Origin: an uncultured Bacteroidales bacterium
GTDB lineage: Bacteria > Bacteroidota > Bacteroidia > Bacteroidales > Bacteroidaceae
DNA length: 36,888 nt
Assembly: GCA_902779315.1 (NCBI GenBank)
Contig: CACZBC010000036.1
Span: 1-36,888, forward strand
Reading direction: 5' to 3'
The translations under genes were made by a program, and so were the position numbers. Below are positions 1 through 36,888 of the stretch, piece by piece. Numbering within the stretch: the stretch's first letter is position 1; each line of letters begins with the position of its first letter. The notes under the pieces are model-generated. The model worked only from the letters and a program-made list of their open reading frames with translations. It was not told the DNA's origin and did not search any database.

Positions 1-297
1 GGGCGGTTGCTGAATGTACGAGACGGTGCACGAATCGTCCTGCTTCATGAAGGGCCTTTGGTTGGTAGCATCCGAGAGGAAGTACCTTTTGAAGACAGGC
101 TTTGCGCCTTTAACGTCCTCCAGTTCAAGCAGCCAGGCCTCTGCCTGACAGATGCGTCGGAACTGCTCCTGGAACGTTTCGCCCCTGGGTTCGATATGCA
201 GAATAGCATGGAATTCCGCAGTCTTCTTCTCTGGGGCAAAGGCCGTCAGTTCGATTGTGGCACCGATTTTTTCAAAGTATATTTTCTTAAATTGCAT
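1..297 (-). CDS. Partial protein, possibly Rid (YjgF/RidA) superfamily
   Basis: The N-terminal 99 codons of a minus-strand gene that runs off the left edge. The ATG is at 297-295. The protein begins MQFKKIYFEKIGATIEL and contains PVFKRYFLSDATNQ and SYIQQPP near the window edge. The arrangement resembles the atypical Rid/YjgF-like proteins of Bacteroidales, which continue with a substrate-pocket segment that would lie outside the window. That assignment rests on remembered sequence style, not on a decisive motif. There is no signal peptide, so it is probably cytoplasmic. It lies downstream of the heme-lipoprotein operon on the same strand, separated by 138 bp containing a 22-bp-period repeat array, so it may be a separate transcript. 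Confidence 0.5.
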   Translation of the reverse strand, partial: MQFKKIYFEKIGATIELTAFAPEKKTAEFHAILHIEPRGETFQEQFRRICQAEAWLLELEDVKGAKPVFKRYFLSDATNQRPFMKQDDSCTVSYIQQPP

Positions 298-365
298 GAT
301 GCATTATGTGGTATTTAATGTTGTACTGTGTCGTGTTGGAAAACGAGGCGTAGTTAAAATGCAAA

Positions 366-431
366 CGTATAGTGTTACGTTGGCAATCGTATAGTGTTAT
401 GATGGCAATTATATAGTGTTATGTTTTCAAT
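366..431. repeat. 22-bp-period tandem array A (3 units)
   Basis: Three consecutive 22-bp units start at 366, 388 and 410. Each contains TATAGTGTTA followed by a variable core and CAAT: cores are CGTTGG, TGATGG and TGTTTT. The array ends four bases from the stop codon of the minus-strand mono-heme lipoprotein (stop at 438-436). It belongs to the same family as the arrays at 7797, 17587, 22109 and 29743. The rest of the 298-435 gap shows nothing else recognisable. Confidence 0.85.
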
Positions 432-435
432 CTAA

Positions 436-1179
436 CTATGGGAGGTTTTCAATCCAATTGTCGATGAGGTTCGAAACCTCCTCTAGGTTCGACTTGAACT
501 GACTGCTCAGGATTTCCGTATGATTGTGAGAAAGGAGGTTCTCGCCGCCTTCGTTCAGGATGAGATGAAGTAGCGAGCCCTCAGCATTACCGCTTTCCAC
601 GCGAAGATATCCCTCTTTTCGAGAACTCGGAACATTCACCAAAGCGGCCTCAGCATTACCTTCCGTCAGGTTGAGACCCGCAGCCGAACGACCACTTGCT
701 CCGTGACATTGGATGCAAGCTCGGTCGAAAAGTCCTGTCTGCAGAACGCCGAAACGCCCTACATCGATACGCCCCAGGTCCAGACGAATCGTGTCGCGAG
801 CGGAATTGTCCCTGTAGTCGTTCATGTTTATGGTTGCGAGCGTGATGATGCGCTTCCTGAGGGAATTGGTCAGAACGAGTTCCACAGTTTGCAATTCACT
901 ACTCAAGTTCGACAATACGATACTGAGAGGCAAGTTGTCTTCGACACTCGAGGGCAGAGCTTTTTGCAAGATGGCGTACTTACTGTCTGCCGTGAAACCT
1001 GCTACTGCAACCGTATTGCCCGTTCCTTCCCACTCGCCGAGTCCGCTCACTTGGGCCGTCACCTTTACCGTATAACCCTTTTCGTCAACGGTATAGACCT
1101 TATCCAAAATGTCTCCGCTATCACAGGAAACAAGCCCCCAAAGCAAACCTATTATATATAAATAATGTGTCGATTTCAT
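436..1179 (-). CDS. Mono-heme cytochrome c-like lipoprotein
   Basis: A 247-residue protein with a lipoprotein signal ending LVSC (Cys19) and one c-type heme motif, CIQCH, at residues 155-159, followed by GASGRSAAGLNL as in small cytochrome c domains. The N-terminal half has no recognised fold and looks like a beta-rich adapter. The ATG at 1179 was chosen because the signal peptide begins there (MKSTHYLYII) and because it lies one base after the stop of the upstream porin gene, so translation is probably coupled. It is the last gene of the five-gene operon. With the di-heme oxidoreductase it makes two c-heme lipoproteins in one locus, suggesting electron transfer at the cell surface or in the periplasm. 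The exact partner is unknown. Confidence 0.8.
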   Translation of the reverse strand: MKSTHYLYIIGLLWGLVSCDSGDILDKVYTVDEKGYTVKVTAQVSGLGEWEGTGNTVAVAGFTADSKYAILQKALPSSVEDNLPLSIVLSNLSSELQTVELVLTNSLRKRIITLATINMNDYRDNSARDTIRLDLGRIDVGRFGVLQTGLFDRACIQCHGASGRSAAGLNLTEGNAEAALVNVPSSRKEGYLRVESGNAEGSLLHLILNEGGENLLSHNHTEILSSQFKSNLEEVSNLIDNWIENLP

Positions 1180-1180
1180 C

Positions 1181-2488
1181 TCAGAAGCTGTATTGCAGTT
1201 GCAAGGTGGCAGAATGTGTGCTGAGTCCCAGGTCGTCATTATCACGGTCAAGCTGAGTGGCGTGACCGTATCTACCTGTGAACTGATACATCGCCGAAAG
1301 CTTAAGATTGCACTTGTTTACATAGTAATTCACCACCGCAGCAGGCATATTCAGGACGCCATCTTTGCCAGAACCGTTACGGTCGAGAAAGTCGTAACGG
1401 AAGCCAGCCTGCAGGCTTTTCGTAAAGAAATAGCCAAGTTGACCGTAGCAACCCCAGAAATTGTAGTTCTCGTCAATCTTCTGTCGCTCCGTAAAGCTGA
1501 CGTGCATCCAATAAGCCTCAGCCGCAGCATACCATCTGCCGTGAAGCATGCTCCACTCCACACCTATTCGTGTGTCGTTCGTGCTCTCGCTTTCGCTCTC
1601 TACATTTATACCTCCGCTCACGCCAAAAAGCATGTGTCGGCCCGTGAGCATATGACTGTTTCCTTGCGTAGCAGGCATATTTCCCCAAGGCATGAAAGTG
1701 AGTCGGCCAGCATAAAGCAACGAGGGAATGTGGGCGTCGTCTGAAAGCGTCTTCGTTGCCGTATTGACACCGCTTCCACTACCATTCCAAAGTCCTAACT
1801 CGTAACCCATCATCCAGCTGTTCGGCCTTTTAGGAGTGAGCTTGAGCTTGCCGTGAAACTGGAATCCAAGGTCGAAACCTGTGCCGATGGAGGGTGTTAC
1901 GGCGTTCAGGCTATATGGCAAAATGACTGAACTTGTCAGGGAAGTCGGCAAGCAGGGGAACAAAGTCTCGCCCAAAGTGGTGAGATAAGCGTGGAAGAAA
2001 GGCGTTTTGAACTTGCCCGCACGAAAGCGAGCAGCAGGCGAGATGCGGTAGTCCACCCAAGCTTGTTGCAGGACGTTTCCACCACTTCCGGCTGCATTAA
2101 TGCTCAGGTTGTAATCCAATCTGCCGAAAGTTGTGCCAGTAAAACCAAGGATGGCATACGGCATAGAGAAGCCCGAATTAGCCACATTGTCCTGATTGTA
2201 CGCTTTGTCCAAACCTTCGTCATCATAGTTATTGTACTGGCCTCTTGTCTGCAAGAACAGATACGGCTTGAAGATGAACTTGCCATCACGAGACTGAAGG
2301 GTGAATCCTCTGTCGTCTGCGATACCAAGTACGCCGTTCTCCATATCGATGCTCTCTGTCTGCTGCTTCAAATCAGCACTCTTCAGGTTGTACTTTTCGA
2401 ACGTTATGCCCCTTTCTTTATCGTTTTCCTCAGCCATACTTGGCATTGTAAAAAGGGCAAATAAAAGTAATATGTGTGTCTTTTTCAT
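1181..2488 (-). CDS. OprO/OprP-like outer-membrane porin (second of the locus)
   Basis: A 435-residue protein with a cleavable signal peptide (MKKTHILLLFALFTMPSMA) and, from about residue 60 on, alternating amphipathic strands rich in Tyr, Gly and Asn. It ends in Phe (LQLQYSF), the usual last residue of an outer-membrane beta-barrel. Segments such as LDYNLSINAAGSGGNVLQQA, FRAGKFKTPF and FGVSGGINVE are typical of the phosphate-selective porin (Porin_O_P) superfamily. The N-terminal stretch DLKQQTESIDMENGVLGI may be a short periplasmic segment. It sits 18 bp after the di-heme oxidoreductase gene and one base before the heme lipoprotein gene. Substrate cannot be inferred from sequence; the imelysin context suggests iron or an iron chelate rather than phosphate. 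Confidence 0.8.
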   Translation of the reverse strand: MKKTHILLLFALFTMPSMAEENDKERGITFEKYNLKSADLKQQTESIDMENGVLGIADDRGFTLQSRDGKFIFKPYLFLQTRGQYNNYDDEGLDKAYNQDNVANSGFSMPYAILGFTGTTFGRLDYNLSINAAGSGGNVLQQAWVDYRISPAARFRAGKFKTPFFHAYLTTLGETLFPCLPTSLTSSVILPYSLNAVTPSIGTGFDLGFQFHGKLKLTPKRPNSWMMGYELGLWNGSGSGVNTATKTLSDDAHIPSLLYAGRLTFMPWGNMPATQGNSHMLTGRHMLFGVSGGINVESESESTNDTRIGVEWSMLHGRWYAAAEAYWMHVSFTERQKIDENYNFWGCYGQLGYFFTKSLQAGFRYDFLDRNGSGKDGVLNMPAAVVNYYVNKCNLKLSAMYQFTGRYGHATQLDRDNDDLGLSTHSATLQLQYSF

Positions 2489-2506
2489 AAGGTTTTATGA
2501 TTTTTC

Positions 2507-4015
2507 TCAAAGTGATTCCAAGAACTTGATGAGCGCCGAGCGGTCGTCCTTCTCCATTCTTGCGAACAGATTTTTACTGGCTTCGCCTTCGCCACCATGC
2601 CACATAATGGCTTCTGTCAGGTTTCGTGCTCTGCCATCATGCAGGAAATAAGTGTGGGCATTAACTTTTTCCTGAAGTCCTATGCCCCAAAGCGGGGTCG
2701 TTCGCCACTCGTTTCCGCGAGCCAGACCACTAACGTAATTATCGTTCAAACCGACTCCCATCAGTTCGCTTCCCATGTCGTGAAGGAGAAAATCACTATA
2801 GGGATGAACCGCCTGACCGCCCAACCAAGGCAACTCTGTACCATTGAGAAGGGTTGCGCCACGAGGTCTGGTGTGGAGAGTTGTTACGTGGCAAAGATGG
2901 CACTTCGCTTCATAGAACTTCTGCTCGCCAATAGCGACGAGTTCCCTCTCGTTAATTGTACGTCCTTTATATGCGGCAGGTTGCTTCGTACTACCCAGTC
3001 TTCGAGCAGGAACACCAAGTCCGTGCAAGTAGAAGTCCACGTCTTCCATATCCTCGGTCGTAACGTCGAGACGGTCGTAAAGCAGTCCCATCATCGAACC
3101 TTCCTGCATCTGCGATTGTCCTTCACATATCTTCTCAGGATAACGACTGTTTGTCGCTCCCATATCCGACGAGAAGCCCAACTCGACAGTCAAGTCCGCG
3201 TGTTGTGCTTTATTGCCCGAAAGTCCGAGTTGACGGATGCCGCGTTCCGTGATGTAGTTGCATCGGCCACTTATTCCATATTCAGGATAATTCGATTTTG
3301 CCGCAAGTTGTTCTATCTCGTTCCTGTCCAAAGCCATCATCTGACCCATTCCCACGTGCCGAAGAGGAATGCGAACCGTGCAGAAAAGCTCTTCCGGATC
3401 AATTGGTTCGCCAGTCTCTCCGTAGCCTTTATACCAGTCAGTAATGGTGTATTGAGGATAAGCGAGACTATACGTCTCACCATCCGGAAAGGCAAATTGC
3501 TCTTCGTGCCAACGACATTCCAGTTTCCCTTCAGCCGTTACGCCATAGATACTTTGGTCGTGAAGAACGCGACCATAGTTCTGGAAGAACGCTCCGTTCT
3601 TCCTCGTCACATAGACAAGCATAGCACTAAACCCATAACTGCCAGAACCATAGACTGGTGTGCCGTCTGGATCTGTGCCTGTTTGCGTCCAAAGAGCAGG
3701 TTTTGTTCGACCTGCATTACGATGGCATGAGCCGCAGGAATAACCGGCATAAACAGGGCCGAGACCTGCTGCTTGCGTCAGAGCATCGTCATATAGTCCG
3801 TCTCCATTGATGAATCTTCGCGAGTTTGCCTTGATATTCTCCACCCAATCGGCTTCTGTATCGTAGGCGAAACTGGAGTTGATGAAGACTGTACTCGTTC
3901 CTGCACTCAAAGCATAGCCCTCGTGCGTTTCGAAATCGGCTGCCGTAAAGCAATCATCCTCCCTATCGCAAGCGACAAGGAGGAGTGCAAGGCAAATATA
4001 AATACTATGTTTCAA
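2507..4015 (-). CDS. Di-heme oxidoreductase (DHOR, formerly DUF1111) lipoprotein
   Basis: A 502-residue lipoprotein (signal ends LVAC, Cys16) with two c-type heme motifs, CGSCH at 94-98 and CHLCH at 372-376. Spacing and the flanking SCGSCHRNAGR, GLSGNKAQHADLTVELGF and HGGEGEASKN segments match the di-heme 'thiol oxidoreductase' family related to bacterial cytochrome c peroxidases. The family is frequently encoded beside imelysin proteins. No ATG is available: an in-frame stop (TAA at 4021-4019) precedes a TTG at 4015-4013 that starts the signal peptide, so TTG is the start. It lies 17 bp after the imelysin gene and 18 bp before the second porin. It probably moves electrons in the periplasm during iron acquisition; the substrate is unproven. 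Confidence 0.85.
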   Translation of the reverse strand: MKHSIYICLALLLVACDREDDCFTAADFETHEGYALSAGTSTVFINSSFAYDTEADWVENIKANSRRFINGDGLYDDALTQAAGLGPVYAGYSCGSCHRNAGRTKPALWTQTGTDPDGTPVYGSGSYGFSAMLVYVTRKNGAFFQNYGRVLHDQSIYGVTAEGKLECRWHEEQFAFPDGETYSLAYPQYTITDWYKGYGETGEPIDPEELFCTVRIPLRHVGMGQMMALDRNEIEQLAAKSNYPEYGISGRCNYITERGIRQLGLSGNKAQHADLTVELGFSSDMGATNSRYPEKICEGQSQMQEGSMMGLLYDRLDVTTEDMEDVDFYLHGLGVPARRLGSTKQPAAYKGRTINERELVAIGEQKFYEAKCHLCHVTTLHTRPRGATLLNGTELPWLGGQAVHPYSDFLLHDMGSELMGVGLNDNYVSGLARGNEWRTTPLWGIGLQEKVNAHTYFLHDGRARNLTEAIMWHGGEGEASKNLFARMEKDDRSALIKFLESL

Positions 4016-4032
4016 TGGTTAATCTCCAATTA

Positions 4033-5220
4033 TCAATTCTCTATTTTTCTTGGTTGTCCGTTTTTGAAGAGCAGGAACTCGAGCGTGTGGAAGCCGCGAA
4101 TGCTCTGTGCATCAGCGATTCCTTCGTTCTCTTCATCAAAGTCGCCGCTCCAGTCGAGGCCAGAGAAGTCGCCACTTGCAAGCACGTTCTTAATGGCATC
4201 TTGGTCGAGAGGCCACGAATCCATATTGGGGTCGAGTCCCAGCTCATCGACAGGTCCGAAGAGGAAACCTTCACTCATTTCCCAAGGTTGACGAGCCGTC
4301 ATCCAAGCCATTGCAGCCGCTTCGAAGGTTGCATTCGAGGGACTTGCCGCAAGAACCGTAACTGCTTGGTGAAGCGCAGCGTTAGCATTCATGAGGTCTT
4401 TATAGGTAGGAAGCACAACAACATCAACATAATCGGCCACAATAGCCTTCAGTTCTGCTTCGTCTTCGAAACTTTCCACCTTTGCTTTAAGCGTCTTGAG
4501 AACATTCTTCAAGGTGTTGCAAGCCTCCATAGCTGTGATGACGCTTGGGTTGCCGATATGGCTTCTGAAGGGAGCTGCCATACCTTCTATGCTACTAATA
4601 GCAGTCTGAATAGCGGCGTTCACTTGGCCTGCAAACTCTGCTTGCCCGTGAGCCTTGAGATAAGCGGCAATACTATGAGTGCCTTGAACGCCCTTATAGG
4701 TGCAGTTGAAAGAGTTCTGAATGGAGCGAATATTGTTGGCGTAGTCCTGGATGGAGTGATAACTGTACCAAGATTCCACGGCATAAACAGCCTCTGTGTA
4801 TTTCTTGTTCTCCCACTTATCACGCGGGTCGCCTATCTTACTCTCGCCCACTTCGTTAGCGATATCTATGCAACCGTCTATGATTTGCTCGATACAACTG
4901 TTGGGACTTGAGTAAGCACCACGAACTTCCTTGAAGGTCGTTTGGTATGCTTCCTCGCCGTTCAAGCCTTCGTTCCAAGCTTTGTAAAGTGTTTCGGCAT
5001 CGGTCTTCAAGCGCGATGAAACGGCTGCAGCATAGTTGCACCAGTTCGTCTGATAGTCCGCGAAGTTGGCATCGGTCTCGTTGATTGTGACGTCGGCAGT
5101 TCCTTCGGGCATTTTTTCAACAGGGTCGACAATAATCTTGTTGTCGTCTGAGTCTTTACTGCACGAAACGGCAGTCATTGCGATGGCAATTGTGCCAATG
5201 ATAAAAATGTTCTTTTTCAT
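4033..5220 (-). CDS. Imelysin-family (M75/ICMP-like) iron-uptake lipoprotein
   Basis: A 395-residue lipoprotein with signal peptide ending AVSC (Cys20). The imelysin hallmark GxHxxE is present as GFHTLE at residues 376-381, almost at the C-terminus. Family knowledge: a Bacteroides imelysin of known structure is a circular permutant of the canonical fold, and the C-terminal position of the motif here fits that arrangement. The rest is helical, with the WYSYHSIQDYANNIRS segment in the middle. Despite the old name 'insulin-cleaving metalloproteinase', structural work argued against peptidase activity and for a role in iron uptake. It follows the first porin by 33 bp and precedes the di-heme oxidoreductase. 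Confidence 0.88.
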   Translation of the reverse strand: MKKNIFIIGTIAIAMTAVSCSKDSDDNKIIVDPVEKMPEGTADVTINETDANFADYQTNWCNYAAAVSSRLKTDAETLYKAWNEGLNGEEAYQTTFKEVRGAYSSPNSCIEQIIDGCIDIANEVGESKIGDPRDKWENKKYTEAVYAVESWYSYHSIQDYANNIRSIQNSFNCTYKGVQGTHSIAAYLKAHGQAEFAGQVNAAIQTAISSIEGMAAPFRSHIGNPSVITAMEACNTLKNVLKTLKAKVESFEDEAELKAIVADYVDVVVLPTYKDLMNANAALHQAVTVLAASPSNATFEAAAMAWMTARQPWEMSEGFLFGPVDELGLDPNMDSWPLDQDAIKNVLASGDFSGLDWSGDFDEENEGIADAQSIRGFHTLEFLLFKNGQPRKIEN

Positions 5221-5253
5221 GTCGTTTGTTTAGTTTTATGGAGTATTTATATC

Positions 5254-6567
5254 TTACATGTAGTCGAATCTCTTCTTTCCTTTAAACCAACCCGTAAAGG
5301 CAACACCAAGAGCGAACTCATTTTCACTGTTGTATTTGCCGCCTCCTATTCTGCGGGTTGTATAGTCAGCCTTTATTATTATATAAGGTATGGGGCGATA
5401 GTTCAAACCAAAGGTCCACATTGAGGTCTTGAGTCGTGCTTCCATCACTTGTCCTGTTTCGCCCTTTTCCTGAGCGTTATAGTATTCGTATCGAGCGAAA
5501 AGAATAATGTCTGGAGCTTTCGTGGAGGCAAAGAAGTTCTTCATCCTAATGCCACCTTCCACACCATAACTGACAGCTCTGCTTGCAATGGGAGCCGTCT
5601 TCGAGTAAGGGCTGGCATTGCTCTGACGGACGTTACGTGCACTGAGAAGCGTGGAGTTGCCCACCTTGCCACTCAAAATATTGCCTCGAACAATGGCGTA
5701 ACGGTGCTGGTATTGCGCATCGACGCTCCAAAGATTGACAGGCACGCTGAAACTATACGTTGTAGGTTTGTCGGCATTTGACGCCGTATTCTGGCAATGA
5801 TACCAACTTGCCCCAAGTCGCAAACCAGGAACACCAGTATAATTGAGACGAAGCACATAGCCTGGCGACGTGAAGTTGTCCTTCTCGAAGAAACCTTGCT
5901 TGCCTTTCTTCACCCAATTGTTGCGGTCGAAGCCGTTAGCATTCAAGCCAGCCACGACTTGAGCTTCCCAGTTGAACGAAGCCCACTTTCTGCCAACTTG
6001 GCCGAAGAGGCTCAAGCCCGTTTCATGCCAAGTATTGGGGATGATGCTAGTCTCCCCTTCTGGACGGACAGTTCCGAAGAAGTTGACAGGTTCGTGATGT
6101 GCGTTATTCAGACCGACAGGCACGATGATGTGGCCTGCACGAACATTGAAATATTGGTTCATGTGATAGGTGATGTGGAACTGCTCGATGGCAACTTCTC
6201 CGCCCTTCTCTACCTCAGTCTCGTACTCGCCGTTCTCCGAGTTCTCTATCTCGAAGGCCGTTCCTGTGCCACCACTCTCGAACTCGACTTCCACGCCAAC
6301 GTTCCAATGCTTGTTGAACTTGTAGTCTCCAGCAAGCACAAAGCGAGGTACGGCTATCGTGTTACGATGAACGCGTGTGTTTCCTTCGCTGTTGCCGTAG
6401 AAGCGGTTCGTGCCATAATCCTTGAAGGCAGCCACCACTTCGCCATAGCCTCCAACGCGGAAACGTTCGTAACTGTCTATCTCAGTCGAGTCTGTATTCC
6501 ATTGTGCAGAAGCAGTTGCTGAGCAAAGCAACAAACCGCTTGCAATCATAGTTCTGAAGTTGTTCAT
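5254..6567 (-). CDS. OprO/OprP-like outer-membrane porin (first gene of the locus)
   Basis: A 437-residue protein with a signal peptide (MNNFRTMIASGLLLCSATASA) and a beta-barrel pattern throughout. FRVGGYGEVVAAFKDY at the mature start and YFNVRAGHIIVPVGLNNAHHEP are typical of Bacteroidota porins of the Porin_O_P type. An acidic loop (residues about 107-122, ENSENGEYETEVEKGGE) sits between two strands and could contact cations. It is the promoter-proximal gene of the operon, behind a -7 box at 6603-6596. It shares little obvious sequence with the second porin beyond the barrel architecture, so the two are probably not a recent duplication. Likely role: outer-membrane entry of the substrate handled by the imelysin protein. 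Confidence 0.82.
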   Translation of the reverse strand: MNNFRTMIASGLLLCSATASAQWNTDSTEIDSYERFRVGGYGEVVAAFKDYGTNRFYGNSEGNTRVHRNTIAVPRFVLAGDYKFNKHWNVGVEVEFESGGTGTAFEIENSENGEYETEVEKGGEVAIEQFHITYHMNQYFNVRAGHIIVPVGLNNAHHEPVNFFGTVRPEGETSIIPNTWHETGLSLFGQVGRKWASFNWEAQVVAGLNANGFDRNNWVKKGKQGFFEKDNFTSPGYVLRLNYTGVPGLRLGASWYHCQNTASNADKPTTYSFSVPVNLWSVDAQYQHRYAIVRGNILSGKVGNSTLLSARNVRQSNASPYSKTAPIASRAVSYGVEGGIRMKNFFASTKAPDIILFARYEYYNAQEKGETGQVMEARLKTSMWTFGLNYRPIPYIIIKADYTTRRIGGGKYNSENEFALGVAFTGWFKGKKRFDYM

Positions 6568-6595
6568 AATCGGGTTTTATCTCGTTTTTCGGCTG

Positions 6596-6628
6596 CAAAG
6601 GTAAGGCGCTTCCCGCATACTCGCAATA
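6596..6628 (-). promoter_or_regulatory. Bacteroidota-type promoter of the imelysin/porin operon
   Basis: On the minus strand a -7 box TACCTTTG (6603-6596) is preceded, after 20 bp, by a TATTG element (6628-6624) close to the -33 TTTG consensus. The leader to the porin ATG at 6567 would be about 20 nt. It is divergent from the regulator promoter at 6748-6779, and about 120 bp between the two promoters is available for operators. Confidence 0.6.
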
Positions 6629-6747
6629 CGCAAAAATGTGTATTCTTACAGCCCAAACAAAACAGCAGTCCTCGTTTTTCATTAAGATAGTACCCCATAA
6701 TAATTAAGGAAAAAGGTCAAGTAAGAACGAATTACCTAATAATTGTG

Positions 6748-6779
6748 ATTGCATTCTTCGCAGGAAAGTCGTAAATTTG
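6748..6779 (+). promoter_or_regulatory. Promoter of the hemerythrin-LuxR regulator
   Basis: A -33 ATTG (6748-6751) and a -7 box TAAATTTG (6772-6779) are separated by 20 bp, matching the Bacteroidota sigma consensus. The predicted start near 6786 gives a leader of roughly 18 nt before the ATG at 6804, which argues against the upstream in-frame start at 6777 because that lies inside the promoter. Confidence 0.6.
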
Positions 6780-6803
6780 CAGCGCAATTCAACACAAAAC
6801 GCT

Positions 6804-7757
6804 ATGAAAAAGTTGAAACTTTACGAGGCCGACGACAAAATGATCGACCTCATCAGCGACAACTACAGTATGCTTCAGGGCCTCAGCGCATTCGGCATTC
6901 GGCTCGGCTTTGGCGACAAGACGGTCAGCGAAGTCTGCCGAGAGCAGGACGTAGACTGCTACACCTTCCTCACCGTCGTCAACTTCCTCATCAACGGATA
7001 CACGCCGAAAGAGACAGACGACCGTATTTCCGTAAGGACTTTGCTCGGCTATCTTCAAGCTTCCCACCGCTATTTCCTCGACTTCCAGCTTCCCTCCATT
7101 CGCCACGAACTTGAGGCTTCGCTCAGCAAAGGCGAAGGACTGGAGCCCCTCATACTGCGCCTCTTCGACGAATACGCACACGACATCCAGCTACACATGA
7201 AATACGAGGAGAAAACTCTCTTCCCCTACGTAGAAGCCCTCTTGAAAGGCGAACCAACCACAGGTTACAATGTCGACATCTTCTCGAAGCATCACAGCGA
7301 TACGACGGGCAAGTTCCAGGAGTTGAAGAACATTATCATCAAGTACCTGCCCCCAGCAGGACTGGCCAACAATCAACTCACCGCAACCCTCTACGACATA
7401 TACAACAACGAGGAGTGGCTCCTCAACCACAGCAATGTCGAGGAAGTGCTCTTCGTCCCTGCCATTCGTCTCTTGGAACAGAGAGTGAAGGAAGACGGTG
7501 TCTCGGCTCGCATCTCCAGCATGATCAGGAACGCAGAAAGTTCGGAATCCATCTCTGAGCGCGAGAAAGAGATTATCGTCTGTCTCGTTCAAGGTATGTC
7601 GAACAAAGAGATAGCGGCTCACCTTTTCATCTCCGTCAACACCGTCATCACGCATCGTCGCAACATTTCGCGCAAGCTGCAAATACACTCTCTTGCGGGC
7701 CTCACCATTTACGCCATCGCAAACAACCTCATTGACAACAAGTTCCTCTCGAGGTAA
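6804..7757 (+). CDS. RIC/YtfE-like hemerythrin domain fused to LuxR-type HTH regulator
   Basis: 317 residues in three parts. Residues 1-62 resemble the ScdA/YtfE N-terminal domain (LSAFGIRLGFGDKTVSEVC) but without its Cys-Cys pair. Residues 80-225 form a hemerythrin-like four-helix bundle with a full candidate di-iron ligand set: His88, His131, Glu135, His164 (or 163), His209 and Glu213. The spacing tracks that reported for E. coli YtfE (H84, H129, E133, H160, H204, E208). Residues 250-310 are a GerE/LuxR DNA-binding domain (SEREKEIIVCLVQGMSNKEIA...HRRNISRKL). It is therefore probably a transcription factor that senses iron, oxygen or nitric oxide through a di-iron centre. It is transcribed away from the iron operon and may regulate it. 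The start at 6804 fits the promoter position. Confidence 0.85.
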   Translation: MKKLKLYEADDKMIDLISDNYSMLQGLSAFGIRLGFGDKTVSEVCREQDVDCYTFLTVVNFLINGYTPKETDDRISVRTLLGYLQASHRYFLDFQLPSIRHELEASLSKGEGLEPLILRLFDEYAHDIQLHMKYEEKTLFPYVEALLKGEPTTGYNVDIFSKHHSDTTGKFQELKNIIIKYLPPAGLANNQLTATLYDIYNNEEWLLNHSNVEEVLFVPAIRLLEQRVKEDGVSARISSMIRNAESSESISEREKEIIVCLVQGMSNKEIAAHLFISVNTVITHRRNISRKLQIHSLAGLTIYAIANNLIDNKFLSR

Positions 7758-7796
7758 AGGTTGTATTGAGTCGAGAGCCTATTCTTGAGTTCCCCA

Positions 7797-7862
7797 GTGT
7801 AATTGCCAAACATCACGTGTGAAGTTGGCAAACATCACACGTGATGTTTCCACTTTTCACGT
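7797..7862. repeat. 22-bp-period tandem array B (3 units)
   Basis: Three 22-bp units begin at 7797, 7819 and 7841, with cores AATTGCCAAACATCAC, AAGTTGGCAAACATCAC and ATGTTTCCACTTTTCAC, each after GTG. The junction of units 2 and 3 forms a strong dyad (AAACATCAC, AC, GTGATGTTT; 7830-7849). It lies 40 bp downstream of the regulator stop and 95 bp upstream of the next promoter, so it could act as a hairpin in the regulator's 3' end. Confidence 0.8.
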
Positions 7863-7957
7863 GTGTCGTTTAGGATTTACTAAGGGGATATGGAATTGAA
7901 CGTCTTGGGACGTCATGACTTTCTTCTGCCCGAGCATTAAAATAATTCGAAATATAT

Positions 7958-7988
7958 TTTGCATTATGCCCACTTTTTTGTACATTTG
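7958..7988 (+). promoter_or_regulatory. Promoter of the HerA-like/DUF362/yccF group
   Basis: A perfect -33 TTTG (7958-7961), a 19-bp spacer and a -7 box TACATTTG (7981-7988). The leader to the ATG at 8018 would be about 23 nt. This is the best match to the Bacteroidota consensus in the window. Confidence 0.7.
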
Positions 7989-8017
7989 TGGCCATAAACT
8001 ATTAAATCGTAAGTATT

Positions 8018-9607
8018 ATGTTAACCGAAGACAGACGTTTATATGTGGCTCACGGACAGAATGGGCCGATTTGCATCAATGGTAAGATGGCGAACAGGCA
8101 TGGTTTGATTGCTGGCGCTACGGGAACGGGCAAAACTGTTACCCTGCAAGTCCTTGCAGAAACCTTCTCTGAGGCTGGCGTGCCTTGCTTCATGGCCGAC
8201 ATGAAGGGCGACCTCTCTGGCATTTCGCAGACAGGTCAGATGTCAGGCTTCATCGAGAAACGCTGTGCCGAGTTCGGCATCGAGAACCCCCAATTCCATG
8301 GTGCTCCAGTGTGCTTCTACGACGTCTTTGGCGAACAGGGACACCCCATGCGTACCACCATCTCGAACATGGGTCCAGACCTGATGTCGCGACTCATGGA
8401 ACTGAACGAAGTGCAGGCTGGCGTGATGACGATTCTCTTCAAGGTGGCCGACGAAAGAGGACTTTTGTTGCTCGACCTCAAAGACTTACGCTCCATGCTG
8501 ACCTATATTGCCGACAACGCCACCAAGTTGACAAAAACTTACGGTAACGTCTCGACGGCTAGCGTGGGAGCAATTCAACGTGCCCTACTCTCACTCGAAA
8601 ATCAAGGCGCCGACAAGTTCTTCGGCGAACCAGCTTTCGACATCATGGATCTCCTGCAAGTCAGCGCTGAAGGCAAGGGCATGATGAACGTTCTGGCTGC
8701 TGACAAACTGATGCACCAGCCCAAACTCTACTCCACTTTCCTGCTCTGGCTCCTTTCCGACCTCTACGCTCGTCTGCCCGAAGTGGGCGACCAAGACTTG
8801 CCGCGACTGGTCTTCTTCTTCGACGAGGCTCACACACTCTTCACAGACACGCCAAAGAGTCTGGTAGACAAGATAGAGCAAGTTGTCCGACTCATCCGAA
8901 GCAAGGGCGTTGGCGTTTATTTCGTAACGCAGAACCCAACAGATATACCCGATTCGGTTCTCGCTCAATTGGGCAATAGAGTTCAGCACGCCCTTCGCGC
9001 CTTCACGCCAAAAGAGCAGAAGAACGTGAAAGCCGCTGCCGAGACTTTCCGCGCAAATCCAGACTTCAAGACGGAAGACGCCATCATGGAACTCGGAACA
9101 GGCGAGGCGCTCGTCTCTTTCCTCGATGAAAAGGGTACTCCGAACGTAGTGGAGCGTGCCAAAGTACTCTTCCCACTCAGTCAAATCGGCGCAATCACAG
9201 AGTCACAACGTGACACTATCATCAAGACCTCGCGCATCTTCGGCCGTTACGACACAATGATAGACCGCGAGAGTGCCTTCGAAGTACTGCTTGCCGAAAG
9301 CGAAAAAGAAGAGGCAGCTAGGGCTCAGGAACGCGAGATGGCAGAGCAAGAGAAACAAGCCGAAAAGGAAGAAAAAGAGTCAGCAAAGAAGAGCAAAAAG
9401 AAAGGTTTCTTCTCGAAAATCCTGTCGGCCGTCATTACAAGTGTTACTGCAGCTCTCGGCACTTATGTCGCTAATACTGTGACAGGTAAGAAGAGTCGTT
9501 CGAAGGAAAGCCTCGGCAAGAAGATTACAAAGAGCACAGTCAGCACGGCTACCAGAACAGCTACTCGCGAACTGGGCCGAAGCATTCTCGGTAACCTGAT
9601 AAAATAA
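8018..9607 (+). CDS. HerA-like P-loop ATPase (DUF853/YjgR family)
   Basis: 529 residues. Walker A is GATGTGKT at 33-40 and Walker B is LVFFFDEAH at about 264-272. The pattern [37 protein letters not shown], and [32 protein letters not shown] is characteristic of the DUF853 (YjgR) branch of HerA/FtsK ATPases. The length is close to that of the family. The last 120 residues are a highly charged helix ([19 protein letters not shown]) followed by a short hydrophobic Ala/Val/Thr stretch (about 465-485), which could attach the protein to the membrane or mediate oligomerisation. The biochemical role of this family is not established; a NurA nuclease partner is not present nearby. It leads a probable three-gene operon with 15- and 13-bp gaps. 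Confidence 0.85.
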
Positions 9608-9622
9608 CGACAGAACACTATC

Positions 9623-10648
9623 ATGAAAACTCAAGTAAAAGCCGGAACTGGTGGCAAGAAATACGTGCCGTATGAGAAGCGAACGGGCAACGAATCGGTC
9701 GTATACTTCACACGCAAACTCTCGGCCGAAGGACTCATCAACGCCTACAAACAAGTCAGCGAAAACATCTGCGGCAAAGTGGGGGTGAAACTGCATACAG
9801 GAGAGCAAAACGGGCCGAACATTATCCCTAGGGAATGGGTGAAGACCCTTTTCAAAAAGGACCTGAAAGGAGCTAGCATTATCGAGACAAACACATATTA
9901 CGAGGGCGACCGCGACACCACAGAAAAGCATCGTAAGACACTGAAAGTAAACGGCTGGACCTTCTGTCCCGTTGACATTCTCGACGAGCAGGAAACTACC
10001 ACCCTACCCATCAAAGGCGGCAAGTGGTTCAAGAAAATGTATGTCGGCAAGAACTTGCTAAACTATGACTCGATTGTGGCTCTGACACATTTCAAGGGAC
10101 ACACAATGGGCGGTTTCGGTGGCTCAAACAAGAATATCGGCATCGGATGTGCAGATGGCCATATAGGCAAAGGCTTGATTCATACCGTGAAAGGTTCCTC
10201 CGATCAATGGTCGATTTGCGAAGAAGAGTTCATGGAGCGCATGACAGAATCCACAAAAGCGACTATCGATCATTTTGGCGATCATATCACATACGTCAAC
10301 GTAATGCGCAACATGTCCGTTTCATGCGACTGCGAAGGCATATTGGCAGAACCAGTCGTGACACCAGACGTGGGTATCCTCTCGTCTACAGATATTCTGG
10401 CTATCGATCAGGCTTGCGTGGACATCATCTATGCCATGACTGCCGAAGAACATCACGATATGGTGGAACGCATAGAAACACGTCACGGCCTCCGTCAACT
10501 CTCCTATATGAAGGAACTTGGCATGGGCAATAACCGCTACGTCCTCATCGACCTTGACAATGGTGGCAAACGCATCACGGCAGCTGATGCCGCAAAGGGA
10601 TTGAAGCCATTCTCTGTGAAATACAAAACGATACGCCGCACCACATAA
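9623..10648 (+). CDS. DUF362 domain-containing protein
   Basis: A 341-residue cytoplasmic-looking protein without a signal peptide. The segments KVGVKLHTGEQNGPNIIPREW, IIETNTYYEGDRDTTEKH, and LTHFKGHTMGGFGGSNKNIGIGCADG are the conserved core of DUF362 proteins. A Cys pair (SCDCEG, about residues 234-239) is present, but the C-terminal 2x4Fe-4S ferredoxin module carried by longer members is absent. The function of the family is not known. The gene starts 15 bp after the HerA-like ATPase gene and ends 13 bp before yccF, suggesting co-transcription. Confidence 0.8.
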   Translation: MKTQVKAGTGGKKYVPYEKRTGNESVVYFTRKLSAEGLINAYKQVSENICGKVGVKLHTGEQNGPNIIPREWVKTLFKKDLKGASIIETNTYYEGDRDTTEKHRKTLKVNGWTFCPVDILDEQETTTLPIKGGKWFKKMYVGKNLLNYDSIVALTHFKGHTMGGFGGSNKNIGIGCADGHIGKGLIHTVKGSSDQWSICEEEFMERMTESTKATIDHFGDHITYVNVMRNMSVSCDCEGILAEPVVTPDVGILSSTDILAIDQACVDIIYAMTAEEHHDMVERIETRHGLRQLSYMKELGMGNNRYVLIDLDNGGKRITAADAAKGLKPFSVKYKTIRRTT

Positions 10649-10661
10649 CCTGTTAAAAGTC

Positions 10662-11030
10662 ATGAAGTTTCTGGGGAACATCATTTGGGTTGTCTTTGGA
10701 GGACTGGGGATTGCTCTGGAGTATTTGGTGGGAGCTGTAGGTCTGATGATAACCATCATCGGCATACCCTTCGGACTGCAATGCCTGAAACTAGGTTTGC
10801 TTGCTTTATGGCCGTTCGGCTCCAGAGTGAGAGAGAAGCAACCTCAACATGGTTGCCTGAACCTCTTCATGAACGTGCTGTGGTTCATTATTGGGGGCAT
10901 CTGGATTTGGCTAAGCCACATGTTTTTCGGCATTATCTTCTGCATCACCATCATCGGCATTCCTTTCGGAAAGATGCATTTCCGACTGGCAAGACTGGCC
11001 CTTTCGCCCTTTGGCAAAGAGGTCATTTAA
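10662..11030 (+). CDS. yccF: YccF domain inner-membrane protein
   Basis: 122 residues made of two similar halves, each with hydrophobic helices and the phrase IGIPFG (ITIIGIPFGLQCLKL and ITIIGIPFGKMHFRL). This duplicated arrangement and length are those of YccF family membrane proteins, whose role is unknown. The halves are joined by a polar segment (REKQPQHG). It is the last gene of the plus-strand group and converges on trkA with only 20 bp between the stop codons. No clear terminator hairpin is visible in that gap. Confidence 0.85.
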   Translation: MKFLGNIIWVVFGGLGIALEYLVGAVGLMITIIGIPFGLQCLKLGLLALWPFGSRVREKQPQHGCLNLFMNVLWFIIGGIWIWLSHMFFGIIFCITIIGIPFGKMHFRLARLALSPFGKEVI

Positions 11031-11050
11031 TACAACAAAACCACTTGATA

Positions 11051-12430
11051 TCAGAACAGATGCAGGCCGCCACTTTTCTTGGAGAAGTAGCGGTCCATTT
11101 GTTTGATGAGACCACTCTTGCAGAAGACGACAACACGATCGCCAGGTTGTAACTGGGTGTTACCGTAGATAAGCGCTCCTTGGTCCTCGCCACGAACATA
11201 GCCGCCAAGCGTCACACCTGAAGGCAAACGCAATTCGCTGACTGGCTTTTGACAAGCAAGGCTACCTTCTTGTGCCACGATTTCAGCCACATCTGCACTT
11301 GCAATGGTGAGACACTTCACGTTGTGAGCGTCGGTATCGAGCATCATCTGATAGATGCGACCTGCAGCTATCATCTTCTTGTTTATAATGGTACCTATAT
11401 CAAGCTTCTCAGCCATCGAAACATAGTCCATATTGTCAACCAGAGCAACTGTTTTGCGTACGCCCATACGCTTTGCCGCAAGGCAGGCTAGAATGTTGGT
11501 TTCGGTTTCAGGAGTAAGGGCACAAAACGCGTGCATATCGGAGAGCCCTTCGTCCAAAAGAAGCTTAGTGTCGCGTCCATCACCTTGAATGATGCGGATA
11601 TCGCTATCTTCGAGAATTTCGTTCAGACGGCGGCAACGCTCCTCGTTTTGCTCAATAATCTTGATGTTGTAGAAATCAGGCTTGCCTTCAGCCACATGAA
11701 CGGAAGTACGTCCGCCACCCATAATCATTACGTTTCGGACATCGGCATAATCCTCCTTGCCCACAATCTCGCGGATATACCCAATGTGGCGTTTAGTCGT
11801 CATGAAGTAAGCGATATCGCCGTTTCGCAGTTCGTCGTTACCAGAAGGGATAATGGTGTCGTCTCCTCGCTTAATGACAACTATGCGGTAAGGTGTCTGA
11901 GCATCACAAAGGTCACGAAGCGCAACTCCTGTGATGCGAGCCTTCTCGCGAAGTTTGATGCCAAGCATAACAAGCGCACCTCCTGCGACCTCCCAATACT
12001 GACGTACCCAAGAACGCTTGATGCCGTCAAGAATTTCTTTTGCAGCAAGACCTTCAGGATAAATAATGGAATCGACACCCATCTGCTGAAAGAGGTCGCG
12101 ATACTGAGGCATCGTGTATTCGGCAGTATCGACGCGGGCAATCGTTTTGCGGGCTCCAAGCGTATGAGCAAGCATGCAACAAGTGATGTTACGCGTCTCT
12201 TCAGGCGTCACGGCAATAAAGAGATCGCATTGATGCACACCACCCTCGCGAAGACCACTAATTGAGGTCGGCGAGACATTGAGCGTCATCAAGTCGAGGT
12301 CGCCCGAATTGAGCAATCGAGTGGTCTTCTCGGGACTCTCATCAATAAGGATGATGTCCTGGTCTTCTCTTGAAAGGAGTGCCGCAAGATGTGAGCCGAC
12401 AGCACCTGCACCTGCTATGACGATTTTCAT
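11051..12430 (-). CDS. trkA: Trk potassium uptake regulatory subunit TrkA
   Basis: 459 residues with two RCK repeats. The first Rossmann nucleotide-binding loop is [14 protein letters not shown] at residues 3-16 and the second is [16 protein letters not shown] at about 233-248, each followed by a TrkA-C-like beta domain. The size is close to that of double-RCK TrkA. The protein binds NAD(H) and nucleotides and gates the membrane K+ channel subunit TrkH. Its ATG overlaps the dxs TGA by four bases (ATGA), so translation is coupled to dxs. No trkH follows; the next gene downstream is the convergent yccF. Confidence 0.9.
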
Positions 12431-14313
12431 GAGATTGCTTTCTTTATGGCCTCCGCATCAAGTCCAACAAGATGATAGAGCTCTTCCGGAGTGCCGTGTT
12501 CTACAAAATGGTCGGGCAGACCAAGCCGAACGACCTGCGGGTGCAAGTTGTGATCTGCCATATATTCGATAACAGCGGAACCCAGTCCGCCTTGAACGAC
12601 GCCGTCTTCTATGGTAACAATACGATGAAACTTTTTGCCTACTTCTTGCAGGATGTCCTCATCAATAGGTTTCAGAAATCGCATATCATAATGAGCGACA
12701 TACTTTCCTGCCTCCTTCAACTCTTGAACAACTTTTGCCACCACATTTCCGATGGGACCAAGACTCAGGACCGCTACTTCGTTTCCGTCTGTAAGCCTGC
12801 GTCCCTTTCCAACAGGAATCTCCTCTAAAGTACAACGCCAATCTATCAACACACCTCGACCTCTTGGATAGCGAATCACAAAAGGTCCCTTGTCTGAAAG
12901 CTGAGCCGTGTACATCAACCGACGCAATTCATGTTCGTTCATGGGCGAACTTATTGTCAGGTTGGGAATGGGACGAAGTGCTGCAAGATCAAAAGCACCA
13001 TGATGCGTGGCACCATCTTGCCCGACAAGTCCTGCCCTATCGAAGCAAAAGACAACGTGCAATCGGCAAAGCGCAACATCGTGAATAATATTATCGAACG
13101 CGCGTTGAGCAAATGAAGAATAGATGTTGCAGAAAGGAATCAGCCCTTCTTTCGCCAAACCTCCTGCAAAAGTGACAGCATGCCCTTCTGCAATACCAAC
13201 ATCGAAAGTGCGTTCGGGCATCTCCTTCATCATGATGTTTAGGCTGCAGCCCGTTGCCATCGCTGGCGTAATGCCCACAATCTTCTCATTAAGTTTTGCA
13301 AGTTCAAGTAGGGTTTCGCCGAATACATCCTGATATCTTGGAGGCATACCATCTGTATTGTCCTTAAGGCGTTCGCCAGTTTCTGGATCGTACTTGCCTG
13401 GAGCATGAAAGACCGTCGGGTTCTTCTCGGCTGGCTTGAAGCCCTTGCCCTTGATTGTATGCAAATGCAAAAGCTTCGGTCCCTTCATATCCTTAATCTG
13501 TCGAAGGGTATTGACAAGTTCGATGACGTCATGACCGTCGATAGGCCCGAAGTAACGGATATTGAAGCCCTCGAAGATATTCTGCTGATTGTTGAGCAAA
13601 GCCTTTAGAGAATTGTTGAAACGAAGAATCTTCTGTCGTCTCTTCTCGCTCAAGACACCAAGACGGACAAGTCCGTTCGACAAGCGGAAACGAACATTAT
13701 TGTAAAGACTGGAAGTGTGCAGATGATGCAGGTATTGTTTCATGCCGCCCACACTCCTGTCGATACTCATATTGTTGTCATTCAATATGATAAGTAGATT
13801 GTTTGGCGTACTGCTGGCATTGTTGACACCCTCGAATGCGAGACCACCGCTCATGCTTCCGTCGCCAATCACAGCCACAACTTTCCGCTCGTCTTCACCT
13901 TGTTTGTGAGCGGCAACAGCCATTCCCAAAGCGGCGGAGATACTGTTCGAAGCATGTCCGCAGGCAAAGGTGTCATACTCGCTTTCGTCTGGAGAAGGGA
14001 AAGGACGAAGACCACCGAAATGACGATATGTAGGGAATGCGTCATGACGACCCGTCAGAATCTTATGACCTGCAGCCTGATGTCCGACATCCCATACGAG
14101 ACGGTCGTAAGGCGTATTGAAAACATAGTGTAATGCAACCGTCAATTCTACAACACCTAGTGAACTTGCGAAATGACCGGGATTGCAAGCCATTTCCCGA
14201 ATAATATCTTGCCGGAGTTCATTACAAACCTGAGGCAACGCTTCGATTGGTAGAGCTCGAAGGTCAGACGGGAACTTTATATTTGGAAGAAGCTCTTGAG
14301 GCTCTTTTTTCAC
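12427..14313 (-). CDS. dxs: 1-deoxy-D-xylulose-5-phosphate synthase
   Basis: 628 residues, the normal DXS length. The thiamine-diphosphate motif [16 protein letters not shown]...LNDNNMSI lies at 150-184; [21 protein letters not shown] (45-65) holds the conserved catalytic-site His48; and the transketolase-like central domain has [21 protein letters not shown]. The enzyme condenses pyruvate with glyceraldehyde 3-phosphate at the start of the MEP isoprenoid pathway and also supplies thiamine and pyridoxal precursors. The start is a GTG at 14313-14311: an in-frame TAA lies six bases upstream and the next ATG would delete conserved residues. A -7 box at 14342-14335 gives a leader of about 15 nt. 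Confidence 0.95.
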
Positions 14314-14334
14314 GATTTAATATATTTTTCACGG

Positions 14335-14342
14335 CAAAGATA
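14335..14342 (-). promoter_or_regulatory. -7 box upstream of dxs
   Basis: TATCTTTG on the minus strand, 21 bp upstream of the dxs GTG. A -33 TTTG at the right distance is not evident, so this half-site is tentative. It is divergent from the -7 box of the GSCFA gene at 14365. Confidence 0.45.
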
Positions 14343-14364
14343 CGCTTTTTTGCGGAGTTTTATG

Positions 14365-14372
14365 TAATTTTG
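14365..14372 (+). promoter_or_regulatory. -7 box upstream of the GSCFA gene
   Basis: TAATTTTG fits TAnnTTTG. The predicted transcript start near 14379 supports the ATG at 14399 and excludes the in-frame GTG at 14372, which overlaps the box. No good -33 element is seen. Confidence 0.4.
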
Positions 14373-14398
14373 TGCAACAAAATCAGCGAAAGAAGAAG

Positions 14399-15193
14399 AT
14401 GAAGGTTGAGGAGATGCCTTTCCGAACAGTTGTGGAAGTGCCAAAATGGACGAAATTGATGCAAAAAGAACATCGGTTCGTACTGCTTGGCTCGTGCTTT
14501 GCTCAATACATGGGCGAACGCTTCCAAAAGGAAGGAATGAGTGTCGTCTGCAATCCATTGGGAGCCGCCTACAATCCTGAAAGCATCGACATTCAAGTTA
14601 GGCAAGCTTTGACAGGAGAAGACAATTTGCCGGTCTTCCACTTCGATGGCAAATGGCGTTGTTGGTGGGCGAACACGCTCATCAGCGATACTGAAGAAAA
14701 ACGGTTCAACGAAACCATCCGAACAATATTCCTCGACCTCGGGAATGCCTTGCGAAAGGCCGACTTCCTTTTCATTACACTAGGTACAAACGTGTGCTAC
14801 AAACTGAAGGAGAACGGAATGACGGTAACAAATTGCCATAAAGTTCCTGCCGCCAAGTTCGAGGAGGTGACGCTAGACCTGGAGACATGTGTGAAGACCT
14901 TGAGTGACATGATGAATCTTCTTCTGGAAAACTGCCCAAAACTGCAAGTCGTCTTTACTGTCAGCCCCTATCGCTATAAAAAGTATGGCTTTCACGGCAG
15001 TCAGTTAGCAAAAGCGACTTTATTGCTTGCAGTCGACGAAATATGCAAGAAATATACAAATAAAGCGGTCTACTTCCCTGCATACGAAATCATGATGGAC
15101 GAACTTCGCGACTATCATTTCTATGCCGAAGACATGATTCATCCCGCTCCAGAAGCGGTTGAACACATCTGGAACAAACTTTGGAATTGTTAA
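14399..15193 (+). CDS. GSCFA domain-containing protein
   Basis: 264 residues. The family-naming motif GSCFA is at 31-35 (RFVLLGSCFAQYMGERF), followed by CNPLGAAYNPESI, FLFITLGTNVCYKL and the terminal YHFYAEDMIHPAPEAVEHIW. The first Ser of GSCFA and the C-terminal Asp/His (about D244/H247) resemble a GDSL/SGNH-type hydrolase triad, which is an inference. No signal peptide is seen. The substrate is unknown. It is 30 bp upstream of murF-alr and probably co-transcribed with it, which suggests a link to cell-envelope metabolism. Confidence 0.88.
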   Translation: MKVEEMPFRTVVEVPKWTKLMQKEHRFVLLGSCFAQYMGERFQKEGMSVVCNPLGAAYNPESIDIQVRQALTGEDNLPVFHFDGKWRCWWANTLISDTEEKRFNETIRTIFLDLGNALRKADFLFITLGTNVCYKLKENGMTVTNCHKVPAAKFEEVTLDLETCVKTLSDMMNLLLENCPKLQVVFTVSPYRYKKYGFHGSQLAKATLLLAVDEICKKYTNKAVYFPAYEIMMDELRDYHFYAEDMIHPAPEAVEHIWNKLWNC

Positions 15194-15223
15194 ATCGAAA
15201 ACAACAAATCGTAAATACTTAAA

Positions 15224-17587
15224 ATGTATAATACTCTTGAAATAGCATCCTTTATTGGAGCCCCAACGGACGGCCTGAAAGGGCGTGAGATTGACTGGTT
15301 GCTGACGGACAGTCGCAGCCTCTGTTATCCAGAATCAACACTCTTCTTTGCCATAAAAACAGAAGTAGGTAACGGACACCTGTATGTTGCCGACCTGTAT
15401 CAACGAGGCGTACGTGCTTTTGTGGTAAGCGAAAAGGTGGAAGGCGATTTCCCAGATGCCGACTTCCTCTTCGTTCAAAATACACTCTTCGCACTTCAAT
15501 CACTTGCAGCACAACATCGTTCTCGCTTTGACGTCCCCATCATAGGAATTACGGGCAGTAATGGAAAGACTGTTGTCAAGGAATGGCTTTACCAACTCTT
15601 GGCACCCGACTTCACAGTTACCCGCAGCCCACGCAGTTATAACTCGCAAACAGGTGTTCCCCTTTCTGTATGGGGACTTAATGAAAACACCCAGATTGGC
15701 ATCTTCGAGGCAGCCATTTCGAAGAAGAACGAGATGGTGGCTCTGGAGCGCATCATCAAGCCCACAATCGGCATCTTCACTTGCCTGGGTGGTGCACATC
15801 AGGAGAACTTCTCAACCTTCGAGGAAAAGTGTATGGAGAAACTCCAACTGATGAAGGATGCGAAGGTTGTCATTTATCCTGCCGGAGACTCCGTGATAAA
15901 GGATTGCATTCGTCAGGCCCGGCTGAAAGGCCGACTTGTTGCCTGTCCTTCCACAGGGAATGCCTATGAGGATAACGAAGCACTTTGCCGAGCTGCCTGT
16001 CGCGAGATGGGACTCGACGATGACATAATAGAAGAACGTCTGCGCGCACTCGAACCAGTGGCTATGCGACTCGAAGTGAAGGACGGACAGAACGACTGTA
16101 CACTCATCAACGACTCCTATAACAGCGACATTAGCAGTCTGGACATTGCACTCGATTTCATGAATCGCAGACCCGAGAAAGAAGGCCGCCAGCGCACCCT
16201 CATTTTGAGTGACATCCTGCAGAGCGGAGTAGAACCTCACGCCCTCTATACTCAACTTGCCGATCTGCTTGAACAACGCGGCATCAACAACCTGATTGCC
16301 GTTGGTGGCGTCATTTCCGCCCACATGAACTGCTTTGCCGGCTTGCCCATCTGCTGTCGGTTCTTCGCCAATACGGACGCACTCTTGCAGGACGACATAA
16401 TGAACAAACTGGAGCATCAACTCATCCTCATCAAGGGTGCACGCAAGTTCCATTTTGAGCGCATAACCGACCGACTGGAGAAGAAAGTGCACGAAACCAT
16501 CCTCGAAGTCAATCTTAGCGCACTCGTGGACAATCTCAACTATTACCGCTCGTTCCTGAAGCCCGAGACGAAGATGGTTTGCATGGTAAAAGCCGATGCG
16601 TATGGAGCAGGGGCAGTCGAGGTGGCTAAGACGCTCCAGGACCACAATGTCGATTACCTGGCAGTAGCCGTAGCCGACGAAGGTGTCACACTTCGCGAGA
16701 AAGGCATCACGCAAGGCATCATGGTGATGAACCCCGAAATGAGCAGTTTCAGCACGCTCTTCCAATACAATCTGGAGCCGGAGATTTACAGTTTCCGACT
16801 CCTCGACGCACTCATCTATGCTGCTGAGCACGAGGGCATTACGAACTTCCCGGTTCACATCAAGCTCGATACAGGAATGCATCGTCTCGGCTTCGATCCG
16901 GAGAAGGATATTCCCAGACTCATCGAGCGCTTGAAACGGCAGACTGCCCTCATTCCTCGTTCTGTATTCTCGCACTTCGTTGGCAGCGACTCTGATAACT
17001 TCGACGAATTCTCCGCCAAACAATACGACCTCTTCCTGAAGGGCAGCAAACAGCTTCAGGAAGCCTTTCCCCACCCCATTCTGCGACACATCTGCAATAG
17101 CGCGGGCATCGAGCATTTCCCCGAAAGACAACTCGAAATGGTACGACTCGGACTCGGACTTTACGGCATCAACCCCCGTAACGACCAGACCATTCACAAC
17201 GTCAGCACCCTTCGCACCACCATCCTGCAGATTCACGACGTGAAAGCTGGCGAAAGCGTGGGTTACAGCCGCAAAACCGTGCTTGAAAGAGACAGCAGGA
17301 TTGCAAGCTTGCCGATAGGTTATGCCGACGGACTGGACAGATTGCTTGGCAACAGGAAAGGCTATTGCCTGGTTAATGGGCAGAAGGCTGATTACGTGGG
17401 CAACATCTGCATGGATGTCTGCATGATAGACGTAACAGACATTCCATGCGAAGAAGGCGACCTCGCTACTATTTTCGGCGATGAGTTGTCACCCTCGAAA
17501 CTCGCCTCACTTTGCGGCACAATCCCCTACGAAATCCTGACAGGCATAGCTCCACGCGTGAAACGTATCTACTTCGAAGACAAGTAG
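15224..17587 (+). CDS. MurF-like ligase fused to alanine racemase
   Basis: 787 residues. Residues 1 to about 425 are a Mur-ligase module with P-loop GITGSNGKT (108-116), GGAHQENFS and NDSYNSD, resembling MurF. Residues about 430-787 are a PLP-dependent alanine racemase with MVKADAYGAG (PLP Lys456), IKLDTGMHRLGF, and the catalytic-Tyr region SVGYSRKTV (Tyr681). Such bifunctional MurF/Alr proteins are known in Bacteroidota; the racemase makes D-Ala and the MurF part would add D-Ala-D-Ala to the UDP-MurNAc-tripeptide. A separate full MurF is encoded at 22905-24200. In this copy the MurF motif ETGANHPGEI is replaced by EAAISKKNEM, so its ligase activity is uncertain. A 22-bp repeat array starts at the last base of the stop codon. 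Confidence 0.93.
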   Translation: MYNTLEIASFIGAPTDGLKGREIDWLLTDSRSLCYPESTLFFAIKTEVGNGHLYVADLYQRGVRAFVVSEKVEGDFPDADFLFVQNTLFALQSLAAQHRSRFDVPIIGITGSNGKTVVKEWLYQLLAPDFTVTRSPRSYNSQTGVPLSVWGLNENTQIGIFEAAISKKNEMVALERIIKPTIGIFTCLGGAHQENFSTFEEKCMEKLQLMKDAKVVIYPAGDSVIKDCIRQARLKGRLVACPSTGNAYEDNEALCRAACREMGLDDDIIEERLRALEPVAMRLEVKDGQNDCTLINDSYNSDISSLDIALDFMNRRPEKEGRQRTLILSDILQSGVEPHALYTQLADLLEQRGINNLIAVGGVISAHMNCFAGLPICCRFFANTDALLQDDIMNKLEHQLILIKGARKFHFERITDRLEKKVHETILEVNLSALVDNLNYYRSFLKPETKMVCMVKADAYGAGAVEVAKTLQDHNVDYLAVAVADEGVTLREKGITQGIMVMNPEMSSFSTLFQYNLEPEIYSFRLLDALIYAAEHEGITNFPVHIKLDTGMHRLGFDPEKDIPRLIERLKRQTALIPRSVFSHFVGSDSDNFDEFSAKQYDLFLKGSKQLQEAFPHPILRHICNSAGIEHFPERQLEMVRLGLGLYGINPRNDQTIHNVSTLRTTILQIHDVKAGESVGYSRKTVLERDSRIASLPIGYADGLDRLLGNRKGYCLVNGQKADYVGNICMDVCMIDVTDIPCEEGDLATIFGDELSPSKLASLCGTIPYEILTGIAPRVKRIYFEDK

Positions 17588-17674
17588 CACGTTAAGCTGA
17601 CAGATTAGGCACGTTAAGTTGGCAGATTAGGCACGTTAAGTTGGCAGATTAAGCACGTTAAATTTGGAATTTAA
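17587..17674. repeat. 22-bp-period tandem array C (4 units)
   Basis: Units start at 17587, 17609, 17631 and 17653. Units 2 and 3 are identical except for the last base (GCACGTTAAGTTGGCAGATT plus AG or AA). Unit 1 differs by two bases in the core and unit 4 is degenerate (AAATTTGGAATTT). The first unit begins at the final G of the murF-alr TAG stop codon. The remaining 40 bp to the next ATG hold no clear promoter or riboswitch. Confidence 0.9.
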
Positions 17675-17714
17675 CCATGTCAGATTTTAAATAATAACGT
17701 ATCATAGCTACGGA

Positions 17715-18791
17715 ATGAGAGCGAAACCATACATTGTTATATATTATATATTGCTGTCCTTTCTGCTGTTCTCGTGTGGCGGAAATCGTACGACTAATGG
17801 TGGCGAAGCAGGCGACACCCTGCAGTTCCATTATGCAAGAAACCTGACGATTGTCTCCTTCCCTGACCGCATGGAAGTGACCTTGCGCAATCCGTGGGAC
17901 ACGACAAACGTATTGGGGAGCTATGTTCTGTCGAAGCCTCTTCAAAATGCTGCGGTCTTCAGCAGCGTTCATTGTGCCTTGCTCCACGAATTGGGGGCAG
18001 ACGAGGCTGTAGGCGGCATCTGCGACTTCGAGTTCTTCAACTTACCATACTACAAACAAGCTGTCAGCGAGGGCCGTATCGCCAATCTTGGCAACAGCAT
18101 GCAACCCAGTTTGGAGAAGATAATCGACCTTAATCCCGATGCACTCATGCCAAGTCCTTTCGAGAACAGCGGTGGCTTGGGACGTATCGAAAGGCTCGGC
18201 ATTCCCATCATCTGGTGTGCTGATTACATGGAAAACACACCACTCGGTCGGGCTGAGTGGATACGCTTCTACGGCCGTCTGTTCGGTAAGGCAGAGGAGG
18301 CCGACAGCATCTTCGAATCGGTAGAAACGCGCTATCTAGAACTTCGCGACTTAGCAAAAAACACGAAGACCAAACCCCGACTCTTGCCCGAAATGCCTTG
18401 GAGCGGACAATGGACTCTGCCCGGCTCTGGAAGCAGTTCTACAAGGCTCTACGAGGACGCTGGAGCAAATTACCTTTTCGCCAATCTGGAAGGGGCTGGA
18501 GGCATTCCGCTCAGCACGGAAAAGGTGGTGGACAAAGGCGTAGAAGCCGACATATGGATTATCAAGCATCACGGCAACCTAGACCGGAAGCAAATGAATG
18601 CAGACACACCTCTGCTTGCCAACATCAAGGCTCCCATTTGGTGGTGCGACACATCGCAAGCGCTCCTCTATGAAGAGACACCCTTCCATCCCGAACGGCT
18701 GCTCGAGAACCTCATCAGCATCCTTCACCCGGAATTGGGGATAGAGACGGAATACGAATACTTTAAGCCATTGAAAACCGATGAAAGATAA
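17715..18791 (+). CDS. Iron/heme/cobalamin-type ABC importer substrate-binding lipoprotein
   Basis: 358 residues with a lipoprotein signal ending LFSC (Cys21). The mature protein has the BtuF/FepB-like layout: TIVSFPDRMEV, AVFSSVHCALLHELGADEAVGGI, LEKIIDLNPDALMPSPFENSGG, and a second lobe from about 200. This class binds corrinoids, ferric chelates or heme, and the ligand cannot be decided from sequence. Its last 11 bp overlap the permease gene, so translation is coupled. No cobalamin riboswitch is seen upstream, and the start lies only 128 bp after murF-alr. The ATG at 17715 is the first that gives a signal peptide. Confidence 0.88.
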   Translation: MRAKPYIVIYYILLSFLLFSCGGNRTTNGGEAGDTLQFHYARNLTIVSFPDRMEVTLRNPWDTTNVLGSYVLSKPLQNAAVFSSVHCALLHELGADEAVGGICDFEFFNLPYYKQAVSEGRIANLGNSMQPSLEKIIDLNPDALMPSPFENSGGLGRIERLGIPIIWCADYMENTPLGRAEWIRFYGRLFGKAEEADSIFESVETRYLELRDLAKNTKTKPRLLPEMPWSGQWTLPGSGSSSTRLYEDAGANYLFANLEGAGGIPLSTEKVVDKGVEADIWIIKHHGNLDRKQMNADTPLLANIKAPIWWCDTSQALLYEETPFHPERLLENLISILHPELGIETEYEYFKPLKTDER

Positions 18792-19797
18792 ATACAAGTT
18801 GAAGTTGCTTGCCGTCTTGATGGTGCTTCTCTCCATCGCGAATGTGCTATGGGGGTCACTCGACATTCCTGTAAAGGACGTGTGGCAGATTCTTTGCGGA
18901 AACGAAATTGAAGGACATCCTGCGTGGAGCATCATCGTGATGCAAGGACGCGTGCCCCAGATGCTGACGGCTTTGCTTACTGGCACAGCTCTCGGCACCT
19001 GCGGCTTGCTTTTACAAACGGCCTTCCGAAACCCTCTTGCAGGCCCTTCCATTCTCGGCATCGACTCTGGAGCCAACCTCGGTGTCGCCATCGTTTTGCT
19101 TCTGCTTGGAGGTACGGCTTCCATCGGGAATCTCGCTCTTGGCGGACATCTGCTGGTCGTTGTTGCGGCAATGGTGGGAGCCCTTGCCATTATGGCTTTG
19201 CTGATGATACTGAGCAAGCTGTTGCGCAGTCAGGTGATGCTCCTCATAACGGGTGTCATCATCAGTTATGTGACGGGCAGCATCATCCAGCTCCTCAACT
19301 ACTCGGCAACAGAACAAGGTGTTCACAGTTTTGTCATTTGGGGCATGGGCAACTTCGCATCCGTCGGCATAGAGCGTCTGCCTGTCTTCTGTGCGCTCTC
19401 CTTCCTGGGATTATTGCTTGCCACGCTTCTGATCAAACCACTTGACGCCTTGCTTCTTGGCGACCGTTATGCGGAGAATCTGGGCGTCAGGATTGGCAGG
19501 GTACGGCAAATGCTTTTGCTCGTCACAGGTTTGCTCACGGCCACTACAACGGCTTTCTGCGGGCCCATCTCGTTCATCGGCCTGGCAGTTCCACATCTCG
19601 CCCGACTCGCGCTTGGCACTTCATATCACAGGACTTTGATGCCTGCCACTATGCTAATCGGAGCGAATTTGGCTTTGGCTTGCAACCTGCTGAGCACCCT
19701 GCCCCGCGACGGCAGCATCATCCCAATCAGTGTCATCACGCCACTCATCGGCGCTCCCGTCGTTTTACACGTTATACTGAAACAAAAGAACAATTAA
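18781..19797 (+). CDS. FecCD/BtuC-type ABC transporter permease
   Basis: 338 residues, almost entirely hydrophobic, with about ten predicted membrane segments. The family signature is clear: GTALGTCGLLLQTAFRNPLAGPSILGIDSGAN, the WGMGNFAS segment, LGDRYAENLGVRIGRVRQ, and FCGPISFIGLAVPHLARL near the C-terminus. It forms the inner-membrane channel for the substrate delivered by the upstream binding protein, paired with the ATPase at 21389-22111. It overlaps the upstream gene by 11 bp and ends three bases before the GH20 ATG. Confidence 0.92.
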   Translation: MKDKYKLKLLAVLMVLLSIANVLWGSLDIPVKDVWQILCGNEIEGHPAWSIIVMQGRVPQMLTALLTGTALGTCGLLLQTAFRNPLAGPSILGIDSGANLGVAIVLLLLGGTASIGNLALGGHLLVVVAAMVGALAIMALLMILSKLLRSQVMLLITGVIISYVTGSIIQLLNYSATEQGVHSFVIWGMGNFASVGIERLPVFCALSFLGLLLATLLIKPLDALLLGDRYAENLGVRIGRVRQMLLLVTGLLTATTTAFCGPISFIGLAVPHLARLALGTSYHRTLMPATMLIGANLALACNLLSTLPRDGSIIPISVITPLIGAPVVLHVILKQKNN

Positions 19798-19799
19798 TT

Positions 19800-21392
19800 A
19801 TGAATAAGCGATTCCTTACCCTACTATTTGCGGCATTCAGCCTGAGCGTTTTTGCAGAAGTCAACTATCAAGTCATTCCCCTGCCTCAACAAATCGTTTT
19901 TGACAAGAGTGGCCAGTCTATGATTTTGTCCGAAGGTATGACTGTGGGCTATCCTTCTGGCAGCCAACAGATGAAACGCAATGCCGAGTTCGCTGCCGAA
20001 TACCTGAACCTCTCTCTCCTGGAAGCAGGCAAGAAAGGTGCAGACGTCAACCTCATGCTAGGCCTCAAAAGCAGCAATCCGGATGACTATGTCATCAACA
20101 TTGGCAAGAAAGGCATCACGATTCAAGGTGCCAGCCCGAGCGGTGTCTTCTATGGTATCCAGACGCTTCGCAAGAGCATCAAGAACGAGACGGGCGAGAT
20201 TCGGCTTCCCTACGCCTATGTCTGCGGTTCGCCACGTTTCGGCTATCGCGGTACGGAGCTCGATTGTGCCCGCCACTTCTTCCCCATTTCGTTCATCAAA
20301 AAGTTTATCGACATCCTGGCTCTGCACGGCATCAATCGCTTTCATTGGCACCTGACGGACGACCAAGGTTGGCGTTTCGAAGTGAAAGCCCTGCCCGAAC
20401 TGGCAGCAAAGGCAAGCGTGCGTCCGTACACGATTGTAGGCAAGAACATCGGACTTTCCGACCCCAACAATGCCATCTATGACGACACACCCGAAACGGG
20501 CTATTACACGCAGGAGGAGCTGCGCGAAGTTGTGGCTTATGCGGCAGAGCGCTACATTACCATCATCCCCGAGATAGACCTGCCTGGCCACATGATTGCG
20601 GCGATGAGCGTCTATCCCGATCTGGGCTGTACAGGAGGTCCATATAAGGTCTGGAGCGTTTGGGGCATAGCAGACGATGTGCTTTGCGCAGGCAATCCCA
20701 AGACGCTGGAGTTCCTCAAGACTGTCTATGGCGAGCTCTGTGACGTTTTCCCAAGCAAGCTGATTCATATCGGCGGAGACGAAAGTCCGCGCGTTCGCTG
20801 GAAGAGTTGTCCCAAATGTCAGGCGAAGATGAAGGAACTGGGACTCACCAAAGAGGCTGAGTTGCAGACCTATATCAACAAGGAGATGGAGGCATTCCTG
20901 GCACAGAAAGGTCGTCAGATAATCGGTTGGGACGAGACACTGGAAGGCGGTCTGAGTGAGAATGCAGCTGTGATGAGTTGGCGTGGATACGAAGGCGGTA
21001 AGGCTGCGGCAAAGCTCCATCATCAAGTCGTTATGACGCCCACCTCCCACTGCTACATCGACTATTACCAGCTCAAGAATCACGATGCCCAGCCCTTGGC
21101 CATCGGAGGTTATCTGCCTCTGAGCAAGGTATACAGCATGGAACCCGTTCCGGAAGACTTGACAAAGGAAGAGGCCAAGTACATCATGGGAGCTCAGTGC
21201 AACCTTTGGACCGAATACGTCCTCAGCCCAGACCATGCCGAATATATGCTCCTGCCCCGACTGGCCGCTATGAGCGAGGTACAATGGCTTCAGCCCGAAG
21301 CAAAGAACTACGAGCAATTCCTCGAACGGCTTGCTCTGCTCGAACAAACCTACCGTCGTCTGGGATACAAATTCTGCAAAGCACACGAATGA
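19800..21392 (+). CDS. Secreted beta-N-acetylhexosaminidase, GH20
   Basis: 530 residues with a signal peptide (MNKRFLTLLFAAFSLSVFA). An N-terminal GH20b-type domain (to about 150) precedes the catalytic barrel: GYRGTELDCARHFFP, INRFHWHLTDDQGWRFEV, and the catalytic Asp-Glu pair in HIGGDESPR (Asp327, Glu328). Tryptophans of the substrate pocket are present (VMSWRGYEGG, NLWTEYV). The enzyme removes terminal GlcNAc or GalNAc by substrate-assisted catalysis, acting on host glycans, chitin fragments or peptidoglycan. The ATG at 19800 is chosen because the signal peptide begins there and it lies two bases after the permease stop. It lies inside an ABC importer operon, with its TGA overlapping the ATPase ATG, which is unusual. 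Confidence 0.92.
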   Translation: MNKRFLTLLFAAFSLSVFAEVNYQVIPLPQQIVFDKSGQSMILSEGMTVGYPSGSQQMKRNAEFAAEYLNLSLLEAGKKGADVNLMLGLKSSNPDDYVINIGKKGITIQGASPSGVFYGIQTLRKSIKNETGEIRLPYAYVCGSPRFGYRGTELDCARHFFPISFIKKFIDILALHGINRFHWHLTDDQGWRFEVKALPELAAKASVRPYTIVGKNIGLSDPNNAIYDDTPETGYYTQEELREVVAYAAERYITIIPEIDLPGHMIAAMSVYPDLGCTGGPYKVWSVWGIADDVLCAGNPKTLEFLKTVYGELCDVFPSKLIHIGGDESPRVRWKSCPKCQAKMKELGLTKEAELQTYINKEMEAFLAQKGRQIIGWDETLEGGLSENAAVMSWRGYEGGKAAAKLHHQVVMTPTSHCYIDYYQLKNHDAQPLAIGGYLPLSKVYSMEPVPEDLTKEEAKYIMGAQCNLWTEYVLSPDHAEYMLLPRLAAMSEVQWLQPEAKNYEQFLERLALLEQTYRRLGYKFCKAHE

Positions 21393-22111
21393 TCAGTCTG
21401 CAAAACCTTACAGTCGGCTACGGCGAAAAAGCCATCCTCTCCGACATCAACCAAACGCTCGAACCAGGTCGTCTTGTTTGTCTGCTCGGCTCGAATGGCG
21501 TGGGAAAAAGCACCATTCTGCGCACCCTGGCAGGCTTCCTGCAGCCCCTGGCGGGGAGGGTGCTGTTCGACGGTAAAGACCTCACGTCGCTCTCCCTTTC
21601 GCAAAGGAGCAAAGCCGTCTCCATCGTGCTGACAGAGAGAGTTGAAGTGCCGTACATGAAGGTTGCCGACCTCGTAGGGATGGGGCGTTCGCCCTATACA
21701 GGCTTCTTCGGAACCCTCACAAAAGAAGACAAAGCCATCGTAGGCGAAGCCATAGAAATGGTGGGAATAGGCAATCTGGCGGAGCGGACTATCGACACCC
21801 TGAGCGACGGAGAACGGCAGAAAGCATTCCTGGCCAAAGCCTTAGCGCAACAGACGCCCATCATCCTGCTCGACGAACCGACGGCTTTCCTCGACTTCCA
21901 CGCAAAGATAAGCACGCTCCGACTGATGCAGAAACTCGCTCACGAGACGGACAAAACCATCCTGATGAGTACGCACGACGTGGAAATGTCACTTCGACTG
22001 AGCGACATACTTTGGATTGTGCAGGACGGGGAAATCCATACTGGCACAACAGCCTCCCTCACAGAAAGCGGCATCCTCCGCCAGTTCCTGGGCGACGAAA
22101 GCCCCCTATAG
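21389..22111 (+). CDS. ABC transporter ATPase (BtuD/FecE type)
   Basis: 240 residues. Walker A is GSNGVGKST at 34-42, the signature is LSDGERQKAFLAKAL, and Walker B is PIILLDEPTAFLD, followed by the switch His in LMSTHDVEM. The signature has Asp in place of the first Gly of LSGGE. It is the energy-coupling subunit for the permease at 18781-19797. The ATG overlaps the GH20 stop (ATGA), so the order is binding protein, permease, GH20, ATPase. Its TAG stop codon is also the first three bases of 22-bp array D. Confidence 0.92.
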   Translation: MISLQNLTVGYGEKAILSDINQTLEPGRLVCLLGSNGVGKSTILRTLAGFLQPLAGRVLFDGKDLTSLSLSQRSKAVSIVLTERVEVPYMKVADLVGMGRSPYTGFFGTLTKEDKAIVGEAIEMVGIGNLAERTIDTLSDGERQKAFLAKALAQQTPIILLDEPTAFLDFHAKISTLRLMQKLAHETDKTILMSTHDVEMSLRLSDILWIVQDGEIHTGTTASLTESGILRQFLGDESPL

Positions 22112-22196
22112 TGTGACGATTGCAATCATCTAGTGTGACGATGGCGATTAACTAGTGTGACGTTGGCATTTGTCACGTTTGAAGTTTGCAAACTTC
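22109..22196. repeat. 22-bp-period tandem array D (4 units plus a partial)
   Basis: Units start at 22109, 22131, 22153 and 22175, and a partial one at 22197. The first three open with TAGTGTGACG and diverge after it; the fourth contains a perfect 16-bp palindrome GAAGTTTGCAAACTTC (22181-22196). The TAG of unit 1 is the stop codon of the ABC ATPase. The array forms the left end of the long element 22109-22800. Confidence 0.9.
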
Positions 22197-22800
22197 ACGT
22201 GTGAAAATCCGAGTTTACCCTGCAGCAGTGCCCTCATCTTTCACACTGAAAATTTACGAAATAATAGTGAATTATGCAAGTAAATTGGCAATTATTTTCA
22301 CAGAAAATGAAAGTTTTTTCAGCAGCGGCGAAGTGGGAAAGTGGGAAAGTGTCTTATGGACAGGAAGCGAAAACGGGTACGTGTGACGGAAACACGACAG
22401 CACTATAAGATTATTAATAGAGTTTTAATTATATTAATTAATAATATTAATAATAATCTTATATTATAATTATAAATAATAGATAATATAAAATTATCTT
22501 ATTTATTCTTACCGCCTCGTGACGACATGAAAATCATTCCTGTCGTATTACCATTTTCCCATTTTCCCATTTTCCCGGTAAAACGTATGGGAGTATGAGA
22601 AGTTTTTCGTAACTTACACCCGAAGCACTGACACCACATGAACGGATAGTCTTGGCAACAACGTATGCCCTCCATTTCCCCCGTAAATGCCCCTAGAATC
22701 GCTTCAAATCACTCTGGCGCACAATCTGCCGCCGAAGCAAAAACAGGCGCTCCACGAGGCTTTTAACGAACCATTAAAATTCTTTGAATTTTACTACCTC
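22109..22800 (+). repeat. Long non-coding interspersed element, copy 1
   Basis: Between the convergent ATPase and murF genes. In order: 22-bp array; a conserved stretch with CGAGTTTACCCTGCAG (22210-22225) and TGAATTATGCAAGTAAATT (22268-22286); left arm with 8-bp GTGGGAAA repeats ending GACAGGAA (22333-22366); a very AT-rich centre (about 22400-22510); right arm in inverse orientation, TTCCTGTC to three TTTTCCCA-like octamers (22537-22576); a 107-bp core (22577-22683) almost identical to copy 2; a block with ATTGTGCG/GCCGAAGC-type sequence and the AAAATTCTTTGAATTTT dyad. Copy 2 is at 29224-29808 in reverse orientation. No transposase, target duplication or coding function is evident. Confidence 0.85.
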
Positions 22801-22848
22801 AAAACGGCCATAAACTTTGCCCTCCAATTCAACTCAGAAACTAACTAA
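22687..22848 (+). CDS. Doubtful small ORF in the repeat element (53 aa)
   Basis: ATG at 22687, TAA at 22846-22848. It contains the phrase AHNLPPKQKQALH and a hydrophobic end (EFYYLKTAINFALQF). The second element has a matching frame starting at 29331 on the minus strand. In the first 23 codons I count four replacement changes and one silent change between the copies, so protein-level constraint is not supported and the similarity may reflect DNA conservation. No good promoter or ribosome site is seen. Confidence 0.2.
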   Translation: MPLESLQITLAHNLPPKQKQALHEAFNEPLKFFEFYYLKTAINFALQFNSETN

Positions 22849-22904
22849 AGAAGCCCCTCTGCTTTGCAGCGGAGAGACTTCATCCTGCTACGAAGTGTAT
22901 GTTC

Positions 22905-24200
22905 CTATTCGAACGCCTCGGGCAATTGGTGGAGTTTGGTGCCGTTGCTGCCCTTGATGAGGATGATGGAATCTGATATCGGCTCTGCCTTCAAAGCCGC
23001 CTTCACTTCCTCCACATCCTTGAAGACGCGCATACCCTCTTCTGCAACTTTTTCGAACTCACTACCCACGAGCCAAATGCGCTCCAGCTCCATCCCCTGA
23101 AGCTGCCCGACTATACGTTTATGTTCTTCAAGGCTTTCTTCACCAAGTTCTCGCATGTCTCCGAGTATCACCATCTTATGCTCACCATCAAAGAAGGAAA
23201 AGTTAGTCAGGGCTGCCGACATGCTCGAGGGGTTTGCGTTATAGGCATCGACAACAAGGCGATTGCTTCCGACCTCCCTCAGTTCGCTCCGACTGTTGGT
23301 GGGTTTGTAAGTCTGCAAAGCGTGGTCAATCTGCTCGGGAGCAATACCGAAATAGAGTCCTATCGTGACTGCTGCACGAAGATTGGCTATATTGTAGGCG
23401 CCAATCAGGTTGGTCTTGACTGTGTGCCAAGGCGCGTCGTCTTCAGACCGCCATTGCATCTCGACGAAAGGTGCCACTTCGCTCACCCTGCCCTCGACAT
23501 ACGGAAGGGCATCCTCCCATAATGCGAAACCGCGCTCCTGAGCCATCTGGAGGAGGTCGGTATCGAATGCATTCAGGAAGATTTTCTTGCCGCGCCCCAG
23601 CAGGTCGTCATAGAGTTCGCCCTTCGTCCGCTTCACGCCCTCGAAGCTGCCAAAGCCTTCCAGATGGGCACGGCCGACATTCGTGATGAGTCCGAAGTCT
23701 GCCTCTACAATACGGCAAAGGTCAGCAATCTCGCCAGGATGATTGGCGCCAGTCTCGATGACGGCAATATCGTGCTCGGGCTTGATGCGTAGCAGGGTGA
23801 GAGGCACTCCGATGTGATTGTTGAGGTTGCCTTCGGTAAAGAGAACCTGCCTGCCTTCGGAAAGGACAGCGCTGATGAGTTCCTTCGTAGTCGTCTTGCC
23901 GTTCGTGCCCGTAATCTGGAGGACAGTCCCACCCCAAACCTTACGATGATGGGCGGCCAAATCCTGCAAGGCCTTCAGCACATCGGGAACGAGGATGAGC
24001 CGCTCGTCCTGCTTCGCGACATCGGGATTGTCCACAACGGCGAAGGCACAACCCTTCTGGAGGGCCTGAAGGGCATAGTGGTTCCCGTCGAACGTTTCGC
24101 CCTTCAAGGCAAAGAAAATGCTCCCTTCCGGGCACTTGCGGCTATCCGTCGTAACAACCGGATGCTCTTTGTAAATGGCATATAATGCTTTGGTATTCAT
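22905..24200 (-). CDS. murF: UDP-N-acetylmuramoyl-tripeptide--D-alanyl-D-alanine ligase
   Basis: 431 residues from the ATG at 24200, chosen because it begins four bases after the stop of the upstream lipoprotein gene and the protein aligns from MNTKALYAIY. The ATP loop is ITGTNGKTTTKE (96-107), followed by LTLLRIKPEHDIAVIETGANHPGEI, NVGRAHLEGFGSFEGV and DAYNANPSSM, all standard MurF motifs. It adds D-Ala-D-Ala to the UDP-MurNAc-tripeptide in the cytoplasm. It is presumably the main MurF, as it keeps the ANHPGEI motif that is changed in the fused MurF-Alr at 15224. It converges on the ABC ATPase gene across the repeat element. A weak hairpin (CTGC-AAA-GCAG, near 22860-22870) followed by CTTCTTT may terminate it. 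Confidence 0.93.
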   Translation of the reverse strand: MNTKALYAIYKEHPVVTTDSRKCPEGSIFFALKGETFDGNHYALQALQKGCAFAVVDNPDVAKQDERLILVPDVLKALQDLAAHHRKVWGGTVLQITGTNGKTTTKELISAVLSEGRQVLFTEGNLNNHIGVPLTLLRIKPEHDIAVIETGANHPGEIADLCRIVEADFGLITNVGRAHLEGFGSFEGVKRTKGELYDDLLGRGKKIFLNAFDTDLLQMAQERGFALWEDALPYVEGRVSEVAPFVEMQWRSEDDAPWHTVKTNLIGAYNIANLRAAVTIGLYFGIAPEQIDHALQTYKPTNSRSELREVGSNRLVVDAYNANPSSMSAALTNFSFFDGEHKMVILGDMRELGEESLEEHKRIVGQLQGMELERIWLVGSEFEKVAEEGMRVFKDVEEVKAALKAEPISDSIILIKGSNGTKLHQLPEAFE

Positions 24201-24204
24201 GTCT

Positions 24205-25125
24205 TTATCGTTTGTTGTTCTTGCCATGATGAGGTTTGATGCGGACCACTCCGCCACCATTCGTTTGCATGATGAGGCTGCGGCGATAGGGTTCGCAATC
24301 CTCGAATTCGTGAGGCACTTGCTTCTGGAAATCTATGATGTTGTCGAGTCGTTTCTTCTGAAGATTCCAGACATAGAGGATGCTGGGCTGCGCTGCTGTT
24401 CCCACGCCAACGGGAATGAACATCTGGTCGCCCTTGATGCACGCTCCCTGCCCGATATGATTGGAGGGGAAGCGCGGGTCTAAGTCCTGGATGCAATAGT
24501 TGTCGAGCGCATTTCTGGGATGAAGATGGACGACAGGGCCGTCGCTGAGCCTGGGCAGAGGGAAGATTATGGTGCGCCAACGATTGCCTTTTCCCATGTT
24601 CTCCACCGTATTGCCATAACCAATGAGGAGTTTGCGCTTGCTGTCTATCATCCATTGCAAAGCATATCCGAAGAGGCCGTTCGAATCGTCGAGAACGATA
24701 GTCTGGACCAGTCTGGGCGCTTCCGTCAGCGAAATGCGCTCCACAAAGCAGACGTCCTTCATGCCGTTGTGCCTCTGCTTGGAACATTGCGAGACATAGA
24801 GCAGCGGGAACTGGTCGTTCTTGTGGTAACGCTCTATGCCAAAGAAAGCCACATTGGCATGATTCTCAGGCATTTGACTGGCCAAAGGGAACTGGCGAAG
24901 CATTTGAAGTCCGCCATTTTGCATACGATAGATGGTGGCCCAACCCGTATTCTGAAGGCTGACGAGATAGTTGTCCCAAATGGCCATTCCCTGGTAACTC
25001 TGCTTTTGAACGCCTTGCAAATCGGCATACTTTTGGACGGAAGCGTTTGTGAAATCGACAGGCACGCAAGCCGTCAGAGACATTATTGCCGTCAAAAGGC
25101 AAAGGGAAAGAGTGCGATATTTCAT
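24205..25125 (-). CDS. Uncharacterised beta-propeller-like lipoprotein
   Basis: 306 residues with a lipoprotein signal ending LTAC (MKYRTLSLCLLTAIMSLTAC, Cys20). The mature part has repeated strand-turn segments (YQGMAIWDNYLVSLQNTGWATIYRM, NDQFPLLYVSQCS, ALQWMIDSKRKLLIGYGN, QPSILYVWNLQKKRLDNII) that suggest a propeller of about six blades. I do not recognise a specific family. It is upstream of and almost contiguous with murF, so the pair is probably co-transcribed. A -7 box TAACTTTG lies at 25155-25148. Its position next to murF hints at an envelope role but does not prove it. Confidence 0.75.
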   Translation of the reverse strand: MKYRTLSLCLLTAIMSLTACVPVDFTNASVQKYADLQGVQKQSYQGMAIWDNYLVSLQNTGWATIYRMQNGGLQMLRQFPLASQMPENHANVAFFGIERYHKNDQFPLLYVSQCSKQRHNGMKDVCFVERISLTEAPRLVQTIVLDDSNGLFGYALQWMIDSKRKLLIGYGNTVENMGKGNRWRTIIFPLPRLSDGPVVHLHPRNALDNYCIQDLDPRFPSNHIGQGACIKGDQMFIPVGVGTAAQPSILYVWNLQKKRLDNIIDFQKQVPHEFEDCEPYRRSLIMQTNGGGVVRIKPHHGKNNKR

Positions 25126-25147
25126 AATCTAAGTTCGTTTTGCCTTG

Positions 25148-25155
25148 CAAAGTTA
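25148..25155 (-). promoter_or_regulatory. -7 box upstream of the lipoprotein-murF pair
   Basis: TAACTTTG on the minus strand, 22 bp upstream of the ATG at 25125. A matching -33 element is not clear. It is divergent from the folP promoter 20 bp away. Confidence 0.45.
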
Positions 25156-25173
25156 AACCTTTTTTCGGAAATT

Positions 25174-25205
25174 CTTGCCATTTATATAAATAATGTGTAC
25201 CTTTG
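25174..25205 (+). promoter_or_regulatory. folP promoter
   Basis: A -33 CTTG (25174-25177), a 20-bp spacer and a -7 box TACCTTTG (25198-25205). The predicted start near 25212 leaves a very short leader before the GTG at 25219. Confidence 0.6.
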
Positions 25206-25218
25206 TGCGATATTTTGT

Positions 25219-26061
25219 GTGACTGTGCTCTCGACTTCATCATACAGCATCAACGTAGGCGGCGAATTGCTTTCGCTGGAGAAGCCCGTAGTGATGGGCA
25301 TTCTGAATGCTACGCCCGACTCTTTCTATCAGCATCACGAAGGAGACGAAGCCATTCGTCTGCGAACCAGACAGATGCTCGATGAAGGTGCTGCGATACT
25401 TGACGTTGGGGCTTGCTCCACCCGTCCCGGCTTTACGCCTCCCGATGAAAAGGAGGAGATGCGGCGCCTCGGGGAAGCTCTGGCCATTGTCCGCAAGGAA
25501 GCTCCCGAAGCCGTCCTGAGCGTCGATACATTCAGGGCAGATGTTGCCAAGATGTGTGTCGAAGAGTATGGCGTGCAAATAGTGAACGACATCAGCGGAG
25601 GCGAACTCGACAAAGAGATGTTCCGAACGGTAGCAGAGCTGCGAGTGCCTTACGTCCTGACGCACAATAAAGCACTTCCCCAAGAGAAGGAAGACACTTT
25701 CCTCTCTGAGTTCCTGCAAGAGATGGGCGGCAAAGTCGAGCAGCTTCACGAGCTGGGTGTGTGCGACATCATCCTCGACCCGGGCTTCGGCTTCGGCAAA
25801 ACACTCGAGCAGAACTACATCCTCATGCAGAACCTCGAAGTCTTGCACGAACTCGACTTGCCCTTGCTCGTCGGCATAAGCCATAAGAGCATGATATACA
25901 AGCTGTTGGGAACGACTCCCGGGGAAGCCTCCAACGGAACAACAGTCCTGCATACTGTGGCTCTGCAGAAGGGTGCTCACATCCTTCGAGCCCACGAAGT
26001 GAAGGAAGCAATGGAATGTATTAGGAAGCAATGGAATGTATTAAGATCATTAACGAATTGA
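25219..26061 (+). CDS. folP: Dihydropteroate synthase
   Basis: About 280 residues. Diagnostic motifs are VMGILNATPDSFY, ILDVGACSTRPG, VNDISGG, DPGFGFGKT and GISHKSM. It joins p-aminobenzoate to dihydropterin pyrophosphate in folate synthesis and is the sulfonamide target. No ATG exists between the promoter and the conserved core, so the start is GTG at 25219 (or 25225), giving a leader of only a few bases. The C-terminus is altered: a perfect 20-bp tandem duplication (26004-26023 and 26024-26043) shifts the frame. Without it the tail would read VKEAMECIKIINELSECLT and stop at 26076-26078, overlapping dacA; with it the tail is VKEAMECIRKQWNVLRSLTN. Confidence 0.92.
   Translation: MTVLSTSSYSINVGGELLSLEKPVVMGILNATPDSFYQHHEGDEAIRLRTRQMLDEGAAILDVGACSTRPGFTPPDEKEEMRRLGEALAIVRKEAPEAVLSVDTFRADVAKMCVEEYGVQIVNDISGGELDKEMFRTVAELRVPYVLTHNKALPQEKEDTFLSEFLQEMGGKVEQLHELGVCDIILDPGFGFGKTLEQNYILMQNLEVLHELDLPLLVGISHKSMIYKLLGTTPGEASNGTTVLHTVALQKGAHILRAHEVKEAMECIRKQWNVLRSLTN
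26004..26043 (+). repeat. Perfect 20-bp tandem duplication in the 3' end of folP
   Basis: The unit GGAAGCAATGGAATGTATTA occurs twice without a gap. Because 20 is not a multiple of three, it changes the reading frame of the last folP codons. Confidence 0.95.
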
Positions 26062-26065
26062 GCGA

Positions 26066-26845
26066 ATGCCTAACATAAGTTTCAAAGACATCGTCGACAT
26101 TTTCCTAGTCGCGATAGTGCTCTACTATTGCTACAAGTTGATGAAGCAATCGCGCTCCGTCAACATCTTCTATGGCATTCTGCTTTTCGTCAGCTTCTGG
26201 ATTATCATCAGCAAGGTGCTGGAGATGAAGTTGTTGGGAGGCATTCTCGACCAACTGGTCGGTGTTGGCGCACTTGCCATCATCATCCTCTTCCAGGAAG
26301 ACATCCGACGCTTCTTCTACAACATAGGAGCCCGAAACCAAGCTCATCGCTTCTTCCGATTCTTCCGACTGGACAAGCACAAGAACACGGGTGAGTTCCG
26401 CAACGAACGCGAGACCATCTTCCCCATCGTTATGGCCTGCATGAACATGAGCAAGCAACACGTCGGAGCCCTCATCGTCCTGCAGAACGACCTGCCCCTG
26501 GGCGAGTTCATGCGAACGGGCGAAGAGGTTGACGCCAAGATAACACAACGACTCATCGAGAACATCTTCTTCAAGAACAGTCCGCTTCACGACGGCGCCA
26601 TGATTATCGCGAAAGGACGGATAGCAGCCGCTTCGTGCATCCTGCCCATCAGTCACGACCTGGACATTCCAAAGGAGTTCGGCCTTCGACATCGTGCAGC
26701 AAAAGGCATCAGCAAAGAGACCGACGCCCTGGCAATCGTGGTGAGCGAAGAGACGGGCAACATCAGCGCTGCCTATTCGGATATGCTTCGCGCCCACCTC
26801 TCTGCGGAAGAACTGGAGACACTACTCATGAAAGGAAAATTCTAG
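26066..26845 (+). CDS. dacA: Diadenylate cyclase CdaA
   Basis: 259 residues. Three N-terminal membrane segments (about 10-27, 32-50, 57-76) are followed by a DAC domain with the catalytic DGA at 176-178 (LHDGAMIIAKGRI) and RHR at 208-210 (LRHRAAKGIS). The enzyme makes cyclic di-AMP from two ATP at the membrane; the messenger commonly controls K+ transport and envelope homeostasis. The ATG begins five bases after the folP stop, and in the inferred ancestral frame folP would have overlapped it. The folP-dacA pairing is common in Bacteroidota. Confidence 0.95.
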   Translation: MPNISFKDIVDIFLVAIVLYYCYKLMKQSRSVNIFYGILLFVSFWIIISKVLEMKLLGGILDQLVGVGALAIIILFQEDIRRFFYNIGARNQAHRFFRFFRLDKHKNTGEFRNERETIFPIVMACMNMSKQHVGALIVLQNDLPLGEFMRTGEEVDAKITQRLIENIFFKNSPLHDGAMIIAKGRIAAASCILPISHDLDIPKEFGLRHRAAKGISKETDALAIVVSEETGNISAAYSDMLRAHLSAEELETLLMKGKF

Positions 26846-26854
26846 GCCTCACCC

Positions 26855-26880
26855 CATCCCTCTCCCAAAGAGAGGGGGAT
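26855..26880. other. Hairpin between dacA and pta
   Basis: CCCTCTC (26858-26864), loop CCAAA, GAGAGGG (26870-26876). It begins 12 bases after the dacA stop and is not followed by a T tract, so it is a processing or attenuation hairpin, or a REP-like unit, rather than a standard terminator. The rest of the 72-bp gap is AT-rich with two GTAAATGAT copies. Confidence 0.55.
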
Positions 26881-26917
26881 TGAATGGTAAACCGTAAATG
26901 ATAAAATAGTAAATGAT

Positions 26918-27925
26918 ATGACTTTAATGGAACAAATCATCGCTCGAGCCAAGTCCTGCAAGCAGCGCATCGTGCTGCCCGAGAGCTTGGAGGAGCGAAC
27001 ACTAACAGCGGCAGACAAAGCTTTGGCAGACGACCTGGCCGACATCATCCTGATTGGCAAGCCAAGTGAAATCTTCGCGCTTGCAGACAAGCTGGGACTC
27101 AAAAACATTGGCAAAGCCACAATCATCGACCCCGCAACCAACGAGAAGACTGAGGCTTACGTCCAACTCTTCTACAATCTCAGGAAGAACAAAGGCGTGA
27201 CTGAGGAAGAGGCTCGCGAGAAAGTGAAAGACCCTCTCTACTATGGCTGTCTCATCATCAAGAGCGGAGATGCCGACGGACAGATTTCGGGAGCACTCTC
27301 CACGACTGGCGATACGCTTCGTCCTGCCCTGCAAATCATCAAATGCGCGCCTGGCGTGAGTTGCGTCAGCGGAGCTATGCTGATGATTACGCCTGCGAAG
27401 GAGTATGGCGAGGATGGCGTCCTGGTGATGGGCGACGTTGCAGTTACACCGATGCCCGATGCCAACCAGCTTGCTCAGATTGCCGTCTGCACGGCTCAGA
27501 CTGCCCGTAGCGTAGCAGGCTTCAAGGAGCCTCGCGTGGCTATGCTCAGCTTCAGCACGAAGGGAAGCGCCAGTCACGAGGTGGTAGACAAGGTTGTTGA
27601 AGCCACGAAGAAGGCCCAAGAGATGGAGCCCACGCTTCAGATTGACGGCGAACTGCAAGCAGATGCGGCTCTCGTGCCAAGCGTTGGAGCGAAGAAGGCT
27701 CCCGGCAGCCACATTGCAGGCAAAGCAAACGTGCTGGTAGCACCCTGCTTGGAGGTTGGCAACATTGGCTACAAACTCGTTCAGCGCCTTGCTGGAGCCG
27801 AAGCCATCGGCCCCATTCTGCAGGGCATCGCCCGTCCCGTCAACGACCTCAGCCGCGGCTGCTCAGTAGATGACATTTATAAAATGATAGCAATCACTGC
27901 TTGCCAAGCGATGGATGCGAAATAG
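26918..27925 (+). CDS. pta: Phosphate acetyltransferase
   Basis: 335 residues, the short single-domain form. It starts MTLMEQIIARAKSCKQRIVLPES and carries the PTA core SGALSTTGDTLRPALQIIK, FSTKGSASH, LQIDGELQADAALVP and AGKANVLVAPCLEVGNIGYKL. It converts acetyl-CoA and phosphate to acetyl phosphate. The gene ends 16 bp before ackA, forming the classical acetate/ATP module of an anaerobic fermenter. Confidence 0.95.
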   Translation: MTLMEQIIARAKSCKQRIVLPESLEERTLTAADKALADDLADIILIGKPSEIFALADKLGLKNIGKATIIDPATNEKTEAYVQLFYNLRKNKGVTEEEAREKVKDPLYYGCLIIKSGDADGQISGALSTTGDTLRPALQIIKCAPGVSCVSGAMLMITPAKEYGEDGVLVMGDVAVTPMPDANQLAQIAVCTAQTARSVAGFKEPRVAMLSFSTKGSASHEVVDKVVEATKKAQEMEPTLQIDGELQADAALVPSVGAKKAPGSHIAGKANVLVAPCLEVGNIGYKLVQRLAGAEAIGPILQGIARPVNDLSRGCSVDDIYKMIAITACQAMDAK

Positions 27926-27941
27926 TTCACTCTTCACTAAA

Positions 27942-29132
27942 ATGAAAATATTAGTTCTTAACTGCGGCAGCAGTTCTATTAAATATGCACTCTACAACAT
28001 GGACGACCAGTCCGTCATCACAAGTGGCGGCATTGAGAAGATTGGTCTGCCCGATTCGTTTATCACTGTCAAACTCAATGGCGAGAAGCACAAATGGGAA
28101 CACCCCATAGGGGAACATACGGCTGGTGTGCAGTACATCTTCGAAGTGCTGACTACAGGCGAATATGCCGTCCTGAAGAGCCTCGAGGAGCTTGATGCCG
28201 TAGGTCACCGAATGGTGCACGGCGGCGAGAAGTTCAACAAGTCCGTTCGCCTCACTCCCGAAGTGATGGAAGCTTTCGCTCAGTGCAACGACCTCGCTCC
28301 TCTTCATAATCCTGCCAACATCAAGGGCGTGAATGCAGTCTCCGCCCTGCTTCCCAACATTCCGCAGGTGGGCGTCTTCGATACCGCATTCCACCAGACA
28401 ATGCCCGATTACGCCTATATGTATGCACTCCCTTACCAACTTTACAAAGAGTATGGTGTGCGTCGTTACGGCTTCCACGGAACCAGTCACAGGTACGTGA
28501 GCCAGCGCGTTTGCGAGTTCCTCGGAGTGAAGCCCGAAGATAAAAGAATCATCACTTGCCACATCGGCAACGGCGCCTCGATTGCTGCCGTGAAGTACGG
28601 CAAGTGCGTCGATACCTCGATGGGCTTGACACCTCTGGAAGGACTGATGATGGGCACGCGTACCGGCGACATTGATGCCGGAGCAGTCACCTATCTGATG
28701 GACAAGTTCAACCTCGACACGAAAGGCATCTCCGACCTGCTGAACAAGAAGTCGGGCCTTGCTGGTGTGAGCGAAGGGAGCAGCGACTTCCGCGACATCC
28801 TGGCCGGCATCGCTGCAGGCAACGACAAAGCCCGTCTGGCAAAGGAGATGTACACCTATCGCATCAAGAAGTACATCGGCGCTTATGCCGCAGCTATGGA
28901 AGGTGTTGACATCATCCTCTTTACTGGCGGTGCTGGCGAGAACCAGTGGGAAGTGCGCGAAGGAGCCACCAACGGCCTCGAGTACATGGGCGTCAAGATG
29001 GACCAGACCAGGAATCGCAGCTGCCGTGCTACGGAAGCCATCCTGAGCGCCGACGACAGCCAGGTTACCGTCTGCTGCATCCCCACCGACGAGGAACTCA
29101 TGATTGCCCTCGACACGCAAGCCCTCTGCTAA
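27942..29132 (+). CDS. ackA: Acetate kinase
   Basis: 396 residues from the ATG at 27942, which starts the conserved MKILVLNCGSSSIKYAL. Other family motifs: AVGHRMVHGG, RRYGFHGTSHRYVSQR, CHIGNGASIAAVK, GLMMGTRTGDIDAGA and FTGGAGEN. It transfers phosphate from acetyl phosphate to ADP, giving acetate and ATP. It is 16 bp downstream of pta and is followed by a strong terminator at 29160. Confidence 0.96.
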   Translation: MKILVLNCGSSSIKYALYNMDDQSVITSGGIEKIGLPDSFITVKLNGEKHKWEHPIGEHTAGVQYIFEVLTTGEYAVLKSLEELDAVGHRMVHGGEKFNKSVRLTPEVMEAFAQCNDLAPLHNPANIKGVNAVSALLPNIPQVGVFDTAFHQTMPDYAYMYALPYQLYKEYGVRRYGFHGTSHRYVSQRVCEFLGVKPEDKRIITCHIGNGASIAAVKYGKCVDTSMGLTPLEGLMMGTRTGDIDAGAVTYLMDKFNLDTKGISDLLNKKSGLAGVSEGSSDFRDILAGIAAGNDKARLAKEMYTYRIKKYIGAYAAAMEGVDIILFTGGAGENQWEVREGATNGLEYMGVKMDQTRNRSCRATEAILSADDSQVTVCCIPTDEELMIALDTQALC

Positions 29133-29159
29133 AAAACAAACTTCTCGGATAAAAAACTA

Positions 29160-29187
29160 AGCCCCCGCCAATCGGTGGGGGCTTTTT
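29160..29187 (+). terminator. Rho-independent terminator of pta-ackA
   Basis: Stem AGCCCCCGCC with GGTGGGGGCT (one G-T pair), loop AATC, then TTTTT, 27 bp after the ackA stop. Confidence 0.9.
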
Positions 29188-29223
29188 CGGATTAAGAGTT
29201 GAGAGCGAGGAACGTTCAGAAGC

Positions 29224-29808
29224 ATAAAATTCTTTGAATTTTAAAGCCTCGCCCACGAGCCCGTGGAGCGCTTGTTTTTGCTTCGGCGGCAGATTGTGCG
29301 CCTGAGGGATTTGAGGCGATTCTAGGGCCATTTGCGGGGGAAATGGAGGGCATACGTTGTTGCCAAGACTATCCGTTCATGTAGTGTCAGTGCTTCGGGT
29401 GTAAAGTTACGAAAAACTTCTCATACTCCCATACGTTTTACCGAGAAAGTGAGAAAGTGGACATGTGGACATGTGGACAGGAATAGCTTTTTAGGGTAAA
29501 ACGGAGGGAGAATGTAGATATATATATAACATATATATACTATATTAAATATAATAATAATATTATTAATAATAAAACTCTATTAATAATCTTATAGTGC
29601 TGCCGTGATTCCGTCCATTTCGCTTCCTGTCCATAAGACACTTTCCCACTTTAATTTACTTGCATAATTCACGATTATTTCGAAATTTGCAGGCGTGAAA
29701 GATGAGGGAACTACTGCAGGGTAAACTCGGATTTTCACACGTGATGTTTGCAAACTTCAAACGTGACAAATGCCAACGTCACACTAGTTAATCGCAATCG
29801 TCACACGC
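29224..29808 (-). repeat. Long non-coding interspersed element, copy 2
   Basis: Between the convergent ackA and GH43 genes, in reverse orientation to copy 1 at 22109-22800. Reading on the minus strand from 29808: a 22-bp array (29808-29743), the CGAGTTTACCCTGCAG stretch, an arm with GTGGGAAA and GACAGGAA in inverse form at 29624-29631, an AT-rich centre with TATATA runs (about 29510-29590), the opposite arm with GACAGGAA at 29476-29483 and 8-bp GTGGACAT and GAGAAAGT repeats, the near-identical core (29335-29442), and the AHNLPPKQKQALH block ending in the AAAATTCTTTGAATTTT dyad. The centre and octamers differ most from copy 1. The remaining gap (29188-29223 and 29809-29833) shows nothing else. 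Confidence 0.85.
29743..29808. repeat. 22-bp-period tandem array E (3 units)
   Basis: Units 29743-29764, 29765-29786 and 29787-29808 correspond, as reverse complements, to units 4, 3 and 2 of array D. The unit at 29765 is an exact reverse complement of unit 22153-22174. It lies 25 bp downstream of the minus-strand GH43 stop and forms the end of element copy 2. Confidence 0.9.
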
Positions 29809-29833
29809 GATAACGAACGGGGCGACTTTTGGC

Positions 29834-31351
29834 TTATTTCGTGACATTGTACTGGAACTGCTCGAAGTGGGCTTTGCCGTTCGAGCCGTAGCAATAGAGG
29901 CCGAGACGAACGCCTTTCCAATTGCCTTCGTGCATCTGGAACGGTTCGCCTGCAGGAACGAAATGCTTGCCGTCCAGGCTGTACGCGAATTGATAGCTGT
30001 TCTGGGGTTCATTGAGTGAGAGCCGCAAATGGATGCGCTTCGGCTTCTTTACCAGCACAACAGTTCGCTCGCCGTTTGCCTCGATGCAGACACCTTCTGG
30101 ACAGAGCCCGATGCCCCTGAAGTCGCGCCCCATACAGACGAGCCCAGCAGAAGCCTGGTCGAGTTCGGAAGCAAGGAGCAGCGCCGTTGCCTCGCCTTCG
30201 TAGCCCATCATCATTTGCGTGAGCGTGCCTCGGGCTTCCCTCAGATTATCGGCTGGCAGGGCATGAAGAGTAAGGCACCCCCTCCGCTCGGAGAGGCTCC
30301 ACGCACCTTCCACGGGATTGTGGTTCCATTGCCACTGAAGCCCCAGCGTTGTGCCGTCGAAAGTGTCGTCAGTCTGCGGCAGGGAGGGAGCTTGAGTGGC
30401 TGCTGTCTTGGGTTTCGTCCAAACCTCTACAGGCTCGCCCACGCCATTGCCGTCAATGTCCACACCGATGAGGGGCCAGTCGTCTTTCCAACGCGCAGGC
30501 TGAAGATGGAGCACTCGGCCCAGCTGCGGTGTCTGCTGGAAATGATAGAACCACCATTCACCTTCGGGCGTATCGACGAGCGCTCCCTGATGAGGGCCAT
30601 TGAAGCGTGTGCTGCCCTGTTCGAGGACAATGCGCCGTTCATAGGGGCCATAGATATTCTTCGAGCGCAGAGCGGTCTGCCATCCGCCCCCCACTCCGCC
30701 TTCGGGAATGATGAGGTAGTAGTATCCTCCGCGCTTCATCCACTTTGTCCCTTCAGCAACAGGCCCCTCGTAGACAGTCACACCATCATCCAGCAGCTGG
30801 CGTCCGTCAGCCGTCATTCGGTGCACAATGATAGGTCCCGCTCCCAGCTGGCTTCGGCCCAAATAAGCCCCTCCGTCTTCGTCCCAGAAAGGGCACGGGT
30901 CTTCCCATCCACTTATGTTCTTGACGTGGTGCAACTTCGCCCAAGGCCCGCGCACATCGCTAGCCGACGACATGAAGAGGCCCTCGTCTGGCGTACAGAA
31001 GAAGACGTAGAACTTGCCCTCGTGATAGCGTATGCTGGGTGCCCAAGCGCCTCCGCCGTAGTGCTTCGTCTCGTCCCATCCGGGCAAATCGAAGCGGCTG
31101 AAGATTTGGCTTACGAAGTGCCAATTGACCATATCCGCGCTCTCCAGAACCTGCATCCCCAGATGGTTGAAGTTGCTGGAAACCATATAGTAGCTGTCTC
31201 CAACGCGAATGACATCCGGGTCGGAATAGTCGGCATTGAGGAGCGGATTGCGATACGTGCCATTGCCTTGATCACCCCAGAGGAGCGGACTCTGTGCCGA
31301 CGCATAGGCCGTCCAGAGCAAGGAAATAAGCAACAGAAAGGCTTTCCTCAT
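29834..31351 (-). CDS. Secreted glycoside hydrolase family 43
   Basis: 505 residues with a signal peptide (MRKAFLLLISLLWTAYASA). The five-blade catalytic domain has YSDPDVIRV with the base Asp44, ISGWEDPCPFWDEDGG with Asp151, and VAEGTKWMKRGGYYYL with the acid Glu200. From about residue 335 a beta-sandwich follows (DDTFDGTTLGLQWQWNHNP...), as in GH43 enzymes with a concanavalin-like C-terminal module. The likely activity is beta-xylosidase or alpha-L-arabinofuranosidase on plant hemicellulose; the subfamily is not certain. It begins six bases after the LRR lipoprotein stop, so the two are co-transcribed. Confidence 0.92.
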   Translation of the reverse strand: MRKAFLLLISLLWTAYASAQSPLLWGDQGNGTYRNPLLNADYSDPDVIRVGDSYYMVSSNFNHLGMQVLESADMVNWHFVSQIFSRFDLPGWDETKHYGGGAWAPSIRYHEGKFYVFFCTPDEGLFMSSASDVRGPWAKLHHVKNISGWEDPCPFWDEDGGAYLGRSQLGAGPIIVHRMTADGRQLLDDGVTVYEGPVAEGTKWMKRGGYYYLIIPEGGVGGGWQTALRSKNIYGPYERRIVLEQGSTRFNGPHQGALVDTPEGEWWFYHFQQTPQLGRVLHLQPARWKDDWPLIGVDIDGNGVGEPVEVWTKPKTAATQAPSLPQTDDTFDGTTLGLQWQWNHNPVEGAWSLSERRGCLTLHALPADNLREARGTLTQMMMGYEGEATALLLASELDQASAGLVCMGRDFRGIGLCPEGVCIEANGERTVVLVKKPKRIHLRLSLNEPQNSYQFAYSLDGKHFVPAGEPFQMHEGNWKGVRLGLYCYGSNGKAHFEQFQYNVTK

Positions 31352-31357
31352 GAATGG

Positions 31358-32215
31358 TTACTTCCAGAAGCCTTCAGCGGTGAAGTATTTGCTCTTGCTG
31401 AGAGGTTCGACTGCACCGAACTTCTGCCATTCTGCATCAGCCTGGAACTGAGCAAGGAAGGCATCGGGAACGTAGAGCGTGCAACCCTTGTTGGGCGTGC
31501 AGTTCTTGGGAACAGGATAGTATTCCGTGCTGAGCAGATAGACCTTCTTCCACTTCGCTGCCGATTCGGAAACGAGGCCAAACATACGGTTCTTGAAGTC
31601 GTTGGGAACGGTGAACTCCTCGATTCCCGTGCAACCTGCGAAAGCTCCATCGTCAATCTTCTTCATCGCAATGCCCATCAGCACACTTCTGAGTTTCTTG
31701 CAGTTCTCGAAAGCACCCACGCGAAGCCACCAAATGTGTTCACCGAAGCGGGCCGTCTCGAGCGAAGAACAGTCCTTGAAGGCGTCAACACCAATGGTGT
31801 AGGCATCAATGAGAAGGTTCTTCATGGCGGAGCAACCCTCGAAGGCCTGGTCGTTGACAACGGGAATCTCACCCTGGAAATGCACCTTCTCGAGCGATGT
31901 GCAACCAGAGAATGCCTTGATTGCAATGTGCTGAATCTGTGGCGCAATCCAGACTTCCTTCAGGCTTGTGTTGCCCTCGAACTCGCCATCGTTGATGCTC
32001 TGAATCTGCGAGCTGAAGCCCATCTTCTCCTCTGTGGGGACATACTTGTCGGCACGATGCTTGGCGGTGTAGAAGAAAATGTCCTTGGCGGAAGTTTCGG
32101 TAGCCTGCTTGTCAGTCACGACTTTAGTTTCCTGATTTTTCTGCTGCTTTTCACAACTGCTGAACCCAATCAGCAAACCAAGTGCCAAAAGGGGGAAGAA
32201 GAGTTTTGATTTCAT
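31358..32215 (-). CDS. BspA-like leucine-rich-repeat lipoprotein
   Basis: 285 residues with a lipoprotein signal ending FSSC (Cys21). A Lys/Gln/Thr-rich linker follows, then about six LRR_5-type repeats of about 23 residues (GEFEGNTSLKEVWI, KAFSGCTSLEKVHF, QAFEGCSAMKNLLI, DAFKDCSSLETARF, GAFENCKKLRSVLM, GAFAGCTGIEEFTVP). The end (LYVPDAFLAQFQADAEWQKFGAVEPL) is typical of BspA family proteins. Proteins of this type are surface adhesins or binding proteins. It is the first gene of a two-gene operon with GH43, behind a -7 box at 32257-32250. Confidence 0.9.
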   Translation of the reverse strand: MKSKLFFPLLALGLLIGFSSCEKQQKNQETKVVTDKQATETSAKDIFFYTAKHRADKYVPTEEKMGFSSQIQSINDGEFEGNTSLKEVWIAPQIQHIAIKAFSGCTSLEKVHFQGEIPVVNDQAFEGCSAMKNLLIDAYTIGVDAFKDCSSLETARFGEHIWWLRVGAFENCKKLRSVLMGIAMKKIDDGAFAGCTGIEEFTVPNDFKNRMFGLVSESAAKWKKVYLLSTEYYPVPKNCTPNKGCTLYVPDAFLAQFQADAEWQKFGAVEPLSKSKYFTAEGFWK

Positions 32216-32249
32216 AGTTAATAAGTTTAAGTTAATGACTTTGTGAAGG

Positions 32250-32280
32250 CAAAGGTAGGAAATAATTCATAATTCACAAT
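32250..32280 (-). promoter_or_regulatory. Promoter of the LRR-GH43 operon
   Basis: On the minus strand -33 ATTG (32280-32277), a 19-bp spacer and -7 TACCTTTG (32257-32250). It is divergent from the ABC-F promoter, and the -33 region lies inside the 7-bp repeats at 32265-32292. Confidence 0.6.
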
Positions 32281-32292
32281 TCATAATTCATA
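32265..32292. repeat. 7-bp tandem repeat (4 units) between divergent promoters
   Basis: ATTCATA, ATTCACA, ATTCATA, ATTCATA in a row. The repeats overlap the upstream parts of both the LRR-GH43 promoter and the ABC-F promoter. Confidence 0.85.
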
Positions 32293-32301
32293 TTTATTTT
32301 G

Positions 32302-32309
32302 TACTTTTG
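32302..32309 (+). promoter_or_regulatory. -7 box upstream of the ABC-F gene
   Basis: TACTTTTG, ending 10 bases before the ATG at 32320, so the leader would be only a few nucleotides. No TTTG -33 is seen; its expected place is in the 7-bp repeats. Confidence 0.5.
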
Positions 32310-32319
32310 CACTCGAATT

Positions 32320-34227
32320 ATGGTTTCGATAGACAATTTAAGTGTAGAATTCAGCGCAAAGCCGCTCTTCAACGACATCAGCTACGTCATAAACGAGCAC
32401 GACCGGATTGCACTCGTAGGCAAGAATGGCGCAGGCAAGAGCACAATGCTCAAGATAATCGCAGGCATTCAGCAGCCCACGAGCGGAACGGTGAGTGTGC
32501 CCAAAGACGCAACGATTGCTTACCTGCCGCAGGTGATGGTACTCAACGACGAGCGCACTGTCCGCGAAGAAGCAGAGCGTGCTTTTGAACACATAACAGA
32601 GATAAGCGACGAATTGGAAAAGCTCAATAATCAACTAGCACAACGCACTGATTATGAGAGCGAAGCATACATGTCGCTCGTGGAACGCTTCACCCATCTG
32701 AACGAGCATTTCCAAATGATGGGAGGCTTGAACTATCAGGCAGAATTGGAGCGAACCTTGCAAGGTTTGGGCTTCAAGCGCGAGGATCTGGACCGACCGA
32801 CGAGCGAGTTCAGCGGAGGCTGGAGAATGCGAATCGAACTGGCAAAGCTGCTGCTTCAGCATCCTGATGTGCTTCTCCTTGATGAGCCCACGAACCATCT
32901 AGACATTGAGAGCATCCAGTGGCTCGAGAACTTCCTTGCCACTAGGGCGAATGCAGTTGTGCTCGTCAGCCATGATCGCGCGTTTATTAATAATGTGACG
33001 AATCGCACCATCGAAATCAGTTGCGGCAAGATATACGACTACAAAGTCAAATACGACGAATATGTCGCGCTCCATGCAGAACGCCGCGAGCAACAACTTC
33101 GCGCCCTCGAGAACCAGCAGAAGGAGATTGCAGACGCCCGAGCCTTCATAGAACGTTTCCGCTATCAAGCCACGAAAGCCATTCAGGTTCAGCAGAAGAT
33201 AAGACAGCTGGAAAAGATTGTGCCCATCGAAGTGGACGAGGTGGACAACTCGGCTCTACGCCTCAAATTCACTTGCTCGATGCGAAGCGGCGACTTCCCA
33301 GTCATTTGTGATGAGGTGGGCAAGAGTTACGGAGAGCATTGCGTCTTCAAGAACGTCAATCTCACCATCAGAAGAGGCGAGAAAGTGGCTTTCGTAGGAC
33401 GAAACGGCGAAGGCAAGACGACGCTCGTAAAGTGCATCATGGGCGAGATTCCTTTCGACGGAAACCTGAAGGTAGGACACAACGTTCAGATAGGTTACTT
33501 TGCGCAGAACCAAGCTCTGTTGCTCGAAGGCGAATACACTGTGTTTGAAACAATTGACCGCGTAGCAAGAGGTGACATCAGGCTCAAGATACGCGACATT
33601 CTTGGTGCTTTCATGTTTGGTGGAGAAGCCAGCGACAAGAAGGTGAAGTTCCTTTCAGGAGGCGAACGCACACGTTTGGCAATGATAAAACTCTTGCTGG
33701 AACCCGTGAACTGTCTCATCCTCGATGAACCGACCAATCACCTCGATATGCGTTCGAAGGATGTGCTCAAAGTTGCCATTCGCGACTTCGACGGCACAGT
33801 TATCGTGGTGAGTCACGACCGCGAGTTCCTCGACGGGCTTGTGACAAAGGTTTATGAGTTTGGCGACGGAAAGGTTCGCGAGCATCTGGGAGGCATTTAT
33901 GACTATCTGACGAATAAGAATATAAGCAGTCTCACACAACTGAACATGTCTTCTCCCCCCTCTTCAAAACAAGAAGAAGCAGCAACTCCCAATGCAGGAG
34001 CTCTCTCTTACGCCGAGCAGAAAGCCCTCGCTCGTGAGCAGAAGCGAAAGGAGAAAGCCCTGCAGGAGGCTGAGGACAAAGTGACGCAACTGGAAGCCGC
34101 CATTCGCATCCTTGAAGACCAGATGTCAACACCAGAAGGCAGTCAGGACATTTCGCTCTACGAGAAGCATGGGCGGATGAAAGCACAACTCAAACAGGCT
34201 GAGGAGGAATGGGAGGCGCTAATATAA
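32320..34227 (+). CDS. ABC-F family ribosome-associated ATPase
   Basis: 635 residues with two ABC domains and no membrane segments. Domain 1: Walker A GKNGAGKST (34-42), FSGGWRMRIELAKLL and LLLDEPTNHLDIES. Between them is a charged linker helix (ALENQQKEIADARAFIERFRYQATKAIQ). Domain 2: VGRNGEGKTT, LSGGERTRLAMIKLL and LILDEPTNHLDMRS. The C-terminal coiled coil is about residues 565-635 (YAEQKALAREQKRKEKALQEAEDKV...). These features match the ABC-F proteins (Uup/EttA-like) that bind the ribosomal E site. The linker is the ribosome-contacting arm. A translation factor role is more likely than antibiotic resistance, but this cannot be settled here. The ATG at 32320 begins the conserved MVSIDNLSVEF. 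Confidence 0.92.
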   Translation: MVSIDNLSVEFSAKPLFNDISYVINEHDRIALVGKNGAGKSTMLKIIAGIQQPTSGTVSVPKDATIAYLPQVMVLNDERTVREEAERAFEHITEISDELEKLNNQLAQRTDYESEAYMSLVERFTHLNEHFQMMGGLNYQAELERTLQGLGFKREDLDRPTSEFSGGWRMRIELAKLLLQHPDVLLLDEPTNHLDIESIQWLENFLATRANAVVLVSHDRAFINNVTNRTIEISCGKIYDYKVKYDEYVALHAERREQQLRALENQQKEIADARAFIERFRYQATKAIQVQQKIRQLEKIVPIEVDEVDNSALRLKFTCSMRSGDFPVICDEVGKSYGEHCVFKNVNLTIRRGEKVAFVGRNGEGKTTLVKCIMGEIPFDGNLKVGHNVQIGYFAQNQALLLEGEYTVFETIDRVARGDIRLKIRDILGAFMFGGEASDKKVKFLSGGERTRLAMIKLLLEPVNCLILDEPTNHLDMRSKDVLKVAIRDFDGTVIVVSHDREFLDGLVTKVYEFGDGKVREHLGGIYDYLTNKNISSLTQLNMSSPPSSKQEEAATPNAGALSYAEQKALAREQKRKEKALQEAEDKVTQLEAAIRILEDQMSTPEGSQDISLYEKHGRMKAQLKQAEEEWEALI

Positions 34228-34252
34228 TTCAAATTTAATAAATTCAAAATAA

Positions 34253-35197
34253 GTGAAGCGGCTTTGTGATTTTATAGCACAATGGATGGGTTTGCTGGTG
34301 CTCGTAGTGGCAGCAGTGGCGATGTTCTTGCCTGAATCGTTCATTTGGATTGACACGAAGACCATCAATCCCTTGCTGGGCGTGATTATGTTCGGAATGG
34401 GACTGACGCTCTCGCCAAATGACTTCAAGATTGTGCTGAGCCGACCTAAAGATATCCTCGTCGGTTGCCTTGCGCAGTTCACTATCATGCCTTTGCTCGC
34501 CTGGTTGCTGACGCTTGCTTTCTCGCTTCCGAAGGAACTTGCGCTTGGTGTGATACTCGTTGGCTGTTGCCCCGGAGGAACGGCTTCGAACGTCATCACT
34601 TACCTTGCGAAAGGCGATTTGGCGCTTTCCGTTGGAATGACTGCTTGCTCTACCCTGCTCGCCCCCATTGTGACGCCGCTTTTAGTGTTGCTGACAGCAG
34701 GAACGATGGTTGAGGTTGATACGTTGGGGATGTTGCTGAGCATTGTCTATGTGGTGATAGCGCCCATCATTGTCGGACTGCTTTGCCAGCGTTTCATTCC
34801 TCGAATCACGAAAGCCGTCACTCCCTATCTGCCAGCTTTCTCGTCCCTCGCCATTGCTTTGGTGGTGGGCATCATCGTTTCGCACAATGCCGACCGCTTG
34901 ATGCTTGGCGGACTGATAGTCATCCTTGTCGTCATACTTCACAACCTGCTTGGGCTCTCGCTTGGTTTCGCGATAGGACGCCTGCTGCGTTTGGAGAAGC
35001 CGAAGTGTGTTGCCCTCAGCATAGAGGTCGGAATGCAGAACAGCGGACTGGCTTCTTCCCTTGCTAACATGCACTTCGCGGCTTATCCGCTTGCCACCAT
35101 ACCTGGAGCCGTTTTCAGCGTTTGGCACAACATCAGCGGAGCTTTGGCAGCAAAAATCTTTCAACGGACAACAAACAATAACCAATTATATATTTAA
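34253..35197 (+). CDS. Bile acid:sodium symporter family transporter
   Basis: 314 residues and about nine to ten membrane segments. Family hallmarks: NPLLGVIMFGMGLTLSPNDFKIVLSRP, CCPGGTASNVITYLAKGDLALSV, and IEVGMQNSGLASSLA. This is the BASS/SBF family (YocS/PanS-like members), which move organic anions with Na+; bile acid transport is not implied. The start is a GTG at 34253, 25 bp after the ABC-F stop, giving the expected N-terminus KRLCDFIAQWMGLLVLVVA. It ends two bases before the M13 peptidase ATG. Confidence 0.9.
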   Translation: MKRLCDFIAQWMGLLVLVVAAVAMFLPESFIWIDTKTINPLLGVIMFGMGLTLSPNDFKIVLSRPKDILVGCLAQFTIMPLLAWLLTLAFSLPKELALGVILVGCCPGGTASNVITYLAKGDLALSVGMTACSTLLAPIVTPLLVLLTAGTMVEVDTLGMLLSIVYVVIAPIIVGLLCQRFIPRITKAVTPYLPAFSSLAIALVVGIIVSHNADRLMLGGLIVILVVILHNLLGLSLGFAIGRLLRLEKPKCVALSIEVGMQNSGLASSLANMHFAAYPLATIPGAVFSVWHNISGALAAKIFQRTTNNNQLYI

Positions 35198-35199
35198 TT

Positions 35200-36888
35200 A
35201 TGAAAAAGAATCAACTTATTATGGCATTCGCTTTGGCAGCATTGACTGCAGCTTGTACGCCTAATGGCAAGCAACTGGCGTCTGGCATCGACCTCGCCAA
35301 TCTTGACTCAACCTATCAGCCTGGCACAGACTTCTACATGTATGCGACAGGCGGTTGGCAGAAAGCTCATCCCCTGACGGCCGAGTACAGCCGCTTCGGC
35401 TCCTTCGACCAGCTTGGAGAGGACAACAACGAGCGTCTGCGCTCACTCATCGAGGAAGTCTCTTCCCAAGAGAACGAGAAGGGCTCTATCGCTCAGAAGA
35501 TTGCCGACCTCTACAACTCGGCTATGGACAGCGTGAACCTCAACGAGCACTATTGGGGCGCGCTCGAAGGCTTCCTGCTTTGCGACGGCTACCAGTGCGA
35601 GCCCGAGATCACAGCAAACTGGCTCAAGAATGAGTGGCCGCGTATGCAGAAGCAAGGTGTTCCGGGTCTCTTCGGAATGTACATCGGAGCCGACGAGAAG
35701 GACTCGAAGAACAACCTCGTCAACATCGTTCAGGGCGGCCTCACGCTCGGGCAGAAGGACTACTACCTCGACAAGGACGCGCGCTCTGAGGAAATCCGAA
35801 CCGCCTTCAAGAAGTACATTGCTGACCTCTCTGTCCACACTGGCTTTGGCGAGAAGGATGCTCAGAGAATCGCTGAGGACGTGATGCGCATCGAAACGCG
35901 TATTGCTGAAGCCAGCAAAAGCCGTACAGAGCTTCGCGACCCTGAGGCCAACTACAACAAGATTTCCTACGCAGAGCTGAAAGAGCAGTTCCCCGGCATC
36001 GATTGGGACGGCTTCTTCAAGAACTTCGATATGGAGGGCGTGAAGGAAGTCTGCCTCGGTCAGCCTCTCGCCATCCACGAGGTGGAAAAGGTCCTGAAGG
36101 AAGAAACGCCCGAAGCCCTGCAGAACGTCTATCTCTTCCACGCAATGGATATGGTTGCCTCCTACATCGATGATGCCAGCCGTGCTCTCAGCTTCGGCTT
36201 CTACGGCAAGGTGTTGAGCGGCAAGGAAGAGGACCGCCCGCGCTGGAAACGTGCCGTTGCAGCCGTTGAGGATGGCCTTGGAGAAGCCCTCGGACAGCTC
36301 TATGTTGCCAAATACTTCCCGCCAGAAGCAAAGGCTCGCATGGAGAAACTCATCAAGAACCTGCAGATAGCTCTTGGCGAACGTATCGATGTTCAGGAGT
36401 GGATGTCGGACGAAACGAAGAAAGTGGCTCGCGAGAAACTTGATGCCTTCTACGTCAAGGTAGGCTATCCCGACAAATGGAAGGACTACAGCGACCTTGA
36501 GATTGGCGACAACTACCTCAACAACATGCTTGCCGTGAACGAATGGGCCATCAAGGACATGATTAAGACCAAATTCAACAAGCCAGTCGATAAGGACGAG
36601 TGGTATATGACGCCGCAGACCGTCAACGCCTACTACAACCCCACGACCAACGAGATTTGCTTCCCCGCAGGTATCCTGCAGCCGCCCTTCTTCGACATGC
36701 AGGCCGACGACGCTTTCAACTACGGAGCCATCGGTGTCGTGATTGGTCACGAAATGACGCACGGCTTCGACGACCAGGGCAGCAAGTATGACAAGAACGG
36801 CAACCTCGTAACCTGGTGGAGCGAAGAGGACACCAAGCAATTCGAAGAGCGCATTCAGGTGATGCGTGAGTTCCACGACAGCATCGAG
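35200..36888 (+). CDS. M13 (neprilysin/PepO-like) metallopeptidase lipoprotein, partial
   Basis: The first 563 residues of a gene that continues past the right edge (family members are about 670-690 residues). The signal peptide ends LTAAC (MKKNQLIMAFALAALTAAC, Cys19), so it is a lipoprotein, periplasmic or surface exposed. The N-terminal M13_N domain starts at FYMYATGGWQKAHPL. The conserved NAYYNPTTNEICFPAGILQPPFF precedes the zinc motif HEMTH (His517, Glu518, His521), followed by GFDDQGSKYDKNGNL. The third zinc ligand (Glu of ExxxD) would lie outside the window. It cleaves short peptides. The gene follows the symporter by two bases. Confidence 0.95.
   Translation, partial: MKKNQLIMAFALAALTAACTPNGKQLASGIDLANLDSTYQPGTDFYMYATGGWQKAHPLTAEYSRFGSFDQLGEDNNERLRSLIEEVSSQENEKGSIAQKIADLYNSAMDSVNLNEHYWGALEGFLLCDGYQCEPEITANWLKNEWPRMQKQGVPGLFGMYIGADEKDSKNNLVNIVQGGLTLGQKDYYLDKDARSEEIRTAFKKYIADLSVHTGFGEKDAQRIAEDVMRIETRIAEASKSRTELRDPEANYNKISYAELKEQFPGIDWDGFFKNFDMEGVKEVCLGQPLAIHEVEKVLKEETPEALQNVYLFHAMDMVASYIDDASRALSFGFYGKVLSGKEEDRPRWKRAVAAVEDGLGEALGQLYVAKYFPPEAKARMEKLIKNLQIALGERIDVQEWMSDETKKVAREKLDAFYVKVGYPDKWKDYSDLEIGDNYLNNMLAVNEWAIKDMIKTKFNKPVDKDEWYMTPQTVNAYYNPTTNEICFPAGILQPPFFDMQADDAFNYGAIGVVIGHEMTHGFDDQGSKYDKNGNLVTWWSEEDTKQFEERIQVMREFHDSIE

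Follow-up and report, generated by a model that had tools for sequence, protein, structure and literature searches.

A dispersed non-coding element is present twice in the window, the whole 36,888-nucleotide stretch of contig CACZBC010000036.1 that was analysed, once at 22109-22805 on the + strand and once at 29808-29224 on the - strand, and Pfam places an ABC ATPase, a Mur ligase, an acetate kinase and a GH43 protein beside the two copies. The original prediction, that two stretches share the same ordered blocks, is borne out by a whole-length match far above chance (E = 1.1e-150), and the coordinates it gave (22109-22800 and 29224-29808) were correct within a few bases. The inverted-repeat blocks are 22128-22286/29653-29811 (159 nt, 91%), 22338-22372/29618-29652 (35 nt, 100%), 22385-22438/29562-29615 (54 nt, 89%), 22559-22615/29404-29460 (57 nt, 93%) and 22614-22793/29225-29404 (180 nt, 88%). 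Codon-scored gene calls, the source of the gene contexts given here, agree with the prediction that both gaps are convergent; it was also right that they hold no convincing gene, the longest complete open reading frames being 66 and 55 amino acids. Copy 2 begins about 25 bp past the GH43 stop, and in copy 1 the TAG stop of the ABC ATPase (22109-22111) falls inside the first array unit. The ordered conservation held up, while the supposed variable centre is actually a long hairpin. Each element runs from a left module through this hairpin to an R module with a terminal dyad; in the window copies the left module consists of a 22-bp minisatellite and a leader, and other subfamilies carry other left modules. 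The parts of the two copies are as follows.

22108-22207, + strand: copy 1, 22-bp minisatellite (CTAGTGTGACG.TTGC.ATTAA type), last units inverted; provides the ABC-ATPase stop codon
22200-22319, + strand: copy 1, conserved leader block (GTGAAAATCCGAG...GAAAGTTTTTT)
22330-22366, + strand: copy 1, left hairpin arm of tandem GTGGGAAA units
22402-22510, + strand: copy 1, AT-rich core of the hairpin
22537-22578, + strand: copy 1, right hairpin arm (CCATTTTCCCATTTTCCC), complement of the left arm
22579-22805, + strand: copy 1, R module, with a conserved core of about 140 bp
22776-22792, + strand: copy 1, terminal dyad AAAATTC-TTT-GAATTTT
29740-29808, - strand: copy 2, 22-bp array of two to three units by eye
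29653-29739, - strand: copy 2, leader block, shorter than in copy 1
29624-29652, - strand: copy 2, left hairpin arm
29510-29600, - strand: copy 2, AT-rich core
29441-29484, - strand: copy 2, right hairpin arm (GTCCACAT units plus TTTCTCAC)
29224-29440, - strand: copy 2, R module
29226-29242, - strand: copy 2, terminal dyad, loop AAA in its own orientation

The predicted terminal dyad is present in both copies, though not with the same loop, since copy 2 in its own orientation reads AAAATTC-AAA-GAATTTT, with the loop flipped; an AAATTC-n-GAATTT dyad of variable loop occurs in 76 of 83 gathered copies. On its - strand the copy 1 leader holds, by eye, a candidate promoter-like motif.

The expectation of a dispersed genomic element was right, as the R module is repeated across its own genome and congeners. 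It occupies 27 places in the window's genome (E up to 1.4e-4, among 35 matches listed), with a further full copy at C71:14695 from a separate genus-wide search. Of the genus, 139 genomes were covered and 14 carry the module, the window's own included. This rules out an element of only two copies absent from relatives. The search that gave the whole-length match yields at least 48 places, a lower bound because just 40 of 301 candidates were scored. The 22-bp minisatellite forms about 42 arrays in 434 kb genome-wide, 44 period-22 arrays having been listed, two of which (L168:16523 and L171:214) differ in sequence by eye. All genomes compared are fragmented, incomplete assemblies, and are called R+ or R- below according to whether they carry the R module; several contigs break off inside copies. 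Both filled and empty states are seen at orthologous gaps. We lean towards the view that the element has multiplied within one group of rumen Bacteroidaceae. A phage origin is unsupported, as no viral contig matches two R patterns under exact matching; two contigs match an array pattern. The suggestion of a barrier between convergent genes is not supported as a general role. In a set of 56 R copies drawn from several genomes, called genes flank 32 on each side, and 10 of these gaps are convergent, 17 tandem and 5 divergent. In gaps of at least 60 bp, the 22-bp arrays are commoner where genes converge (13/30) than in tandem (25/112, p 0.035) or divergent gaps (4/34, p 0.005).

The hairpin is the most informative part of the element. 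It comprises an AT-rich core flanked by inverted arms of tandem 6-9-bp units, usually about three per arm by eye. The arms differ from copy to copy, yet are complementary inside each copy: in 32 of 40 hairpins, left once near-duplicates had been removed, own-arm pairing averages 42.4 and cross-copy pairing 20.4, although the arm of another copy is the best partner in 10 of 32 rows and 14 of 32 columns of the pairing matrix. Unit composition was followed in 28 elements with arms holding at least three ....CAG.. words (the arms of 8 typed in from earlier results), and counts are given for 27, without L345, since L345 and L267 are one hairpin. The CAG part is constant by construction here, being fixed by the search pattern; beside it stand 15 different four-base prefixes, with 113 of 126 units matching the majority prefix of their own element and only 19 of 351 element pairs having a prefix in common. 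Many different arm units exist side by side in the window's genome. At AT-rich segments, paired hairpins were found in 6 of 21 cases in the window's genome and in 7 of 41 from R+ congeners, these two sets being partly picked from contigs already known to carry matches. None turned up at 13 segments from R- congeners, in 358 kb of sequence, or at 42 from other families.

At fixed loci, both arms are replaced jointly. The cleanest pair is the L163 locus in the window's genome and genome G098, where flank (240/254), R module (171/187), core (108/113) and left module (282/309) are 91-96% identical and the arms 60-64% (18/28 and 15/25). Over 14 shared-locus pairs, which are not independent because they were drawn from 6 loci, mean identity is 0.82 for the left module, 0.84 for R, 0.74 for the core (also below R and the left module) and 0.66 and 0.67 for the arms, and own pairing is 35.8 against 16.8 when arms from different species are mixed. 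Not every pair behaves in this way. The arms of L112/L237 are kept, with mixed scores of 38 and 34; at the locus of window copy 2 (L002/L136), cross-species pairing (21 and 23) is as good as within-species pairing (25 and 19); and for L063/L121 and L121/L181 the alignment is poor except in R. Two paralogues in the window's genome share 84/91 positions in the core, 53/54 in the right flank and 20/26 in each arm, with the identical two substitutions in each of six units by eye; the short stretch of left flank matches at 19/25, a divergence like that of the arms. Half-changed arms also exist (L349 and L112).

With moderate confidence, we favour copied, modular, intergenic hairpin elements in which slippage and arm-to-arm template switching would homogenise the arms while selection would maintain pairing. 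When one unit changes, slippage between tandem units could spread the change along its arm; template switching as the hairpin is replicated could then transfer it to the other arm, and both arms would be rewritten in one or a few events. Selection would preserve folding and perhaps a section of the unit, for instance CAGTT, and spread to new places might involve recombination or copying by a putative enzyme. Where the hairpin sits at the end of a gene, it probably works as an extruded DNA structure or an RNA hairpin. Neither the regular number of units nor the constant unit part would follow from template switching alone. Unlikely, in our view, is a neutral by-product of tandem slippage and palindrome correction in which selection is absent. 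Slippage is a known mutational process. Template switching is another (PMC8794818; PMC8604942). Against neutrality, R, core and left module at L163 stay at 91-96% while the arms change, albeit beside an equally conserved flank (94%), the hairpin architecture recurs in several subfamilies, and the R- congeners lack such hairpins. The arms might instead be a rewritable address, a short word of variable letters next to a constant part, present about three times per arm and replaced everywhere at once by a dedicated process; this appears distinctly unlikely, but if true would give each element a private self-complementary specificity, like a recognition code diverging under conflict or for self/non-self distinction. 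Units serving as protein-binding iterons, the arm sets co-evolving with a matching DNA-binding partner, would agree with regular units in inverted arms and with the 15 prefixes next to CAG. This is very improbable, given the many distinct units coexisting in one genome, the failure to find an adjacent recurring protein family, and a CAG constancy set by the search pattern.

A MITE-like, non-autonomous element moved in trans by a putative transposase, with incidental arm variability, is quite possible, if not what we would expect. The element is short, non-coding (as judged from the two window copies), multicopy and intergenic, its filled and empty gaps fit the mobile unit first proposed, and contig ends within copies are typical of recent repeats. 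However, terminal inverted repeats, a clear target duplication and a protein partner of such a unit were not found. In eight elements (the two window copies and six of subfamily 2, leaving out L231), end-to-end inverted repeats score 12-18, each under the maximum of its own 60 shuffles; no duplication is seen by eye between the filled and empty L163 sites, whose flanks are diverged enough that one could be missed; and no protein neighbour recurs, the largest cluster holding 4 of 163 proteins and several clusters being orthologous loci. Y1 transposases, the family searched, are not commoner with the element: 6 of 14 R+ genomes have one or more matches (a strong one in G027) and 8 have none, against matches in 56 of 125 R- genomes, and the incomplete assembly of the window's genome has zero. 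Joint arm turnover would also be left unexplained. Rather unlikely is a large structured non-coding RNA, transcribed from the R-oriented strand and serving, for example, in 3'-end protection or partner pairing. The predicted fold is strong and very stable: the copy 1 hairpin reaches z -8.5 when folded as RNA and z -6.6 as DNA, a subfamily-3 hairpin has z -9.6 as RNA, and in the predicted copy 1 fold the mismatched arm positions form G-U pairs on the + strand. The R alignment beats column shuffles, a weak control, with z -5.1 in the R orientation and -7.0 on the other strand, a result no more than suggestive of R as a folded RNA; its 54 copies all pair at the dyad by construction, because 2 of 56 without a dyad were dropped. 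Support was lacking from Rfam 15, where nothing in 21900-30000 reached a gathering score (two weak matches, E 0.29 and 5), and from arm mismatches, which lack a clear RNA-strand bias (G-T 31 against A-C 23, p 0.34, in 56 copies with arm score at least 24; 42 against 26, p 0.07, in an earlier set of 32 copies). Orientation to genes is mixed as well.

A long-standing question is how long stems of DNA or RNA go on pairing as their sequence changes. Related bacteria here offer a natural series of loci whose two arms change together and more quickly than the sequence around them, with some intermediates; with many such replicate loci, template-switch and slippage models become testable. The work further brings to light a repeat family that occupies intergenic gaps in rumen Bacteroidaceae and at which contigs break.

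No earlier description of such a family was found in the open-access literature at the level of titles and abstracts. The closest known system is the BrickBuilt MITE of Porphyromonas gingivalis, a member of the order Bacteroidales. BrickBuilt is intergenic and has a 23-nt-unit minisatellite, conserved leader and tail, and IS5-type terminal inverted repeats (GAGACC...GGTCTC); strain ATCC 33277 carries 19 copies, and promoter activity is reported (PMC4596501). Our elements share the order, the intergenic position and a similar unit length, but the unit sequences differ, and the text consulted mentions no AT core between complementary, copy-specific arms (PMC4596501). Like MITE ends in the eight elements, BrickBuilt ends were searched for near the window copies and not found: the IS5-type ends GAGACCTTTGCA / TGCAAAGGTCTC reach at best 9/12 nearby, and the ISPg1 end GAGACCATTGCA reaches 10/12 in a 22-bp array unit, both as raw match counts. 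The layout also departs from a 23-nt minisatellite inside leader and tail, the unit here being 22 nt, of other sequence and at one edge. The bcr1-type repeats of Bacillus cereus are likewise dispersed intergenic stem-loops, but their host belongs to another phylum, and we know of no repeated short units or joint arm replacement in them. REP/BIME palindromes, also dispersed and intergenic, go with RAYT (Y1) transposases, and identity with them was dropped for want of any association with Y1. REPs are moreover 20-40 bp (PMC3733652), and a Y1_Tnp match is missing from the window's genome. Quasipalindrome mutation by template switching is reported to create and mend stems (PMC8794818). That report concerns RNA genes, and template switching is a process and not an element, but it offers the likeness of one stem arm rewritten as the complement of the other (PMC8794818).

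The two elements predicted from the sequence alone are homologous along their whole length and inverted relative to one another (E = 1.1e-150), and each fills a gap between convergent genes, as had been proposed. Both comprise a left module (a 22-bp array and a leader), a hairpin, and a right-hand module, R.

Window 22109-22805, plus strand: copy 1, in the gap between the convergent ABC ATPase and Mur ligase genes
Window 29808-29224, minus strand: copy 2, in the gap between the convergent GH43 enzyme and acetate kinase genes

The absence of a convincing gene was also correctly anticipated, as neither gap contains a complete ORF longer than 66 aa. The array may have clipped the end of the ABC-ATPase gene, since the stop codon (22100-22111) comes from the first array unit and the proteins of relatives have other C-terminal residues (by eye). 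Elsewhere in the window, a 20-bp exact tandem duplication (26003-26042), not a multiple of three, lies near the 3' end of a pterin-binding enzyme gene. The window is contig C36 of assembly G000, which is fragmented (2.83 Mb, 84% complete) and probably a MAG.

The elements are dispersed hairpins whose two arms turn over jointly. With R (22600-22805) as query, 35 matches were found in G000, 27 of them at E up to 1.4e-4, and 7 of the remaining 8 match only briefly, around the dyad; a second R copy as query revealed at least one further full copy (contig C71). The places obtained with the whole element, at least 48 in a search that scored 40 of 301 candidates, reflect mostly the left array. R is present in 14 of 139 genomes of the genus, own included, so the element is dispersed in more than two copies and shared with relatives, as predicted. 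Named records with the R core comprise six stretches from three Bacteroidaceae MAGs of goat and yak rumen or omasum. Alignment of 54 R copies, with 2 of 56 left out for want of the dyad, shows that roughly 140 bp are conserved, with the dyad at the end of this core. The dyad, AAATTC-n-GAATTT, occurs in 76 of 83 R copies (loop TTT in 35, AAA in 17, other in 24), and on either strand the alignment gives a better fold than its column-shuffled versions, a weak control (z -5.1 and -7.0).

Upstream of R, inverted arms of tandem units, about three per arm (by eye), enclose an AT-rich core. Across 56 copies the best arm period is 9 bp in 20, 8 bp in 13, 7 bp in 13 and 6 bp in 10, with a tandem score of 13.9 versus -4.4 in shuffled arms. 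The units vary from copy to copy (GTGGGAAA, GCAACAAAA, GTGACAAAA, CTAACACTT, GTTTCAGCG, GTCTCAGTT and others), whereas arms match within a copy: mean pairing is 42.4 within and 20.4 across copies, and the own arm is the best partner in 22/32 rows and 18/32 columns of the arm comparison. The CAG-type elements number 27; their own element's majority prefix is present in 113 of 126 units, and a prefix is common to 19 of 351 element pairs. A structural search independent of R found paired hairpins at 8/25 AT-rich sample windows versus 0/25 when an arm was shuffled. Of these eight hairpins, four lack a nearby R match, and two of the four belong to a third subfamily (units GCTACAGTT or GTTGCAGTT). 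Hairpins with arm scores of at least 24 occur at 6/21 AT-rich windows in G000 (397 kb) and 7/41 in R-bearing congeners (389 kb), stretches partly picked on contigs with known hits and thus a biased sample, versus 0/13 in congeners lacking R (358 kb) and 0/42 in other families (347 kb); pooled, this is 13/62 versus 0/55 (p 0.00016). For copy 1 a strong fold is predicted both for RNA (z -8.5) and for DNA (z -6.6), and the arm mismatch spectrum favours neither form. At one locus (L106) a single R module is preceded by two consecutive hairpins with differing units (TCTATCAGTT-like; ACTAACAAA), and at another (L025) a tandem pair of hairpin-R units shares a single gap (TGTTGCTTT-like versus ATGTTGCAT-like).

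Orthologous loci reveal how the arms change. At L163 the element is present in G000 and its relative G098, and lacking in G100, G005, G027 and G123; G126 carries about 6 kb of other DNA at this place. Between G000 and G098, identity is 94% in the adjacent intergenic DNA, 91% in R and in the left module, and 96% in the core, versus 64% and 60% for the arms; both arms carry GTCTCAGTT-type units in one genome and ATCACAGT-type units in the other. Over 14 cross-genome pairs, which come from 6 shared loci and are not independent, mean identity is 0.66 and 0.67 in the two arms, compared with 0.82 in the left module, 0.84 in R and 0.74 in the core, and own arms pair at 35.8 versus 16.8 for arms from different species at the same locus. 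Two of the 14 pairs align poorly outside R. The exceptions are L112/L237, which have a common unit, and L002/L136, the locus of copy 2, where arms pair equally well across and within species. In G000, two third-subfamily copies are told apart by an identical pair of substitutions repeated across all six units, as read by eye (each arm 20/26, core 84/91, right flank 53/54), although a short left flank has also diverged (19/25). A half-way state is seen at L349, where two units have changed in one arm.

Dispersal, hairpin structure and joint turnover are seen in the data, whereas the mechanism is inferred: slippage inside an arm would spread a change among its units, and template switching could act from arm to arm. 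As published, template switching can rewrite a stem at a single stroke (PMC8794818), which fits the joint turnover. Since template switching alone leaves the regular units and the constant unit part unexplained, selection on the hairpin is proposed in addition. Taken as a whole, we lean modestly towards copied intergenic hairpin elements shaped by slippage and template switching under selection for pairing, our confidence being slightly lowered because the core is less conserved across the 14 pairs, these pairs are not independent and the sampled stretches were chosen with bias.

The suggestion of a mobile unit held in part. Filled and empty orthologous gaps agree with it, while no end repeats were found in 8 elements examined and no recurring protein next to the elements. 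The copy 1 gap is legible in 6 of 12 searched genomes: it holds nothing but arrays in G098 and G127, a short piece resembling an array in G005, an R-less hairpin in G123 and other sequence in G027, and it measures 67 bp in G088. In G036 the copy 2 gap measures 69 bp. Insertion and loss are not always distinguishable, and what G005 shows could be left over from a deletion. In G098 an element adjoins GH43, with ackA outside that stretch; 80 bases of its AT core recur unchanged in copy 1 of G000 and are missing from copy 2, which suggests that elements are copied or converted between one another. Y1 transposase, the only transposase family searched, has matches in 6/14 genomes with R versus 56/125 without, and none in G000. 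A tie to convergent gaps was not borne out: among 56 R copies from G000 and relatives, 24 have no gene called on at least one flank, and of the remaining 32, 10 are in convergent, 17 in tandem and 5 in divergent gaps, so the convergent position of the window copies does not hold generally.

The 22-bp array is itself widespread. In 20 G000 stretches plus the window, some picked on contigs with known hits, 434,366 bases hold 44 period-22 arrays, about 42 of which look by eye like members of this family. Among gaps of 60 bp or more, arrays occupy 13/30 convergent, 25/112 tandem and 4/34 divergent ones. Density per 100 kb is 10.1 in G000 stretches, 10.0 in R-bearing congeners, 2.2 in congeners lacking R and 0.9 in the order's other families. 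Further period-22 arrays lie at window 353-436, 7790-7852 and 17573-17692. Two IMG/VR viral contigs (L240, L241), which could be phage or host DNA alike, match the array pattern. The leader block of the window copies also lies upstream of putative HU-family DNA-binding protein genes (L006, L007; G000 contigs C4, C15; by eye), and short tandem repeats of other kinds occur near G000 genes (L007, L071; e.g., GTTCAAT x4 in L071).

The original remark that no matching named family was known stands so far, as searches of the open-access literature turned up no description of this repeat family. The closest described element known to us is BrickBuilt, which, as described, differs in its ends, unit and layout (PMC4596501).
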